Positions 1 to 64,000 of a stretch of DNA of 64,000 nucleotides are shown piece by piece. The position numbers and the translations under genes are program-made. A model generated the notes under the pieces. The model was given only the letters and a program-made list of their open reading frames with translations. It did not search any database and was not told the DNA's origin. Position 1 is the stretch's first letter. The number at the start of each line of letters is the position of its first letter. The DNA is from Candidatus Vecturithrix granuli. Its GTDB lineage: Bacteria > Moduliflexota > Moduliflexia > Moduliflexales > Moduliflexaceae. Location: assembly GCA_000739535.1 (NCBI GenBank), contig DF820467.1:327895-391894 (forward strand), written 5' to 3'.

Positions 1-2
1 GT

Positions 3-3000
3 ACCGGTATCAAAAAAGTAACGCAGGAAACCGAGCATTTTCTGCATTATGTCCACGATCCTGAAAATCCTGAAAGTTTGAGTCACAATGAGATCACTAC
101 CGTATATGCAGATCGTGCGGGAATGATCTGGATCGGAACAGCGTACGGCATGCTGAACCGCTTTGATCCGCAAACCGGAAAATTTCGGCATTATCAGGTT
201 GAACAAGTTGATCCCTATAGCCAGGCGAAAATGAGAATTACGTCAATCTATGAAGATCAATCCGGGGCGTTCTGGATCGGCACCCAGGGGGAATCCGGAG
301 GGAAACGCGCCGGACTCAAAAAGCTTGTCCTGAGCCCTGCCCTGAGCGATGTCGAAGGGGAAGTCGAAGGGTTTGACCCCATAACGGAACAATTTACCCC
401 CTATTACAGCGACCCAAAGGATCCAAACGGCTTGAGTGAGAATAATGTGACGGCCATCTCTGCCGACCATGCCGGAATGCTCTGGATCGGTACGTTTGGC
501 GGCGGTCTCAACCGGTTCGACCCAACCACAGAACAATTTCTCCGCTTCCAAAATGACCCCAACAATCCCAACAGCTTGAGTAATGATAATATCACCACAA
601 TCTATGAAGACAGCGCCAACGTGCTTTGGATCGGCACATTTGGCGGCGGCCTCGACCAACTTGTCCTGAGCGAAGTCGAAGGGCTAGATCGTAATACGCA
701 GCAATTCACCCATTTCCGGAACGATCCTGCTGATTCCTATAGTTTGAGTTATAACTGGGTCAACTCCATTTATGAAGACCGGTCAGGGACGCTCTGGATC
801 AGTACTGGCAATGGTCTCAACAAACTTGTTCCTTCGACTGGCTCAGGACAAGCTCTGAGCGGAGTCGAAGGGTTTAATCGAACGAATAAAAGTTTCATCC
901 GTTACACCCAGAAAGATGGATTGCCCTACAATTCGGTGTACGGGATCCTGGAAGATCCGCAGGGAAAACTCTGGCTCAGCACGCCGAACGGATTGTCACG
1001 ATTTAACCCGCAAACAGAGATCTTTCGAAATTATGACAAGGAGAATGGGCTGCAGGTGCTGCGTTTTAGCCAGGGAGCGTACGCGAAGAGTCAAAGCGGT
1101 GAAATGTTTTTCGGCGGGGTCAATGGATTTGTCAGGTTTTCGCCAGCCCATAACGCACACAAACCTCCGATTGTGCTGACGGATTTTCAAATTTTCAATA
1201 AATCGGTGCGGGTAGGCGCTGATGCGGCAGAAGATGATTCACCCCTGAAAAAGGCGATTACAGAGGCCCAAAATATTGTGTTATCCTATAAAGCAAGCGT
1301 CTTTTCTTTTGAATTTGCCGCTTTGGATTACACTCTGCCGGAAAAGAATCAATACGCCTACATAATGGAGGGCTTTGATAAGGAGTGGGGATACTCCGGG
1401 ACGCGACGGGTGGCGACCTATACCAATCTGCCGGCCGGGGAGTATCTCTTCAAAGCCAAAGGCTCGAATAACGATGAGATCTGGAATGAAGAAGGCGTGT
1501 CAGTCAAGCTCACCATTCTCCCTCCATTCTGGGAAACCCTGTGGTTTCGGGCGCTCATGGTGTTGGGAATTTTAGGAGCAGCGATTAGTATCTTTGAGAT
1601 GCGGGTACATTCAATGAAAAAACGACAAAACATGCTTGAAGGACAGGTCAGGGAACGCACGGCCGAATTAGAATTACAAAAAGAAGCGGCAGAGACGGCC
1701 AACCGGGCCAAAAGCACGTTCCTGGCGACCATGAGTCACGAGATCCGCACCCCGATGAACGGTGTAATCGGCATGACCAATCTGCTCCTGGATACCGAAC
1801 TCACCCTGCATCAGCGAGAATTTGCCGAAACTATCCGTAATAGCGGCGAAGCCTTGCTGTCCATTATCAATGATATTCTTGATTTCTCCAAGATCGAAGC
1901 CGGAAAATTCGATTTAGAATATCATCCCCTGAATGTGCGCGACTGTGTGGAGAGCGCGTTGGACCTGATTGCGAGCAAAGCTGCTGAAAAAGGATTGGAG
2001 CTCGCCTACCTGATAGAGGCCCACGTCCCCATCGCCATTACCGGCGATTTAACCCGTCTGCGCCAAATCCTGCTCAATCTGCTCAGTAACGCTGTAAAAT
2101 TTACTGAGCAGGGCGAGGTCGTGGTGAATGTAACGAGTGAAAGTAATAACCTCACCTCCCATCTCCCTCTCCTGAAAGGTGAGGGGGAGCAAGAACTCCC
2201 CTCTCCTCGTAGGAGAGGGGCCGGGGGTGAGGTCTCTTTGCTCCATTTCTCCGTCCGTGACACTGGCATTGGAATTCCTGAAGATCATAAGGATCGGTTG
2301 TTCCAATCCTTTAGTCAGGTAGATGCGTCAACCAGCCGGAAATATGGCGGCACAGGATTGGGCTTAGCCATCAGCAAACGCTTAATCGAGATGATGGGGG
2401 GAACCATCTGGGTGGAAAGCGAAATCGGAAAAGGTGCCACCTTTCATTTCACGATCCGAGCGCAGGTAGCCGACAGTTCTCCCCCGGCTTATCTCAGCAA
2501 AGAACAACCATCATTACGAGGCAAACGCGTACTGATTGTAGATGATAACGCCACCAATCGCCGCATCCTCACGCTGCAAACGCAAGCCTGGGGCATGCAA
2601 GCTGTGGCAGCCGCCTCTGGCGCGGAAGCGTTGAAGCTGCTTCGTCGAGAACCTTCTCTTGATCTGGCTATCCTGGATATGCATATTCCTGAAATGGATG
2701 GCTTGACCCTGGCCGAGAAGATCCGGCAGGAGCCAGGGTTGCATGAATTGCCCTTGATTATGTTAACCTCGTTAGGACAACATGAAGAGGAGGAGGACGC
2801 GCGTTTGCGTGAATTCGCGGCCTTTTTGATGAAACCGGTCAAGCCTTCGCAATTGTACAATACGCTCAGTGACGTACTTGCAGGAGAATCCAGGAAAAAT
2901 GGAACACGGAGGGAAATCCCGGCCGAAGACCTGGGCTTTGATCCGACTCTGGCCCAACGCCTGCCCTTGCGGATTTTACTGGCTGAAGATAATTCCACCA

Positions 3001-3734
3001 ACCAGCAATTAGCTCTGCTGACTTTAGAACGCTTCGGGTATCGCGCTGATGTGGCCGCCAATGGGCTTGAAGTCCTGGAAGCTTTTCGAAGTCACCCTTA
3101 CGACGTTATTTTGATGGACGTACAGATGCCGGAGATGGACGGCCTCGTCGCCACCCAGCATCTTCGTCAGGAATTTCCGCCTGAACAGCGGCCCTATATT
3201 ATTGCCGTGACTGCGAACGCCATGCACGGCGACCGCGAACGCTGTTTGCAGGCTGGGATGGATGAGTATATCAGCAAACCCTTTGAAGTTCGAGAACTGC
3301 TGCATGCATTGGAACAGAGTCAATATGGAAGGAAACCTACCCCTGGCCCCTCCCAGGAGGGGAATGAGACAGGATCGCAAGCTACAATCCTTGATCCCGC
3401 GGCGCTTACACGCTTAAAGGCCACGCTCGGTAAACGAACAGCAACGCTGCTGCCGGCGCTGATCGAGAATTTCTTCAAGGATGCGGTCAGATTACAAGAT
3501 GAAGCGCGACGGGCCTTTGAAACTCAGCAGGCTGAAGAGTTTCGGCGGGCGGCGCATACCTTGAAATCGCTCAGCAAGAACTTTGGAGCAACCGCCTTCG
3601 CGGAACTGTGTCAGGCATTGGAAATCCAGGCTAAAGATGGGATTTTTGAAGGTACTGAGGATTTGTTCACGCAGATTGAGACTGAGTATAAAAAAGTTCG
3701 CGATGCATTGAAGAAGTTACGAGAAAATTTGTAG
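3..3734 (+). CDS. Hybrid sensor histidine kinase, propeller type (5' end outside window)
   Basis: The reading frame is open to the left edge, so the start lies outside; the TTG at 78 falls inside a repeat. In order: two-component-regulator propeller repeats ([14 protein letters not shown] pattern, to about residue 350), a Y_Y_Y-type beta domain, one membrane segment near residues 515-535, HisKA with the H box [11 protein letters not shown] near residue 579, HATPase with DTGIGIP and [10 protein letters not shown], receiver 1 (LIVDDN, phosphorylatable D in [10 protein letters not shown]), receiver 2 ([17 protein letters not shown]) and a C-terminal HPt ([13 protein letters not shown]). This is a complete membrane phosphorelay that probably senses a periplasmic ligand through the propeller. 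Repeat-derived peptides interrupt three propeller units, the ATPase domain and the last linker. Its 3' third is copied at 11520-12556. Confidence 0.93.
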
Positions 3735-4173
3735 AACTTGATATTCGTATTGAATAACTGAATACAATTGTCAATTTCAGCAATTGTGCAGATTTTAGCA
3801 AAATAGACATAACGTCTGTTTTTTCAATGCGTTATTTGTGATTTCCTATCACGATCTTTGCCATTTATTGCAAATTTTTCCATCCTCTTTTCTGCCCCCA
3901 GAACACATCAATAGACAGAAACCTCCAAAACATAAAGAGTTCAAGCACATCAAGAATAGCTGGCATCTCAGTTGCAAGAAAAATAGGCAGAAAAAAAGAG
4001 ATCGCCATAAAAACCGAAATGAGGAACTATTATATAAATCAACGTAATTTTGACCGGTTTGTAGTTCACGCTTGAGTCATTTCTTCCGCCTAAAGGCGGG
4101 ACTACGAACGTATGAAAGCTCTTTCATGTTCTCAATTCTATAAATGTATCAAACCAAACATGGAGGTAGGGCG
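3735..4173. other. Spacer without a supported gene
   Basis: This 439-base AT-rich spacer holds a 69-codon frame at 3838-4047 that has no ribosome-binding site and lysine-rich composition typical of translated AT-rich DNA, so it is not called. A short hairpin relic lies near 4088-4100 (CGCCTAAAGGCG), followed by a stretch resembling the repeat at 32190-32246. No clear promoter was seen. Confidence 0.4.
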
Positions 4174-4971
4174 ATGAGATTTTCAGAATCTGTTTTGGTG
4201 AAAACTGTGCAGATTGTTTGTCTTTGCCTTATGTTTCTGCCAGGATATCCGAGGGTTCAGAATTCTGTCGCAGCGGAGTCGGCCGGTGCGAATGTGCTGT
4301 TTATTCTGGATGGCTCCGGCAGTATGTGGGGTCGGTTGGAGTATATTTTTGAGGTTGGTCCTGCAGTTGAACCAACCGCGCTCGCGATTTCTCAAGATAG
4401 CGAAGAATGGATCGAACTTGGTGAAATTGCCGGCGGCGAAGCTTCGATTGATATTTCCCCGTTTGTCAAGCCTGGGGACGAGTTTCGCTATGTGGCTTTG
4501 ATGGATTTAAAAACCCATTGTGATGGAGACTCTCCCGGCGCAGATATCGATGCGGTCGGCACGATAGGATCGATACTGAAAACTGGCGCCGAAAGCTCGA
4601 CGGTGGAGCAGGAAGAAGGTCAGCCGAAGACTGAAACGGAGAGAGCAGGAGCAAAACCTTATGCAATCGTGTGTGTCAGCAATGAAACCGATTGGCAGAT
4701 TAACTATATGTATAAATGGGGCGACGATCCCTGGGAATCAGGGAGCCTTGAACCCAACTATATTAGCTGGTACTCCTGGGAATACGATCCAGGCGAAACA
4801 GCGTCGCCAGATTTCACGATCCTGTTTGATGCAGATTTTTCTAATAAAGAAAACCAGAAAACCTATATCCTGGAAAGATATGAGGCGAACCAGCAATCTT
4901 GTGAGGAAGGAAAAGTGTATAGTTTCAAAAAGTCTGGCAAACAGGCGATAGACCTGTACCCTGAAAATTAA
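4174..4971 (+). CDS. Exported vWA-fragment chimera
   Basis: The start is the ATG at 4174 because GGAGGT lies just upstream, inside the longer open frame from 4144. The 265-residue product begins with a signal peptide, then ANVLFILDGSGSMWGRLE, the first strand and metal site (DGSGS) of a von Willebrand A domain. The rest of the vWA fold is absent. It continues with a beta-rich segment (EEWIELGEI, IDISPFVKPGDEF, GADIDAVGTIG) like those in extracellular adhesion-type proteins, a short linker, and a C-terminal domain with aromatic residues (WKINY-like, WGDDPWESG) that I do not recognise. The first vWA strand is nearly identical at DNA level to that of the gene at 7052. Gene is 24 bases upstream of the CHAT gene. 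Confidence 0.7.
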   Translation: MRFSESVLVKTVQIVCLCLMFLPGYPRVQNSVAAESAGANVLFILDGSGSMWGRLEYIFEVGPAVEPTALAISQDSEEWIELGEIAGGEASIDISPFVKPGDEFRYVALMDLKTHCDGDSPGADIDAVGTIGSILKTGAESSTVEQEEGQPKTETERAGAKPYAIVCVSNETDWQINYMYKWGDDPWESGSLEPNYISWYSWEYDPGETASPDFTILFDADFSNKENQKTYILERYEANQQSCEEGKVYSFKKSGKQAIDLYPEN

Positions 4972-4995
4972 TATTTAGCTAAATGGGGATCAAGT

Positions 4996-6909
4996 ATGCG
5001 CAGATTTTTCTTAATGAAAAGCCTTATCGGCGTCTGTCTCTTGTTTTTGCTTTGCCCGCTATTTGCTGAGGGACAGGGGCTTGGCGGGCTTGGAGGTCTT
5101 TTGCAGGGCAAAAATAAATCGAAAAAAGGAGGCGGAGTCTCTGGTTTTGCAGACACCCTGGGGATTCTTTTCGAAGACGCGACGACGACGCTGGGGATTG
5201 CCACACAGGAATCACTGTTGAAAAGCTATGCCGAAGCAGGGCTGAAACATGAGCAAAACCGTACCTGGAACGATGCGATTGTCAGTTACAAACAGGCGAT
5301 CGACCTGCTTGAAAACCTGCGCGGCGAGATCAAAGACAGCGGCACAAAAGAAAGCCTGGTAGAGCGTTACCTCTGGATTTACAAGCGGCTCGTGAAACTC
5401 TTTTTGCAGCAGAACTCCCCTGAAGATGCCTTTGCCTATGCTGAACGCAGCAAAGCGCGATCCTTTTTAGACCAACTGACCGAAGCCGGGGCCGGAATTC
5501 GCAAAGGGATTGACCCAAACCTGTTAGCTGAAGAACAGCAGGTTCATCGCCAGCTTCAGGACGCCTGGAAAACGCTGGAAGAGAAAGTGAACGCCTACAA
5601 CGCGAGTACATCCCTGCCAGAACGTGCCGCGTTGCAGCCGGAATTAGAAGGGCTGCAGCGCCGCATCGGAGAATTGGAACAAGGACTTGCGAGTTTGCAG
5701 CGCACCATACGCTACAAAAATCCCCGTTATGCTGATCTGAAATACCCCGAGCCGATCGGTCTCAAAGAGGTACAGAATACCGTGTTAGAAGAGGGCGAAA
5801 GCCTGCTGGAATATTTTTGGGGCGAACAAGAGTTGCATCTGTTTCTTGCAGGATGCGAATCTTTCCAGGCCGTGACGCTCCCGGTTAGAGAAGAGGAAAT
5901 GGTCAGTCAGGTGGACAATTTGTTAAAGTCAGCCAGAGAAGAGTCTGAGAGCGATTTTCCTCTGGCACACAGCCTGTATCAGCAGCTCATCCAGCCCACA
6001 GAACCATTTCTGCAAAATACCCACACGCTCTTAATCGTCCCGGACGGCGCGCTCCACTACTTGCCTTTTGAAATGCTTGTCACACAACCGCCTGAAACTC
6101 AGACAAAAGGAGAAGCCAGGTATCATGAGGCCCAATATCTGATTCGACGCTACGCTGTTGTGTATGCGCCCTCTGCGAGTGTCTTAAAACCGGCCATTTT
6201 GTACCATGCGGAGGAAAATGAACAACCAGCGCACACATTCCTGGCGTTGGCCCCATTTACTGAAAAACTCCTGTACGAAGACCGAACTTCAAATCTCGCT
6301 TTTCTGGAGTCTTCTGAGAACGAAATCAAAACCATCGGAAGTTTATTTCCATCAAGCCGGAAATATTTTCTGGGATCAGAAGCCGTTAAAGCGGTGATGT
6401 TCGAGGAGGCGGAAGACTATCGCTATGTCCACCTGGCGACGCATGGTTTGCTCGATTCGCAGCGCCCTCTGTATTCCGGCGTTGCCTTTCATGATGACAT
6501 CTTACGGATGTATGAGGCTTTTAATCTGGATTTGCACGCGGATCTGGTCGCCCTCAGCGCTTGTAAAACAGGATTAGGATCTCTCAAATGCGGAGAGGGT
6601 ATGGTGGGGTTGACGCGGGCGTTTATGTATGCCGGAACGCCCTCGGTTCTGGTGAGCCTATGGAACGTCGCCGATAAATCCACTTCAGTTCTGATGATCG
6701 AATTCTATCGCAATCTGACCGCCGGATTGAACAAAGCTGAAGCTTTACGACAGGCGAAATTAACTTTAATTGACCAGCAAGGTCAGGGAGGAGAAACTCT
6801 CAGGACATTAGTGTTCTTTGGCGTTCAGCAAGATAACAGAGAAATTCCCGTGACTCATGCGCATCCATTTTACTGGGCGCCCTTTGTGTTGGCCGGAGGG
6901 TGGCGTTGA
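4996..6909 (+). CDS. Exported TPR-CHAT domain protease
   Basis: This 637-residue protein has a signal peptide (residues 1-27), a Gly/Lys-rich stretch, a TPR/coiled-coil region (about 70-240) and a C-terminal CHAT domain. CHAT proteins are caspase-like cysteine peptidases (clan CD). The catalytic pair is visible: His in VHLATHG and Cys in LSACKTGLG, followed by the usual GEGMVGLTRAF, VSLWNV and HPFYWAPFVLAG. The family is often cytosolic and tied to defence or cell death; a secreted form points to a periplasmic or extracellular role. It sits between two vWA proteins in the same direction, so vWA-type partners are plausible. The ATG at 4996 has only a weak upstream GGGGA. Confidence 0.88.
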   Translation: MRRFFLMKSLIGVCLLFLLCPLFAEGQGLGGLGGLLQGKNKSKKGGGVSGFADTLGILFEDATTTLGIATQESLLKSYAEAGLKHEQNRTWNDAIVSYKQAIDLLENLRGEIKDSGTKESLVERYLWIYKRLVKLFLQQNSPEDAFAYAERSKARSFLDQLTEAGAGIRKGIDPNLLAEEQQVHRQLQDAWKTLEEKVNAYNASTSLPERAALQPELEGLQRRIGELEQGLASLQRTIRYKNPRYADLKYPEPIGLKEVQNTVLEEGESLLEYFWGEQELHLFLAGCESFQAVTLPVREEEMVSQVDNLLKSAREESESDFPLAHSLYQQLIQPTEPFLQNTHTLLIVPDGALHYLPFEMLVTQPPETQTKGEARYHEAQYLIRRYAVVYAPSASVLKPAILYHAEENEQPAHTFLALAPFTEKLLYEDRTSNLAFLESSENEIKTIGSLFPSSRKYFLGSEAVKAVMFEEAEDYRYVHLATHGLLDSQRPLYSGVAFHDDILRMYEAFNLDLHADLVALSACKTGLGSLKCGEGMVGLTRAFMYAGTPSVLVSLWNVADKSTSVLMIEFYRNLTAGLNKAEALRQAKLTLIDQQGQGGETLRTLVFFGVQQDNREIPVTHAHPFYWAPFVLAGGWR

Positions 6910-7051
6910 AATCCCGGGCATCAATGTCCGGTCTGAGATCTGAAGCAGGCTCAAGCCAGCTATTGAATGCGGATAACTATTAAGAGCCGGGTTGAAGTCA
7001 TTTGAAAAATCGTATGGAAATAATCTTTGGTAAAAAATGGAGGTATGTATT

Positions 7052-8578
7052 ATGAGAACTTCAAAAAACACAGCAATAAAAGTTCTTCAAGGTCTTTGTG
7101 CGTGTCTTATCATCCTGGCAGGTTTTTACTCTAATTCACAGATAGCTTCTGCCGAATCTACCGGCGCGAATGTGTTGTTTATTCTGGACGGTTCCGGCAG
7201 TATGTGTGGCCGGTTGGAGGATGTCGAGAAAATCGTGATTGCTAAAGAGCGGCTGAGTGAACTGATTAAGGAATTGCCGGAGAATGTGAATATCGGTTTG
7301 ATCGTCTCTGTCCACCGCAGCAGAGGCGATTGTCACGATATTGAACTAGTGACGCCGTTGGACGCGGGCAATCGTGAGACCATCCTCAAGCAGATTCAGG
7401 CCATTCACCTCAAAGACCAAACCCCGATAACCAAATCCATCGAACTCGCCGCGCAGCAGCTTGAAACCATTGAAGACGAGACGAGCATCGTGCTGGTCAG
7501 CGACGACGAAGAAACCTGCGAAGGCGATCCCTGCGGTTATACAAGAAGCCTGAAAGAAAAAGGCCTTGCTTTTACCATGCATGTGGTGGGCTTTGATGTC
7601 AATGCCGAGCAGCAAGCTCAGTTAGAATGTATTGCCAACGCCGGAGGAGGCCGCTATTTCTCGGCCCAAAATGCCCTGCAACTGAAAGCGGCGTTTGCAG
7701 AAGTCAAAACCGAAGTCATCAAAAAAGCAGAGGCCAAACCAGATCCGAAGGCAGGAGATATATGGACGGAGCCGGCGACCGGCATGGAATTTGTGTGGAT
7801 CCCGGGCGGCTGTTTTCAAATGGGACAAACGGAGCAAGAGAAGCAGAAGCTTATCGAGGAAATGGGAGAAGAGGGGTATAAATTCTGGTATATCGATCAT
7901 GGCGTCTTCCCTCAACATCGCGTCTGCGTGGATGGTTTCTGGATGGGCAAATATGAGGTCACGAATGCTCAATATCGCGTATGGGACGCCAGCCATGATA
8001 GTAGAGATGCTGACGGAGTATCATTGAATGGGGAGAGTCTGCCGGTGGTATTCGCCAGTTGGGAGGATGCGACGGCTTTCACAGAATGGCTTACCAAAAG
8101 GCATAGCATGGCTTATACATTTCGTCTGCCTACCGAAGCAGAATGGGAGTATGCAGCCCGCGCAGGGACAACATCCCTCTATTTTTGGGGCGATGATCTG
8201 AATGATATCTGTCAATATGCCAATGTTGGTGATCAGGCCACGAAGCAGCGATGGCCGAATCTGAGCGTGGATTATTACACGTGTCATGATGGGTATGCCG
8301 CAACTGCGCCGGTTGGGAGCTTTCGTCCCAATCCGTTTGGGCTGTATGATATCATCGGTAACATGTTTGAGTATTGTCAAGACTGGCATGATGTCAAGTA
8401 TTATGGGAAAAGTCCGTTACATAATCCGCAGGGGCCAGCATCAGGGGAAGAGCGGATCATACGCGGAGGTTCCTGGATTTATTATCCTTTCCTCGGCCGC
8501 TCAGCGTATCGTGATATGAGAAAACCGAACATCAAGGGCTTCGCTCTGGAAGGTTTCCGCGTGGTAAAGACGCCGTAG
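7052..8578 (+). CDS. Exported vWA-FGE-like (sulfatase-modifying factor) fusion protein
   Basis: The start is the ATG at 7052, preceded by GGAGGT at 7039-7044. The 508-residue product has a signal peptide, a full vWA domain (DGSGSM, TPITKS, LVSDDEETC metal-site motifs, about residues 40-215) and an FGE/SUMF1 fold (about 235-508; FVWIPGGCFQMG, YEVTNAQY, RLPTEAEWEYAARAG, GLYDIIGNMFEYC, RGGSW, GFRVV). In true formylglycine-generating enzymes catalytic cysteines lie just before the final R-x-A-x-R segment; here that stretch is FLGRSAYRDM with no cysteine, so this is probably a binding or alternative-chemistry member. It lies 142 bases after the CHAT gene and 42 before the next gene. Confidence 0.9.
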   Translation: MRTSKNTAIKVLQGLCACLIILAGFYSNSQIASAESTGANVLFILDGSGSMCGRLEDVEKIVIAKERLSELIKELPENVNIGLIVSVHRSRGDCHDIELVTPLDAGNRETILKQIQAIHLKDQTPITKSIELAAQQLETIEDETSIVLVSDDEETCEGDPCGYTRSLKEKGLAFTMHVVGFDVNAEQQAQLECIANAGGGRYFSAQNALQLKAAFAEVKTEVIKKAEAKPDPKAGDIWTEPATGMEFVWIPGGCFQMGQTEQEKQKLIEEMGEEGYKFWYIDHGVFPQHRVCVDGFWMGKYEVTNAQYRVWDASHDSRDADGVSLNGESLPVVFASWEDATAFTEWLTKRHSMAYTFRLPTEAEWEYAARAGTTSLYFWGDDLNDICQYANVGDQATKQRWPNLSVDYYTCHDGYAATAPVGSFRPNPFGLYDIIGNMFEYCQDWHDVKYYGKSPLHNPQGPASGEERIIRGGSWIYYPFLGRSAYRDMRKPNIKGFALEGFRVVKTP

Positions 8579-8620
8579 GAAGGCTTGTGTTTTTACCCTT
8601 TGAGTAAGGAGGTGATGATT

Positions 8621-9286
8621 ATGCACGTCCATTCATTTCAGCATTTACATATTGTTGAACGCAGTCGCATGACGATTGAGCAGCACGCGCTCGTCACGCT
8701 GGTTCTGGCGTTAGGGATCATTCTGGGGGTAGGACATGCGCTGAGTCTTCAATCAGATGATGCGAGGACGTTCCCATTCACTGAGGTGTCTGAGGCAGGC
8801 ATCCGGCTCTCCCGCTTTGCGGATCAGCAGTATGCGCATGAAACTGCGGCGCGGGAACAGGCGATGATCGCCACTCTCGACGCGCTGCGGCGCGATCTTC
8901 AGGCTGATCGAGCCTATATCGCTGTCTATGGCGTGACAGAAGACGTATGGGTCGAATATCAGGTGATTCACATCCTGGAAGCGACAAAGACAGGCGTTAC
9001 GCCAGACCTTCAGCGTTTGCACGGGATAGGGCGATCGAGTTGGCTTCAAATGGAAGAGAATACTTACAGAGCTGGGTGGCTCTCAACAGAGAACCTGCCG
9101 AAGATCTATGGCATGGAACTGGATGATGAGCATGGGATGCCGGTCGGGTATCTTGGGATTGAAAACACGCAAGAAGACGGGTTTATAGAACAGGACATCC
9201 AACTCCTTCGGGAGGCTGCGCGATCAATTGAAGCCGCGCTGCTGCGCCCCCTTGAGTACGTCAACACGCTGAAAGAACCGAAATAA
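8621..9286 (+). CDS. Membrane-anchored GAF-like sensor protein without output domain
   Basis: The ATG at 8621 is chosen because GGAGG at 8608-8612 is correctly spaced for it; the longer frame from 8585 is less likely. The 221-residue product has one membrane segment (about residues 25-45, ALVTLVLALGIILGVGHAL) followed by a domain resembling GAF-type sensory folds (REQAMIATLDALRRDL, RAYIAVYG, MPVGYLGIENT, IQLLREAARSIEAAL). No kinase, cyclase or DNA-binding output follows. It is the last gene of the cluster that starts at 4174 and is followed by a structured terminator-like sequence. Function unknown; a signal-sensing partner for the exported cluster is an inference. Confidence 0.75.
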   Translation: MHVHSFQHLHIVERSRMTIEQHALVTLVLALGIILGVGHALSLQSDDARTFPFTEVSEAGIRLSRFADQQYAHETAAREQAMIATLDALRRDLQADRAYIAVYGVTEDVWVEYQVIHILEATKTGVTPDLQRLHGIGRSSWLQMEENTYRAGWLSTENLPKIYGMELDDEHGMPVGYLGIENTQEDGFIEQDIQLLREAARSIEAALLRPLEYVNTLKEPK

Positions 9287-9293
9287 AGTGTTA

Positions 9294-9350
9294 ACGAACC
9301 AGAAGGAACATCCTGACTCGTTCAGGTGTTACTGACTGGTTCGTCGTTCC
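9294..9350 (+). terminator. Cruciform terminator-like structure
   Basis: Outer arms ACGAACCAG (9294-9302) and CTGGTTCGT (9336-9344) enclose an inner hairpin CCTGACTCGTTCAGG (9312-9326). A short T-rich run follows. It closes the 4174-9286 cluster. Confidence 0.5.
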
Positions 9351-9389
9351 GTTTTCATTATGAACTATAACGTTAGAGAGGTATTAACC

Positions 9390-10880
9390 ATGTATAGCAA
9401 ATCATTAGAGTTTCGCATAGCAAGTTTTCGGCAGCGCGGATTGGTTTGGATACTGTGCGTTGTTTGCGTGTATTCCCTGATTCCCTCTGTAACGGTGACT
9501 CAGGGGCAAACACTCAAAATCAGCGCGGCGCACATCGCAAAGATTCAAGCGGCGCTTCAACAATTGGGCTATAATCCTGGTCCAGTTGACGGCATAATGG
9601 GGAAACAAACCGCAGCTGCAATCAAAGCTTTTCAAACACAACTGCAAGTATCTGTTGACGGACAACCGTCCCTGGCTTTGATAGGCATGCTTCAAGGCGA
9701 ACTCGCCAAACAATCCGAACCGGCATCCGCTTCTGAGCGCTCGATCTCTGCGGAAACCGGGCCGTCTGCTGATGCAAATTCGCCGACTGAGCATCAAGTA
9801 TCTCCTGAGACGAATCCTCCTGTTGATGCGAATCCTCCTGTTGAGATGAACCCATCTGTTGAAGGGGGAGCAGTTCCTAAGATGAAGCCAACTGCCCCGA
9901 GTGAGCCATCTGTGGAAACGGCCGGGGCCGCGGAGGGCAGGCCGCCTACGAAACCTGGTTCATCTGCAAGCACTGAACCAGACACCAGTGCACCGATATC
10001 AGGGATTGGCAGAGGCACAATAATCGCTATTGGAGCTGGAGCAGTTGCCGCGATTGGAGGAGTTGTCGCAATTGCAGGCGGCGGGTCTGGTTCTAATAAT
10101 GGTTCAAATAGTGATGATGAATCATCAGGAATTCCTGGCCCGCTTGGAGGATACTGTAATCCTGACAAAACTCCTTGTAGATCCATTGTGTTATGGTGGC
10201 AGTACTGTGTCGATGATAATGGATGTGTGTATTACGTCTTTGGTGATGGGAAGGTCTTTTATTGCGCTGATTACGACAGAATGGCTGAGAACCTCCCGGT
10301 TTCCGGCGGCCCGTTGCCAGCCGCCAGTTTCCAGTTCCTGCACGACCGCGTGCAGCATGCCGCCTACGCCTTTATTGATGAGGCGTCCAGGCAGGGAATC
10401 CATTTAAAAATCGGGCGGTTATTGCTTGCCAATCTGACTGGGAGTGAACGCGACGAAAAGATCTTTACCATTGTGAATCACCTGAATCTCGGCAAAGACC
10501 TCAGCGGAAATCAAACAGAGCAAAACAAATTGGCTGAACTCAACCTGGCCGCCGGTCGAAAGGTGCAAGCCTCAGCAGCGTATCTATCCGCATTCAAATA
10601 TTTACAGGTTGGAATTGGCCTGCTGCCGGAAAACCGTTGGCAGCGCCAGTACGACCTGACGTTAGCGCTGCATGTAGAAGCAGCGGAGGCCGCCTGCTTG
10701 AGCGGCGAGTTTGAACAGATGGAACAGTTGGCCCGGATCGTGTTGCAACACGCCCGAACCCTGGTAGATAAAGTCAAAATCTATGAGGTCAAGATTATGG
10801 CCTATATCGCACAGAATAAACCGCTGGAAGCTGTGCAAATCGCCCTGCCTGTCCTGGAACTGGGGCGTCGCGTTTCCTGA
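9390..10880 (+). pseudogene. Chimera: secreted peptidoglycan-binding protein joined to TPR part of an ATPase/kinase
   Basis: The ATG at 9390 has a GAGAGG site; an in-frame ATG at 9360 does not. Residues 1-30 are a signal peptide, followed by a PG_binding_1 domain (IQAALQQLGYNPGPVDGIMG), a Pro/Glu/Ser-rich linker, a membrane-like glycine-rich segment and a Cys-containing stretch. From about 10330 (FQFLHDRVQHAAYAFI) the product changes abruptly into the TPR region of the large cytosolic PknB-type kinase/AAA ATPase/histidine kinase family (LLANLTGSERDEKIFTIVNH, YEVKIMAYIAQNKPLEA). The frame is then lost at about 10865, where the family sequence (FPEKPGKFD) continues in another frame. A secreted N-terminus on a cytosolic module makes a functional fusion unlikely. 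Confidence 0.7.
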
Positions 10881-11512
10881 AAAACCCGGGAAATTCGATG
10901 TGATCCGCGCATTATTCAGTGTAAAATTGGGGCTCCTCGGGAAACGCATCGAGCACAGTTTTTACCATCAATGGTTTCACCAAACCCTGGAAGGAACATC
11001 TCAAAGAAACCCTGCCTTCATTACTGGAAGCCTGTCAAACCGGACTGGAAACAGGCGATTTAGCCTATGCGACGGTTTCTGCCACGAGCTATTTTTTTCA
11101 CGCCTATTTCTGTGGGAGAGCCTTGACCGAACTTGAGCGGGAAATGGCGGCCTATAGCGATATCATCAACCAACTCAAGCAAAAAACAGTGTATCAGTAT
11201 CACGCAATCCAGCGGCAGGCGATCCTGAACCTCGTACGAACAACTGAAGGCTGTGTCCCGTGGCGCTTAGTCGGAGAAGCCTACGATGAAGAACAGATGC
11301 TGCCTCGCCATCGGCGCACAAATGATAGAGGCGCGCTGGGATTATTGTATTTTCATAAATTCAGTCTGAGATATCTATTTCAGGCATACTCACAGGCTGC
11401 GGAAAATGCGGCGGTAATGGAAGAATACCTTAATACTCTCCCAGGAAGCATCGCCGGTTACTATAATTTTTACGGTGCATTACTTCATTTAGCGATAATG
11501 ATTCCGATATAA
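10866..11512 (+). pseudogene. Remnant of ATPase/kinase TPR region (frameshifted, internal deletion)
   Basis: Family sequence continues in the second frame as FPEKPGKFDVIRALFSVKLG and GLLGKRIE to about 10950, then jumps over a missing block to TVFTINGFTKPWKEHLKET and TELEREMAAYSDIINQLKQK, LVGEAYDEEQMLP and LYFHKFSLRYLFQAYSQA, which is the later TPR part of the same family. The open frame 11123-11512 is the last piece. The jump, the frame changes and the missing kinase, ATPase and GAF parts show that the gene is dead. It is followed directly by a copy of an unrelated receiver tail. Confidence 0.7.
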
Positions 11513-11519
11513 GCTCTGT

Positions 11520-12556
11520 CTGCACGACCTGCCCTTGATTATGTTAACGTCTTTCTTGATGAAACCGGCCAAGTCTTCGCAATTGCAGAATACGCTCAGA
11601 GAAGTCTTTGCCGGAGAATCAAGGAAAAAAGGAGCACCCCAGGGAATCCCCGCAGAAGACCTGGGCTTTGATTCCACCCTGGCCCAACGCCTGCCCTTGC
11701 GGATTTTGTTGGCTGAAGATAATTCTACCAACCAGCAATTAGCCCTGCTGACCTTAGAACGCTTTGGGTATCGCGCCGATGTGGCCGCCAATGGGTTGGA
11801 AGTCCTGGAAGCCTTTCGACGCTGCCCTTACGATGTCATTTTGATGGACGTGCAGATGCCGGAAATGGGCGGGATCATCGCCACGCAGCGTCTTCGTCAG
11901 AAATTTCCGCCTGAGCAGCAGCCCTATATTATCGCCGTGACTGCGAACGCCATGCACGGCGACCGCGAACAGTGCTTGAAGGCCGGGATGGATGAATATA
12001 TCAGCAAACCCTTTGAAGTTCGAGAACTGTTGCATACGCTGGAACAAAGTCGAACTGGAAGGCAGCCCGCCCCTATCCCCTCCCAGGAGAGGAAACTCAC
12101 CTCTGTGCCCTCCTTTCGACAGGCTCAGGACATCGTCCGAGGAGGGAAATCCACCCCTGGCCCATCCCAGGAGGGGAATGAGGCAGAAACTGGTAATCTT
12201 CAATCCTCGATTCTCGATCCTAAGGCACTCACACGCCGAAGGTCACCCTCGGTAAACATGCTGACGAAATGCTGCCGGCTTTGATAGAGAGTTTTTTCAA
12301 GGATGCTGTCAAATTACAAGACGAGGCGCAGCAGGCCTTTGAAGCGCGTCAGACTGAAGAGCTTCGGCGGACGGCGCATACATTGAAATCGCTCAGCAAG
12401 AACTTTGGAGCGACAGCCTTAGCGGAACTGTGTCAGACATTGGAAACCCGGGCTAAAGATGGGGTTTTTGAGGGTGCAGAGGATTTGTTAACCCGGACTG
12501 CCGCTGAATATGAAAAAGTCCTCAATACGTTAGAGAAGTTACGAGAAAATCTGTAG
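11520..12556 (+). pseudogene. Duplicated receiver-HPt tail of the first hybrid kinase (broken)
   Basis: The DNA from about 11527 matches 2746-3734 closely (same motifs [43 protein letters not shown]). Compared with the parent it lost most of receiver 1 (MLTS joins directly to FLMKP), lost one base near 12237 so that the HPt continues in another frame from 12269, and carries a longer repeat insert in the linker (12062-12190). MDG of receiver 2 has become MGG. No start codon with a ribosome-binding site serves it. It is best read as a segmental duplication that has decayed. Confidence 0.85.
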
Positions 12557-12575
12557 GACCCGAAATTTACAGCAG

Positions 12576-12593
12576 CCGCTTCAGCGGTTTTTT
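12576..12593 (+). terminator. Rho-independent terminator
   Basis: A CCGCT/AGCGG stem with a two-base loop is followed by six T residues, 20 bases after the HPt remnant. Confidence 0.65.
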
Positions 12594-12619
12594 AAAATGC
12601 GATTCTTCCGGGATATTTC

Positions 12620-12693
12620 TAAAATTACAAGGATTAAGTGTACAAAGAATTTGAGATGCATTGCCATACAGAGATTCAATCCTTGTAGTTTCA
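12620..12693. repeat. Palindromic repeat, family D copy 1
   Basis: Arms resembling AAATTACAAGGATT and AATCCTTGTAGTTTCA enclose a short centre. Other copies lie at 25800, 25944, 28395 and 38055. It lies just downstream of pgl on its strand and may act as a terminator. Confidence 0.6.
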
Positions 12694-12717
12694 TAGAGTT
12701 GCATTGGATACAAGCCC

Positions 12718-13455
12718 CTAAACGAGCATCCATAACAGGTTTCCGGAAGGATTGATCCGGGCGGCCGGGTACTGTTGACGAGCTTCTTGCGAATGATTCA
12801 AAATCTGCTGTACAATGGCCTGCTTTTGCTTGCCACTGACCAGAAAAAGCACGGTTTTTCCGGCATTCAGGACCGGGTAGGTCAGCGTGATGCGCCGCAC
12901 AGGCGGATTCAAATTGGGCACAGGGGTTGCCGCGACCCAGCGGGTATGTTCTTCCAACACCGGACTCTCAGGAAACAGCGAGGCGGTGTGCCCATCGGGT
13001 CCCATTCCCAATAAGATCAAATCAAAAACCGGCAGGTTGTTCTGCTGCGAACGATGATCGAACACAGAGAGGCACTTCCTGAGCGTCGTTTCATAAACCT
13101 CGGCGGTTTGCTCCGGCGATGCTAATTCCGTCGGGATACGATGAATATGCTCGACTGGCAGCGGAACATGCTGGATCAATGCCTGTGAAGCCATGGCAAA
13201 ATTGCTGTCAGGGTGATCAGAGGGCACATAGCGTTCGTCGCCCCAGAAAATATGTGTTTTTGACCAGGGGATGCGGCTCAAATACGGTTCCTGGCACAGA
13301 TATTCATACAGCAGGCGCGGCGTGCTTCCGCCTGACAGCGCGACGGTAAAATGAGCATGTTCCTTGAGGGACTGTTGCGCCACACGGCAGAACAATTCTG
13401 CTGCTGCGGTGCTCAATGCTTGAAGCGTCTGAAATTGTTGGGCGTTTGTTGTCAT
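12718..13455 (-). CDS. pgl: 6-phosphogluconolactonase
   Basis: This 245-residue protein hydrolyses 6-phosphogluconolactone in the oxidative pentose phosphate pathway. Family motifs are clear: VALSGGSTPRLLYEYL near the N-terminus, HIFWGDERYVP, HPDSNFAMA, LILLGMGPDGHTASLFP with the conserved GPDGHTAS loop, and TLTYPVLNAG. Length is normal for the NagB-fold DevB type. The ATG at 13455 is preferred to an in-frame TTG at 13470. It follows zwf on the same strand, giving the usual zwf-pgl pair, but the roughly 190-base spacer holds an inserted MITE-like element and a strong hairpin, which may weaken co-transcription. Confidence 0.95.
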   Translation of the reverse strand: MTTNAQQFQTLQALSTAAAELFCRVAQQSLKEHAHFTVALSGGSTPRLLYEYLCQEPYLSRIPWSKTHIFWGDERYVPSDHPDSNFAMASQALIQHVPLPVEHIHRIPTELASPEQTAEVYETTLRKCLSVFDHRSQQNNLPVFDLILLGMGPDGHTASLFPESPVLEEHTRWVAATPVPNLNPPVRRITLTYPVLNAGKTVLFLVSGKQKQAIVQQILNHSQEARQQYPAARINPSGNLLWMLV

Positions 13456-13487
13456 TATGTTTCTATACAAAATTTTAGGGTACTTGA

Positions 13488-13520
13488 AAAACCGGGTTTC
13501 TTGAAGAAACCCGGTTTTTT
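13488..13520. repeat. GC-rich hairpin, family G copy 1
   Basis: AAACCGGGTTTC and GAAACCCGGTTT form a near-perfect stem with a five-base loop and a T run, so it is terminator-shaped. It stands in the zwf-pgl spacer. Related hairpins lie at 15803, 19112, 22964 and 43541. Confidence 0.6.
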
Positions 13521-13649
13521 AATATTTGGTAGTGGTTGAATAGTAAGTGATGCCCGCTCGTTGAGCGAAGTCGAAACGAGCCGCTCACTGTTCCCTTCGA
13601 CTTCGCTCAGGGAACGCATCACGTACCATGTAACCACTACCTAATATTT
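13520..13649. mobile_element. MITE-like element, family A copy 1, with 8-bp target duplication
   Basis: The element spans 13528-13641. Ends are GGTAGTGGTT and AACCACTACC. It is flanked by the direct repeat TAATATTT (13520-13527 and 13642-13649). Two inner hairpins (GCTCGTTGAGCGAAGTCGAAACGAGC type and GTTCCCTTCGACTTCGCTCAGGGAAC type) fill the centre. It has no coding capacity. The duplication overlaps the zwf stop codon. Confidence 0.8.
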
Positions 13650-15225
13650 ATTGTGAATACCTACCAGATGTGAGCCACTGATAACCGGCGCGTTCCAGGA
13701 GCGTATCCGATTCGGCAGGGCCCCAGGAACCTGCGGAATAGGTATAGAGCATGCCGGTACGCTTGCCGCTTTTGTCCTCGGCCCATGCGTCTAACACCGG
13801 CGTAATCAAAGACCAGGCCACGCTCATATCATCATGGCGCACAAACAGGGTTTGATCTCCAAGCATGGCATCCAGCAGTAAACGCTCATAGGATTCCGGT
13901 GGTTCAATGCCGTAAATATCCTGATAATGAAAATCCATTTCCAGCGAACTCATGCACAGCTTAGGGCCGGGGTGCTTGGCCTGAATCGTGAGCGCAATCC
14001 CTTCTTCGGGCTGCACATTGAACACCAGAATATTCTGGGGCAGATCATCCGGCGAAATCGGTGAAAACATGGAATGCGGCACGCGCTTGAACGTGACCAC
14101 GATTTCGCTGATCTTGCCGGCCAGACGTTTGCCGGAACGCAGGTAAAAGGGCACACCCTGCCAGCGCCAGTTTTCCAGAGCTAACTTGGCAGCCACGAAG
14201 GTTTCAGTCTGGGAACTTGGATCAACGCCGAGTTCCTGGCGATAACCGGGCACATCCCTGCCACTGATGCGTCCTGAACCATATTGCCCGCGCACGATCC
14301 AGCGTTTCAGATTATCCAACTGGAACGGCTTGATCGAACGTAACAGTTTTACTTTTTCATCGCGCACCCGGTCAGCATCAAAGGAAGTTGGCGGCTCCAT
14401 CGCTACCAGCGCAACCATCTGGAGCATGTGGTTTTGAAACATATCGCGCAATTGTCCGGCCTGATCATAATATCCGGCGCGGTGTTCCACGCCCAGGGTT
14501 TCTGCCACCGTGATTTGCACATTGTCAATATACCGCCGGTTCCAAATCGGTTCGAAAATCGCATTGGCAAAGCGAAACATCAAGATATTCTGCACCGTGA
14601 CTTTGCCAAGATAATGGTCAATCCGGTAAATTTGCGATTCTGAGAGCACAGCGTACAATTCCCGATCCAGCGCCATCGCACTGTCCAAATCGCGGCCAAA
14701 AGGTTTCTCAATGATCACGCGGGTGCAGGGACAGGTTTTGGGATTAGTCTCTCTGGTTAATCCGGCAGCGCCAAGCTGCTGCACAATCGGGGAATACAAG
14801 GTTGGCGGCGTTGAAAGATAAAATATATGGTTCTGAACAGCCATAAACTGCTTATCCAGTTCAGGCAGACGGCGAGCAAGCGCCTGATAGAGTTCAGAGT
14901 CCTGATAGTTCCCGCTGAGATAAAAACAGCGTTGTAGAAACGCTTGCACCCTATCAGCAGACGCTTCAGGAAATCGTTGCCGCAGCGATTCCTCTGTTTT
15001 CTGGCGAAATGCTTCATCTGACATGACGGTACGGGCGCAACCTACAAGGTAAAACTGGTCGGGCATTAATTGCTTTTCAGCCAGTTGGAACAACGACGGC
15101 AATAGTTTCCGGTGGGTCAAATCGCCGGACGCACCGAAAATAATGATTCCACAAGGATCAGGTTTGCGCTCCTTACAAAATTCGCTGCGCACCGCCAGAT
15201 TAGTGGTAAAATGTATCTGAGCCAT
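13648..15225 (-). CDS. zwf: Glucose-6-phosphate 1-dehydrogenase
   Basis: This 525-residue enzyme oxidises glucose 6-phosphate with NAD(P)+, opening the oxidative pentose phosphate pathway. The nucleotide-binding motif [17 protein letters not shown] lies near residue 30, and the active-site signature [13 protein letters not shown], with the catalytic His and Lys, lies near residue 200. The C-terminal half has the expected [24 protein letters not shown] and AGSWGP. The ATG at 15225 is preceded by AGGAGA. pgl follows downstream. The stop codon sits at the edge of an inserted family A element, so the last residues could have been altered by that insertion. Confidence 0.97.
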
Positions 15226-15340
15226 GATGTTTCTCCTCTCTTCCAGGTCAAAACGCCGATTATGCGCTAAAATCTCCGCAACAGATCACATTCTGTGACA
15301 TATTCTCTCATTGCTCGAGAAACGCAAGAGATTTTTAGAA

Positions 15341-15471
15341 GATAAATGGGTAGTGGTATCCTGTACATGATGCACGTTCCCTGAGCGAAGTCGAAGGGAA
15401 CGCCTGCGTGCTCGTCTCGACTCCGCTCGACGACCGGTCATCATGTACAAGGTAGCCACTACCGATAAATG
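15341..15471. mobile_element. MITE-like element, family A copy 2, with 8-bp target duplication
   Basis: The element spans 15349-15463 with ends GGTAGTGGT and GCCACTACC, flanked by GATAAATG at 15341-15348 and 15464-15471. Its core holds GTTCCCTGAGCGAAGTCGAA with its mate and a CTCGACTCCGCTCGACGA hairpin. It lies 120 bases upstream of zwf. Confidence 0.82.
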
Positions 15472-15562
15472 ATTACAAATAATTTTTCTAAACTTTAACT
15501 AGGGCAAAACATTTGTTTTCAGGCAATATTCAGACATCCTTTTTTATCTCTTCTCCTTGTAG

Positions 15563-15687
15563 TGCTTTGGGACACAAGTTTTTACTACTTCGGAAATCCT
15601 TGACTGGAGCGATTTTGTCGAATAAATCAGACTTGTCCGACAAGGTCCGACAAATCCTGTTATAGTAAAAATTTGTGTCCCAAAGCA
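15563..15687. mobile_element. MITE-like palindromic element, family B copy 1
   Basis: Inverted ends TGCTTTGGGACACAAGTTTT and AAAATTTGTGTCCCAAAGCA enclose an inner TTGTCCGACAAGGTCCGACAA repeat. About 125 bp; no target duplication is clear. Copy 2 is at 59160-59290 and a partial copy is at 60230-60292. Confidence 0.7.
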
Positions 15688-15802
15688 ATAGTTACGCAAA
15701 CAACCAGGAATGTCTTGACATTTTTCACCAGGAGAGATAAACATAAATATGCGGATTCAAAAAAAGAATATCATGCTCTGGCCAAGATGAACAATAAGCC
15801 TG

Positions 15803-15838
15803 AGAAACCAGGTTTTTCGGAAAAAACCTGGTTTCTAT
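15803..15838. repeat. Hairpin, family G copy 2
   Basis: GAAACCAGGTTTTT and AAAAACCTGGTTTC form a strong stem ending at the ATG 15837 of the TIR gene. If that ATG were used, the hairpin would hide its start; the ATG at 15858 would be clear of it. Confidence 0.6.
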
Positions 15839-17189
15839 GGATCGTTACTTACAATCTATGGAGATACCCGAAATCTTTATTTCATATAGCTGGCGAGACG
15901 AAAGCCTCACAATCACCGAAGCCTTAGATGCTTTTTTGCAAGCGCAAGGGATCACTGTAGTCCGCGATAACCGGGATATTGGCTACAAAGGGCTGATTAA
16001 AGAGTACATGCAACAGCTCGGCAAAGGCAAGTATGTCGTCGTCGTGTTAAGCGACGCGTATTTCAAATCTAAAAGCTGCATGTTCGAGTTGTTGGAACTG
16101 TCACGGCAGGAGGGCCTTTACGACCGTATTTTTCCGGTCACCGTAGAAGGACTCAGTATTTATGAAGCGGAAGATTTGCTCAGGTACGCCCGCTACTGGG
16201 ATGAGAAAGTCGAACATTTACAGCAGGAAATTAAAAGTACTCCTAATATCGCCAATCTTCAGGGTATTACCGATGATTTGAACCTGTATGTCGAAATTCG
16301 TCAGAACATTTCTCGTTTAATAGATTTCTTGCGCAATATTAACACTCACCCACTGAAAGGTTCGAATTTTGAACCGTTATTACAGGCCATTCGAACGAAA
16401 ATGGCGCAAGACCGGACTATACCTGTTTCAGTCGAAAAGGAGGTCAAACCAATGGAGTTGACTGTGTCATTACGCCGTCAGATTATTGAATTTTTCTTGT
16501 CAATTCCGGACATTTATAATCCTGGCAAACCACAGGCGTTGGTTCAGAGTGCAAACTTAGATTCCCAATTACTCAATCAAATTAGCTTTGCGGGCGCGCC
16601 GGGGCAATTTTTCAATTTACTGCTCCCGATTCTTATTCAATATGGCCGGCTCAACGATGGCCGTTATGCACTCCAGGCTGTCCTGGAAGCTGCAAAACAG
16701 TTTGTAGGTCCTGATCGCAAAGCAGTGTGTGACAACCTGATTCGCGAATTAGGCTGGATTCCCGTTGGGGGCAATGCTACATTCGATGGCGTCAGTTTTG
16801 GACATGCAAACAAATTCATCAATAAGGTCACAAACGCTGGCGATCTGGTGCAGGCGGACGATATCACAATCACAAAAACTGCCACAACACAAACAGAGAT
16901 GCCCATCGCAGAGGTCTTGAAACTGTTTGAGCAAATGCTAACCACCGTGAATGATGTGGAAGGTGTATCGCGCAGGAAGAAAATCGAAGCGGAGGCCGAG
17001 GTGAAAAAAGCGATTGCGGAGATCGAAGAGCCGGAGCAAGGTAAAGAACCGGACAAAAGGACCATTGCTAATCATCTGAAAAAAGCAACTGAGACCCTGA
17101 AAGAGGCTGGTGCAACTACGCTGCAAGCCGCTATGTTTGGCAAATTGGTTGGACAGGCGGTTGAGTGGTTGGGCACAAAGTATTGCTAA
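15837..17189 (+). CDS. TIR domain protein with effector-associated-type domain
   Basis: The 450-residue product (443 if the ATG at 15858, MEIPEIFISYS, is used; no ribosome-binding site decides) begins with a TIR domain: FISYSWRDE, the RDNRDIGYKG loop, VVVVLSDAYF and SKSCMFELLEL, whose Glu is at the position used by TIR NAD+ hydrolases. A helical domain at about residues 210-300 (LRRQIIEFFLSIPDIYNPGK, LLPILIQYGR, AVLEAAKQF) resembles the effector-associated adaptor domains of bacterial conflict systems. The C-terminus is acidic and lysine-rich, coiled-coil-like, of unknown role. No partner gene with a matching adaptor is adjacent, but other modules may be encoded elsewhere. Confidence 0.8.
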   Translation: MDRYLQSMEIPEIFISYSWRDESLTITEALDAFLQAQGITVVRDNRDIGYKGLIKEYMQQLGKGKYVVVVLSDAYFKSKSCMFELLELSRQEGLYDRIFPVTVEGLSIYEAEDLLRYARYWDEKVEHLQQEIKSTPNIANLQGITDDLNLYVEIRQNISRLIDFLRNINTHPLKGSNFEPLLQAIRTKMAQDRTIPVSVEKEVKPMELTVSLRRQIIEFFLSIPDIYNPGKPQALVQSANLDSQLLNQISFAGAPGQFFNLLLPILIQYGRLNDGRYALQAVLEAAKQFVGPDRKAVCDNLIRELGWIPVGGNATFDGVSFGHANKFINKVTNAGDLVQADDITITKTATTQTEMPIAEVLKLFEQMLTTVNDVEGVSRRKKIEAEAEVKKAIAEIEEPEQGKEPDKRTIANHLKKATETLKEAGATTLQAAMFGKLVGQAVEWLGTKYC

Positions 17190-17506
17190 TTTCTTAAGAT
17201 GGAGTAAAAAAAGATTTTTTCACAGCCAATCTCGCCTTTAAAGCAGTTGAGCTATCCCAGGAGAAAATGAGGTACGTTTTACCTTCACAGGCAATAATTT
17301 CAGTCAGATTTACATACAGGTCTTTTTTTATCTTGCAATGTTTAGCGTGCTCCGTTTGTTTGGAATCATTATCGCGCTCCTTATCCCGGGAATTGGCAAA
17401 TTAAAGATTTTGATCAAGCGAGAAGACGTAGAAAGTTCAATATGACATGACCAGTCTTATGAGCGAAATTATAATTTCGCTCTACATTTTTACAGGAGAA
17501 AACATC
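17190..17506. other. Spacer with a hairpin and a doubtful small frame
   Basis: A 35-codon frame at 17338-17445 would encode a hydrophobic peptide (VLRLFGIIIALLIPGIG), but it has no ribosome-binding site and is not called. The hairpin GAGCGAAAT/ATTTCGCTC at 17461-17482 followed by TACATTTTTA stands before the next gene and may be a terminator for the TIR gene. Confidence 0.4.
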
Positions 17507-17857
17507 ATGGAGAAAAAAGTGGCATTGTTTGCGTTTAATGGAGACCCGATGTGTTTTGTGCATGTGTTATTGAATGCGCTGGATATGCAAACGCGAGGAT
17601 ACAATGTCAAACTGGTAATTGAAGGGAGCGCAACCAGACTGATCAAAACCCTGGCAGAGCCTGGGGCTATGTTTGGCGAATTGTATCAGAAGGTGAAACA
17701 GGCCGGATTGATTGACGCGGTGTGCCAGGCTTGTTCCGCTAAAATGGGAACGCTGCAAGACGCAGAAGCGCAAGGACTGCCATTGAATCGCGAAATGTCC
17801 GGGCATCCGAGTATGGGACACTACCGGGACGAAGGGTATGAGATTATCACATTTTAG
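17507..17857 (+). CDS. DsrE-like family protein
   Basis: The ATG at 17507 follows CAGGAG at good spacing; the longer frame from 17447 would cross a hairpin. The 116-residue protein has the small DsrE/DsrF-like fold pattern (KVALFAFNGDPMCFVHVLLN, YNVKLVIEG) with a conserved CQACSAKMG segment, where a cysteine may carry sulfur or bind metal. Related cytosolic proteins take part in sulfur relay or are uncharacterised. It lies 143 bases before tgt, whose product acts on tRNA; a link through tRNA modification is only a possibility. Confidence 0.7.
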   Translation: MEKKVALFAFNGDPMCFVHVLLNALDMQTRGYNVKLVIEGSATRLIKTLAEPGAMFGELYQKVKQAGLIDAVCQACSAKMGTLQDAEAQGLPLNREMSGHPSMGHYRDEGYEIITF

Positions 17858-18000
17858 TAATGAGCAGGGTTAGTTCAAACGGAACGGAACTGACCTCCCG
17901 GTTCTACAGAAAGGGCGATAAGCAGGAAGAGAAACATTTGAACAGCAGGGAAAAACGATTCAGGCTTATGCTTTATTCATGTAGTTCCACCTGAGATCCT

Positions 18001-19104
18001 ATGCAATTTACGATAACTGCTGAATCACAAGGCAGCCGGGTGCGGGCAGCGGAATTTCAGACCAGCCGCAATGTGCTGCACACCCCTTGTTTTATGCCGG
18101 TCGGCACGCACGGCGCAGTCAATGGCATCACGCCGCAAATTTTGCTCGATATGGGCGCGGAAATTCTGGTCAGCAACGCTTTTCGCCTGTCTGAACATCC
18201 GGGCAAAGCGATTCTCTCGAAATTTGAGAATCTGCACGAATTCATGGCCTGGCCCTATACCATTCTGACTGATAGTGGTGGCTTTCAATCGCGTCTGCGG
18301 GAACATGCGATTACTGAAAAGGGCATTCAATTTTACGATGAAAAAGCGCATGAAATCTGGACTCCCGAGGATGCGATTGACATGCAAAGCGTGTTGGGAT
18401 CGGATTTTGTCATGCCCCTTGATATTTGCGCGGATTTGCCCACTACCTATCCTATTGCCAGAGAAGCCATGGAACGCACCCTGCGTTGGGCTGTACGTTG
18501 TAAAAAGGCGTTTAAAGCGCGTCCGGGACAAATTCTGTTTGGCATCGTCCAGGGCGCAGTCTATCCGGATTTGCGGCAACAATGTGTTGATGCCCTGGAA
18601 CAAATCGGATTTCCGGCCTATGCGATTGGGGGCCTGAATGTCGGCGAGACGCCGCAAGAATATCTTGCGACCTTAACGACGACGACTGCATTGCTGCCGC
18701 GTGAGAAATTACGCTATATCATGGGTGTGGGGCGGCCTGAAGCCATGCTGGAAGCGGTGAACGCCGGGGTGGACATTATGGATAGCATTATCCCCACGAA
18801 ATACGCTCGCGAAAAAACCTTGTTCACCTATCGCGGGACAATTAATCTGGGCAAGAATCGCAAATATCGCAAAGACAAATACCCGATTGATCCAAATTGC
18901 GACTGTTATACCTGTCGACATGTCAGCCGTGCCTATCTGCACCATTTGTATCAGACCACCACAACCACCGCGCACGTGTATGCCGCGATTCATAATATTC
19001 ATTTTTGCGTACGCTTGCTTCAGAACGCCCGTAAAGCGATTGTAGAGCAGCGTTTTGAGCAGTTCTATGCTGAGTTTATGAACAATTATACGAACGACGA
19101 CTAA
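18001..19104 (+). CDS. tgt: Queuine tRNA-ribosyltransferase (divergent)
   Basis: This 367-residue enzyme belongs to the family that swaps guanine 34 for preQ1 in GUN tRNAs. The three aspartates of the family are present in ILTDSGGFQ, MPLDICAD and IMDSIIPT. The zinc site is CDCYTCRH followed by a distant His (IHNIHF). GGLNVGE and YIMGVGRPE also fit. Several segments differ from the common bacterial form: the usual NTYHL...RPG is NAFRLSEHPG, and the residues after TDSGGFQ are SRL rather than VFSL. No other queuosine genes are in the window. The start is the ATG at 18001; no strong ribosome-binding site is visible. Confidence 0.88.
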   Translation: MQFTITAESQGSRVRAAEFQTSRNVLHTPCFMPVGTHGAVNGITPQILLDMGAEILVSNAFRLSEHPGKAILSKFENLHEFMAWPYTILTDSGGFQSRLREHAITEKGIQFYDEKAHEIWTPEDAIDMQSVLGSDFVMPLDICADLPTTYPIAREAMERTLRWAVRCKKAFKARPGQILFGIVQGAVYPDLRQQCVDALEQIGFPAYAIGGLNVGETPQEYLATLTTTTALLPREKLRYIMGVGRPEAMLEAVNAGVDIMDSIIPTKYAREKTLFTYRGTINLGKNRKYRKDKYPIDPNCDCYTCRHVSRAYLHHLYQTTTTTAHVYAAIHNIHFCVRLLQNARKAIVEQRFEQFYAEFMNNYTNDD

Positions 19105-19111
19105 GACAAAA

Positions 19112-19139
19112 AACTGAGCTTTTGAAAAAACTCGGTTTT
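19112..19139. repeat. Hairpin, family G copy 3
   Basis: AAAACTGAGCTTTT and AAAAAACTCGGTTTTT form an imperfect stem between tgt and the methyltransferase. Confidence 0.45.
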
Positions 19140-19154
19140 TACCAGAGTGAGTAC

Positions 19155-20027
19155 ATGACGATTCAGGTCTATTACGATGACTGGCCGGAATATGAATTGC
19201 TCGATTCCGGTCATCGTAAGAAATTAGAACGGTTTGGGAAATACCGCGTGATTCGAGAGGAAACCAAAGCCTGGTGGCGGCCGGAATTGCCGGAACAGGA
19301 GTGGGAAAAGGCGATAGCCTCGCATCACGGCGAAGATCCGGGTAAATGGGAATTTCACCGGGCTGCGCCCCAGGAATGGCGTTTGCAGTTCGAACAGTTA
19401 ACATTGGAAGCGCGGTTTACCGCGACTTCAAAGCATGTAGGGGTATTTCCCGAACAAACGGCACATTGGCGTTGGATCGCCGATCAGATTCGTCACGCCG
19501 GACAACGAGAAATCCACGTACTCAATCTGTTTGCCTATACCGGCATCGCCACGTTGATTGCCGCCGCGCATGGCGCGTCAGTCACGCATGTGGATTCCGC
19601 CAAAGGAGTCGTGGCCTGGGGCAAACGCAATCAGCAGCTTTCCGGTCTGGATGACCGCCCTATCCGCTGGATTGTGGATGACGCCTCGAAATTTGTGCAA
19701 CGCGAAGTACGCCGTCAGCGCCAGTACGATGCGATTCTGATGGACCCGCCCTCTTTTGGGCGCGGCCCCAAGCGGGAACTCTGGAAAATCGAGCAGCATT
19801 TGACCGACCTTTTAGCGGATTGCCGTCAGCTGCTCAGTCCTGAGCCATTGTTTGTACTGCTTACCATGTATTCGCTTGATCAATCGGCGCTGCTGATTGC
19901 CAATCTGCTCCAGGATATGCTGCGCGGCTATGGCGGCGCGATTGAAGTCGGGGAACTCGCCCTGAAACCAACATCTTCTGAGAAAGCGCTCTCTATGTCG
20001 ATTTTCGGGCGTTGGTCGTCTGGGTAA
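19155..20027 (+). CDS. Class I SAM-dependent methyltransferase (RlmI/RlmK-like)
   Basis: The ATG at 19155 (MTIQVYYDDW) is chosen; the longer frame from 19122 overlaps a hairpin. The 290-residue protein has an N-terminal RNA-binding-like part, then a Rossmann methyltransferase: VLNLFAYTGIATLIAA (SAM site), THVDSAKGVVAWGKRN, a long helix, and LMDPPSFGRGPK, the DPPSF motif of rRNA cytosine-C5/guanine-N2 methyltransferases of the COG1092 type. The probable substrate is 23S rRNA, though the exact nucleotide cannot be told. It lies 50 bases after tgt and may share its transcript. Confidence 0.85.
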   Translation: MTIQVYYDDWPEYELLDSGHRKKLERFGKYRVIREETKAWWRPELPEQEWEKAIASHHGEDPGKWEFHRAAPQEWRLQFEQLTLEARFTATSKHVGVFPEQTAHWRWIADQIRHAGQREIHVLNLFAYTGIATLIAAAHGASVTHVDSAKGVVAWGKRNQQLSGLDDRPIRWIVDDASKFVQREVRRQRQYDAILMDPPSFGRGPKRELWKIEQHLTDLLADCRQLLSPEPLFVLLTMYSLDQSALLIANLLQDMLRGYGGAIEVGELALKPTSSEKALSMSIFGRWSSG

Positions 20028-20072
20028 GTTGTGGTTATAGTTTTTCAGACATATACTTGCACACTTCAACTT

Positions 20073-20165
20073 CGCTCAGTGTACGCCGCATGTCGAGCGA
20101 AGTCGAGACAGGTGCATTCGTTCAGTGTACGCCGCATGTCGAGCGAAGTCGAGACAGGTGCAGTT
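20073..20165. repeat. Tandem direct repeat with palindromic core
   Basis: Two copies of a 46-base unit, each containing CAGTGTACGCCGCATGTCGA and GCGAAGTCGAGACAGGTGCA, stand head to tail between convergent genes. The core matches the GTCGAGCGAAGTCGAGA sequence of other repeats in the window. Confidence 0.75.
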
Positions 20166-20182
20166 GAATATCATAACATGGC

Positions 20183-20935
20183 CTAATTGGAGTATTGGTC
20201 AATGATTTTTTGAATCGCCCCGCTTTCATAAGCTTTTTTGAGTTCTGCGTTAAACGCTTGCAGAAAGTTCGCCATGCCCATCTTTTTGGAAAATCCCAGA
20301 AAATTCGGATCGCGCTTGAATGGCGTGGGTAGTACAACAAATTCCTCTTTGTGCCGCAGCAGTTCTTCATCCTGTTTCACAGTATAATGAAGTGCAACTT
20401 CTCCCGGATTGATAAAGGCGCAATCCATACGTTTTGCCAGCAGTTTTCTCAGGCGCATCACCGGACCATTGTCTTCTTCTATTTTAAATAAACCGGCCTG
20501 CTTGGCTTTTTCATACTCTTCCCCGAAACTGCCTCCTCGGCCGATACCGATTGTTTTCCCTTGCAAATCTTCGATGGTTTCAAAAGGAAATTCCTGGCCT
20601 TTCAGCACAACAATCGCCACTTCGTCATAATACACCGGCTCTGAATAATCGAATATTTTCAGGCGTTCTTCTGTCATGGATAACCCGATAATTCCTCCCT
20701 TGCCTTCAACTGCATTTTCGTAGGCTCTGACCCAGGGGTATAATTCGATTTTAAAGGTATAATCCGGCATCTGTTGATCAAGATATTTCACAATGTCCGT
20801 AAGAATCCCGGCTGGCGTTTCACCATCCATGAAAATTTTGGGAGGGGAGTAATCATTGCCCAGAATCGTAATCTCTTCGCCAAAAACTCCTGTCGCGAGT
20901 AAGAGCAGAATCATCGCACACATACATGTTCTCAT
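20183..20935 (-). CDS. Periplasmic amino-acid-type solute-binding protein
   Basis: The ATG at 20935 has AAGGAG in front; the longer frame adds an unlikely N-terminus. The 250-residue product has a signal peptide and the two-lobed SBP_bac_3 pattern (YSPPKIFMDGETPAGILTDI, GGIIGLSMTEERLKIFDYSE, EDLQGKTIGIGRGGSFGEEY, DCAFINPGEVALHYTV, FLQAFNAELKKAYESGAI). Such proteins deliver polar amino acids to ABC permeases or act as sensors, but no permease or ATPase gene is adjacent. The lone gene suggests an orphan binding protein. Confidence 0.85.
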   Translation of the reverse strand: MRTCMCAMILLLLATGVFGEEITILGNDYSPPKIFMDGETPAGILTDIVKYLDQQMPDYTFKIELYPWVRAYENAVEGKGGIIGLSMTEERLKIFDYSEPVYYDEVAIVVLKGQEFPFETIEDLQGKTIGIGRGGSFGEEYEKAKQAGLFKIEEDNGPVMRLRKLLAKRMDCAFINPGEVALHYTVKQDEELLRHKEEFVVLPTPFKRDPNFLGFSKKMGMANFLQAFNAELKKAYESGAIQKIIDQYSN

Positions 20936-21189
20936 AAGTATTCTCCTTCTGTTTTCAATAGTGATATAGGTGATCTCCAGGCTGGCGGAAATCACAGGAA
21001 TCCTCTTATATGTAACTACAAGAATGGAATGTAAGCAGACATTCACCGCAGGCGATCCTCAGTACAATCGCTATACAGTAGGACAGGGACGGGCAGCCTT
21101 CATTGCTACAATACCTGAAGACCTACGGCCTATTCCTGCTCATCACAAAAATAGAAATTTAACGTTGTCAATTTATCTACAGCAACCAA

Positions 21190-22785
21190 TTATTCATGGG
21201 AAGGTTTCGTTGACGGTTCCCAAGAAGGTGGACTGCTGCACACCAGGTCTTTCAGGGTTGCCGGGCCTGCAATCGGTGCATCCGGGGTCAAAATCGTATG
21301 TCTGGCAAAATTGATCATTCGTTCGATCATATAGGCGACATTCTCGGTGCCAAACTCATTTTCGGAATGGGGCCCACGCACCACGACGATCTCTTTTAAG
21401 CCAGTAACGCGTTGGTAGGCGTCAAATGAGCCTTCAATACTCTCATAACTATCCCACAAGCCTTTACCAAAGAAGACGGCCGGCCATGCATCAATCGTTG
21501 CCAGGACTTCTGAACTGGGAAACAACATGATATTTTCAACGCTGCGCAGATAGCCTTCCACAAGCCCAAAAATTGGAGCCGTATAGCCAACGCCGGCAGC
21601 AAAATCGGCCAGGAGCAGCGCGCCACGAATATTGTAGCCGTACTGCGCCGGGGACGTACATTCGACAGTAGGGAGTTGGTAGGCGCAAAATTCAGCAAAA
21701 TTCTTCTGCATCGCCCAGATTGTGACCATCGAACCTTGCGATGGCCCGCCGAGAATCACAGGAACTTCCTTGGCTTTTTGTCCGCGCAGTAAACGTCCAG
21801 CGGCCTGTTCCTCTTTGAGAATTTCGCCAGTTTGCGTAAGAATGCACAGTCCGTTTCCGGTTTCTAATTGGTCTAACATCCGAAAAATATCTTCCGCCTG
21901 TTCGGCAGTATCCATATCATTTAACCCGCCTGAAATCCCGTGTCCGCGTTTATCAACAGTGAGCACATCAAATCCGACCTGATTGAGCGCGTATAAATAT
22001 TGTCGCCATTGCCGCAGTCCCCATTTTTCGGTTCGCCCCTGCGGACTGGGATACGGAATGTTTTTATATTGCCCGCTGGTCTCATCAATCGCATATAAGG
22101 GATCCTCTGGGTGATGAATAGCCGTGGTTTCAATACTCCGTCCGCCAATCATGATCGCTACAGCGTGAATTCGCTTTCCGGTTGGGTCTTCCAGACCGGC
22201 ACCTTCAATAAACCATCCGCGCAGTTTGATTGAATCTTGCTTTTGTAAATGTAAACGTTCATAAGCATCACGGGGAACTGTAAACTCCACAATGGAGGTG
22301 TTGTTGTCAACCTTCGCAATATCTTCATTGTAAGGCGGTTCTCCAAAAAAAGCCGGGCGTCGTATTTCTACCAGATTGACCCAATCCACATGCGGATCAA
22401 TTTTCCCAAAATCCGACACCGTACCTGTATTTCGAAATTCATGCGGCACCCCGCCAATGCCATAATTGATGACTCCCTGTACCTGCGTCACGCATTCAGC
22501 ATGCTGCTCACAATCCAGCCATTTGGCTTTGAGTTTCGCATCCGTAAATTCGTCAACGTAAAAATCCCCCTGAACGTTTGCCGGGGGCAGTTGAATGGTT
22601 GGCGTAAACGGGACGCATACGCTGCCTGAAGGATCGTCGCAAGAAAATCCGGGCAAATCGGTATTCAGATTGTATCCGACGTGAAGCGTACATTCTGTCT
22701 CAACTGCTGATGCAGCCAAGACCAATTCGGAGCCTGCCGCCCCAAAGGCAGCTAGCACCAGCAATACTATAATGATCGTTCTCAT
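21190..22785 (-). CDS. Secreted alpha/beta hydrolase
   Basis: This 531-residue protein starts with a signal peptide (MRTIIIVLLVLAAFG), preceded by GGAGG. An N-terminal beta-rich part with cysteines is followed by an alpha/beta-hydrolase fold: VLTVDKRGHGISGG, the nucleophile elbow GGPSQGS with Ser as likely nucleophile, and a late VRGPHSENE with the likely catalytic His. It probably cleaves an ester or amide outside the cytoplasm; the substrate is unknown. The neighbour at 20183 runs in the same direction with a 254-base gap, so co-transcription is uncertain. Confidence 0.82.
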   Translation of the reverse strand: MRTIIIVLLVLAAFGAAGSELVLAASAVETECTLHVGYNLNTDLPGFSCDDPSGSVCVPFTPTIQLPPANVQGDFYVDEFTDAKLKAKWLDCEQHAECVTQVQGVINYGIGGVPHEFRNTGTVSDFGKIDPHVDWVNLVEIRRPAFFGEPPYNEDIAKVDNNTSIVEFTVPRDAYERLHLQKQDSIKLRGWFIEGAGLEDPTGKRIHAVAIMIGGRSIETTAIHHPEDPLYAIDETSGQYKNIPYPSPQGRTEKWGLRQWRQYLYALNQVGFDVLTVDKRGHGISGGLNDMDTAEQAEDIFRMLDQLETGNGLCILTQTGEILKEEQAAGRLLRGQKAKEVPVILGGPSQGSMVTIWAMQKNFAEFCAYQLPTVECTSPAQYGYNIRGALLLADFAAGVGYTAPIFGLVEGYLRSVENIMLFPSSEVLATIDAWPAVFFGKGLWDSYESIEGSFDAYQRVTGLKEIVVVRGPHSENEFGTENVAYMIERMINFARHTILTPDAPIAGPATLKDLVCSSPPSWEPSTKPSHE

Positions 22786-22963
22786 AACATTTCCTCCAAT
22801 GTTTATAATGTTTTCAGGTTCTCACTCAGCGCATGAAAAGGCTATACGTATCTTACAAAAGAAGTCAACTATTTCTTGTGTAGATTTGCAGAATCATGGT
22901 GAATAGAAAAAATAGTCCTTGACAAGAGGAGTTCTCGCCCCTATTCCTCATGTTAAAAAATTC

Positions 22964-23142
22964 AGAAAACCCGAGTTTTCAAAAAACTCACATTTTTTCT
23001 GTACACGACTTTTGTTGCTGTAAATAATTCTGGGCCGCCTGGCTGGAGTGCGAAAGTTCTACTTTCGCAAGTGAGTGTTTGCCGGAAAATTGACACGCAA
23101 ACGTAGAACTTTTGCACTCCAGCACAGAATTATTTACAGTAA
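22964..23142. repeat. Hairpin family G copy 4 and adjoining palindromic element, family J
   Basis: A degenerate AAAACCCGAGTTTT/AAAACTCACATTTTTT hairpin adjoins an element whose ends are GCTGTAAATAATTCTG (23017-23032) and CAGAATTATTTACAG (23124-23138), with an inner CTGGAGTGCGAAAGTTCTAC / GTAGAACTTTTGCACTCCAG pair. Non-coding. Confidence 0.65.
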
Positions 23143-23181
23143 CCGACTTTTTGAAAATCTATGCCTTTGGAGGATATGCCT

Positions 23182-24384
23182 ATGTTTCAAACTCCTCAAT
23201 GGCCGATTTGGGATCAGGACGATCTGGCTGCTGTTACAGAGGTTGTCCAATCCGGGAAATGGTGGTGCGGCGCGCCGCTGAACCAGGTTGGAAAGAATTT
23301 GTGGGCGTTTCAGGAAGAATTCGCCCAATTTCAGGAAGTAAAACACTGTATTGCCGTCGCCAATGGTACTGTTGCAATTGAGGTCGTATTGCTGGCGTTA
23401 GGAATCGGACTGGGAGACGAAGTGATCGTGCCGGATTATACGTTTGTGGCTTCAGCCAGTGCCGTCATTGCTGCGAATGCGGTACCGATCTTCTGCGATA
23501 TTGATCGCGACACCTTTGTTCTGGACGCCAACAAAGCGGAAACCCTGATTACGCCTCGCACTAAAGCCATTATTGCCGTCCACCTGGGTGGGAATCCCGT
23601 AGATATGAAACGGTTAGGAGAGATCGCTGAGAAGCACCACATTAGTCTTATCGAGGATTGCGCTCATGCTCATGGCTCGCGCTATCATGGCAAACGCGCG
23701 GGAAACTGGTCGGCGGCCGGCACATTCAGTTTTCAAGCCTCGAAAACACTCACCGCCGGAGAAGGAGGCGCTATTATCTGCAATGATGATGCGCTGGCCG
23801 ACGCATTATACAGCATCTCAGATTGCGGCCGCAAAAAAGGGGAGTATTTTTATGCTCACTTTCAATACGGAACCAACTATCGTCTGTCGGAATTTCATGC
23901 AGCCTTGCTGCGCAAACAGTTGCAACATTTTCCGCAGCAGCATGCGTTGCGCAATACTCGCGCCAAATATCTGACAGAACATTTGAATGCCATCGAAGGC
24001 ATTCGCGTGATGCAGCCCACCCCCGGCACGGAAGAGCTTGGCTATTATATCTATCCTTTTGTCTATGATCCGGCCTGTTTTGGGCAGATTAGCAACGCCG
24101 AATTCAAAAATCGCTTGCATCAGGCAGGCATTCCGACCGCTGATTGTTATCCACCCTTACATACTCTCGTGTGTTTCAAAAACAGACAACTTCGCAAAGG
24201 GATTGACTACTCCTCTGCCAATTGGGGCGGAACAAAGTCAGAGGATCAATATTTCCCTGTAGTGACAGAGGTATATGGACGATCAATTCAGTTTCCTCAG
24301 AATCTCCTGCTGGCAGAGCAAAGTCAACTCGATCAAGTGGTAGATGTTATTCAATATCTGCGCTCAAAGGAGCGGGGCTGTTAA
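23182..24384 (+). CDS. DegT/DnrJ/EryC1/StrS-family aminotransferase
   Basis: Three in-frame ATGs exist; the one at 23182 is chosen because GGAGGA at 23169-23174 is correctly spaced for it. The 400-residue PLP enzyme has the family pattern: VANGTVAIEVVLLALGI, VIVPDYTFVASASAV, AVHLGGNPVDM, LIEDCAHAHGSRYHG and the PLP lysine in FSFQASKTLTAGEGG. The family transaminates keto-sugars or cyclitols; sequence such as ANGT and AHAHG resembles the AHBA-synthase/aminocyclitol side of the family. The convergent polyol-type dehydrogenase could act in the same pathway, but no sugar-nucleotide genes are adjacent. Confidence 0.9.
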   Translation: MFQTPQWPIWDQDDLAAVTEVVQSGKWWCGAPLNQVGKNLWAFQEEFAQFQEVKHCIAVANGTVAIEVVLLALGIGLGDEVIVPDYTFVASASAVIAANAVPIFCDIDRDTFVLDANKAETLITPRTKAIIAVHLGGNPVDMKRLGEIAEKHHISLIEDCAHAHGSRYHGKRAGNWSAAGTFSFQASKTLTAGEGGAIICNDDALADALYSISDCGRKKGEYFYAHFQYGTNYRLSEFHAALLRKQLQHFPQQHALRNTRAKYLTEHLNAIEGIRVMQPTPGTEELGYYIYPFVYDPACFGQISNAEFKNRLHQAGIPTADCYPPLHTLVCFKNRQLRKGIDYSSANWGGTKSEDQYFPVVTEVYGRSIQFPQNLLLAEQSQLDQVVDVIQYLRSKERGC

Positions 24385-24480
24385 GCTTTTCGGATTTTTC
24401 TCATCTCGACTACGCTCGATGAGCGGGAAATCGGTCATTGAACCAAGTCGAGAGGGCATGTTTTGCGAGAATTTTTCCCC
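24385..24480. repeat. Decayed palindromic repeat (family F-like)
   Basis: GGGCTGTTAAGCTTTTCGG at the left and TTGCGAGAATTTTTCCCC at the right with a CTCATCTCGACTACGCTCGA core resemble family F elements at 30157 and 31201. No target duplication is visible. Confidence 0.45.
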
Positions 24481-24486
24481 AATGCT

Positions 24487-24522
24487 AAAAACTTCCGAGG
24501 TTTTGAGGGCCTCGGAAGTTTA
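24487..24522. terminator. Bidirectional terminator between convergent genes
   Basis: AAAAACTTCCGAGG and CCTCGGAAGTTTA form a strong stem with A and T runs on both sides, placed between the aminotransferase and dehydrogenase stop codons. Confidence 0.8.
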
Positions 24523-24563
24523 AGATTCACTTCTACATAGACCGGCTTCATTGACCTCGATCA

Positions 24564-25646
24564 TCACGGGGTAATTAACACTTTTATGGACTCTTTCGCG
24601 GCACGAACAGTATCAATTGCGCTTTGAAACTCTGCCAGCGGAAACTGGTGCGAGACCATTGGGGCGACGTCAATAATGCCGCGATGAATGTAATCAATGG
24701 CAATCGGATAGACATAGGGGCCAAGATGTGCGCCGTGAATATTCAGTTCTTTGGTATCGCCGATAATCGTCCAATCGACTGTCACCGGTTCACGCATCAC
24801 ACTGAACTCGACAAAAGTGCCGAGGCGGCGGATGATATGTAAGCCCTGTTCCACGGCTTTGGGATGGCCGGTCGCTTCGATAAACACATCGCAGCCGTAG
24901 CCATCGGTCAGATCGAGTACGCGCTGGATTGGATCTTCATGTTGGACGTTGATGACCAAATCCGCGCCTAACTGTTTTGCAATGTTCAGCCGATAATCTA
25001 CGAGATCGATGGCGATCAGCATTCCCGGATTTTTCAGGCGCGCGGCGGCGATCATGCCCAGGCCGAGCGTACCGGTCCCGGCAATCACCACGACATCTCC
25101 AAATTCAATGTCGCCGCGCTGGACGGCATGAATCGAACAGGATAACGGTTCAATCAATGCGGCCTTTGCCGCAGGAATTGCTTTGGGAACTTTATGGACG
25201 AGCGATCCAACCGGAAATTTCATATATTCTGCCATTGATCCCTGAGCCACATGTTTAAAGCCGAACACGCGAGCTTGCTGACACATCCAATAGTGCCCAT
25301 TTAAACAATAGCGACATTGCCAGCAGGGCAGAATTTGTTCGGCAATCGCCATGTCGCCGATCTCAAGGCCATATCTTTTCGCCGCACCCTCTCCCAGTTC
25401 CACCACTTCTCCGACAAATTCATGGCCGGGAATCACAGGCGTTTCAACATAAGCTGTGCGATGCTCATCTCCCCAAAATAACGGCGCTCCAAGATAACAT
25501 TTTAAATCACTGGCGCAGACCCCGGATGAGGCAATTTTTACAACCACTTCTTCTGGCCCGGCCTGCGGAGTAGGAACTTCCTCCAGGCGATAATCTTCCG
25601 GGCCATGGCAGACAACAGCTTGCATAGTACGTGGCAATGTTGACAT
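24564..25646 (-). CDS. Zinc-dependent alcohol dehydrogenase (erythritol/threitol dehydrogenase-like)
   Basis: This 360-residue medium-chain dehydrogenase has the catalytic zinc motifs GVCASDLKC and PGHEFVGEV, the four-cysteine structural zinc loop CWQCRYCLNGHYWMC, and a Rossmann NAD site GTGTLGLGMIAAARL followed by AIDLVDYRL (Asp suggests NAD+). The stretch LGAPLFWGDEHRTAYVETPV is like that of erythritol/L-threitol dehydrogenases, so a polyol is a fair guess for the substrate. It is convergent with the aminotransferase. The ATG at 25646 has GGGGAGG nearby. Upstream lie stacked palindromic repeats rather than an obvious promoter. Confidence 0.88.
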   Translation of the reverse strand: MSTLPRTMQAVVCHGPEDYRLEEVPTPQAGPEEVVVKIASSGVCASDLKCYLGAPLFWGDEHRTAYVETPVIPGHEFVGEVVELGEGAAKRYGLEIGDMAIAEQILPCWQCRYCLNGHYWMCQQARVFGFKHVAQGSMAEYMKFPVGSLVHKVPKAIPAAKAALIEPLSCSIHAVQRGDIEFGDVVVIAGTGTLGLGMIAAARLKNPGMLIAIDLVDYRLNIAKQLGADLVINVQHEDPIQRVLDLTDGYGCDVFIEATGHPKAVEQGLHIIRRLGTFVEFSVMREPVTVDWTIIGDTKELNIHGAHLGPYVYPIAIDYIHRGIIDVAPMVSHQFPLAEFQSAIDTVRAAKESIKVLITP

Positions 25647-25668
25647 AAATCTTTCCTCCCCTGAAAAT

Positions 25669-25730
25669 GTAGCGCGAAACTCCAGTTTCGCGCATCGTTG
25701 ACAGCCGCAAAACTGGAGTTTCGCGGTACA
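25669..25730. repeat. Palindromic repeat, family C copy 1
   Basis: TGTAGCGCGAAACTCCAGTT and AACTGGAGTTTCGCGGTACA arms enclose a short centre just upstream of the dehydrogenase. Related copies: 28520-28582, 57197-57259, 62852-62948 and a decayed one near 38164-38222. Confidence 0.75.
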
Positions 25731-25799
25731 TCCATCTCCCCTGAACAGGGCATGTTCATTCGCCGTGGTGCGTTTGCCAAAACGAATGAATAACTCCTT

Positions 25800-25908
25800 T
25801 GAAACTACAAGGATTTTCTGTAGGAAGGATTTCTAACGGCGAATTGGTCGGTGTGACACCGAAGCATGCCTCTGAGAATCCTTCCTACACGAAATCCTTG
25901 TAGTTTCA
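25800..25908. repeat. Palindromic repeat, family D copy 2
   Basis: TGAAACTACAAGGATTT and AAATCCTTGTAGTTTCA arms, with an inner TGTAGGAAGGATT/AATCCTTCCTACA pair. Confidence 0.75.
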
Positions 25909-25943
25909 TGGCGATGGACGATCACAAGCTCATGATAGCTCCT

Positions 25944-26021
25944 ATGAAACTACAGGAATAAAGAATAAGCAAGAATTCGAGTTCAGGCACATTCTTGCTT
26001 ATCGCCCTTCTTGTAGTTTCA
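25944..26021. repeat. Palindromic repeat, family D copy 3
   Basis: ATGAAACTACAGGAATAA and TTCTTGTAGTTTCAT arms with an inner AAGCAAGAAT/ATTCTTGCTT pair. Confidence 0.7.
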
Positions 26022-26104
26022 TTGTGTCGGGTGAGCGTCCGTTCATATTAACTCCCATGTAAATGAGATTTTCATGATGTGCGTGCGTTTCATTGATGAG
26101 ATCT

Positions 26105-26329
26105 CAGGACTTACGCCCCCCCCCGCAAGCGGGCAGGGCTCTGAAATTCTCTCAGGAGTGCGACGTGGTCGTCGCATCAGAAATGCTGCTGCGACGACCA
26201 CGTCGCACTCCTGGATGCTTTTCATGGTGAAAATTCTTGAGAACTTCACAGCCCTGCCCGCAAGCGGGGGAAGAGGCGTGACGCTCTTCTGCGAGCTTCC
26301 CCCCGTTTACGGGGGTTGCGTAAGTCCTG
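26105..26329. mobile_element. Three-level nest of palindromic elements (H interrupted by F-like, with inner hairpin)
   Basis: The outer element has ends CAGGACTTACGC and GCGTAAGTCCTG and matches the intact copy at 43913-44017. It is split by 26134-26256, whose ends CAGGGCTCTGAAATTCTC and GAACTTCACAGCCCTG resemble family F; CCCGCAAGCGGG stands on both sides (26122-26133, 26257-26268) but once in the intact copy. Inside the insert is a perfect 23-bp stem hairpin (26154-26176 with 26190-26212). Confidence 0.82.
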
Positions 26330-26419
26330 CTGAATCGTTATCCTTCAAGAAACCACCATAATCTTTGCGGAAGATTTTGTCTTTCCATATCTTGCGAATC
26401 GTTTTGCAAATCTTGCTCT

Positions 26420-27343
26420 TTATAACGGTTCAACCGGCATACAGATGTCGAGGGTGTAGATTTCCTCGTGATGAGTTTCAGGGGTCACGTAGTAGAGTTC
26501 ATAACACGGGGTATGCGCTGGTTGGTAGCCGCTATCCGGCAGCCATTCAGCGTAGATCAATCTGAACGCCGCTTGAATGCCTTCGGCCGTCCCTTCGAAA
26601 CGATAGACCGCATACCTGCCTGCGGTGATGTCCATAATCCCGACCGTATCGTCGGAAGGGATATGATCAGGCACGGTCACGCAAGCATAATAGCGGCATT
26701 TGTGATATGGCGTAATCTCTGGATTGTCGTAGCTGATGCCGAGCATAACAGCCTCAAATGTGAGGAGATCTCTCACAAAAGCCCATTTACACAGTTTATC
26801 CCAGGCAGCTTGCACTTCCTTGAGACGATACCCTTCCTGACTGGCGACGTACGCCACATGAAACGCCGGCATTCGTTTCACTATGACCCTCTGCATGAGA
26901 GTTTGGCGTTGTAAGGGATCGCATCTGCTTTGCGGGAATTGCCAATTTTGCATTGCGTTTGGGGCTTCCTCAACAGGATGAATAGAGCTCTGCGCCTGTC
27001 GTATTTTCCAGATGCTGGCCGGGCAGCCGAAATGTTGTTTAAACGATCTGGAAAATGCCGCCGAAGAGGAAAATCCTGTTGCAAAGGCAATATCAGTGAT
27101 GGACATTCCCGGGTTGCTTTGCAGCATGTTGGCGGCGCGTTCCAACCGCACGCGATTGATGTAGGCATTGGGCGTTTCCCCAACAATTGCGGTAAAAATG
27201 CGATGAAAATGATAGGGTGAAAAGCACGCCTCCTGAGCTAAGATCTCTAACGACAGTTTTTCCGACAGATTGTCGTTAATAAAAAGCATGACCCGGTTGA
27301 GGCGCGTCGTATAGATTGTTTTCGATCCACTAACGTGTTCCAT
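26420..27343 (-). CDS. AraC-type regulator with GyrI-like ligand-binding domain
   Basis: The ATG at 27343 (MEHVSGSKTIY) is the likely start; the open frame runs on upstream only through an inserted repeat. The 307-residue protein has an N-terminal pair of AraC helix-turn-helix motifs (LSLEILAQEACFSPYHFHRI, MSITDIAFATGFSSSAAFSR) and a C-terminal GyrI-like effector domain (FHVAYVASQEGY, GISYDNPEITP, GRYAVYRFEGTAEGIQAAF). This is the SoxS/Rob/SbmC-like architecture, which senses small, often toxic, ligands. No obvious target gene is adjacent. A family A element occupies its upstream region. Confidence 0.92.
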   Translation of the reverse strand: MEHVSGSKTIYTTRLNRVMLFINDNLSEKLSLEILAQEACFSPYHFHRIFTAIVGETPNAYINRVRLERAANMLQSNPGMSITDIAFATGFSSSAAFSRSFKQHFGCPASIWKIRQAQSSIHPVEEAPNAMQNWQFPQSRCDPLQRQTLMQRVIVKRMPAFHVAYVASQEGYRLKEVQAAWDKLCKWAFVRDLLTFEAVMLGISYDNPEITPYHKCRYYACVTVPDHIPSDDTVGIMDITAGRYAVYRFEGTAEGIQAAFRLIYAEWLPDSGYQPAHTPCYELYYVTPETHHEEIYTLDICMPVEPL

Positions 27344-27359
27344 GAGGGTTATTGGTGTT

Positions 27360-27490
27360 TTTAAGTCGGTAGTAGTTAAATGGTAAATGATGCGTTCCCT
27401 GAGCGAAGTCGAAGGGAACAATGAACGGCTCGTTTCGACTTCGCTCAACGAGCAGGTAATCACTGACTATTTCAACACTACCTTTAAGCC
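27360..27490. mobile_element. MITE-like element, family A copy 3, with 8-bp target duplication
   Basis: The element spans 27368-27482 with ends GGTAGTAGTT and AACACTACC, flanked by TTTAAGTC (27360-27367) and TTTAAGCC (27483-27490), 7 of 8 identical. The core carries GTTCCCTGAGCGAAGTCGAA and CTCGTTTCGACTTCGCTCAA. It sits in the promoter region of the AraC-type gene. Confidence 0.78.
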
Positions 27491-27568
27491 TTTGCGAATA
27501 TGATAAAGGCCGTAGAATCCTTACTTATGTAAAATCCGTGTAGTTATATCGCCTCCCCTGAAAACCCG

Positions 27569-27602
27569 TCAAGTATTTTCAATTCCTGATTCAATACTTG
27601 AC
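27569..27602. promoter_or_regulatory. Inverted repeat in divergent spacer
   Basis: GTCAAGTATT and AATACTTGAC face each other across 14 bases, between the regulator and the transpeptidase gene. It could be an operator or a weak hairpin. Confidence 0.3.
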
Positions 27603-27706
27603 AAGTTCCTCTAATGTCATAAACTTAGATCAGTTGTGCATCATAAGCCTCCGACAGAACGATTTTTCTTGACGATTTCAGGGGAAAAGGAATCACGAGA
27701 ATAGCT

Positions 27707-28387
27707 ATGCTGAAAAAGAAAAATGTATACTTCTATACGATTAAAGGAAAACCATCAATGATCATGCTGATGCTTTGCCTGTTACTCTCATTCGGATTAC
27801 TCGCCTGTTCAGAATCGGAAACGAAGATTGAACCTCCTGCCGAACCTGTAATTGATATCAGCACCTCAGTGCAAAAATTGCAAGAACAATTCGGATTACA
27901 AGAGGATCAGCCGGCAATTATTGTGAGCATTTCAGCACAAAAATTGTTGCTCGTGAAAAATGGAGACATCCTGGCGCGCTATCCGATTTCCTCATCAGAG
28001 TACGGCGTTGGGAATAAGGTCGGAAGTAATCAGACGCCCTTAGGCGCGCATAAGATTTCCCATAAGATTGGCGATGGCGCTGCTGTAGGGGCAGTTTTTC
28101 GCTCACGCGCGGCGACAGGGGAAATGGCGACGATTTACACCGATGACACCGATGTGGAAGATGATCTGGTCACCACTCGGATTCTCTGGTTGCAAGGTCT
28201 GGAACCAGGGATAAATCAAGGGAAAGGAATTGATTCACATGCCCGGTTTATTTATATTCATGGCACGCCTGAAGAAGGCTTAATCGGCCAACCCGCTTCC
28301 CATGGCTGCATTCGGATGTATAACCAGGATGTCATTGAGTTATTCAATGTTGTTCAGGTGGGGACGTTGGTTGAAATTCAGGAATAA
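27707..28387 (+). CDS. L,D-transpeptidase lipoprotein (YkuD family)
   Basis: The 226-residue product has a lysine-rich N-region, a hydrophobic stretch and lipobox LLAC, so it is probably a lipoprotein. The YkuD domain follows (about residues 65-225): IIVSISAQKLLLVKNG at its start and the catalytic segment YIHGTPEEGLIGQPASHGCI with His and Cys in SHGCIRM. It makes or edits 3-3 peptidoglycan cross-links or attaches lipoproteins. The ATG at 27707 keeps the positive N-region; the ATG at 27758 has a better AAAGGA site but would lose it. Confidence 0.9.
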   Translation: MLKKKNVYFYTIKGKPSMIMLMLCLLLSFGLLACSESETKIEPPAEPVIDISTSVQKLQEQFGLQEDQPAIIVSISAQKLLLVKNGDILARYPISSSEYGVGNKVGSNQTPLGAHKISHKIGDGAAVGAVFRSRAATGEMATIYTDDTDVEDDLVTTRILWLQGLEPGINQGKGIDSHARFIYIHGTPEEGLIGQPASHGCIRMYNQDVIELFNVVQVGTLVEIQE

Positions 28388-28394
28388 GCGCCCT

Positions 28395-28476
28395 TTGAAA
28401 CTACAGGAATGAAGAAGAAGCAAGAATGGAGGAGTAGAAATCATATTCTTGCTTCTTCTTCATTTCTGTAGTTTCA
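28395..28476. repeat. Palindromic repeat, family D copy 4
   Basis: TGAAACTACAGGAAT and ATTTCTGTAGTTTCA arms with inner AAGAAGAAGCAAGAAT / ATTCTTGCTTCTTCTT, placed directly after the transpeptidase stop, where it may end transcription. Confidence 0.72.
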
Positions 28477-28519
28477 TTATGCCAGGCGAATAATCCGTTC
28501 ATGACATCTCCCCTGAAAA

Positions 28520-28582
28520 TGTAGCGCGAAACTCCAGTTTCGCGGTACATTGACAGCCGCGAAACTTCAGTTTCGCGCTACA
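28520..28582. repeat. Palindromic repeat, family C copy 2
   Basis: TGTAGCGCGAAACTCCAGTT faces AACTTCAGTTTCGCGCTACA. Confidence 0.75.
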
Positions 28583-28798
28583 TCTCATTTTCATTGTGTC
28601 GGCTGAGCATACGCTCATGCCATCTCCTCTGAAAAATTTTGAAAAATCCGTTCATATTTTTATTGACAGCATTGTTCTTTCGTGGAAAAAGTGCAAAATC
28701 GTTGTATCCATCATGATAGAAAGTAACAGTTGAATGCGTGTGTCTGAAGATGCATATTCTATCATAAGTAAAACCATAACTTTGTGAGTGTATGGACG

Positions 28799-28955
28799 TT
28801 GACAGGGTTACTGAAAAATTGAGATTAGGATGGGAAACCGGCCTCAGAGGAGGATAGGTTGTTACCGGACCTGTTGTGTCTGGTAAACCTTCTTATACAA
28901 CTACGCCGTATTGTATCCGGTAGTTGTGAACTGCATGTCAATCCTCCCTTCTGAG
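28799..28955 (+). ncRNA. Candidate three-way-junction leader RNA upstream of speD
   Basis: Closing stem CTCAGAGGAGGAT (28843-28855) with ATCCTCCCTTCTGAG (28941-28955) is 13 pairs with a two-base bulge. Inside are two hairpins: AGGT..TTACC.GAC (28856-28870) with GTC.GGTAAACCT (28878-28890), and ACAACTAC (28897-28904) with GTAGTTGT (28920-28927). A TTGACA at 28799-28804 would place a start just before the structure, though a good -10 box is missing. It stands about 140 bases before speD. I cannot match it to a named riboswitch, and it may be only another palindromic repeat. Confidence 0.4.
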
Positions 28956-29098
28956 AATCGCCGTAAAATCCCAACGTAAAAAGTTGTTCCTGTATGATAG
29001 TTTCTGCCAGGGACGGGGTGTGTCTTTTTGCGCCATACGTCTCGGGCTGTATCTGCGTCTTCGGGTCGTATTCAAACCTATGTTGGAGGTTTTATGCG

Positions 29099-29533
29099 TT
29101 GAAAGCATTAGGAAAAGCGCTATCAGTTGAATTGTATAATTGTAACCGTGACATCTTGAATGATGTCGCGCTGGTTGAGCAATATTTACAAGAAGCCGCT
29201 CTGGAAGCTAAGGCGACGATCGTCGAAACCGTGTTTCATCTGTTCAGCCCCTATGGAGTCAGCGGAGTCGTCGTCATTTCCGAATCCCATCTGGCAATTC
29301 ATACCTGGCCTGAATACGGGTATGCCGCCATTGATATTTTTACCTGCGGGACAACAGTTGATCCCTGGGTAGCCTGTCATTATTTGAAAGACAGGTTTCA
29401 GGCCGAATCCTATGAAGCCCATGAAATTCGCCGCGGGCGTTTGGATGATATTGTCAAAAACAGCGTTAACCACCAGATGTTGACGCCCGAATACTTTTCT
29501 CATAAACCCTCGGTGCAGGCTGCGGCCGCGTGA
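29099..29533 (+). CDS. speD: S-adenosylmethionine decarboxylase proenzyme
   Basis: The start is a TTG at 29099, preceded by GGAGG at 29085-29089; it gives the canonical [16 protein letters not shown] start (initiator Met), while the upstream ATG frame has no site. The 144-residue proenzyme cleaves itself before the Ser of [14 protein letters not shown] to form the pyruvoyl group, then decarboxylates SAM to supply aminopropyl groups for spermidine. [12 protein letters not shown] and DIFTCG are also conserved. It heads speD-pdaD-speE-speB. TTG plus a long structured leader suggest control at translation. Confidence 0.95.
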
Positions 29534-29667
29534 CTGACAACCTGGATAAAGGATCAAGGCGACGCCTTCTTGTTGGCCGGTCATGCTCATTCCGGGAGAA
29601 ATGTCCGGGATGCGCGGAGAATGACAGGCAGGCAGGTCAGGCGTATGAGCGTTGGAGGAAAATGACG

Positions 29668-30138
29668 ATGTTATGTAACACACCGACAAAATTTTTTATG
29701 GCGACCGGGAGCTCTGAAGGTTATACAGAACTGAATTCTTTTGATGGCGCGCTGCTGAACGCGGGAATCGGGAATACCAATCTGGTGAAAATGAGCAGCA
29801 TTGTGCCGCCTCATTGCCAGGAAATTGCCCCGATTCAATTGCCCTATGGGGCTTTGGTGCCGGTAGCCTATGCGGCCATTACATCAGACATGGTTGGCGA
29901 AATTATTTCAGCAGCGGTAGCGGCCGCATTTCCGAAAGATACAACGAAACCCGGATTAATTATGGAATATTCCTCCCGCGGACATCGAGAAGATGTGGAA
30001 AAGATTGTCCGGCAAATGGCATTAAAAGGGATGGAGGAAATGCGCGGCGAAGAAGTGGCTGAAATAAAAAGCGTGGCGATCCAACATGAAGTCCAAAAAA
30101 TTGGAACGGCGTTTGCGTCAGTCGTGTTGTGGTATTAA
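29668..30138 (+). CDS. pdaD: Pyruvoyl-dependent arginine decarboxylase
   Basis: The ATG at 29668 ([10 protein letters not shown]) lies 9 bases after GGAGG at 29654-29658; the ATG at 29662 is too close. The 156-residue proenzyme has the family pattern [32 protein letters not shown], and the self-cleavage site KMSSIVPP, where the second Ser becomes pyruvoyl. It converts arginine to agmatine. C-terminal [12 protein letters not shown] is typical. Its place between speD and speE/speB fits the agmatine route to putrescine. Confidence 0.95.
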
Positions 30139-30146
30139 TCAACTCA

Positions 30147-30279
30147 CCTTCAATACGCAGGGCTGTTAAGTTCTCGCAAAATATAACGGCTCGACTTCGC
30201 TCGACGTGCGGTATTCCGGTCATCGAGCGAAGTCGAGATGACAAACATCCACAGAACTTAACAGCCTTGCCTTCAATAC
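30147..30279. mobile_element. MITE-like element, family F copy 1, with target duplication, inside the polyamine gene set
   Basis: The element spans 30157-30269 with ends GCAGGGCTGTTAAGTTCTCG and AACTTAACAGCCTTG. CCTTCAATAC flanks it at 30147-30156 and 30270-30279. Its core is a CTCGACTTCGCTCGA / TCGAGCGAAGTCGAG hairpin. A related copy is inserted at 36531. Confidence 0.85.
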
Positions 30280-30296
30280 GGAGATAAAACCACGTT

Positions 30297-30325
30297 GCAC
30301 GCTGTCTTGTAAGACAGCGTGCAAC
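30297..30325 (+). terminator. Hairpin before speE
   Basis: GCACGCTGTCTT and AAGACAGCGTGC form a perfect stem just before speE. It may attenuate transcription into speE or protect a processed end. Confidence 0.45.
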
Positions 30326-30344
30326 GTTTAAAAATATATTGGCG

Positions 30345-31196
30345 ATGATTTCAGGAATCTGGTACACCGAGGATCATAAAGATGGGGTGACACTCTCTTT
30401 AAAAGTTAAAGAAACCCTGGTTTCAAAACGCACCCCATTTCAGAAATTAGATATTTATGAGACCGAAAAATACGGCACGCTCCTCACCTTAGATGATCTG
30501 GTGATGACAACCACCAAAGATGAGTTTGTCTATCATGAACTCATCACCCACGTGCCCTTATTTGCGCACAAACAGCCTGAGCGCGTGCTCATTATCGGCG
30601 GCGGTGACGGCGGAACTGCCAGGGAAGTTGTGAAACATCCGACCGTGACGCATGTTGATATGGTGGAAATTGATCAGGATGTGGTGGAGATGTCCAAACA
30701 GTACATGCCTTTTCTGTCCGAAGATTTGACAAACCCTAAAGTGCATCTCTTTTTTCAGGACGGCGTCGAGTTTGTCAAAAAAGCCTCCACTGCGTATGAT
30801 GTGATTATTATTGATTCCACCGATCCTATTGGGCCTGGCGAGGGCTTGTTTAACTCGGAGTTTTATACCAACTGTCTGAAACTCCTGAGCGATGACGGTA
30901 TCCTGGTCGCGCAGGCCGAATCTGTATTTAATTGTCCTGATTGGGTATGGCAGACTTTCGCAAAATTGCGCGAGGTGTTTCCGGTCGTGAAAGCGTATCT
31001 GGGAACGATTCCTACCTATCCGGGTGGGTTGTGGAGTTTCGCGTTTTGCTGTAAACAACCCGAGGTTGCGCAGTTTTTCGATGAGGCGCGTTATGAAAAA
31101 TTGCAGTTAGATTTACGCTACTATAACCAAGCGATTCACCGCGCCTGCTTTGCGCTGCCGAATTTTGTGCAAAAGCTTTGCCAAGGTAGGATATAG
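30345..31196 (+). CDS. speE: Spermidine synthase (polyamine aminopropyltransferase)
   Basis: The 283-residue enzyme moves the aminopropyl group of decarboxylated SAM to putrescine. Motifs are canonical: WYTEDHKDGVTLSLKVK, VYHELITHVPLFAH, VLIIGGGDGGTAREVVKH for the SAM-like cofactor, VEIDQDVVEMSKQYMP, VIIIDSTDPIGPGEGLF with the catalytic Asp, and the final RYYNQAIHRACFALPNFV. The ATG at 30345 is preferred to a TTG at 30339; neither has a clear ribosome-binding site. Family F elements flank the gene on both sides, so it may now need its own promoter. Confidence 0.97.
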   Translation: MISGIWYTEDHKDGVTLSLKVKETLVSKRTPFQKLDIYETEKYGTLLTLDDLVMTTTKDEFVYHELITHVPLFAHKQPERVLIIGGGDGGTAREVVKHPTVTHVDMVEIDQDVVEMSKQYMPFLSEDLTNPKVHLFFQDGVEFVKKASTAYDVIIIDSTDPIGPGEGLFNSEFYTNCLKLLSDDGILVAQAESVFNCPDWVWQTFAKLREVFPVVKAYLGTIPTYPGGLWSFAFCCKQPEVAQFFDEARYEKLQLDLRYYNQAIHRACFALPNFVQKLCQGRI

Positions 31197-31200
31197 ATAC

Positions 31201-31318
31201 AGGACTGTTCGATTCTCGATATTCTCCTCATCTCGACTCCGCTCGATGACCGGAAAACCGGATGTCGAGCGAAGTCGAGACGCCATTTCTGGCGAGAATT
31301 GAATAGTCTTGAGGTCTC
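31201..31318. repeat. Palindromic repeat, family F variant
   Basis: AGGACTGTTCGATTCTCG and CGAGAATTGAATAGTCTT arms with a CATCTCGACTCCGCTCGATG core fill the speE-speB spacer. No target duplication is clear. Confidence 0.6.
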
Positions 31319-31325
31319 TAATACG

Positions 31326-32171
31326 ATGCCTAAACAATTTTTTTGCGCCAGAGAAGAGCTTGAAACAAGTCGTGTGGCGTTGCTCGGCATTCCGTTTGAC
31401 GCCACTAGTTCTTTTCGTCCCGGCAGCCGTTTTGCGCCGGATCATATTCGTCTGTATTCCGAAGGGATCGAGAGTTACAGTCCTTACCAGCACAAAGATT
31501 TAGCCGAGTGCGCTTTCACGGACGCTGGCAATATTGATCTGACGATCAGTAATTTTTCAGTCTTGCGCGAGGCCGTGCACACGCAGGTTATACACGATCT
31601 CAGCTCAGAGAAAAAGGTATTGGCCCTGGGGGGAGAACATCTGATTTCTCTACCGGTCGCAGCAGCTTATGCTGAAAGCTATCCTGACCTGAAATTGATC
31701 CACCTTGATGCCCATGCTGACCTGCGAGAGGATTACCTGGGCGAAAAATATTCTCATGCGACCGTCATCCGCCGCATAAGCGAGATTATTGGCACAGAGA
31801 ATATCTATCAGTTTGGGATTCGTTCAGGTACCAGAGAGGAGTTTGCCTTTGGAGACCAGGCGACTCATTTTTATCCATTCAGCCTCAACCCCGCAATCAT
31901 TCAAACCGTTGTCGAACAATTACAGGGCAGTCCGGTGTATCTGACCCTGGATTTAGATGTGTTAGATCCGGCCTATTTTCCAGGCACCGGTACCCCGGAA
32001 CCCGGCGGCGTCAGCTTTCAGGAACTGCTTCAGGCTTTGCTGCTGTTTGAGCAACTCAAGCTGGTCGGAGCAGATATTGTCGAACTCTGTCCCGCCTATG
32101 ACCGCAGCGATGTTTCCACGATTACTGCGATCAAACTCGTACGCGAACTGCTTTTGATGCTGGATGAATAG
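31326..32171 (+). CDS. speB: Agmatinase
   Basis: The ATG at 31326 (MPKQFFCAREEL) starts a 281-residue ureohydrolase that turns agmatine into putrescine and urea. The two-manganese site is visible in GGEHL, HLDAHADLREDYLG and TLDLDVLDPAYFPGTGTPEP; GIRSGTREE also fits agmatinase. It completes the route arginine, agmatine, putrescine, spermidine with the three genes upstream. An inserted repeat separates it from speE. It is followed by a hairpin repeat at 32190-32246. Confidence 0.95.
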   Translation: MPKQFFCAREELETSRVALLGIPFDATSSFRPGSRFAPDHIRLYSEGIESYSPYQHKDLAECAFTDAGNIDLTISNFSVLREAVHTQVIHDLSSEKKVLALGGEHLISLPVAAAYAESYPDLKLIHLDAHADLREDYLGEKYSHATVIRRISEIIGTENIYQFGIRSGTREEFAFGDQATHFYPFSLNPAIIQTVVEQLQGSPVYLTLDLDVLDPAYFPGTGTPEPGGVSFQELLQALLLFEQLKLVGADIVELCPAYDRSDVSTITAIKLVRELLLMLDE

Positions 32172-32189
32172 ATATTGATGATGCAAATG

Positions 32190-32246
32190 TTCGTAGTAGC
32201 CGCTTTAGCGGCGGGCTAAAACGCTAAAGCGTTTACTACAAACGTA
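32190..32246. repeat. Palindromic hairpin repeat, terminator-like
   Basis: GTTCGTAGTAGCCGCTTTAGC and GCTAAAGCGTTTACTACAAAC arms lie between convergent speB and lepB. A relic of the same type is near 4088. Confidence 0.6.
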
Positions 32247-32255
32247 TTCTGAATT

Positions 32256-32954
32256 CTACTGGAGCTGCTGCCAGAAACGGTCTGAGCGAGGAAGAAAATA
32301 ATGCTCGTAGTTTAAGGAAAACACGACCGTTGTGGCTTTTCCGACAATCTGTTCTCGCTTCACAAATCCGAAAAACCTGGAATCCGCGCTGTTGTCGCGA
32401 TTATCGCCCATCATAAAATACTGTCCTTGCGGAACGATAATCGGCGCAAAGGTGTTGCGCGAGGGAAGCTGGGGGGTAAGCATGACTGGATGCGTTTTCC
32501 CGCTGAGGTCTTCCGTGAAAAACAGATGGCGCGCTTGAAGCTCGGAGGGGATTTGCTCCAGGTCTGCCTCATCAATCGGCTCATAGCGCAGGGCCTTGCC
32601 GTTGATGTAGAGTCGGTTGCCGTGCATGGCAATAATATCGCCCGGCACGCCAATCACACGCTTGACCAGACGGGTGCCGTCAACAGGCGAGAAAAAGACC
32701 ACTATCTCACCGCGTCTGGGATTATCCCAACGCGCGAGACGCCAGGTCGTAAACGGAACTCTGAGATCATACGCCAATTTATTCACAAAAATACGATCGC
32801 CTGCTAAAATTGTCGGATTCATCGAGCCGGTCGGCACATCATTCCAATCCGCAATCGCCGAACGGAACGAGGTCGCAATCAAAATCGCGATCACCAGACT
32901 CCAGCCCCAACCTTTCCATAACAACGTAAGTTTCTGTTTCCAATTTTTAGACAT
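32256..32954 (-). CDS. lepB: Signal peptidase I
   Basis: The ATG at 32954 (MSKNWKQKL) is preferred; AAGGATGTG lies upstream. The 232-residue inner-membrane protease has one N-terminal membrane segment (WSLVIAILIATSF), the nucleophile Ser in VPTGSMNPTI, the general-base Lys in RLVKRVIGVPGD, and the box MGDNRDNSADSR. It removes signal peptides from exported proteins. An inserted stretch between box D and box E (about residues 125-165) is longer than in short forms but normal for Gram-negative enzymes. Confidence 0.96.
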   Translation of the reverse strand: MSKNWKQKLTLLWKGWGWSLVIAILIATSFRSAIADWNDVPTGSMNPTILAGDRIFVNKLAYDLRVPFTTWRLARWDNPRRGEIVVFFSPVDGTRLVKRVIGVPGDIIAMHGNRLYINGKALRYEPIDEADLEQIPSELQARHLFFTEDLSGKTHPVMLTPQLPSRNTFAPIIVPQGQYFMMGDNRDNSADSRFFGFVKREQIVGKATTVVFSLNYEHYFLPRSDRFWQQLQ

Positions 32955-33097
32955 ACATATCACATCCTTTGCTACCAATTCGGGCTAAACCAGATCTGCT
33001 CACGTGCTCTGCATCATGCACATTTCGATCAGTGAGCATCTCATATCTATACGTGTGATCTTGTCAAGCTGAATTTCACATAGCTGTGTAACCTGAT

Positions 33098-33835
33098 TTA
33101 CCGAATCACTTTATTGCGAGTCAGGGCCTTATACCATGCCGACGCAATCGCTTTATAGCCGCGATCATTGAAGTGCAGCCGGTCAACAAACAGTGAATCT
33201 CCACCATTGGCGTAAATTGTGCGGTAGTTATCCACAAGAATGACTCCACGCTTAGACGCCTCACGCGAAATTTTCGAGTTCAGCTCTTTAATTTCCGGAT
33301 TGTATTTGACATAACTGCTTCTTGATTTCGCCGGAGTAACCGTGCTGACCAGGGGCGTGACGCCCGACCTCAGCGCTATATCCAGCATCAGGCCAATATG
33401 ATAGCTCGTACGGCAGCGAGAATCAGGGCATCGGCTGGGGTTCACAATGTCATTTACGCCAATCATAAGCAACACAATATCTGCGCCGCTGATTGCAGAG
33501 GGGAAACGTTGATATGTCCATGGCGTTTTTTCGCCGGGAACTCCCTGATTCTCTACGATGACATTATAGCCGGCCCTCCTGAGCATTTTTCTAAGCAGAG
33601 TCGGATATCCGCCGACATTAGATCCATAGCCACAGGTAATGCTATCCCCCACAGCGACAATCCGCACAGCATTCCCCGCACCTTTCAAATAAATAGAATC
33701 AGCCTCATCAAAGGGATCCTCTTCGGAGACAGTCGGATCAGTCAACGAATGGCGCTCATCAAAACACCCGGTGAACATTCCTCCACACAAGAGGGCAAGC
33801 ACCAACATCAAAAGCATATTACGTTGTAATCGCAT
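33098..33835 (-). CDS. SGNH/GDSL hydrolase lipoprotein
   Basis: The ATG at 33835 (MRLQRNMLL) has GGGGA upstream. The 245-residue product has a lipobox (MFTGC) and the SGNH blocks: VAVGDSITCGYGSN with the nucleophile Ser, GGYPTLLRKML, MIGVNDI, and DRLHFNDRGY with Asp and His. Such enzymes are esterases or lipases; a membrane-bound periplasmic form may act on acetylated glycans. Stands alone between lepB and a remnant region. Confidence 0.9.
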   Translation of the reverse strand: MRLQRNMLLMLVLALLCGGMFTGCFDERHSLTDPTVSEEDPFDEADSIYLKGAGNAVRIVAVGDSITCGYGSNVGGYPTLLRKMLRRAGYNVIVENQGVPGEKTPWTYQRFPSAISGADIVLLMIGVNDIVNPSRCPDSRCRTSYHIGLMLDIALRSGVTPLVSTVTPAKSRSSYVKYNPEIKELNSKISREASKRGVILVDNYRTIYANGGDSLFVDRLHFNDRGYKAIASAWYKALTRNKVIR

Positions 33836-34021
33836 TCTCTCAATCCCCTGAAACAATCTGACATTTACGTAAGAATCACAAGACATACACTATATGTCTG
33901 AACGCTGAGTTCCCTGTCAAGAGTTTTCACACAGAAGATTTCAACTGCTATTAAATCGGTGACAGGAGAGCGATAGCTTTGCGCAATAATCTCAAGAAGA
34001 TAGCTTTATGAGCAATCACAC

Positions 34022-34216
34022 TCATGCTGTAGGCTCCAATTCATTACGTAACATCAGAATATCACGTTGCGCATCTCGATGCTTTCGATGCCTAAACAAG
34101 GAGAAAAACCGTGCTCCAGTAAAGTATTCTTTATTCGCGCCCAACTCACGCCAGCCAGACTGGCGGCTTTTGCCAGCGAGATCTGCTCGTGTTGGTAGCG
34201 AAAGACGGTCGACTGA
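34022..34216 (-). pseudogene. Remnant of UPF0175-type antitoxin
   Basis: On the minus strand one frame reads HEQISLAKAASLAGVSWARI, like the helix-turn-helix core of UPF0175 antitoxins. It continues to LLEHGFSPCLG, and the expected C-terminus (RDAQRDILMLRNELEPTA) continues in the next frame, so one base was gained or lost near 34085. No N-terminal start and no partner toxin are present. Confidence 0.4.
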
Positions 34217-34232
34217 TATCCCACAATTCGAG

Positions 34233-34595
34233 ATGAGAAATTTTTTCAGTGGATTTCCGAAAGATATTGAGGATGCTGCACGAATAGATGGTTGTTCCTC
34301 TTTTGGTATTCTCTGGCAGATCATTCTTCCGTCGAGTTGGCCCGCGCTTTCCGTTGTCATTATCTGGCAATTTATGATCTCATGGAATGAGTTTATTTTG
34401 GCCCTGGTCACCATCGAAAGCAACGAGATTAAACCGCTGACGCTTGTGCCTCTGATTTACAGCGGCCAATTCATGGCTCGGCCAGGAGCGATGTTTGCCA
34501 TCCTTACCATGATTACTGTTCCAATTGTTATAATGTATCTTTTTATGCAACGTTACTTCGTAAGCACAGCAACGGGAGGGGCTATTAAGGGTTAA
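34233..34595 (+). pseudogene. C-terminal remnant of a sugar ABC transporter permease
   Basis: From the ATG at 34233 the 120-residue product starts inside a MalG-type permease: MRNFFSGFPKDIEDAARIDG is the cytoplasmic EAA loop that contacts the ATPase, followed by three membrane segments. The first three or so membrane segments of the family are missing, and upstream DNA in this frame looks non-coding and overlaps the UPF0175 remnant. No binding protein or ATPase is adjacent, so a functional transporter is unlikely. Confidence 0.8.
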
Positions 34596-34838
34596 GAGAG
34601 TTTCAAAACCTGGTTCTATTCAAGATAATGCTGAAAAGAGTCGAATAAAAAAAGCATAATCTTCGTTCAATACGAAAATAGCAGGGCTTTATGCAAATAA
34701 CTTGACAATATTCGGAGTGTTCTGGTATGTCTCCGATTTTCATGGTGATGAAAACAGTCGTAGCCGTGTAGTACCAGTGAATCCTTCGTGCAGTCTTACA
34801 CAGAAAAGACTGGATGGACGCTCTAAGGAGGTTCTATT

Positions 34839-35714
34839 GTGAGTAAGCAAAAGAAGAATATGATTCCTGTTGATGAGGAAAAACAACTGCTCAAACTTGG
34901 AGGGCAGGTGGATCTGCATCTGAAACTCCATTTGACGGTGCTTGTGATCGTCATGATTTGTGAATTGATCGGGACTCACAAATTTATTGTCGGTCCAGGC
35001 TCGCTTGTGTTGCTGCCGATGTTGTACGCGGTTGTCATTGGTATTCTGATTACGCCGGATGTGTTGGGAAGCAAAATTGAGGCGTTGAAAAAAGTGATTT
35101 CCACAAAGGAATGTAAGTTGGCGACTTCCATGCTCACGATTTCACTGCTGCCGCTTGGGGTAAAATACGGAACTCTGGTGGGGCCGAATATGCCCAAAGT
35201 TATTCAAGCCGGGCCGGCCTTTATCCTCCAGGAGTTTGGAAATTTAGGCACCATTGTACTCGCGCTGCCTTTTGCGCTGCTCCTGGGATTAAAACGCGAA
35301 GCGGTCGGCGGTACCGTCAGTATTTGCCGCGAACCAACTCTGGGAATTATCAGCGAATACTATGGCATTGATTCTCCTGAAGGACGCGGAGTTTTAGGTA
35401 CTTACCTGACCGGAACGATCCTCGGTACCATCTTCTTTGGAATTCTGGGCGGACTTAGCCCGTTGACCGGCCTGCATCCGTATGCCCTGGCAATGGCGTG
35501 CGGGATGGGCAGTGCAAGCATGATGACCGCTAGTTCGGCATCTCTGTCTGCGGCCATTGCGCCGGAAATGAAAGACACAATTCTGGCGTATGCCGCCACC
35601 AGTAATTTGTTAACCGGCGTCACCGGACTGTATATGGACTTAATCATCGGTTTACCAATGGTCAATTTTCTGTATCGTAAACTTGAGCCGATACTGGGCC
35701 GAAAAAAAGCATAA
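34839..35714 (+). CDS. DUF3100 family membrane protein (probable transporter subunit)
   Basis: The GTG at 34839 follows AAGGAGG at 34825-34831. The 291-residue product has about eight membrane segments and conserved features such as LGLKREAVGGTVSICREPT, GIDSPEGRGVLGTYLTG and CGMGSASMMTASSASL, typical of DUF3100. The family is uncharacterised; its shape suggests a transporter. Thirteen bases downstream is a small membrane protein likely to be its partner. A TTGACA at 34702 could be a promoter element. The AbgB-like hydrolase on the opposite strand downstream suggests a peptide-like or folate-breakdown substrate. Confidence 0.8.
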   Translation: MSKQKKNMIPVDEEKQLLKLGGQVDLHLKLHLTVLVIVMICELIGTHKFIVGPGSLVLLPMLYAVVIGILITPDVLGSKIEALKKVISTKECKLATSMLTISLLPLGVKYGTLVGPNMPKVIQAGPAFILQEFGNLGTIVLALPFALLLGLKREAVGGTVSICREPTLGIISEYYGIDSPEGRGVLGTYLTGTILGTIFFGILGGLSPLTGLHPYALAMACGMGSASMMTASSASLSAAIAPEMKDTILAYAATSNLLTGVTGLYMDLIIGLPMVNFLYRKLEPILGRKKA

Positions 35715-35727
35715 AGGAGGAAATATT

Positions 35728-36192
35728 ATGGCGTCAATTGATTGGGAAAAACTTGGCGGTCAACTCAACATGTTGATTCTTGTCGGCTTGATTACCTTGA
35801 TTGGCCAGAAAATCGGCTATGGGATCTCTCCGCTCAAAGCGCTGCCGGGCATGATTGTGATTGTGCTCATCTGTCTTGCGGCCCTGGCGTTGAAACGCCT
35901 TATTCCGCTCAAGATCCCGGCATTTGCCTATGCTTCGCTGATCGCGCTGGTGTTGACGATGCCCTGGCTGCCGACCTCTGCCATCATCCTAAAATATACC
36001 AATGAAGTCAATTTTCTGGGCACCACGACCCCGATTCTGGCGTATGCCGGAATTTCCATCGGATTGCAGGTTCTTGAAATTAAACGGATTAGCTGGAAAC
36101 TGGTGCTTGTGGCATTTTTGGTGTTTCTGGGCACCTTTTTTGGATCAGCCATTGTCGCGCAGATCATCTTGAAACTGCAAGGGTTGATTTGA
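35728..36192 (+). CDS. Small membrane protein, probable partner of DUF3100 protein
   Basis: The ATG at 35728 follows AAAGGAGG at 35713-35720. The 154-residue product has about four to five membrane segments (LNMLILVGLITLIGQKIGYG, IVIVLICLAALAL, AYASLIALVLTMPW, LVLVAFLVFLGTFFG). I do not recognise a named family. Its tight 13-base spacing after the DUF3100 gene and strong ribosome-binding site argue for joint expression, perhaps as two halves of one carrier. Confidence 0.8.
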   Translation: MASIDWEKLGGQLNMLILVGLITLIGQKIGYGISPLKALPGMIVIVLICLAALALKRLIPLKIPAFAYASLIALVLTMPWLPTSAIILKYTNEVNFLGTTTPILAYAGISIGLQVLEIKRISWKLVLVAFLVFLGTFFGSAIVAQIILKLQGLI

Positions 36193-36432
36193 AAAATTGA
36201 ACTCCACGGATTTCACATAAGCAAGGATTTTTATGCGGATTTCGCTGTCAGTGATGAGTTGCTATGCAGCTCATCTTTTCGCCGTAGGCGATAGAGTATT
36301 GTAGTCATAAAAGATATCCTCCCCTGCTTCTTTTTCGCCGTGGGCGATTGACAACCGCTACGCGGTAGGCAGAGAGATGATGGGAGTGGTTATCGTTCCT
36401 ACAATACTTGAAGCACTACGTGCTAAATAGTT

Positions 36433-36694
36433 ACAGTAGTTCGGACATTTTTAAATTCCCCCCCTCAATCCCCTCGCAATTGAGGGGAAGCAGACATGAA
36501 AGGTTCCATTTCCAACATCCCCCCGTTTACGCAGGACTGTTAAGTTTTCGCAAAATAGAGCGTCTCGACTTCGCTCGACGTGCGGTGTTCCGGTCATCGA
36601 GCGAAGTCGAGATGACAATAATCCGTAGAACTTAACAGCCCTGCCCCGTTTAGGGGGGATAAGGGGGGAACGCGAAAACTGTCCGAACTATTGT
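36433..36694. mobile_element. Palindromic element E copy 1 interrupted by family F copy 2
   Basis: Outer ends are CAGTAGTTCGGACA and TGTCCGAACTATTG. The element is split by 36531-36644 (ends GCAGGACTGTTAAGTTTTCG and AACTTAACAGCCCTGC), flanked by CCCGTTTAC (36522-36530) and CCCGTTTAG (36645-36653), 8 of 9 identical. The uninterrupted relative is at 43558-43696 and the free F copy at 30157. Confidence 0.83.
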
Positions 36695-36716
36695 TATAAG
36701 AAATCCTTGGAGTTTT

Positions 36717-38045
36717 TCATTGTTCTTCGGTCCAGAGCATCTGATACGACAATGAATCTAACAGAGACAGATACTCCTCTTTCGTCAAGACCGGCTTGAA
36801 TTTCTGCACAATTTTGCGGGCGAGTCCGGCTTCATCCGCGAGCAAATCAATCACGGTCAGCGCGTACAATTTGGCCGGCAGAATGTAGGCCATCTCTTCA
36901 TCGGTCACTTCAAAATTATTGCCGTGCAGGTTGCCCTGAAATCCTCCGATAAACGGGTGAATACCCGGAAGCAGATGCGTAATGTCGCCCATATCGGTCG
37001 AAGCTCCGTTATGCCCGCTAAAGTGCACGTTCTCACTGCCAAGCAAAGCATGACACTGTTGCACCCACACATCCAGCAAAGTCTGATCTTGTTTGAGCGG
37101 CAAATAGCCGGGCGTATTGACGATTTCAACTTGCGCTCCGATCCCCATCGCGCCGGCTTTCAGAGCACGATCCACTTTGCGATTGGCGTCTTTAATCGCT
37201 TCGACAGTTTTGGCGCGCACATACATTTCCGTGCGCACATCGCTGGGCACATTATTGACGCCCTCACCCCCTTTCGTCAGAATCGGATGCACGCGCACCA
37301 TATCTTCGTCGCGAAAGGTCTCGCGTTGCGCATGAATGGCGGCAAGCGCCACGTGAAAGGCATTCAATGCGTTAATACCTTTATCGGGTTCGGCCCCGGC
37401 ATGGGCGGTTTTGCCAATGAATCTGGCGGTTTTGCCGACAAAGCCGTTGGTACTTGAGGGAATAAACATCGCTTTGCCCGGGTCAGTCCCGATGGCATGT
37501 CCCATCATGGCTATATCAATGTCATCAAAGGCGTCCAGTTTAACCAGCTCTTGTTTTCCGCCAAAATACGTGATTTTACCCTCATCTTTCAACTGTTGTC
37601 TGAAGGTCAGATTCAAATATTCTTCGGCAGGCACGGCAAACAACACCACGTTGCCAAACAAGGACGCGATGATTTTGCGTAATCCGAATCCTGCGCCGAT
37701 GAGCCAGGCTAATTGCGAGGCGTGACCGCAAGCATGCACCATGCCGGTGGCAGGGTCGGCGGCAGCATGTTCAGGATTGCGCACCGCATCCAATTCACCC
37801 AGGATCGCAATGGTCGGCCCTGGCTGTTTTCCTTTCAGCAAACCCTTGACTCCAGTGAGCGCCAGTTCTTTTTGATAGGGAATGTCTAACTGGCGATAAA
37901 TTTCTTCGATTTTCCGAACGGTTCTGTATTCACGGTAGCCTTCTTCCGGTTCGTTCCAGATCGATTTCGCGGCGTCAATAATGACGTCGCGGTGACGATC
38001 AATCTCTTCTATTGCAAGTGATTTCAGTTGGTCTGTAGTCATCAT
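36717..38045 (-). CDS. M20 family amidohydrolase (AbgB-like)
   Basis: The ATG at 38045 follows AAAGGAG; a second ATG is next to it. The 442-residue zinc hydrolase has HACGHASQLAWLIG (first metal site), AVPAEEYLN, AMMGHAIGTDPG, TAHAGAEPDKGINALNAFH and GHNGASTDMGDITH. This arrangement matches the p-aminobenzoyl-glutamate hydrolase subunit B type, which splits amide bonds of folate breakdown products or other acyl-amino acids. It is convergent with the DUF3100 transporter pair 525 bases away, an association that suggests uptake and cleavage of one substrate. Confidence 0.9.
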   Translation of the reverse strand: MMTTDQLKSLAIEEIDRHRDVIIDAAKSIWNEPEEGYREYRTVRKIEEIYRQLDIPYQKELALTGVKGLLKGKQPGPTIAILGELDAVRNPEHAAADPATGMVHACGHASQLAWLIGAGFGLRKIIASLFGNVVLFAVPAEEYLNLTFRQQLKDEGKITYFGGKQELVKLDAFDDIDIAMMGHAIGTDPGKAMFIPSSTNGFVGKTARFIGKTAHAGAEPDKGINALNAFHVALAAIHAQRETFRDEDMVRVHPILTKGGEGVNNVPSDVRTEMYVRAKTVEAIKDANRKVDRALKAGAMGIGAQVEIVNTPGYLPLKQDQTLLDVWVQQCHALLGSENVHFSGHNGASTDMGDITHLLPGIHPFIGGFQGNLHGNNFEVTDEEMAYILPAKLYALTVIDLLADEAGLARKIVQKFKPVLTKEEYLSLLDSLSYQMLWTEEQ

Positions 38046-38054
38046 ACATCTCCT

Positions 38055-38123
38055 TTGAAACTACAAGGATTCCTCATAAGCAAGGATTTTTATCCCTGGT
38101 TATGTGAAATCCCTGTAGTTTTA
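38055..38123. repeat. Palindromic repeat, family D copy 5
   Basis: TGAAACTACAAGGATT and AAATCCCTGTAGTTTTA arms directly upstream of the M20 gene; a decayed family C copy follows at 38164-38222. Confidence 0.65.
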
Positions 38124-38329
38124 TCACGCCGGGCGAACAACCCGTTCATGATAACTCCTGTGAAAATGTAGTGCGAAACTGAAGTTTCACACATACGCCT
38201 GATATTTATCCGCTACGTCTGTCGAAACTGGCGTTTTGGCAGATAGCACTTTTGTTAAAAATGTATCTTGTGGTTTTCTTCCTGCCAGAGTCCCCATTCA
38301 AGGCAATTGCACGACAAGCAGCCCAGACC

Positions 38330-38412
38330 GGTCGTCCTGCGTCAGCAGCACGACCAGGTCATCCTGATCGATCATCACCTCAGCCACGGCCGGGATGTCA
38401 AGCGTTTTCAGC
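38330..38412 (-). pseudogene. Fragment of the PEP-CTERM gene
   Basis: About 83 bases match 42588-42670 closely. Translated on the minus strand both read VMIDQDDLVVLLTQDD. There is no start or signal. It begins at the stop codon of the next gene, so it looks like a short duplicated scrap. Confidence 0.75.
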
Positions 38413-39381
38413 TTACAAATCACGCAAACGAAAGACTGCCGTGCCCGCGCCTTCATAACGCAGACTCTGCATCCTACTTTCATAAGTTGTGGTGAGACAT
38501 TCGGTAGTCACTTGCACCATCTGTCTCGTATAACTATACGCATAGGCGTTCTCGTGGGGCGGGTCCGGCGTCGGAAGCGGGGCGCCGAACTTCCAGCAAA
38601 CCTCCTTAAAATCAGCGATAAACAACACTTCATCACAGGACTCATTTACGAAGGTTTCCACTGGACCGTACAGGATCGAGATGATGTAGGCGCCGGGACG
38701 ATCAGGAAGAGGGGTCTCCCGGATGTCATCTTCCGGCGCTGGCGGCCAGGGGGATTCCCATCTATTGCAGATGGGGAGGTAATGAAGAAAATTATATGCC
38801 CCGGGCCAGGGACACTGACTACTAAAATCTGTTCTGGGTGTGGCGAGGGAGGAACAATAGTGAGGCCTTTTCAGCCGGCATCCCCTGCTCGTTCCTGTGA
38901 TGGGCGGAAGCAGTGTGTGATTCGAAACGACTTCCTGATCAATGACGTTCCAGCCATAACTCGCGATGGCCTTAATCGTTCCGGACTGCGGCTCCGGCCA
39001 GCGTTCACACCCGCCCTGCGCCGCGATGTGAGTCACGGTGCGTCCGCCCACCTTCAAGGTGATCACGCATTGTTGGTCATCGCTATTCGAAAGCTCCTGC
39101 GTGCTAAACTCCCAGGGGAATGCTTTGAGGAGCGACTCTCCTGGCGATGGCGCCGACTGATCGCAGGGTAATGTTACAGTCTGCGGCTCAAACTCGGGCA
39201 ATTCAAGCCAGGTCGCCGGGTCGAGTTCGACCAACACGCCAATCCCTTCTTCAGCCAGAACACATCCAGACTGGCTTCCCAGAAAGGGAGAGAACACTGT
39301 CGTTTCGATAAAGGGACTGATGAGAACGCACAACGCCCCCCAACATAATTTGTGCATGAAATTTCTGAAGATACGTTTCAT
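38413..39381 (-). CDS. Hypothetical exported protein
   Basis: The ATG at 39381 follows GAGGT. The 322-residue product has a hydrophobic N-terminal segment that could be a signal peptide (residues 10-45) and eleven or more cysteines in the mature part (for example LPCDQSAPSPGESLLKA, QCVITLKVGG, CPWPGAYNF), which suggests disulfide bonds outside the cytoplasm. I do not recognise a domain. It lies downstream of the split subtilase on the same strand with a 142-base gap and may be secreted with it. Confidence 0.6.
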   Translation of the reverse strand: MKRIFRNFMHKLCWGALCVLISPFIETTVFSPFLGSQSGCVLAEEGIGVLVELDPATWLELPEFEPQTVTLPCDQSAPSPGESLLKAFPWEFSTQELSNSDDQQCVITLKVGGRTVTHIAAQGGCERWPEPQSGTIKAIASYGWNVIDQEVVSNHTLLPPITGTSRGCRLKRPHYCSSLATPRTDFSSQCPWPGAYNFLHYLPICNRWESPWPPAPEDDIRETPLPDRPGAYIISILYGPVETFVNESCDEVLFIADFKEVCWKFGAPLPTPDPPHENAYAYSYTRQMVQVTTECLTTTYESRMQSLRYEGAGTAVFRLRDL

Positions 39382-39523
39382 GATGTTTACCTCATATTGG
39401 TTGTCTATTCAGGTCAACGTTTTTATGACGTATGAGTACAAACAAAAAGTTCCGTCCTCTCACGCGAGCATCCCGGGAAGGCCCGGCGGTCGCACGCGTC
39501 AGAACCGGGGACATCCTGCCGTC

Positions 39524-41665
39524 CTATAATCGAGGAAACCAGTATGTGCCGTTGTGAGTGGTGTCTGGAGAACAATATTTTTGATAACCCCCTTCACAAT
39601 ATTTATCCGTAAACACGTATTGAAGATTCGGATTGGCAACACCTGTGGGAGTCAGAGTCACGCTACCGCTGTCATCGGTAAAGGTACAGACCACGCCGCC
39701 ATTCCGCTCCTGACAGGTGCTCTCGGTGGGCGTGGTGAGCGTCCAGGTGGGGAGGTTGTCGCCATACATTTTTAAGACCCAGGCATAATGACAGGAAGGA
39801 CCGGTACATTGATCGCCATTGGCAGTGTTATCTTTCACATCCAGATGCCATTTGCCTTTGGAAGGTTCCCCAAAATGGCGCCAGCTCCCAAAATGCCACT
39901 TCTTGTAGGAACCTTGAGAACTCGGAACCGGTTCCGCTAACATACTGGCGGTGCCGGTCGGCGACGTCAGCGTGATTTCCAAATCTCCCCAGCGCGGATG
40001 CTCATCCGCTGTGAATTCAATATCCACAAAGTCAATTTTAATGTTTTGAAAGACCGGGTTGGTGGATGACAGTCCTTGCGGGTCGCCATCCAGCAGGTCT
40101 CCCTGACCAAAATTCTGGAACTCTATTGTTTCTGCGGCGGGGGCAGGCAGCAATGTCCAGGATTCGGCTTTTTCAACCGCTGCCGCAGCATCGACCCGGC
40201 CAAAACCACATTTATATGTATGACTATATCCTGCAGCATTTGTATTGGAGGCCCAATCCTCATCGGGGTTTTTATATGCTGATTCAATCAGGATGTGCTG
40301 GATATCTCGCCAGGTTAATTCAGGTTTTCCGGCCTGTTCTCGGGCTTCTAACATCAGAGCGATCACTCCGGAGACGAGAGGAGCCGCGGCCGAAGTCCCA
40401 CTAAAGCGTGTATAATTTCCCTCTGGAAAATATTCCAAATTGTTCCGGGCGCATGCTAAAATAAGAGGGGTATATTGAGCAATGGTCTCTGGGGCTATTC
40501 CTGTTTCAACAGCCTTCTCTTCTATCGCCTGAAGAAAATTATGAATAGTCTCAAACTCCTGGTCTATGAATGGAGAGATTGCTGCCAAATAAAAGGCAGG
40601 AGGAATCTGGCACACTGTCCCCAAATAGTTGATAACCTCATAGTTGACACGAAGAGTTCCCGACACATACCCCTTATTCCCGACGCGATCGGTGGTATAC
40701 CCCCCGGCAGGGGCATTAATTAACACATTCGCTCCAGGGGATGAATAGCTTTCAGATCTTCCACTATACCCGGAAGCCCCTACGGCGATAATGTACCGTG
40801 AGTTCGCATAGCCATTATAATTAGAATTCGCAAGGGAGAACGTTTCTATGACATTTCCCTGATCATCAGTGAGCGAGTAGGGTTCGATGTTGCCAGCCGA
40901 CCAGATATAACTGATATTGAGATTTTTGCTCCCGTTTTCCATTTCTTTTAATAGAGCAGAATCCCCCGGCGCTCTCATGGATGTTGGTGCCCAGGAATTA
41001 TTGTAAACATCTATTATTTTCATGTCTTTACCACCAGAGAAAAGCCCCTCATAGATACCAGGATTAACAGCATAACCACCCAAACCTATACGAAAGCCGA
41101 TTAAATTCGCGAAAGGAGCCGCTCCACTGATCCCTGTTGCATTAAAGCCTCTTCCGCCGGCTAATCCTGCAACAGCAGTTCCATGACAGCCTGAAGGACA
41201 TTCAGGCGATAATTCTTTTTTGAGAGTGACTCCTGGCATGAGGTTTCCTCCATTATCAATGGGATCATGATCGCCTTCGAGAAAATCTGCATGATAGCTC
41301 TGATTGTCCTCAGGGTGATCAGGCAATTTATTGAGAGAGAGATCCTCATGAGCAAATTCGACGCCATCATCAACAATCGCAATGACCTTCCCGGAGCCTT
41401 TCACTTGCTGCCATACCGAAAGGACATTGATATCTCCGGCAGGAAATACCGGATTGCTCAGGTGCCATTGCATGGGAAAAAATTCATCATCAGGAATCTC
41501 ACTTGTGGCTCCCAGGCTCTCAGATATGTCAGGACAAGCCAATTCAACCAGACCGGATTCATATAACCGATTTGCCAGTTCTATGGCTTCTAACGGATGA
41601 TCTGCTTGATACGTCACTTTATTCGGTATGGTAGAAGATACTTTAAGGCGTACTAACCCATTCAA
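39524..41665 (-). CDS. Subtilisin-family (S8) serine protease, catalytic part, with P domain
   Basis: This 713-residue frame begins with the end of a prodomain (ADHPLEAIELANRLYESGLV), then the S8 domain with Asp in IAIVDDGVEFAHEDL, His in GCHGTAVAGLAGG and Ser in FSGTSAAAPLVSG. A proprotein-convertase P domain follows (DFVDIEFTADEHPRWGDLEI), then a cysteine-containing tail. The only start is a TTG at 41665, and no signal peptide is present. The upstream frame ends at 41643 with the matching first half of the prodomain, so this is most probably the 3' part of one frameshifted secreted protease gene. Programmed frameshifting or sequence error are alternatives. Confidence 0.87.
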   Translation of the reverse strand: MNGLVRLKVSSTIPNKVTYQADHPLEAIELANRLYESGLVELACPDISESLGATSEIPDDEFFPMQWHLSNPVFPAGDINVLSVWQQVKGSGKVIAIVDDGVEFAHEDLSLNKLPDHPEDNQSYHADFLEGDHDPIDNGGNLMPGVTLKKELSPECPSGCHGTAVAGLAGGRGFNATGISGAAPFANLIGFRIGLGGYAVNPGIYEGLFSGGKDMKIIDVYNNSWAPTSMRAPGDSALLKEMENGSKNLNISYIWSAGNIEPYSLTDDQGNVIETFSLANSNYNGYANSRYIIAVGASGYSGRSESYSSPGANVLINAPAGGYTTDRVGNKGYVSGTLRVNYEVINYLGTVCQIPPAFYLAAISPFIDQEFETIHNFLQAIEEKAVETGIAPETIAQYTPLILACARNNLEYFPEGNYTRFSGTSAAAPLVSGVIALMLEAREQAGKPELTWRDIQHILIESAYKNPDEDWASNTNAAGYSHTYKCGFGRVDAAAAVEKAESWTLLPAPAAETIEFQNFGQGDLLDGDPQGLSSTNPVFQNIKIDFVDIEFTADEHPRWGDLEITLTSPTGTASMLAEPVPSSQGSYKKWHFGSWRHFGEPSKGKWHLDVKDNTANGDQCTGPSCHYAWVLKMYGDNLPTWTLTTPTESTCQERNGGVVCTFTDDSGSVTLTPTGVANPNLQYVFTDKYCEGGYQKYCSPDTTHNGTYWFPRL

Positions 41666-42383
41666 TCGCTGTAATTTGCTCTTCAGTATAGCTTAACGGA
41701 AAGTAGACGGAGATTCCGTCCCATACAACAACTTGCGACCTGACATTCCACGGGTCCCTATAAAGGACTGGTCCTGCCCACCGGATATATGGGTTTTCCA
41801 GAAGAGTAAACACGGTGTGAAACCATTGCTCCCGTTCAAGACGTTCCGGACTTTTGAGAAACATCTGATAAGGAGTTTGGCCCACGATCTCTGCTTGTGG
41901 GTGAAATGTGTGAGCAATCGTCTTGATGATGGCCTGATATTCCTCTTCTGTCGTCACATTCCATGTTTCACGGTCCTGAAAAGAAATGAACATCTCATTT
42001 AACGCGATCTTGGCGTAGTTCTTTCCGCCGTAGGCGCCGTACCAATACAGGGTGATGCCGTCTGCCAGCATCGGATCCTCAATTGTCCTCTCAAAAATGG
42101 CCGAGACAACCGTATCCCCCTCGATCGTGATGACGCCTTCATGTAGTTGTCCGTTCACTTTCCATGCCACAAAGCGGGCGTTCGGAAAGGGAATGGCTTT
42201 TAAATGCACCACGGTGCCTTTCTCAAAGGATTTCGTACAACTGGAGCTGCAGCCGATCTCTTCTCCACGCACAAACCCCTCGCCAATCACCAATATCTGT
42301 ACCTCCGCCTCATCCGCCAGGGCGGTTCCTGCGGACCATACTCCGAAGAGCAGCAACAACAAAAAAATCGTGAAGTGTTTCAT
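41643..42383 (-). CDS. Secreted protease N-terminal part (signal peptide, InlB-like repeat, prodomain)
   Basis: The ATG at 42383 (MKHFTIFLLLLLFG) follows AGGAGG with seven bases spacing, though the frame is open upstream. The 246-residue product has a signal peptide, a divergent InlB B-repeat-like domain (GTVVHLKAIPFPNARFVAWK, IEGDTVVSAIFE) and a segment common before subtilases (LYWYGAYGGKNYAKIALNEM, VVVWDGISVYF, EEQITAIEW). It stops at 41643, 23 bases past the start of the S8 frame. Joined across one frame change near 41650-41667 the two make a complete preproprotease. Confidence 0.75.
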   Translation of the reverse strand: MKHFTIFLLLLLFGVWSAGTALADEAEVQILVIGEGFVRGEEIGCSSSCTKSFEKGTVVHLKAIPFPNARFVAWKVNGQLHEGVITIEGDTVVSAIFERTIEDPMLADGITLYWYGAYGGKNYAKIALNEMFISFQDRETWNVTTEEEYQAIIKTIAHTFHPQAEIVGQTPYQMFLKSPERLEREQWFHTVFTLLENPYIRWAGPVLYRDPWNVRSQVVVWDGISVYFPLSYTEEQITAIEWVSTP

Positions 42384-43199
42384 AGATGTTCCTCCTATAA
42401 ATTTGTAATGGTGTTGTGTTCGTCTGAGACATCCCAACACGCCTGCCAGCCCAACTCCCAGAAGCAGCAATGTGGACGGTTCAGGCACCTCGCCAGGCTC
42501 ACCGCCGCTTCCGCCGCTCATAGTTTGATAGGTCAACTGCACCTGTACGCCGGGTACCTGCTGTACGCTGCCGAGCAGCACATACTGGTCGTCCTGCGTC
42601 AGCAGCACGACCAGATCATCCTGATCGATCATGACCTCAGTCACGGCCTGTATGTCAAGTGCTTTCAGCATGTCTTCCGTGACGGCCTCGAAATCTGTAT
42701 TTTCCAGTACGGTCATGCCCTTGATCTGTTCGGCGACGACGGTCAACGGTCGGTCCGCATTGGCACTGAATCCGAAATACAGATCAATTTCAGGACTGAA
42801 CTCGAACAACGGATCGATCTGCGGGGCGGCAATGGCCTCGATCTCCTGGCCGTCGCCGATGATGAGCGTCAGCACCGTGGGGTCGAGCTCAGTCATGCCG
42901 CTCGTGAGGTCGAATCCGGCGTAAAATGAAATGGTGGTGGTCGTAAAACTGGTATCGGCCACAGCTGTACCGGTGCTCTCTCTCGCAAAGCTCGCAGAAA
43001 ATTGATCTCCAGGGGCTTTGCGTCTTTGCGGACTTTGCGAGAAACTGAAAAAATTATTCAATGATGACGTTTGAATGTGCGCACAAACGTCTTTGCATAT
43101 CGGCGGGCAGAAAAACACCGGCATGGTCTCATGCCGGCTGCCAGAAAAGAAGCGTGTCTTTTTCTGGCAGCCCGGCGATCTTCGTGAAGACAACACCAA
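42384..43199 (-). pseudogene. PEP-CTERM protein, 5'-truncated and lacking a stop codon
   Basis: Recognisable protein begins near 42977 (TSFTTTTISFYAGFDLTSG) and ends with a PEP-CTERM signal EVPEPSTLLLLGVGLAGVLG followed by CLRR, which is the exosortase sorting tag of Gram-negative bacteria. The N-terminal part translated from 43199 is derived from a CGCAAAGTCCGCAAAGACGC-type repeat and has no signal peptide, so the true 5' end has been lost. After CLRR the frame runs on without stop through the ribosome-binding site into the protease gene at 42383. A short duplicate of its middle lies at 38330. Confidence 0.7.
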
Positions 43200-43423
43200 G
43201 ACCCGTAGCTTTCCGTCCCCACCTCACGATGGGTTTGGCTTTATCAGAACAACACATTTGGGATTATCTGATTGTGGATACAGGTATTGCAAAATACGCG
43301 CCAGAAAGAGGTTTGGAGGTAAAAAGACATGGAGAGCGGCGCGTCTCTGCGTGAATACTACAATGAAAGAGCGAAAACGCACCTCTGGAAAACGAAAAAG
43401 ACAACGAGCGTGTTGACGAAAAA

Positions 43424-43460
43424 TGTCACGTTTTCTCAGCCAATGAGAAAATGTGTCACA
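43424..43460. promoter_or_regulatory. Imperfect palindrome, possible operator
   Basis: TGTCACGTTTTCTCA faces TGAGAAAATGTGTCACA across five bases, upstream of the truncated PEP-CTERM gene. It could be an activator-binding site or a relic repeat. Confidence 0.3.
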
Positions 43461-43540
43461 TTCCTCCGGGTTCTCGTATCCGCCTGTGGTGGTGGCTCAC
43501 AAGGGTAGTACATGATTTCAGAAATAACTCTACACGAAAA

Positions 43541-43711
43541 AACCAGGTTTTTAGGAACAATAGTTCGGACAGTTTTGAATTCACCCCCCTCAATCCCCCC
43601 GCAAGCGGGGGGAAGCAGACATGAAAGATTCCATTTCCAACTTCCCCCCGTTTACGCGGGATAAAGGGGTCACACGAAAACTGTCCGAACTATTGTAGGA
43701 AAAAACCTGGT
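43541..43711. mobile_element. Element E copy 2 inserted in a family G hairpin, with 6-bp duplication
   Basis: AAAAAACCAGGTTTT (left) and AAAAAACCTGGTTT (right) are halves of the hairpin seen intact at 15803. Between them lies E (43558-43696; ends CAATAGTTCGGACAGTTTT and AAAACTGTCCGAACTATTG). TAGGAA flanks E on both sides. Removing E and one TAGGAA restores a normal G hairpin. Confidence 0.8.
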
Positions 43712-43795
43712 TTCTTTGTCGCGCCTCATGTATACGTATTTCCGAAACTCTGTAGTAGGTATGTTCCCTGTTATACCGGTCATCAAGGACCGGTT

Positions 43796-43862
43796 TCAAA
43801 GCAGAAGCAGGCTGAAGCCCGCTGCTGAATTCCGGAGGGCGCTTCAGCGTCCTTCAGCTTTG
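43796..43862. repeat. Imperfect palindrome
   Basis: TCAAAGCAGAAGCAGGCTGAAG and CTTCAGCGTCCTTCAGCTTTGA arms; spacer repeat of another type. Confidence 0.5.
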
Positions 43863-43912
43863 AGCCTGGCGATTAATCGCTAGGCAGAGCCCCTGGTCGT
43901 GGAATTTCTTTT

Positions 43913-44017
43913 CAGGACTTACGCACACCCCCCTTTATCCCCCCGCAAGCGGGGGGAAGAGACGTGACGCTCTTCTGTGAACCTCCCCCCGTTTACGGGG
44001 GTACTGCGTAAGTCCTG
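43913..44017. repeat. Palindromic element, family H copy 2 (intact)
   Basis: Ends CAGGACTTACGC and GCGTAAGTCCTG, with CCCCCGCAAGCGGGGG and CCCCCCGTTTACGGGGG inside. It ends seven bases before the stop of the WD40 gene and serves as the unoccupied reference for the nest at 26105. Confidence 0.8.
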
Positions 44018-44023
44018 CTTTTA

Positions 44024-47000
44024 TCACAGTTCTCTCTCTCCGCTGATGCGCGCGATTAATTGGTCAAGGGGATCTGGTTTTGCCTGACGAAAATCAACCC
44101 ATGTAGTGCTTTGGAGAATATCCGGGAACTGCGGGAGCGTCTGGCTGGTCGGTAAATTGACAGGAATCACTGGACGTTGCTGTGTTCTGAAACGATGTAA
44201 AATTTTTAGCACGTCCGGATTGTGCCAGGGGGGGATGCTCCTGGAATCTCCGATAAAGATCGCGACGGCTTTGATGCGATCTAGACTTTGTTCAAGGCTC
44301 TTTTGCCAGGAAACTCCGCCAGAAACTTCCCAGGCAATTAGCCAGGGGAGAATCCCGCGTTTTTTCAGCAGATCGCCAATCTGGCTCACTTGCGCTGTAT
44401 CTTGAGGGAGACAGCACAAAAAGACATCATAATCTCCGGTTTCAATCTTCCCGCGCAGCACCATTGCTGCGGTGTCGCGCTTGCGCTGGTCATCAGCCGC
44501 CTGATCCATTTCGGTTAGCAAATGCGCTTCGGCCACCTGTTTTTCCTCGATTTCAAGGGAAATATCCATGCCGCAAATTGGACACGTCATGCTCGTGCGT
44601 CCACGTTCGCGCAGCCGTTTCAGGATGGATTCGGGCACCTGTTCTCCACATTCCGGGCAAGTAATAATCGGATGTCGCTGTACCGTGTTCGGCAGCGCCA
44701 CTCGTTTCAGGTAGGCGGCAATATACGCTTCAAAGCGGGCGCGAATAATGGCATCAACATTGTCCTCAAAAAAGATCGTCAGTTCCCCCGGTCCTTCTTC
44801 AAGCGTCCGCAGTACGAGGCCGCAGGTTCCCCCGGTAGAAGCCGCATAGGTCGCCACATTTTGCCAATGCTCTTGTTTTTGAAAATGGGCGCTGCGTGAT
44901 AGACGAACAACCAGAGCAACATAGGCGTTCAGGATCGCGCCTTCAAAGGTGTAAATGACGGACTTTCCGGGAATATCGTTCAGATGAGGATATTCCCGGG
45001 TAATCTGGGAGGGAAACACCAGATAGCTGCTGGTCGCATCGGCTTCTTTCAGGGCTAATTCATGACACAGCAATTCTTCGACTGTCGCAATGACTAACAA
45101 TTTTTCCTGATTTGTGTCCTGAATCCGTTCGTCGGCTGGCATACGAAACCGGCAGAGAAGGACGTCTTCTTCTGCAAGACAGCCTAACCCGTTGACTTCC
45201 GTTTTGGCGGCGTTGATCATTCCAGAGGCGTAACTATCGAGCAGTTCAGGCTGAAGCAAGAGGTATCCGCCGAAATTGAGACGCCGGATCAGCCCCCGGG
45301 TCTCCACTCGGGCAATACAGGTCTCAAATTTTGCCTGAAGCTCCTTGTCCTGGGCAAATTTTGAGTGCAGGCGGCAGAATAGCTGATAGAGATCTTTGGT
45401 GTTCGAGAGGACTCGGCCGGCGTGTTTTTCATCAACCAGGAATTGCATGATGACTTGAAAAAGTTCATTGGAACTGACTTTCGGCAGGGCTTCCCATTGA
45501 ATTGCATCCTTGATAGCGGTTTGTAATTCAGGAATTTGCCAGCCTTCGCGCGCGCTGGTTTCAAAAAAGCCGTTAAATCCTAATTTTTCCAAAAAATTCG
45601 TGAGACGTTGACGGCTGACCGATAATCCCCCGCGATCGGCCCGCGCCGCCACCAGAAATTTTTTTAAGGGCCAGTCTTCGTCGCTATGGATTTGATAGGC
45701 TTGCTGGAGCGCGCGATCCCAATGTTGGAGGCCGCCGAAGGTTTCTTGATCGCTGCGCGAATCAATCACCATCAATGCTACAGCCACTTCATTCAGATGT
45801 AATTGATGAATCAAACGGTAGCCGGGTTGTCCGGCCAAATCCCATAATAACGTTTCGCGGGTTTCCGTTTGTCCGTCGGGCAGAGCAGCTTCCTCAAGAT
45901 TAAAGGTCCAGACGCGCCGGCCGTGCGTGGATTCCGTCGCCTGAAATGCTTGATTGGTTAATGCCAATGCCAGCCCTGATTTCCCGACGCCAGTATCGCC
46001 CATTAACACCACTTTGGCGTTGCGATAATAGCGCACATCGGCGTGGACTTCGATCTGAAGCAGGGCGTCGTAGTCCAATTGCCAGAGACGAATTTCGCCT
46101 GTATCTGGTCCTAGCGTTGCCAGAAATGGTGATGATGGATGAAAGGCAAGCCCGCCAAAGATCAGGGACTGCGCTGGTTCCTGGAGCAGCGCGACGACAT
46201 TCCAGTTGTCGCAGCGCCAGAGCCGGATCGTGCCGTCATAGGATTTTGAGGCTAAAAAACGCCCGTCGGGCGAAAAACGAATGCACAACACAATATCGGT
46301 GTGTCCTTCTAAAATCCCGGTTTGCCGGCCAGTTTGCGCATTCCATAAGTGGATCGTGTTATCTAAAAAACCGGAAGCAATCATGTGTCCGTCCGGCGAC
46401 CAGGCAACACTGGTCACGGCCCCGCCATGCCCTTCTAAGGTTCGGATGAGTTGTCCGCCGGGAATCTCCCAAATCCGAATGGTTTTATCAAAGGAAGCTG
46501 AGGCCAGCATCTTGCCATCTGGCGACCAGTCCAGATCATAAATTGGTCCGCGATGTCCTTCCAGGATCCTCAACAACACGCCTTCCTGGCTGTTCCAAAG
46601 GCGAACTGTCTGGTCGCGTGAGCCTGAAGCTAACATCGTACTGTCCGGCGACCAGGTTAGACTCCCGACATCATTACTATGGCCTTCCAGGGTATGCAGC
46701 AGGATGCCATTTTCTCCATCCCAGAGGCGAACGGTTTGATCGGTTGAGCCTGACGCCAGCCAGCGTCCGTTCGGAGACCAGGAAACCTCATACACCGGGT
46801 CTTCGTGGCCTATGAGCGTGGGTAACGCCTTACCCTGCAAAGCCTCCCAGCGTTGGATGGCATGATTCGTTTGCGCGGCTGCAAGAATGTTTCCATGGGG
46901 ACCCCAATCAATTTCACACACGTTGCCATCTGCATAAAGCGTCTGGATCAATGTGAAACCTGGCGGCGCAGGTTCTTCAGGAAGTGAAGAGGGGCTTTCT

Positions 47001-48238
47001 GGCTCAACTGTCGCAGCAGGAGTTTCCTCTGATCGTGTTTCTTTTGATCGTGTTTCTTTTTTTTCGATAAAGAGCGGAGAAGACTGCTGAACATCTCTAT
47101 CGGATAATAAGAAATCGAAGTCTAACCGCCAGATGCGGATAGTGTTCTCCGTTTTATCACTTGTGGCTAAAATTCGTTGGTGTGGATGGAATGAAAGTCC
47201 TCCAAAGATAGGATCGCTCGATTCGGGTAAAATTGACACTGTTTCCCAGGTATCACAGCGCCAGAGACGAACTGTATGATCTTCCGATTTTGACGCCAGC
47301 AGACGACCGTCCGGTGAAAAACGAAGACTCAGGATGCGATGGGTATGTCCTTGAAGCAATTCTATTTGAGGCAGTGGAATGTCTGCTGCGCTCAGTGGAC
47401 TTTCTTCCAGATGTTTCCAAAAATCCGGCGTAAGATATGGGGATGCATTCAGCACATAAATGATTTTGTCTTTTGAGCCTGAAACGAGGATCGGACAGTT
47501 GGGGGACCAGACTGTCGTCTCAGCATTGCCATAGATCCCTTCGAAGCTCTGAAGTAACAAGCCGCTTTGAGGCTGCCACAGTTGGATGCTTTCATTTATT
47601 GTTCCTGATGCGAGGATTTGTCCATCTACTGACCAGGCGACGTTAATAATTTCCCCACTCTGTCCTTTCAGGATACGCAATAATTGGCCTGAGGGCGTAT
47701 CCCAGAGGCGGATTGTCTGGTCATCAGAGCCTGAGGCGAGGGTTCGTCCATCCGGCGACCAGGCCAGGCAGATCACACCGTCTTCATGCCCTTTGAGAAT
47801 CCGGAGTAATTCGCCGTTTTTAGCGTTCCAGAGATAGACCAGTTTTTCGCCGGTACCTGCTGCTATAATGCGGGCATCAGGATTCCAGGTCAGACTGGAA
47901 ATAATGCCGCTATGCTCCAATGTCCAACTTAACGCGCCACTACGGGCATCCCAGAGGTACAGACTTTTATTCCATAGTCCCGTGGCGAGCATTTGTCCGT
48001 CTGGAGCCCAGAGGATAGTTGAAACAGGACTTTTATGTTTCAGAATCGCTCTGAGTTCCCCACTTTGCCCATCCCAGAGCTGGATCGCGCTATCTGTTGT
48101 GCCTATTGCAATCGTTTTCCCATCCGGCGACCAGGCCAGACTAAAAATGGATCCTTCAGAACTCTTAAGCGTGTGAAGCAATTCAAAACCTGAAGGAATC
48201 TTGATGTTCGCTGCTGACTGTCTATTCTGCAAGGTCAT
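44024..48238 (-). CDS. WD40 repeat - Ras-like GTPase - zinc ribbon - TIR protein
   Basis: This 1404-residue protein has two WD40 blocks, about 14 repeats in all (LAWSPDGKTIAIGTTDSAIQ, SGSDDQTIRLWD), up to about residue 720. Then comes a Ras/Roc-like GTPase: P-loop GDTGVGKSGL, switch DLAGQPGY and a late SA motif ETSAREG. A COR-like winged region with FGGYLLLQPELLDSYA follows, then a four-cysteine ribbon (CPECGEQV, CPICGMDI) and a C-terminal TIR domain (DYDVFLCCLPQDT, ILPWLIAWEVSGGVSWQKSL, FIGDSRSIPPWHNPDVLKIL). At the site where active TIR NADases carry Glu this TIR has Asp (NPDVL), so NAD+ cleavage is doubtful. Cytosolic sensor-switch-effector protein, likely defence or cell-fate control. Confidence 0.9.
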   Translation of the reverse strand: MTLQNRQSAANIKIPSGFELLHTLKSSEGSIFSLAWSPDGKTIAIGTTDSAIQLWDGQSGELRAILKHKSPVSTILWAPDGQMLATGLWNKSLYLWDARSGALSWTLEHSGIISSLTWNPDARIIAAGTGEKLVYLWNAKNGELLRILKGHEDGVICLAWSPDGRTLASGSDDQTIRLWDTPSGQLLRILKGQSGEIINVAWSVDGQILASGTINESIQLWQPQSGLLLQSFEGIYGNAETTVWSPNCPILVSGSKDKIIYVLNASPYLTPDFWKHLEESPLSAADIPLPQIELLQGHTHRILSLRFSPDGRLLASKSEDHTVRLWRCDTWETVSILPESSDPIFGGLSFHPHQRILATSDKTENTIRIWRLDFDFLLSDRDVQQSSPLFIEKKETRSKETRSEETPAATVEPESPSSLPEEPAPPGFTLIQTLYADGNVCEIDWGPHGNILAAAQTNHAIQRWEALQGKALPTLIGHEDPVYEVSWSPNGRWLASGSTDQTVRLWDGENGILLHTLEGHSNDVGSLTWSPDSTMLASGSRDQTVRLWNSQEGVLLRILEGHRGPIYDLDWSPDGKMLASASFDKTIRIWEIPGGQLIRTLEGHGGAVTSVAWSPDGHMIASGFLDNTIHLWNAQTGRQTGILEGHTDIVLCIRFSPDGRFLASKSYDGTIRLWRCDNWNVVALLQEPAQSLIFGGLAFHPSSPFLATLGPDTGEIRLWQLDYDALLQIEVHADVRYYRNAKVVLMGDTGVGKSGLALALTNQAFQATESTHGRRVWTFNLEEAALPDGQTETRETLLWDLAGQPGYRLIHQLHLNEVAVALMVIDSRSDQETFGGLQHWDRALQQAYQIHSDEDWPLKKFLVAARADRGGLSVSRQRLTNFLEKLGFNGFFETSAREGWQIPELQTAIKDAIQWEALPKVSSNELFQVIMQFLVDEKHAGRVLSNTKDLYQLFCRLHSKFAQDKELQAKFETCIARVETRGLIRRLNFGGYLLLQPELLDSYASGMINAAKTEVNGLGCLAEEDVLLCRFRMPADERIQDTNQEKLLVIATVEELLCHELALKEADATSSYLVFPSQITREYPHLNDIPGKSVIYTFEGAILNAYVALVVRLSRSAHFQKQEHWQNVATYAASTGGTCGLVLRTLEEGPGELTIFFEDNVDAIIRARFEAYIAAYLKRVALPNTVQRHPIITCPECGEQVPESILKRLRERGRTSMTCPICGMDISLEIEEKQVAEAHLLTEMDQAADDQRKRDTAAMVLRGKIETGDYDVFLCCLPQDTAQVSQIGDLLKKRGILPWLIAWEVSGGVSWQKSLEQSLDRIKAVAIFIGDSRSIPPWHNPDVLKILHRFRTQQRPVIPVNLPTSQTLPQFPDILQSTTWVDFRQAKPDPLDQLIARISGEREL

Positions 48239-48480
48239 ATCATTGATCTATCGTCATGTTTGTTCACACTAAATTTGGTCTCTATGGATTTATTCTTGCG
48301 TTATTCATCTTTTGTCAACCGAAATTTCATCAATCCCTGACAAATCTGAAATGGAAAATGTTCCTCATCTAAGAACTTGACTGGAAAGAATGTTTGGACG
48401 ATACCATAATTACAGAAGATGTATCTTTTATGGATTTATGCGTACCAATTTACTTACAAAAGCAATGAGGAGAGAAACGT

Positions 48481-48909
48481 ATGAACTTATATCGGCTAAT
48501 TTATATGAGTGACGCGGCTGATTATATTGATTGGGAAGATTTGAAAGATATTCTGACCAAAAGCGAGAAAAATAACGCGAAAATAGATGTGACAGGAATG
48601 TTGGTATTTTCAGATAATAAATTTTTACAAGTACTCGAAGGACCGGCGAAAAATTTGAGCAGTCTCTATGCGAAAATATCGCAAGATGCACGTCATAGAA
48701 ATTGTCTCTTGATCAGTTATACGCCGATTCATCAGCGGGTGTTCAGCGCATGGGCGATGAAAGGGGTGAATCTGGCGTTTATGAAGCCGGAAATGAAACA
48801 ATTCCTGGTGAAAAAATATGGGGCTTCCGGTACGGGTATCGCTCTTCCAAAAGACGAATTCCTGGCGTTTAGCGTCCTGTATGACGTCTATCATTTGAAC
48901 CAGGCTTAG
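48481..48909 (+). CDS. BLUF-domain blue-light photoreceptor (single domain)
   Basis: The ATG at 48481 follows GAGGAGAG. The 142-residue protein is a BLUF domain, which binds FAD and senses blue light: Tyr in LYRLIYMSDAA, the helix IDVTGMLVFSDNKFLQVLEG with the flavin-binding Gln, and the late FSAWAMKG with the Trp. The usual Asn of the first helix lies in the NNAKID stretch. The C-terminal tail of about 45 residues has no enzymatic output, so it should act by binding a partner. It is convergent with the vWA gene and their ends overlap by four bases. Confidence 0.9.
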   Translation: MNLYRLIYMSDAADYIDWEDLKDILTKSEKNNAKIDVTGMLVFSDNKFLQVLEGPAKNLSSLYAKISQDARHRNCLLISYTPIHQRVFSAWAMKGVNLAFMKPEMKQFLVKKYGASGTGIALPKDEFLAFSVLYDVYHLNQA

Positions 48910-51476
48910 TCAACGCCGGGGTTGATCAATTTTCGTAGCGCGACATCCACGAGGAGCAGGGCAAGAAAGCTCATGGTTACAAAAGGCCAGAGGGCCTGTC
49001 CTTGCGCCGTGTCTGCTGTCTGGACGGTGAACAGATCGCGTGGAATGTTATCAAAGGAGAGGATTGCGCCGTTTGTGAGTGCGGCGAGTTGTTCCAGGGT
49101 GTCTGTATTGACGCCGGTCGTGCTAAATTCATCGGTATATGGGACGCCAAAGCCAAAGACTTCGGGGGGGCCAGCTTCTTCACTCTGTTCAGCGAACACG
49201 CTGACGTAATAGTCGCCAATCTCTTCGGCCGGAAACGTGGTCTGATAGCGTCCGGGCGCAATTTGCGTCAGTGAAAGGGTCTGGCTCTGTTCTGAAGGCG
49301 CGAGCAGATTGACCTTGAGATCAAGGTTGTTGACAAATTGGTTCTGGGCGTCGGTCACATCAACTGTAAATATCCCCTGTTCGCCGTTGCGTTCAATCGT
49401 GGCTGCATAATTTTTGGGCGTATCTTTACGCTGCGCCCATTTTACCATCTGGGCTGCAAACTGGCCGTATTGTTTCCATTGCACCCACTCCTTGCCCCAG
49501 CGCCCGGATAAATCCGAGGTAAAGGCCACGCTGCGTCCCAGTCCATACTGCCAGGCGGCTAATAATGGGCCTTGCGAGGTGTTCACCAGCACGTTCGCGC
49601 CTGGTTTGGGATAGGTGATCACCTGGCCGTACAGCGGCGGGAAGGCGTCGGTCTGAAGGCCTTGTAGCATTTCGTGCAGCATCATGGGCGTTGGCAATAG
49701 GGTTTTTTCCGAGATCAACTCTTTTGAAACAATCTGGGTTTCGCCGGTAAAAATACGCGGGATGGTGGCTGGATCCTCGGTATAATAACTGCGGCCGTTG
49801 CCCCACTTTGCGATGGAACGCATCAAGTCAAGATCTGCGCCGCTGCCAATCGAAACGGTTGAAACCGATATATCAGCCGCGCTCATGGATTTCACCAGGG
49901 TTTCAAAATCAGCTTTATCGGTCATGCCGTCTGACAAAATAATGATATGTTTGCGAGCGGCTTCCGTTGTTTGTAAGGTGTTGAACACATCTTCTAAGGG
50001 TGGATACAAAATCGTGCCGCCGCCTTCTTTGATTTGGGTCAAGCGATCGGCAATTTCCTGGCGATACATGGCGTTCATGATCGGTACGATCCACTTAAAT
50101 TGCGAATCAAAAGCCACAATGCCGACCCGGTCGGTGGGATTGAGCAGTTCTATCGAGGAAAAAGCGGCGATTTTCGCCATTTCCAGTTTACTTTTCCCGG
50201 CGTAACGGGTGGTCATGCTGGACGATTTGTCAATCACGAAAATCAGGCACAGCGCTGAGAACTTGAGGTCAGTGGGCGCATCCATAAACACCGGCAGCGC
50301 GTCTTCAATCGGCGTTTTTTTGTACGCTCCGGCCCCGAAACTCTGGTCTCCGCCGATCATGATCAGCCCGCCGCCCATGTCTTTGACGTAAGTTTGCATA
50401 TTTTCCATGATGGTAAACGACATGGGCTGGCCGGAAATATTGTTCAGAATGATCGCGTTATATTCCAGCAAATCGTAAATTGAGCCGCTTAACTCCGTTA
50501 ATTGCTTGCGGACTAAGTGCAGCCCTTGAGCGGTTAGCGTTTCGGCAAACGGATCTGAGGCAGCATCTCCGCTTAAATACAGAATCTGCGCTTTGCGTGT
50601 GCCTTTGATGAAAGCGAGTCCCTCATTATTTTGAAAAAACAGATCATTAGGAACATTGACCACCGCTTTATACAGGAATAATCCCGGTTCTGACAGGGTA
50701 TCCGCAAAGATCACGACATTTTTGCCGGATTGTAAATTGACAGTTTGGGTAGCGAGCAGGGTTTCATTACGCAGCAGCACCAATTCCCCTTGCTGCGCGA
50801 CGGAACTCATGATCGCAATGCGAATCTCAAACGGGGTTTCCAGGGCAACGGTCGCCGGGGTTTCTAATTTTTGCAGAAACACTTCCCCCTGTCCGTACCA
50901 GGATCCCAGCGGCGCAGGATCAATTTCGATACCGAGGGAAGCTGCAAGGTAGGCCATGTCAACCGCCTGTTGCAGATTTTCATTGCCGTCGCTAAACAAT
51001 ACAATTTTGTTTTTGCCTTGCTGGGGCAGCTTGCCGATGGCAAATTGCAGGGCTTCATGAATATTTGTGAAATTCGTATTCACATCCGAGCGAATCGGGC
51101 GCGGCTCAAATTCTGAACTGAGCGAAATTTCCAGGGAAGGATGTTTGCCAAAGACCACCAATCCAGCTTGATCTTCAGGATTCATCCCGGCGACGGCCTG
51201 GCGCATAAATTCTTGCGCGGCGGTAATCTGTTCAGAGCCCACACTTTGCGACACATCCAGGCAAAACAGGATATTGACCTGATCCGAGCGCGTCATCAGG
51301 CGCGGGTCTGCGAGGGCAAAACCCAATACCAGCAATAAGATTGACCGCGCTGCGCCAATCAGCAAGCGGTGCTGGCGGGCGCTGCCTTGCAAAAACGAGC
51401 GGCGCATCATAATCCACAGCAGCGGAATCAGCAGCCAGACAAGCAAAAACAACGGTTTGTCAAAAGAGATTGGCAT
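48906..51476 (-). CDS. Large membrane protein with two vWA-type domains
   Basis: This 856-residue protein has two N-terminal membrane segments, a first vWA domain (ILFCLDVSQSVGSEQ, about residues 65-200), a beta-rich middle, a glutamine-amidotransferase-like segment (YVKDMGGGLIMIGGDQSFGA), a second vWA (LIFVIDKSSSMTTRYAGKSK, VGIVAFDS, IILSDGMTD) and a final membrane segment. Such proteins end MoxR-DUF58-BatA operons. Here it is cut off from those genes, which start at 57281, by the toxin-antitoxin island. Likely role: envelope stress or assembly of periplasmic complexes with MoxR. Confidence 0.87.
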   Translation of the reverse strand: MPISFDKPLFLLVWLLIPLLWIMMRRSFLQGSARQHRLLIGAARSILLLVLGFALADPRLMTRSDQVNILFCLDVSQSVGSEQITAAQEFMRQAVAGMNPEDQAGLVVFGKHPSLEISLSSEFEPRPIRSDVNTNFTNIHEALQFAIGKLPQQGKNKIVLFSDGNENLQQAVDMAYLAASLGIEIDPAPLGSWYGQGEVFLQKLETPATVALETPFEIRIAIMSSVAQQGELVLLRNETLLATQTVNLQSGKNVVIFADTLSEPGLFLYKAVVNVPNDLFFQNNEGLAFIKGTRKAQILYLSGDAASDPFAETLTAQGLHLVRKQLTELSGSIYDLLEYNAIILNNISGQPMSFTIMENMQTYVKDMGGGLIMIGGDQSFGAGAYKKTPIEDALPVFMDAPTDLKFSALCLIFVIDKSSSMTTRYAGKSKLEMAKIAAFSSIELLNPTDRVGIVAFDSQFKWIVPIMNAMYRQEIADRLTQIKEGGGTILYPPLEDVFNTLQTTEAARKHIIILSDGMTDKADFETLVKSMSAADISVSTVSIGSGADLDLMRSIAKWGNGRSYYTEDPATIPRIFTGETQIVSKELISEKTLLPTPMMLHEMLQGLQTDAFPPLYGQVITYPKPGANVLVNTSQGPLLAAWQYGLGRSVAFTSDLSGRWGKEWVQWKQYGQFAAQMVKWAQRKDTPKNYAATIERNGEQGIFTVDVTDAQNQFVNNLDLKVNLLAPSEQSQTLSLTQIAPGRYQTTFPAEEIGDYYVSVFAEQSEEAGPPEVFGFGVPYTDEFSTTGVNTDTLEQLAALTNGAILSFDNIPRDLFTVQTADTAQGQALWPFVTMSFLALLLVDVALRKLINPGVD

Positions 51477-51523
51477 ATATGGTATTGCGGAAATACGTCC
51501 TTGACATTCCCGCAGCTTTTTCG

Positions 51524-51961
51524 TTATTTGGCTGTTTCGGGAAATGGTACATCATTTTCCGGCGAAATAACCTTTACAGATGGGAAATAGGTCTTATATC
51601 TTGCTGAGTCTCTGGTAAGCAGAAGAAATCCAGCAGCTTCCGCATGCGCTCCGATAAAAAAGTCCGGTAACCGAGAGGTTTTAGCGCTGCCGCGCTTGCG
51701 GTATTCCATAAAGGCTTTTCCAGCGCGGAAAAGGGCTGACTTAGGAATGTCGATCATTTCAAAATCGCATCCGGTGAGCGCATCTTCCAATTCCTCAATC
51801 TGCTCAAAGCCAATCGAAACCTCAGCATAAATCACAGGATTAATATACAAGGAATGATCAGTGCTATAAAATTCAAGCAGTGATTCCGACCACTCAACCC
51901 ATGCCGGGTCTGCTTCGAAGACATCCAGAATAATGTTGGAATCCACCAGGACGCCCTTCAT
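51524..51961 (-). CDS. vapC: PIN-domain toxin (VapC-like ribonuclease)
   Basis: The 145-residue protein has the acidic residues of PIN nucleases: Asp in GVLVDSNIILDVF, Glu in INPVIYAEVSIGF, and Asp in SRLPDFFIGAHAEAAG, then LLTRDSARYKTYFP. It is expected to cut RNA when free of its antitoxin. Its start overlaps the stop of the antitoxin gene by four bases (ATGA), typical of translational coupling. It is the first gene of the accessory island and points the same way as the broken operon. Confidence 0.93.
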   Translation of the reverse strand: MKGVLVDSNIILDVFEADPAWVEWSESLLEFYSTDHSLYINPVIYAEVSIGFEQIEELEDALTGCDFEMIDIPKSALFRAGKAFMEYRKRGSAKTSRLPDFFIGAHAEAAGFLLLTRDSARYKTYFPSVKVISPENDVPFPETAK

Positions 51962-52185
51962 GCTTCACCTCGCGTGAGCTGCATAATCTCATCAGTTCGC
52001 ATTTTCACAGTGGCAACGCCCCGGAAACGCTGAAATTTGTTTTGGGTACGAGGACGAATCGCTATCTTGATGAGATAGAACCGTCCATTTTCTTCCACAA
52101 ATTCCACTTCTGTGCACGGCGCAATCCCTAAGCGTTCCCGGACATGCCGGGGTATTTTCATATGACCATCTGCTGTCACCTGCAT
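51958..52185 (-). CDS. vapB: AbrB/MazE-type antitoxin
   Basis: This 75-residue protein has a swapped-hairpin AbrB fold (MQVTADGHMKIPRHVRERLG, VEFVEENGRFYLIKI) that binds DNA, followed by a tail expected to bind the PIN toxin. GGAGG lies upstream of the ATG at 52185. Antitoxins of this type repress their own promoter together with the toxin, so the operator should lie in 52186-52240. Confidence 0.92.
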   Translation of the reverse strand: MQVTADGHMKIPRHVRERLGIAPCTEVEFVEENGRFYLIKIAIRPRTQNKFQRFRGVATVKMRTDEIMQLTRGEA

Positions 52186-52396
52186 CGCATTCTTCCTCCA
52201 TTTCCTGAGTTATAACCATACTCAAGATGTCATCTATCCCCTGAGCGTAAAAAAGACAATGAAAAAAATGACCGGAAAAGAAAAATTTTCCCCATTCTTT
52301 GCCATATTCTCATTGACATTATTACAAAGAACCGTTGTCATGTCACTGTGATGGATTCGCTTAGATTTGAAATTGAAGCCTGGAGATTGAAAATTT

Positions 52397-52720
52397 ATGT
52401 CCGCATCATCGCGTGAAATTTTAGCTGAACTCAAGGCCCTTCTCGCTCACAGGTTTGGAGAAGAGGTGCAGCAGGTCATGCTCTTTGGGTCTCAGAGTCA
52501 GGGCACGGCCACTGAAGATTTCGATTATGATATTCTGGTGGTGCTGCAACATGAGTATGATTGGCGCAAAGAGAAACAGATTATCAACGCCTGTTATCAC
52601 CTTGATCTGAAATATGATATTCTCACTGATGTGAAAGTCATTTCCTTAAACGAGTTACATTCTCCAAAGGGGCAACAGCCCTATATTGTCAACGCATTGC
52701 AAAAAGGAATGAGTGTATGA
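52397..52720 (+). CDS. MNT-type minimal nucleotidyltransferase (antitoxin-like)
   Basis: The 107-residue protein shows the nucleotidyltransferase signature MLFGSQSQGTATEDFDYDIL with GS and the D-x-D pair. In MNT-HEPN modules this enzyme adds AMP to the HEPN toxin and silences it. The HEPN partner follows with a four-base overlap but contains an in-frame stop. The frame of this gene is intact. Confidence 0.88.
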   Translation: MSASSREILAELKALLAHRFGEEVQQVMLFGSQSQGTATEDFDYDILVVLQHEYDWRKEKQIINACYHLDLKYDILTDVKVISLNELHSPKGQQPYIVNALQKGMSV

Positions 52721-53034
52721 CCCTTGATGAGACTCACAGGCAAGTCCTTATTCAGCACGAGCTTGAACGGGCAAAGACCGCAATAGCTGGTGTGCGATTT
52801 TTGATCGACAATGGCAAATTGATCATTGCCGTCAGCAGAATGTATTACGGCATGTTTTACGCCTTGTCAGCTCTGGCGGTCAAACACCGGTTTTCTACTA
52901 CAAAACACAAGCAGTTGATCGGATAGTTCAACAAGAACTTTGTTAAAGATCGTAAAGTTGATCAGAAGTTGGGAGAATTTCTGCACACGGCTTATGATAT
53001 GCGCTCAAAAGGAGATTATAGTGACAGCTTTTGA
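52717..53034 (+). pseudogene. HEPN-domain toxin with in-frame amber codon
   Basis: The frame begins MTLDETHRQVLIQHELERAK and contains the HEPN helix VSRMYYGMFYALSALAVKH. A TAG at 52924-52926 stops it after KHKQLIG, where homologues have W (TGG). Past the stop the same frame continues with the expected sequence NKNFVKDRKVDQKLGEFLHT and AYDMRSKGDYSD to a TGA at 53032. The gene is therefore whole except for one G-to-A change, unless the amber codon is suppressed. Confidence 0.82.
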
Positions 53035-53073
53035 CAGTCTAATAAAAAGTTAGCAACATTGAATAGGAGAAAA

Positions 53074-54744
53074 ATGAATATAAAACAAATAACAATCATT
53101 TTAGCAAGTATAATGACCACTCTCTTCATTACTCAAATTTCAGTATATGCGTTCACTCCTGGAACAGCGTGTGAAGGAGCACCATTTGTCTGGCCGACTT
53201 GGGGAAAGCAAGGAGCATTATGGCGTTTTTATAGTGGAAATATCGAATATGTAGGTGATGATGGTTTTCATGATGGGATAGATATTGGGCAAGTCAACGG
53301 TCAAGAAAATGTTGAACCCGTATATGCTGTATGTAATGGGTCGCTCCAACCCTACACAACAACAGCATTTCTCATTCAATGCGATCCTATTGATTCAAGT
53401 TTTCAGGTTCCCCATAATCAGGTATGGATTTATTACACTCACATGGGTAACTATTCAGGGAGCGTCTCTTATGTATTATCTGAATTTCATCCAGGGAACC
53501 CGACCTCAAGGGTCACACCAGGTCAACTATTGGGATATCAAGGGATAAAAGGAACTACTTTCGTTCATCTACATCTTTCTGTGAATACATGTGCGTCTGA
53601 AAGTTGCAATATCGATCCGTCTCCTTATTTTGGAGATAATCTTGATAATACACAAGTTAACCCAACCCGGGCAACGCCTCCTTTTAATTGTCATACTGTT
53701 GTCATATCAGAAGGCTGCACCGACCCGAATGCCATCAATTATGATCCTGATGCCACTGTAGATAATAGAAGTTGTCAATATCCTCGCAAACCGACCCTTG
53801 CAGTCTTAGGAGATCGGCTATACCAAGCTGTTATTCGTCGGGATGGGAATGTTGCTACTCGATATAGTTTTGATGGGGTACATTGGGCAGAATGGGACGA
53901 ATATGGTGTCGCACAAGGAAGTGCCTCAATGATAGTGTATAATAGCAAGGTTTTTCAAGCAGTAATTAAAACTGATGAAAGAATTTTTACGCGTATTATT
54001 GATGAAGATGTATGGGAACAGAATGGAGAAGCCCGAGGTCATGTAGAAATGGCAACTTTTAATGGGCGCCTTTACCAATCGGTCATACAAAATGACGGTG
54101 ATGTTTACATTTGATGGCAAGAAGGAGGAGTTTGGTCTGCATGGCAGAAGAATGGGATGGCACAAGGTAATGTAACTTTGACAGAGTTTACTGGAAAGCT
54201 GTATCAGAGTGTTGTGCAGGCTGACGGAGAGATTTACCATCGGTACACACAAGATGGAATAAATTTTTCAGATTGGATACTGACAGGAAATGTTCCTGAA
54301 TCAGGTGGAATTTCCATCTCAACGATTGTTCATAATGGACAATTGTATCAAGCTGTTTTGGTCGCATTAAGTGGGAAGATATATACACGCTCCTCTACTG
54401 ACGCGATTACATGGGGAACATGGGAACAATTTGGAGTTGCTCAGGGGCATGTCGCAATGATCTCGTATCAAGGAAGCCTGTATCAGGCAGTCATTCAAAG
54501 TGACGGAGAGGTTTATACTCGTGTAGTTGGCAGCTCTGCTGGTTGGCAGCAAGGCGGAATGGCAGAAGGAAATGTTGCCCTTACTGTGTTTAATAACAAA
54601 CTCTATCAGTCAGTCGTTCAAGAAGATGAGGACGTTTATTTACGATATTGTGAAATTACAACATGCGATGTCAATAGTGGATGGTCTTCGTGGTATAAGG
54701 GAGAGAAATTGAATAAAAATGCTTATTTGCTCTGGACACAATGA
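53074..54744 (+). pseudogene. Secreted M23-like peptidase with beta-propeller repeats, in-frame TGA
   Basis: The ATG at 53074 follows AGGAGA. The product has a signal peptide, an M23/LytM-type domain (FHDGIDIGQ and VHLHLSV carry the zinc and catalytic His/Asp), a GCTDPNAINYDPDATVDNRS calcium-loop-type motif, then about six blades of 45-50 residues (GRLYQSVIQNDGDVY pattern), like lectin-type propellers. A TGA at 54112-54114 splits the third blade, and the same frame goes on undisturbed to 54744. CGA to TGA would explain it. Codon and base use are more AT-rich than the flanks, which suggests transfer. The first part (to 54114) may still be made. Confidence 0.8.
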
Positions 54745-54761
54745 TATAGATGTTGAGAATC

Positions 54762-54899
54762 GCTAACATTGCATTGCAAGCGAGTAAGACCACACAGTGT
54801 AGTTCCAACACACGTCGATTCGGTAAGGCTCAGTGGTTCTGCAACATTGGTACGCTTCGGCAAGGGCGCGGTCTTGCCGCCTGAATGCTGGCGTTAAGC
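54762..54899 (+). repeat. Possible integron attC-like site
   Basis: Eighteen bases after the previous stop, GCTAAC..GCATTGCAAGCG (54762-) can pair with GCCTGAATGCTGGCGTTAAGC (to 54899). GTTAAGC fits the attC core GTTRRRY, and the left GCTAAC is one base short of its complement. The gene-then-site layout suits a cassette, but no integrase is in the window and the match is short. Confidence 0.33.
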
Positions 54900-54948
54900 G
54901 GCGACCCGCCGCCGCACTCCGCGCCGCGTCATCCGCAGCGGGGGACGA

Positions 54949-54993
54949 ACGGAGGGAGTTGAGCGGTGTCGCGCTCCAACTCCCTCCGTTAGA
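54949..54993. repeat. Long GC-rich hairpin
   Basis: AACGGAGGGAGTTG and CAACTCCCTCCGTT form a perfect 14-bp stem; inside, AGCG and CGCT extend it. It stands out from the AT-rich island. Confidence 0.7.
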
Positions 54994-55216
54994 AATCATG
55001 CTATTGTCGAGGGAATGCCTGTCAGCGATACTCTCGAAATACTGCCAGGAAATAAGCAGGGAAGAGAAGGGTCGTATTCTTCCCTGCTTTTGTCTTGACA
55101 AAGACACGGTGGGAGATCATATTTCGTTTAAGTGCCCTCGTATTTCAGGCATAGAGACCAGTAACTTGTTCGAAACACCGATTTTTATAATATGACAAAG
55201 ACATGATGAAGACATA

Positions 55217-55417
55217 ATGACGACTTTAGCGCAAATTGAACAAGCCGTGATGACCCTCACACAGGATGATTTTCAAAAATTGTATCAGTGGATGAGAGAG
55301 CGTGATCAGCAGCAATGGGATCAGCAGATTAAAGACGATTCATATAATGGCACCCTAGATTGGTTGGCAGACCAGGCGATCAGTGAATACCGGCAAGGAC
55401 GGACACGACCATTATGA
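55217..55417 (+). CDS. Small antitoxin-like protein
   Basis: The 66-residue acidic protein (LTQDDFQKLYQWMRERDQQQ, LDWLADQAISEYRQG) resembles short antitoxins paired with RelE/HigB-type toxins. The next frame starts with a four-base overlap (ATGA) and encodes a damaged toxin, which supports the reading. The ATG at 55217 has no strong ribosome-binding site. Confidence 0.65.
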   Translation: MTTLAQIEQAVMTLTQDDFQKLYQWMRERDQQQWDQQIKDDSYNGTLDWLADQAISEYRQGRTRPL

Positions 55418-55576
55418 TTCATCATACCTCTTAAAAAAATTGGGAAATATTGGTCAGTTCGTGCCAGCGACGACTATCGGGCGTTAGGCTCAGAGGATAA
55501 AGACGCGATTGTGTGGTTCTGGATTGGGACACATTCAGAATATAACAGGTTGGTGTATCGGCAGAAAAGACGATAA
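55414..55576 (+). pseudogene. RelE/HigB-like toxin remnant with internal deletion
   Basis: It starts MIHHTS, then a stop. In another frame the family C-terminus follows at once: LKKIGKYWSVRASDDYRALG and AIVWFWIGTHSEYNRLV. About 35 residues between the two parts are missing relative to the family, so the toxin has been deleted and frameshifted while the antitoxin stays intact. Confidence 0.8.
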
Positions 55577-55683
55577 AGAAACCATTCAACTCTTTAAAAA
55601 TAGGGAAGTTATGTCTCCTAACAAGCGCATTTCAGCAGACTTTTTGTTCGCGTGCGTTGGTTAGTAAGGTTATTGGGGAAGAA

Positions 55684-56007
55684 ATGAATGCAAATGACGA
55701 CCAAATCCAACGGATAACCGCGATGATTATCCATGACTATCACCCGGATAAAGTCATTCTTTTCGGGTCCCGGGCGAGAGGGGATGACAGGCCAGACAGC
55801 GACATCGATCTTCTCGTCATTTCCGATCAAGAAAAACATCTGCCGAGATATAAAAGAGGGTTGCGGTTGAGAGTGAAATTGTCCGACATCCGGGTACCGA
55901 AAGATATTCTGTTTTATACGCACGAGGACGTTGCCAGGTGGCAAAATGTGAGACAGTCTTTTGTTGCCACAGTGATCAGAGAGGGGGTCGTGTTATATGA
56001 ACGATGA
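55684..56007 (+). CDS. mntA: MNT-type nucleotidyltransferase (MntA-like antitoxin)
   Basis: The ATG at 55684 follows GGGGAAG. The 107-residue protein carries VILFGSRARGDDRPDSDIDL, the GS-x10-D-x-D signature of minimal nucleotidyltransferases, and a further acidic residue in the second half. In MntA-HepT modules it transfers AMP to a Tyr of the HEPN toxin. The toxin gene overlaps its 3' end by 11 bases. Confidence 0.92.
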   Translation: MNANDDQIQRITAMIIHDYHPDKVILFGSRARGDDRPDSDIDLLVISDQEKHLPRYKRGLRLRVKLSDIRVPKDILFYTHEDVARWQNVRQSFVATVIREGVVLYER

Positions 56008-56437
56008 ACTGTTGGCATATATTCAGGAATGGTTTAAAAAAGCGGACAATGATTTAAGAAACGCTGAAATACTGCTGAACTGCGGTGAAAACGACATTCC
56101 CTACGACACACTCTGCTTTCATTGCCAACAGGCTTCGGAAAAATATATTAAGGGCTACTTAAGTTACAAAGAAACGGATTTTCCCAAAACACACAATCTT
56201 GCGGATTTGATCGGGATATGCAGCCAGATCGATCTTTCATTTTCAAGCTATATTACAGAAACGGAAAAACTGACCCCTTATGCGGTTGAAATGCGCTATC
56301 CGGACGATTTTTACATGCCTTCAGAAGAGGAAGCCCGTGAAGCTTTCAGGATTGCTTCAGAGGTGAAAAATTTGATAAAGCAGAAAATTGCTGATAATTT
56401 GGCAGGTGGCAAAAATGGAAATCTACCAAAAGAATAA
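55997..56437 (+). CDS. hepT: HEPN-domain protein (HepT-like toxin)
   Basis: This 146-residue helical protein has EWFKKADNDLRNAEILL and CFHCQQASEKYIKGYLSYK, then FPKTHNLADLIGIC, the HEPN domain pattern of the HEPN/COG2250 group. The group often lacks the strict RNase motif, so toxicity is not assured. It overlaps the nucleotidyltransferase gene and is intact, in contrast to the HEPN gene at 52717. Confidence 0.9.
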   Translation: MNDELLAYIQEWFKKADNDLRNAEILLNCGENDIPYDTLCFHCQQASEKYIKGYLSYKETDFPKTHNLADLIGICSQIDLSFSSYITETEKLTPYAVEMRYPDDFYMPSEEEAREAFRIASEVKNLIKQKIADNLAGGKNGNLPKE

Positions 56438-56539
56438 ATACGCAAGACACAAGACATAAGACTCAAGAAATAAGACACGAAACACTTTTCAATGGTATGA
56501 ACATAAATCACACTATAAAAATAAAGCGAGGGAAACAAG

Positions 56540-57127
56540 ATGAAAAAATTTTTGGACATTCTAAAAATTATTGGCGTTGTGCTGCTGCTTGCGGTGCTTA
56601 GTTTTGCCGGGTTCAAAATCTATCAATATTTTAACCGGGTAGCTCCGGAACAAGAGGGGAAATTCTCATTTGCCTCCGGAACAATGCCGGTTGATAAGAA
56701 TTTTTATGTCATTAGCGGCGAAATTACCGGTGCACCAACCGGGATTATTCGCCAGGAACGTGCGCAAAAAGGCACCTTTCTTGCTCTGGGTGATTTGATG
56801 TACGGCACCTTAGCGGGTGATAAAACCGGCGGCAAGGTGATTCTCCGCTTTAAACTAACCAACTATAGCGGCGATCCTGGCATCAGCGCGGCGGCAAAAG
56901 AATTGTTTGACTATGCAGTTTCCCATCCTGGAACAGAATTCTTCGCGAAATTTGTCGACACGAAAGCTAATATGGTGATGCCTGGAGATCGATTTGAAGC
57001 CGTCTGCCGTCTCCAGGCGGAAGCGGTTGGGGCCGTGTCTGACTCCGATGCATTGCGACCGGTTGGGATTACCTATGAGCTTGATCTCTGTAAATTGAGA
57101 ACGGCGCGTGTACAAGTCGTCGAGTAG
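56540..57127 (+). CDS. Membrane-anchored hypothetical protein
   Basis: The ATG at 56540 follows GCGAGGG. The 195-residue product has one N-terminal membrane segment (IIGVVLLLAVLSFAGFKIY) and an exported domain rich in beta strands (VISGEITGAPTGIIRQE, GGKVILRFKLTNY, MVMPGDRFEAVCRLQAE). No family recognised. It lies at the right edge of the island before a family C repeat. Confidence 0.65.
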   Translation: MKKFLDILKIIGVVLLLAVLSFAGFKIYQYFNRVAPEQEGKFSFASGTMPVDKNFYVISGEITGAPTGIIRQERAQKGTFLALGDLMYGTLAGDKTGGKVILRFKLTNYSGDPGISAAAKELFDYAVSHPGTEFFAKFVDTKANMVMPGDRFEAVCRLQAEAVGAVSDSDALRPVGITYELDLCKLRTARVQVVE

Positions 57128-57196
57128 AATTTTTGACGATGTATTTTCACAGGAGTTGTCATGAGCATAAGCTCGCTCAACGCGGTGAAAACAGGA

Positions 57197-57259
57197 TGTA
57201 ACGCGAAACTCCAGTTTCGCGACTGTCAACGATACGCGAAACTGGAGTTTCGCGCTACA
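57197..57259. repeat. Palindromic repeat, family C copy 3
   Basis: TGTAACGCGAAACTCCAGTT and AACTGGAGTTTCGCGCTACA arms, between the island and the BatA-like gene. Confidence 0.75.
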
Positions 57260-57280
57260 TTTGGCGCAAATATCACGAAT

Positions 57281-59131
57281 TCAGCCGACTTTCAGCCATA
57301 CGTACCACTCAAGCATTGTGATTCCCAAAACAGCTAGAAGAAAGGCCATCCATAAGGGTTGTTGGGTCTTGATATGTTCCTGCTCTTGGGTTTCTTCAGG
57401 GAATATTGCGTCCAGACCGTGAATTGTCGGGACAATATCGGATTCCGCTTCATTGACGAGATTGACTGTAAAATAGCGGGTTTGCTTGTCTTCCGCGATC
57501 ATATAGACCCCTACTTTCGTTGTTTCCCTGTAGATTACCGGATTTTCAGTGACCTGTTGTTTTTGCCAGCGTTCTCCCGGAGGGCGCAGGGAAAAGGATT
57601 CAGTAAATGGGCTGAGGTGAATCGGATAGGGTTCGCCGGCCTGGGTCTGTAATACGGATAAACTGAGTTTGTGCGGATTCAACCAGGTGATAATATTGCT
57701 TATCATGACGGGAAACGCGACTTTTAATGGCAGATTCGAGCGCGCGATGTCGAATCCCAGAAGAATGGCACGCAGCCCTTCATGTTCGTAACTCATCATT
57801 AAACCGGTCTGCTGTGTTTCGATCAGAGGGTGCACAGCGCCGTCGCTGGCTTGCAACTGCTGCGCTTGCTCAACAATCAGGTTGCTGAGGTTGGCATTGG
57901 CCATGATCGGATGCCTGGAATCCCAATCATAGACTTGTGGGAAAGCAACCTGTCCGACCGGAGTGACAGGAATAGAAGGGGAATACGCATCGAACAAAAG
58001 AAAATTACCCTTCGGTGTTGGAGGAAAATTCAGACGATCAACAATCACAATATCGTGCTCCATGACCTGTTGTTCCCAGGATGAGGGGATGATGTCTTCG
58101 AGTTTATTGACCAGCACGTTGGGATAAGTTTCGAGCAATTTCTCTAAAAAGTAGTTGCCTTTAGAAACCAATAACACCCAAATATCTTCGGTGGTTGTCA
58201 GCGAGAGATAAGCGGTGTTATCAACCGCAAAATCGTCTTCAATGTCAAGTTCGGCAGTCGCAATGCCGGAAATCAAGCCGAAATACGGAAAAATCAACAG
58301 CCGTTTCTCTTGTGATTCAAGAAAGATCGTGGTGTCAACAATCACGCTGCGATCAATGGAGAGCCTGAGCGGACATTCAAGCAGCGTAGGCGAGAAATTT
58401 TTCACTTCCAGCATAATTTGATAGCTTTGCGGGCGATCTAATTCCTGGCGAAATTCAAATTTCGTGATGCCAATATTGGTTTCACCTCCGGTAACTATGT
58501 GCGGAATAATCCGCTGCCGCATCTGCAAAATCTCTGGTAGGGAAGCATCCGCGCCGTCAGTGATCAGATAAATCGTATCATCTTTAGCAGGATCAACGAA
58601 AGACAACGCCAGATAAACGGCTTGCTCTAATTTTCCGGGCGCGTCGGTGGGTTTAAGGCTGTTGACCATCTCTCTGGCCTGATTCGCATCCTCCAAAAAG
58701 CCTGACATAATCGTGGGTTCATAACCGGCATTGATGAGCAGAATTTTTTGATGGCGTTCGAGCTGGTCAATGAGTTCCAGAGCCTTTTGACGCGCCAGAT
58801 CAAAGCGAGTGCCCGAAGCCTGCCGGGTTTTCATGCTAGCGCTGGTATCAATCACCAGAATCATATCTCCCTTTTTGGGGGAAAAGTAAAACCAAACCGG
58901 TTTGGCCAGAGCCAATGCTCCCAGAATGACAAGCAAAATTTGCAGCAGCAGCGGCAGATTTTTACGCAGTCGTTTGAAGGCGACGTGCTGACCGCGCTCT
59001 TTCAGAATTTCCTGCCATAAAAACAGATTTGTCACCTCAACCTGCTGCGGTTTCGGTCGTAACAAGTGCAGCAGCAGCAGCACCGGAATCAGGCCCAGGG
59101 CCCAGAACATCATCGGTTGGAGAAATTGCAT
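57281..59131 (-). CDS. BatA-like membrane vWA protein
   Basis: The ATG at 59131 (MQFLQPMMFW) is chosen. The 616-residue protein has an aerotolerance-regulator-type N-terminus with two membrane segments (IPVLLLLHLLRPKP, LLLQILLVILGALALAKPVW), a vWA domain (MILVIDTSASMKTR, about residues 85-240; LITDGADAS), a beta-rich periplasmic middle and a final membrane helix. It belongs to the MoxR operon on the minus strand. The next gene of such operons (the double vWA at 48906) is now 5.8 kb away. Confidence 0.88.
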   Translation of the reverse strand: MQFLQPMMFWALGLIPVLLLLHLLRPKPQQVEVTNLFLWQEILKERGQHVAFKRLRKNLPLLLQILLVILGALALAKPVWFYFSPKKGDMILVIDTSASMKTRQASGTRFDLARQKALELIDQLERHQKILLINAGYEPTIMSGFLEDANQAREMVNSLKPTDAPGKLEQAVYLALSFVDPAKDDTIYLITDGADASLPEILQMRQRIIPHIVTGGETNIGITKFEFRQELDRPQSYQIMLEVKNFSPTLLECPLRLSIDRSVIVDTTIFLESQEKRLLIFPYFGLISGIATAELDIEDDFAVDNTAYLSLTTTEDIWVLLVSKGNYFLEKLLETYPNVLVNKLEDIIPSSWEQQVMEHDIVIVDRLNFPPTPKGNFLLFDAYSPSIPVTPVGQVAFPQVYDWDSRHPIMANANLSNLIVEQAQQLQASDGAVHPLIETQQTGLMMSYEHEGLRAILLGFDIARSNLPLKVAFPVMISNIITWLNPHKLSLSVLQTQAGEPYPIHLSPFTESFSLRPPGERWQKQQVTENPVIYRETTKVGVYMIAEDKQTRYFTVNLVNEAESDIVPTIHGLDAIFPEETQEQEHIKTQQPLWMAFLLAVLGITMLEWYVWLKVG

Positions 59132-59159
59132 AATTGTGCTTCTATCGTTCCTGAGCAAC

Positions 59160-59290
59160 TACTGCTTTGGGACTGAAGTTCTTACTCACAGGATTTGGTC
59201 GGACCTTGTCGAACAGGTCTGATTTGTCCGACAAGGCCGGCCGGACAAGGATTTTCTAAGTACTAAAAACTTCTGTCCCAGAGCACTACT
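59160..59290. mobile_element. MITE-like palindromic element, family B copy 2
   Basis: CTGCTTTGGGACTGAAGTTC and AAAACTTCTGTCCCAGAGCA ends, inner TTGTCCGACAAGGCC repeat. It separates the DUF58 and BatA-like genes; no clear target duplication. Confidence 0.7.
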
Positions 59291-59330
59291 AACAGATTAC
59301 TCAATGAGTCATGCTACGTAATCTTTCATA

Positions 59331-60215
59331 TTAGCGTAAAATAGCGCCTCTGGTCAAATAGTCAATTAAAAAATCTTCAAACACGATACTGGTGTCATAT
59401 ATATAATAATGGATGCCGTAATTATGGCAAAAGTCTCGCGCTCCGGTCAGGAAGTCTGTCATTTTTTGGCGATAGAGCTGTACCAGGGCACTATCCAAAA
59501 AGGTGGTTTTTTTCTCACCGGTCTCAATGTCTTGCAAAATCAGGGTACCGGTGCGCGACCAGGCCAGTTCTTCATGATCGAGAATATGGAGCAGGTGAAT
59601 ATCAAAATCACGATACGTCAAGGCTTTTAGTCCTTCCTGGTAGCCTTTAGGATCAAACAAATCGCTCATGACCAGAGCAATCCCCGGGTTTTTACACAAG
59701 TTGGCATACTCTGTCAAACAGGCATTGATGTCGGTTTCAGCGTCCGGCGTTAAAGAAATCAGGAAATTGAGCACTTGGGGATAACGGCGTTTGCCGCGGG
59801 TTAAGGGACGAATTTCGAGAATCTTATCCGCAAAGGCAATCAGGCTGATTTTATCGAAATTGGAGAGGCAGATATAGCTTACGGCCGCCGCGATTTTTTT
59901 GGCGCTGGTCTCTTTGGTCTGCGTATCCGCGCCCATTGATTTGCTGACATCCAGCAGAATGTGCACAGTCTGGCTTTCCTCAGCGTGAAACAGCTTAATG
60001 AAGAGTTTATCGAGCCGTCCATACACGCTCCAATCCACGTAACGCAAATCGTCGCCCAACTGATATTTGCGATAATCCAGAAACTCAAGTCCTTCGCCGC
60101 TGCGCCAGGATTTATGCTCGCCGCGCTCCGGCCCTTTCACCCCTTTTTTCGTGACGATCTTGAGTTTTTCTAATTGCTTTAAAAATTTTTGATCCAGGAA
60201 TGATTCAAAATCCAT
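59331..60215 (-). CDS. DUF58 family protein
   Basis: This 294-residue cytosolic protein has the DUF58 core: YRKYQLGDDLRYVDWSVYGR followed by vWA-like HILLDVSKSMGAD and ALVMSDLFDPKGY. DUF58 proteins are regular partners of MoxR ATPases and BatA/vWA proteins and probably bind them. A partial family B repeat (60230-60292) lies between it and moxR. Confidence 0.92.
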   Translation of the reverse strand: MDFESFLDQKFLKQLEKLKIVTKKGVKGPERGEHKSWRSGEGLEFLDYRKYQLGDDLRYVDWSVYGRLDKLFIKLFHAEESQTVHILLDVSKSMGADTQTKETSAKKIAAAVSYICLSNFDKISLIAFADKILEIRPLTRGKRRYPQVLNFLISLTPDAETDINACLTEYANLCKNPGIALVMSDLFDPKGYQEGLKALTYRDFDIHLLHILDHEELAWSRTGTLILQDIETGEKKTTFLDSALVQLYRQKMTDFLTGARDFCHNYGIHYYIYDTSIVFEDFLIDYLTRGAILR

Positions 60216-60229
60216 ATTCGGAATCCGTT

Positions 60230-60292
60230 GTCGGACAAGTCAGAGTTGGCCGACAAGGTCCGACAACCTCTATTAGTAAAAACTTCTGTTGC
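60230..60292. repeat. Partial family B repeat
   Basis: GTTGTCGGACAAG.. and TATTAGTAAAAACTTCTGTT match the inner and right parts of the elements at 15563 and 59160. Confidence 0.55.
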
Positions 60293-60311
60293 GCTCCGTT
60301 CCCGAAACAAT

Positions 60312-61316
60312 TCAATTATTCGTTTTGCCGTGAAAGAGGATTTTTTCAGGGATGCTCTCGATAATATCCCCAATAATCGTGTCTTCATCAATGCCCTCGG
60401 CTTCGCCTTTGATATTCAGCACGATGCGATGACGCAGAGAGGGTTTGGCAATGGCTTTGATGTCGTCAATCGAGACATTGTACCGTCCGTCGAGCAGGGC
60501 CGACACTTTTCCGGCCAGGATCAGGCTTTGCACTCCTCTGGGACTTGCGCCGTAGAGCACATAGTTTTTGGTTTTCTGCACGGCGAATTTATTATCCGGG
60601 TGCGTCGCCAGCACCAGGCGGATCGCGTAAGTTTTAACATGTTCGGCCAGCGGCACTTGCTTGACGACTTCGCGCATCTCAAGGACGGAAGTGGCATGCA
60701 TCACCTTTTGCAGTTCCGGGTGATAGTCCTGCGTGGTTTTGTCAATAATCTCGCGCAATTCATCAGCATCAGGATAGGTAATTTTCAGTTTGAAAAAAAA
60801 CCGGTCAATCTGGGCTTCCGGCAGGGGATAGGTGCCTTCCATCTCAATCGGATTTTGGGTCGCCAGCACCATAAAGGGCGGGGTTAAGGCATATTCCGTG
60901 CCAAATACGGTGATGCGTTCTTCCTGCATGGCTTCTAACAGAGCGGACTGGGTTTTCGGGCTGGCGCGGTTGATTTCATCTGCCAGAATCAATTGACCGA
61001 AAATCGGGCCTTTATAAAATTCAAACGAGCGATTACCGCGCTCATCTTCTTTGACAATATTCGTGCCCAGAATATCGGCCGGCATCAAATCGGGCGTGAA
61101 CTGAATGCGCGAATATTTCAAATCCAGAAGCTGGCTTAGAGATTTCACGATTAAGGTTTTGCCCAACCCCGGCACCCCTTCAATTAAGGCATGTCCTCCG
61201 CACAGCAGACACACAAACAAATTTTTCAGCACATCCTGCTGCCCCACAATCACTTTTGATAATTCAGCGTTCATCACATTATACGTGTTTTTGATTGCTT
61301 CAGCTTTTTCTTTCAT
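60312..61316 (-). CDS. MoxR-type AAA+ ATPase
   Basis: The 334-residue ATPase has Walker A EGVPGLGKT, Walker B LILADEINRASPKTQSALL, sensor VLATQNPIEMEGTYPLPEAQ and YGASPRGVQSLI. MoxR ATPases act as chaperone-like partners of vWA proteins and help assemble or activate enzyme complexes. The ATG at 61316 follows TGAGGA; the upstream gene ends eight bases away. Central gene of the minus-strand operon. Confidence 0.95.
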   Translation of the reverse strand: MKEKAEAIKNTYNVMNAELSKVIVGQQDVLKNLFVCLLCGGHALIEGVPGLGKTLIVKSLSQLLDLKYSRIQFTPDLMPADILGTNIVKEDERGNRSFEFYKGPIFGQLILADEINRASPKTQSALLEAMQEERITVFGTEYALTPPFMVLATQNPIEMEGTYPLPEAQIDRFFFKLKITYPDADELREIIDKTTQDYHPELQKVMHATSVLEMREVVKQVPLAEHVKTYAIRLVLATHPDNKFAVQKTKNYVLYGASPRGVQSLILAGKVSALLDGRYNVSIDDIKAIAKPSLRHRIVLNIKGEAEGIDEDTIIGDIIESIPEKILFHGKTNN

Positions 61317-61323
61317 TTTTTCC

Positions 61324-62829
61324 TCACTGAGCTTGCGTTAATCCGATAGAAATAAAATAGTTTTTTATGAATTCCCGATAATTCGCGGGGATCTCTTCTT
61401 TTTGTAAAATGCTCTCCACTTCACGCTGGTATTCGCGGGTAATCTCCTCTTCCGGCACTGTCGCGTTGCCAATTGAGGTGACGGAACGGATATGGATGTT
61501 ATACTCGCTTTTTTTACTGGGAACGGTATGATCCTCAAGGGTTGGACCGGGCGCGCCTTCCATCTGATACGGCGCATATTGACTGCCATCCGCCTTACCG
61601 CGACCGGCAGAAATCGAATGTCCTTGTTCCGAATCGTCGGAAATATTGCCTTCCTCGCGGGCACTTACCCCCTGCCCCTCTTGCTGTTCCTGGCCTGAAC
61701 CGGTTTGGTTGGCGGCCTCTTCCGATTGTTGAGCTTCAGAGCCGGCCTGATTCCCATTCCTTCCCTGAGCAGTTTCGCCGTCATTGGCAGAACCATCCTG
61801 GTTTTGTGAATCTTCTTCCTGTTGCGCGGCAGCGTCTGATCCTTCTGAGGAATCAGGACTCTCTTCGCCAAGTTCATCAAGCATTTGCGACAACAGATCT
61901 TCAAGATTCTGTAAAGCGTTCAAATCAGAAAGGGTCTGGTCAAGCGCGAGCGGCATCTGATTCTTCAGCATGTTTTTCAGGAATTGTTGTAGTTTTTGCA
62001 AGTCCTCCTGAGACAATTGCTGGAATGATGGGGTTTTTTGGGTGGAAAGTTCCTGAAAATTTTCGATTTCCTGTTCGTCTAGTTGCGATTCAAGGTCTTT
62101 TGCCAGGCGCGACTGCTCGCTCTGCACTTCTTTCAACATCTGATTCACGGCGTTGGAGAGTTCCTGGCGATTCATGGCCTGGTCTTGCAGTTGCCGGGCA
62201 AGCTCATCCATCTGACGCGCTAATTTTCTCTGTGCTTCCCGAGGTTGTTGAGCATCCTGTGCTTTTTGCGCAGCGTAGTCTTTCATGAGCTTCTCGATCT
62301 TTTCGGTTGTTTCCCGGTTACTTTCAGTTCGGTATAATCGCGAAGAAAAATAATTGAGCAAAAACAAGCCCAGATTCAGCAGCAGCAGGAAAAGCAGCAA
62401 CAGGTATATTCTTGAAAACCGCGAGGGAAGCAGGTCCTTTATGCTGATCCCATTCAATTTGCGGCTGGCGTCTTCGATAAGCAAATCCGTGAATTGCGAC
62501 GATTTTTCCCGGGTGTAATATTCATACGCCGTGCTGAGCCTGTCGCGCAAGTGCAGCCGGCGGTCAATGTCAATCAGCAAATCTTGAAAACGCGGCTTTG
62601 TGAGCAGCGTATAGCTGAGTGCAGCAACCAGAGCGATACCGAGCACAATGGCATAAAATACAGAAGGATCTTGAATGGTTAAGGTTCCGGTTTTCTCAAG
62701 TCCTGTGGTCAGGGCAGAAGTCAGAAAAAACAGGATAAACGCGACCAGGATACCCTGCTGCGTGGTCTGAAACAGGGCGCGCTTTTTTAGTTTTGATATG
62801 TGTTCGAGAAAAAGACGTTCGGCAGTCAT
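61324..62829 (-). CDS. Membrane protein with long Gln/Glu-rich coiled coil
   Basis: The 501-residue product has two N-terminal membrane segments, a third near residues 145-170 (YLLLLFLLLLNLGLFLL), a long coiled-coil (QDAQQPREAQRKLARQMDEL, EVQSEQSRLAKDLESQLDEQ), a low-complexity Gln/Ser/Asp/Gly stretch and a C-terminal segment ending in NYFISIGL. Proteins of this layout often precede MoxR in such operons, but their function is unknown. The next gene starts eight bases on. Confidence 0.75.
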   Translation of the reverse strand: MTAERLFLEHISKLKKRALFQTTQQGILVAFILFFLTSALTTGLEKTGTLTIQDPSVFYAIVLGIALVAALSYTLLTKPRFQDLLIDIDRRLHLRDRLSTAYEYYTREKSSQFTDLLIEDASRKLNGISIKDLLPSRFSRIYLLLLFLLLLNLGLFLLNYFSSRLYRTESNRETTEKIEKLMKDYAAQKAQDAQQPREAQRKLARQMDELARQLQDQAMNRQELSNAVNQMLKEVQSEQSRLAKDLESQLDEQEIENFQELSTQKTPSFQQLSQEDLQKLQQFLKNMLKNQMPLALDQTLSDLNALQNLEDLLSQMLDELGEESPDSSEGSDAAAQQEEDSQNQDGSANDGETAQGRNGNQAGSEAQQSEEAANQTGSGQEQQEGQGVSAREEGNISDDSEQGHSISAGRGKADGSQYAPYQMEGAPGPTLEDHTVPSKKSEYNIHIRSVTSIGNATVPEEEITREYQREVESILQKEEIPANYREFIKNYFISIGLTQAQ

Positions 62830-62851
62830 GGCGTCTGCTCCTTATATCCCC

Positions 62852-62948
62852 TGTAGCGCGAAATTCCTTTTCGCGCCTGCGAAATTCTCATATGTAGCGC
62901 GAAATTCCTTTTCGCGGCTCGTAGCGCGAAAAGGAATTTCGCGCTACA
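62852..62948. repeat. Palindromic repeat, family C copy 4 (triple)
   Basis: Three GTAGCGCGAAATTCCTTTTC-like units, two direct and one inverted, fill the spacer between two operon genes. Confidence 0.75.
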
Positions 62949-62966
62949 TCTCAATTGTAATCGCAA

Positions 62967-63722
62967 TTATTCACTGCCACTTTTCCTGAGATGACGCCTG
63001 ATCAAGAAATAGTTGAGTGCGATAAATACGCTGCTTGCCCCCAGAGTCGTCACATAGAATAGCAAAGCATTCTCAACAAAGAACCCGATATTTTGCAAGT
63101 TTTTATTGAAGCGATAGATATTTAAAATCGGATTGATTGCCGGCGCCAGGGTAATGGTTGCAAAGAGATAGAGCGCGAGAAAAATTCTGGAACAAAAATA
63201 GCCCAGTGAACTAAATCTGCCTCTGACGAGGTAGATAAAAAACCCAAATACACGGCAAAGAAACGAGGTTGCCAGCACAATGGCGCAAGCATTCAAAAAA
63301 TGAAGCAAGGGAATCACAGACACGGATGCTGCCAGAATGAGCAGCGGAAGAAAGGGTAACAGCAGCAGAATGACATACGCCGCAAATTCGACCAGTCCAT
63401 ATTTGAAAAAATTCTGTTCCATTGCAAGGGAACTGACTTCTTTCGAATACGTGCTGGCATAATAGTTACCTTTCATTATCTCACCCCCGCCGCAACGGAG
63501 ATGAATATAAGCCAGGATCACAAGCGTTGTGGTACACACGTGAAAAAAGGTCAAAGGAATTTTCTGCTGACTGATAAAACTGACCAGGTTCTTCCAGGGC
63601 CAGAACAGCAAGAGCACTCCACACACGATAAGGACGCTGTTGAACAGGATTGACAGCATCCTTTTTGAAAAGAATGGGGAGAGCGATTGTTCGGAATCAT
63701 TAATGAGATATGCAAGTCTCAT
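62967..63722 (-). CDS. Hypothetical multi-pass membrane protein
   Basis: The 251-residue product has about six membrane segments (SILFNSVLIVCGVLLLFWPW, YVILLLLPFLPLLILAASVS, IFLALYLFATITLAPA). The fold resembles Yip1-type or transporter permeases but no signature is decisive. Its start overlaps the stop of the next upstream frame by four bases, so the two are coupled. It leads into the MoxR operon. Confidence 0.7.
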   Translation of the reverse strand: MRLAYLINDSEQSLSPFFSKRMLSILFNSVLIVCGVLLLFWPWKNLVSFISQQKIPLTFFHVCTTTLVILAYIHLRCGGGEIMKGNYYASTYSKEVSSLAMEQNFFKYGLVEFAAYVILLLLPFLPLLILAASVSVIPLLHFLNACAIVLATSFLCRVFGFFIYLVRGRFSSLGYFCSRIFLALYLFATITLAPAINPILNIYRFNKNLQNIGFFVENALLFYVTTLGASSVFIALNYFLIRRHLRKSGSE

Positions 63723-64000
63723 GGGGTATTCAGCGGGATTTCCCAGGTGAGCAATGTAAGATCATCACCCAGAATTCCTGGCTGCGTAAAATGCGCCTGA
63801 ATGACGTTGGATTGAATCCAACCGAGCACAGAAATGATGTGCTGTGTTGTCTGGTATTTGGCCTGCATCTCGCGTAAGGCCGTTTTGAACAGCCCTTTTT
63901 GAATCGTCTTTGTTGCCGAAGATACGCCATTTACCCGAAATTCCTGGACGAATTGCCGCAGGGATTGTTCATCGAGCATTGGCGTCTGTTCAAATTCTGA
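63719..64000 (-). CDS. C-terminus of a probable SpoIIE-type PP2C phosphatase (5' end outside window)
   Basis: The frame is open to the right edge, so the Met at 63979 is not the real start. The visible 93 residues (EQSLRQFVQEFRVNG, FKTALREMQAKYQTT) end with ILGDDLTLLTWEI, which resembles the last strand of SpoIIE-like serine phosphatases, where DD binds metal. Coupling to the next gene by a four-base overlap places it in the same operon. Confidence 0.5.
   Translation of the reverse strand, partial: SEFEQTPMLDEQSLRQFVQEFRVNGVSSATKTIQKGLFKTALREMQAKYQTTQHIISVLGWIQSNVIQAHFTQPGILGDDLTLLTWEIPLNTP

Follow-up and report, generated by a model that had tools for sequence, protein, structure and literature searches.

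Three blades of a single sensor propeller carry similar peptides at the same place, which raises the question of whether these residues belong to the protein or to repeat DNA that has entered its gene, and if the latter, how it came to the same site three times. The peptides are encoded near the start of a 64,000-nucleotide stretch of the Candidatus Vecturithrix granuli genome, here called the window, and the original prediction described them as the product of a selfish repeat tolerated where it keeps the reading frame. In the reading we consider highly probable, the peptides are translations of a 24-bp interspersed repeat, inserted independently at the equivalent site of three blades and tolerated there.

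The kinase gene and its inserts

The gene and the repeat-derived segments associated with it are listed below.

1..3734, plus strand: hybrid histidine kinase gene, recognized by Pfam domains, catalytic motifs and the match to BT4663 (4a2l)
324..371, plus strand: insert 1, blade 9, 48 nt, peptide LVLS[PALSDVEG]EVEG
336..359, plus strand: inner module of insert 1, CCTGCCCTGAGCGATGTCGAAGGG, recognized by sequence
660..683, plus strand: insert 2, blade 11, single module CTTGTCCTGAGCGAAGTCGAAGGG, peptide LVLSEVEG
825..872, plus strand: insert 3, blade 12, 48 nt, 16-residue peptide
2149..2233 (about 2149-2240 by residue numbers), plus strand: insert in the HATPase domain, in frame and from a second family of palindromic repeats, recognized by inverted repeats and a gap in the 7p8e alignment
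3336..3368 (approximate), plus strand: in-frame remnant of the second family, a 10-residue peptide in the linker before Hpt
12111..12135, minus strand: module-like sequence SFRQAQDIVRGG in a truncated kinase paralogue (ORF 11535-12284)

The kinase gene starts at C17:326955, 940 bp upstream of the window, ends at 3734, and encodes a complete protein of 1,557 amino acids in an open reading frame. Its Pfam matches comprise Reg_prop repeats, Y_Y_Y, HisKA, HATPase_c, two receivers and Hpt, and the H-box, N-box, G-box, receiver and Hpt motifs were all found. Fourteen blade motifs correspond to two seven-bladed propellers. This two-propeller Reg_prop sensor architecture is common to the kinase and the BT4663-type hybrid two-component sensors (4a2l/4a2m), and the periplasmic sensor of BT4663 was the closest solved structure in a sequence search. 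BT4663 lacks the module, whereas three blades of the window kinase are longer by 8-16 residues. The inserts occupy blades 9, 11 and 12 of the second propeller, and blades 8, 10, 13 and 14 are empty. The possibility of a foreign gene bearing foreign repeats was rejected, since codon usage is host-like (among 49 genes of 3 kb or longer, its deviation ranks at the 18th percentile) and the best foreign homologues are roughly matched in closeness by paralogues from the same genome.

The repeat unit is 24 bp long, CNTGTCCTGAGCGNAGTCGAAGGR, and is translated as LVLSEVEG. As originally proposed, repeat DNA is present in all three propeller units, and always at the same position: after GLKK, GLDQ or GLNK, and before FD, LD or FN. 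The inserts measure exactly 48, 24 and 48 nt and share both strand and codon phase. Searching the window for CTTGTCCTGAGCGAAGTCGA at up to three mismatches returned five matches, against 0.01 expected from shuffled sequence. Insert 1 consists of CTTGTCCTGAGC, CCTGCCCTGAGCGATGTCGAAGGG and GAAGTCGAAGGG (12+24+12 nt); its outer halves (324-335 and 360-371), once joined, are identical to insert 2 at 24 of 24 positions, and the inner module occupies the exact centre of the outer one, a copy of the module nested in its own kind. The junctions of insert 1 are unambiguous and cannot be slid, and therefore nothing was duplicated upon insertion. Insert 3 is a forward module broken by an inverted copy, with ambiguous exact junctions. 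This composite is the only one to fold, with a predicted hairpin of -15.7 kcal/mol (z -5.1); the single 24-nt module is not a palindrome and has a minimum free energy of 0 kcal/mol.

The proposed course of events would begin with three insertions of CNTGTCCTGAGCGNAGTCGAAGGR, in the same strand and codon phase, at the equivalent site of three blades, and later a module would have entered the middle of one copy (insert 1) and an inverted module another (insert 3). The module is free of stop codons in five of its six frames, and these open frames, together with the length of 24 nt, would allow each insertion to add eight residues without loss of frame. Both the keeping of the frame and the tolerance of the inserts are well supported; the gene carries at least five repeat-derived inserts and its frame is still open. 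The insert in the HATPase domain is built of CCCCTCTCCT/AGGAGAGGGG inverted repeats and corresponds to residues 716-746 of the frame, about 31 residues between HATPase strands; it is absent from 7p8e, to which the kinase matches end at 715 and restart at 747, and similar DNA occurs intergenically elsewhere. The remnant before Hpt is related to a longer form in the kinase paralogue at 12040-12200. About 8 kb downstream of the gene, at 11535-12556, the window contains a truncated and frame-broken copy of the kinase C-terminus (81% identity over 188 residues).

Independence and structural setting of the insertions

The prediction expected homologous kinases to lack the inserts, and this proved correct. 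The alignment of 36 homologues covers other phyla, paralogues from the same genome and a relative of the same family, and for this small lineage the comparison genomes include three relatives of the order, one of them of the family. All three insert sites are empty in 36 of 36 aligned homologues, nearly all of which display a clean gap between GLxx and FD, and none of the 59 loci that encode kinase relatives in other genomes has these peptides in the gene, homologues from unrelated genomes included. The peptide LEFTEVSG of the paralogue L129 was considered as an older, decayed copy of the module and rejected at 12/24 nt identity.

Propellers are known to grow by duplicating blades, and a single insertion carried to the other blades by such duplication, or by gene conversion, would fit the orientation and phase common to all three modules as well as the identity between insert 2 and the outer module of insert 1. 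This explanation is largely refuted, and we regard it as very improbable. The flanks of the three sites are identical at only 11-14 of 24 positions (46-58%), every insert-bearing blade is nearer to an insert-free blade than to another insert-bearing one (for blade 9 and for blade 11 the nearest is the empty blade 10), blade 12 finds its match at the equivalent position of ten homologues, and the homologues with the same blades are insert-free. Since no insert-bearing blade has another as its closest relative and the flanks of the inserts share so few positions, sequence comparison indicates three independent events, and duplication of one filled blade is unlikely.

An AlphaFold2 model of the propeller, built from 43 aligned sequences, has seven blades with a mean pLDDT of 83.5 and a pTM of 0.84. 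The inserts are placed between the outer strands C and D, and each takes the place that an empty blade fills with the last part of strand C and the turn leading to strand D (168-173 and 178-182 in blade 10). Two segments have pLDDT below 50 (116-128 and 282-292), and inserts 1 and 3 lie within or next to them; insert 2 is part of a block with a mean of 67. Low values are expected here because the inserted residues have no homologues. The model supports the view that the inserts form loops, giving a loop and no structure for the loop itself, and so agrees with the surface-loop placement originally suggested. It is likewise supported that they lie in an exposed hairpin region where changes of length are tolerated. 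The outer-side C-D hairpin of the blade would accommodate the inserts, which may be why selection has not removed them.

By chance 0.03 hits would be expected per gene, and the probability of three or more is about 4e-6 before correction for some 1,700 genes. Such clustering at one site of one gene could also mean that the peptide is selected, with loop extensions that alter sensing or partner binding and a repeat that has been co-opted. Other, unrelated extensions in the same region of the homologues L129, L150 and L164 speak for this; the low-confidence loops with no predicted structure speak against it, as do the two further repeats in unrelated domains of the kinase, which suggest tolerance. 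We give selection of the peptides little credence. Tolerated insertion would instead leave the peptides with no function of their own, the shared site being accounted for by target preference combined with structural tolerance. The codon just before the inserts is AAG, CAA or AAA in the filled blades, and an arginine codon stands at the corresponding site of each of the empty blades 8, 10, 13 and 14; this hint in the sequence of a target preference is suggestive only, because AAA, CAA or similar codons also occur there in empty blades of the first propeller. Local copying within the kinase gene is also possible, given that the genome has only four loci with the module.

Copies in this genome and in others

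The genome amounts to 8.38 Mb in 21 contigs, in an assembly of metagenome type with stretches of N and an estimated contamination of 10.75%, which counts somewhat against the reading favoured here. The core CTGAGCGAAGTCGAAGG occurs in it 280 times at up to two mismatches, against one occurrence of the reversed control, and most core copies in the sampled part of the genome belong to longer elements. One type, roughly 110 bp long, contains two opposed hairpins and has ends that are inverted repeats (GGTAGTGGTTAAATGGTAAGTGATGC...); the other is a short pair of hairpins. The 12-nt hairpin loop, GAGCGAAGTCGA, is constant, and the arms vary yet stay complementary (mean stem 4.66 bp against 1.34 bp in shuffled sequences, with a maximum of 1.92 in 1,000 shuffles), which indicates that the stem itself is conserved. 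Three such elements lie in the window.

13529..13640: copy of the MITE-like element, with 24-nt terminal inverted repeats that are 83% complementary
15350-15460: copy of the MITE-like element, with GGTAGTGG ends
27370..27485, no strand assigned (nor for 13529..13640): intergenic MITE-like element with GGTAGTGG-type ends and two opposed hairpins, loop GAGCGAAGTCGA

The last of these includes the spacer at 27395, which had been taken for the same DNA as the inserts. That identification did not survive: the spacer is a different element of about 110 bp, with other arms and terminal inverted repeats, and shares with insert 2 a core of 19 nt, CCTGAGCGAAGTCGAAGGG. Rfam searches gave no match for the three MITE-like elements and no RNA family at the insert sites. 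Elsewhere in the window, at 43162-43248 on the minus strand, there is a c-di-GMP-I-GGC riboswitch (E 3.5e-15).

Per base, the DNA between genes holds about 38 times as many hairpin elements as the genes do, as counted over 2.45 of the 8.38 Mb with a simple codon-based gene caller. Some are nonetheless in frame, in an HmaA-like helicase, a UvrD-type protein, a TIR-NACHT-like protein, a type ISP/IIG restriction enzyme and a membrane protein. The repeat-bearing genes (C19:255189, C21:412701, C14:250075, C18:372536 and C19:319356; the types are HmaA-like, HmaB-like, type ISP/IIG restriction enzyme, TIR-NACHT-FGE-like and UvrD-like) are mostly associated with defence or DNA processing. A TIR-NACHT-FGE-like protein has SGVEG x5 in its linker, encoded at C18:374926-374997 by five tandem 15-nt copies of the core, and a similar run is found at C13:104452.

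Beyond the kinase gene, hardly any copies in the genome have the CTTGTCC arm, and the kinase-type module occurs at four loci only: the kinase, its truncated paralogue, an FAD oxidoreductase and a DUF1156 methylase. In the oxidoreductase (C7:31366) the module is in frame in the opposite orientation and reads FDKAQDK, within an eight-residue excess over 3fg2. The methylase has two copies in an open frame (C21:413533 and C21:415012), which stay candidate insertions because a PDB search with this protein gave no match. The known 24-nt copies of the genome, small in number, are all in coding or formerly coding sequence, in contrast to the longer hairpins, as would be predicted of a frame-neutral unit.

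Among 385 diverse genomes, 16 contain the module and none the reversed control; some, G276 and G347 for example, are rich in it. The boundaries were defined on 48 copies, mostly from other contigs, and all have the same 24-nt limits, CNTGTCCTGAGCGNAGTCGAAGGR. A purine stands immediately to the left of the unit (position -1) in 44 of the 48, the target pattern being otherwise weak, and four lie at palindrome centres, against 0.3 expected and a maximum of three in 2,000 shuffles. The copy at L251:2200-2220 is inserted precisely on the dyad of a palindrome, GTAGGGGCGCAATA/TATTGCGCCCCTAC, that resembles a REP of the GTAG type. Another copy, L253:10534-10554 (IMGVR_UViG_3300025679_000110), is in frame in a Reg_prop propeller fragment, GISVFNPSVK[PVLSGVEG]LGTGSKKITNY, where it occupies a C-D turn after an AAG codon; it adjoins a terminase-like gene, on a metagenomic contig that is possibly chimeric.

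From the constant ends, the two orientations, the self-nesting and the distribution over genomes with an empty control we infer that the module is mobile. It would move as non-autonomous repeat DNA that joins just after a purine, frequently within a palindrome loop, and duplicates no target; neither an enzyme nor an excision event was found that ties the module to mobility. How it moves may be answered in two ways. Transfer as single-stranded DNA by an HUH/Y1 transposase (RAYT- or IS200/IS605-like) would suit the missing target duplication, the one-sided purine preference and the insertion at palindrome centres and in the middle of a module of its own kind, and the genome encodes 12 Y1_Tnp loci as well as two RAYT-like proteins that pass the REP_Tyr_transpos cut-off (C16:206208 and C18:825695). 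Against it, no related repeats or loops, and no pair of inverted copies around a rayt gene, were found within 1.5 kb of the two best RAYT-type loci, repeats lie near three of the 12 Y1 loci, about as chance would have it, and the module has no GT[A/G]G head; we entertain this route tentatively. Spread by template switching during replication or repair, with no transposase, would agree with so short a unit, with the preference for palindrome centres, with the tandem expansions of the 15-nt core and with the inverted copy within a forward one. The constancy of the 24-nt boundaries across many genomes points rather to a defined unit, and we hold this alternative to be somewhat doubtful.

Relation to known repeat systems

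Palindromic elements of Rickettsia, of about 150 bp, are found in frame in unrelated proteins and also between genes (PMC10969869). The likeness drawn to them at the outset stands in respect of in-frame insertion: a peptide is added and the gene is not broken (PMC10969869), and insertions absent from homologues are present here in both the kinase and the oxidoreductase. It fails in respect of the palindrome, since a single module neither is one nor folds; the module further differs in its length of 24 bp, its lineage and its occurrence at equivalent sites of a repeated domain. The in-frame insertion of repeat DNA into an otherwise normal propeller kinase is likewise borne out.

Intragenic REPs of the GTAG/CGTC families are small repeats in open reading frames whose dimers encode 20-30 amino acids; several may be inserted in one frame, and recB of two Xanthomonas species was hit at approximately the same site (PMC3733652). 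A bias towards DNA repair has been reported for them (PMC3733652), and the repeat-bearing genes described above echo it. The module differs from these REPs in having no GTAG/CGTC tag, no palindrome in the single unit, a length of exactly 24 nt and self-nesting; it starts with CNTGTCC, and no GT[A/G]G head is conserved at the ends of the 48 copies. Like elements of the IS200/IS605 type, it generates no larger target-site duplication, as seen in insert 1. The resident spacer element resembles MITEs in its terminal inverted repeats and high copy number, whereas the module within genes has neither terminal inverted repeats nor target duplication.

In-frame repeats in bacterial proteins are thus already known, from Rickettsia and from REPs, including repeated hits and hits at the same site. 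What is new here is a frame-neutral unit of 24 nt, non-palindromic alone, nested in itself and recurrent at one site of a repeated domain; neither its peptide nor its DNA strings occur in the open-access literature searched, a scope that leaves supplements and closed journals aside. It is conceivable, albeit rather unlikely, that the module stands for a separate class of mobile repeats, ultra-short and present in diverse bacterial lineages, which enters hairpin loops and purine-ended sites with no target duplication and, by repeatedly lengthening the same hairpin of propeller sensors, acts as a natural mutagen for eight-residue loop insertions. The kinase allows the insertion of repeats into proteins to be seen as countable events, with a fixed unit, exact junctions and an order in time given by nesting, and with a single structural site that was hit three times independently and is still empty in dozens of homologues. 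Should the unit be mobile, it would add eight residues at a time and leave frames intact, and would let the reshaping of proteins by repeat DNA be tested directly.
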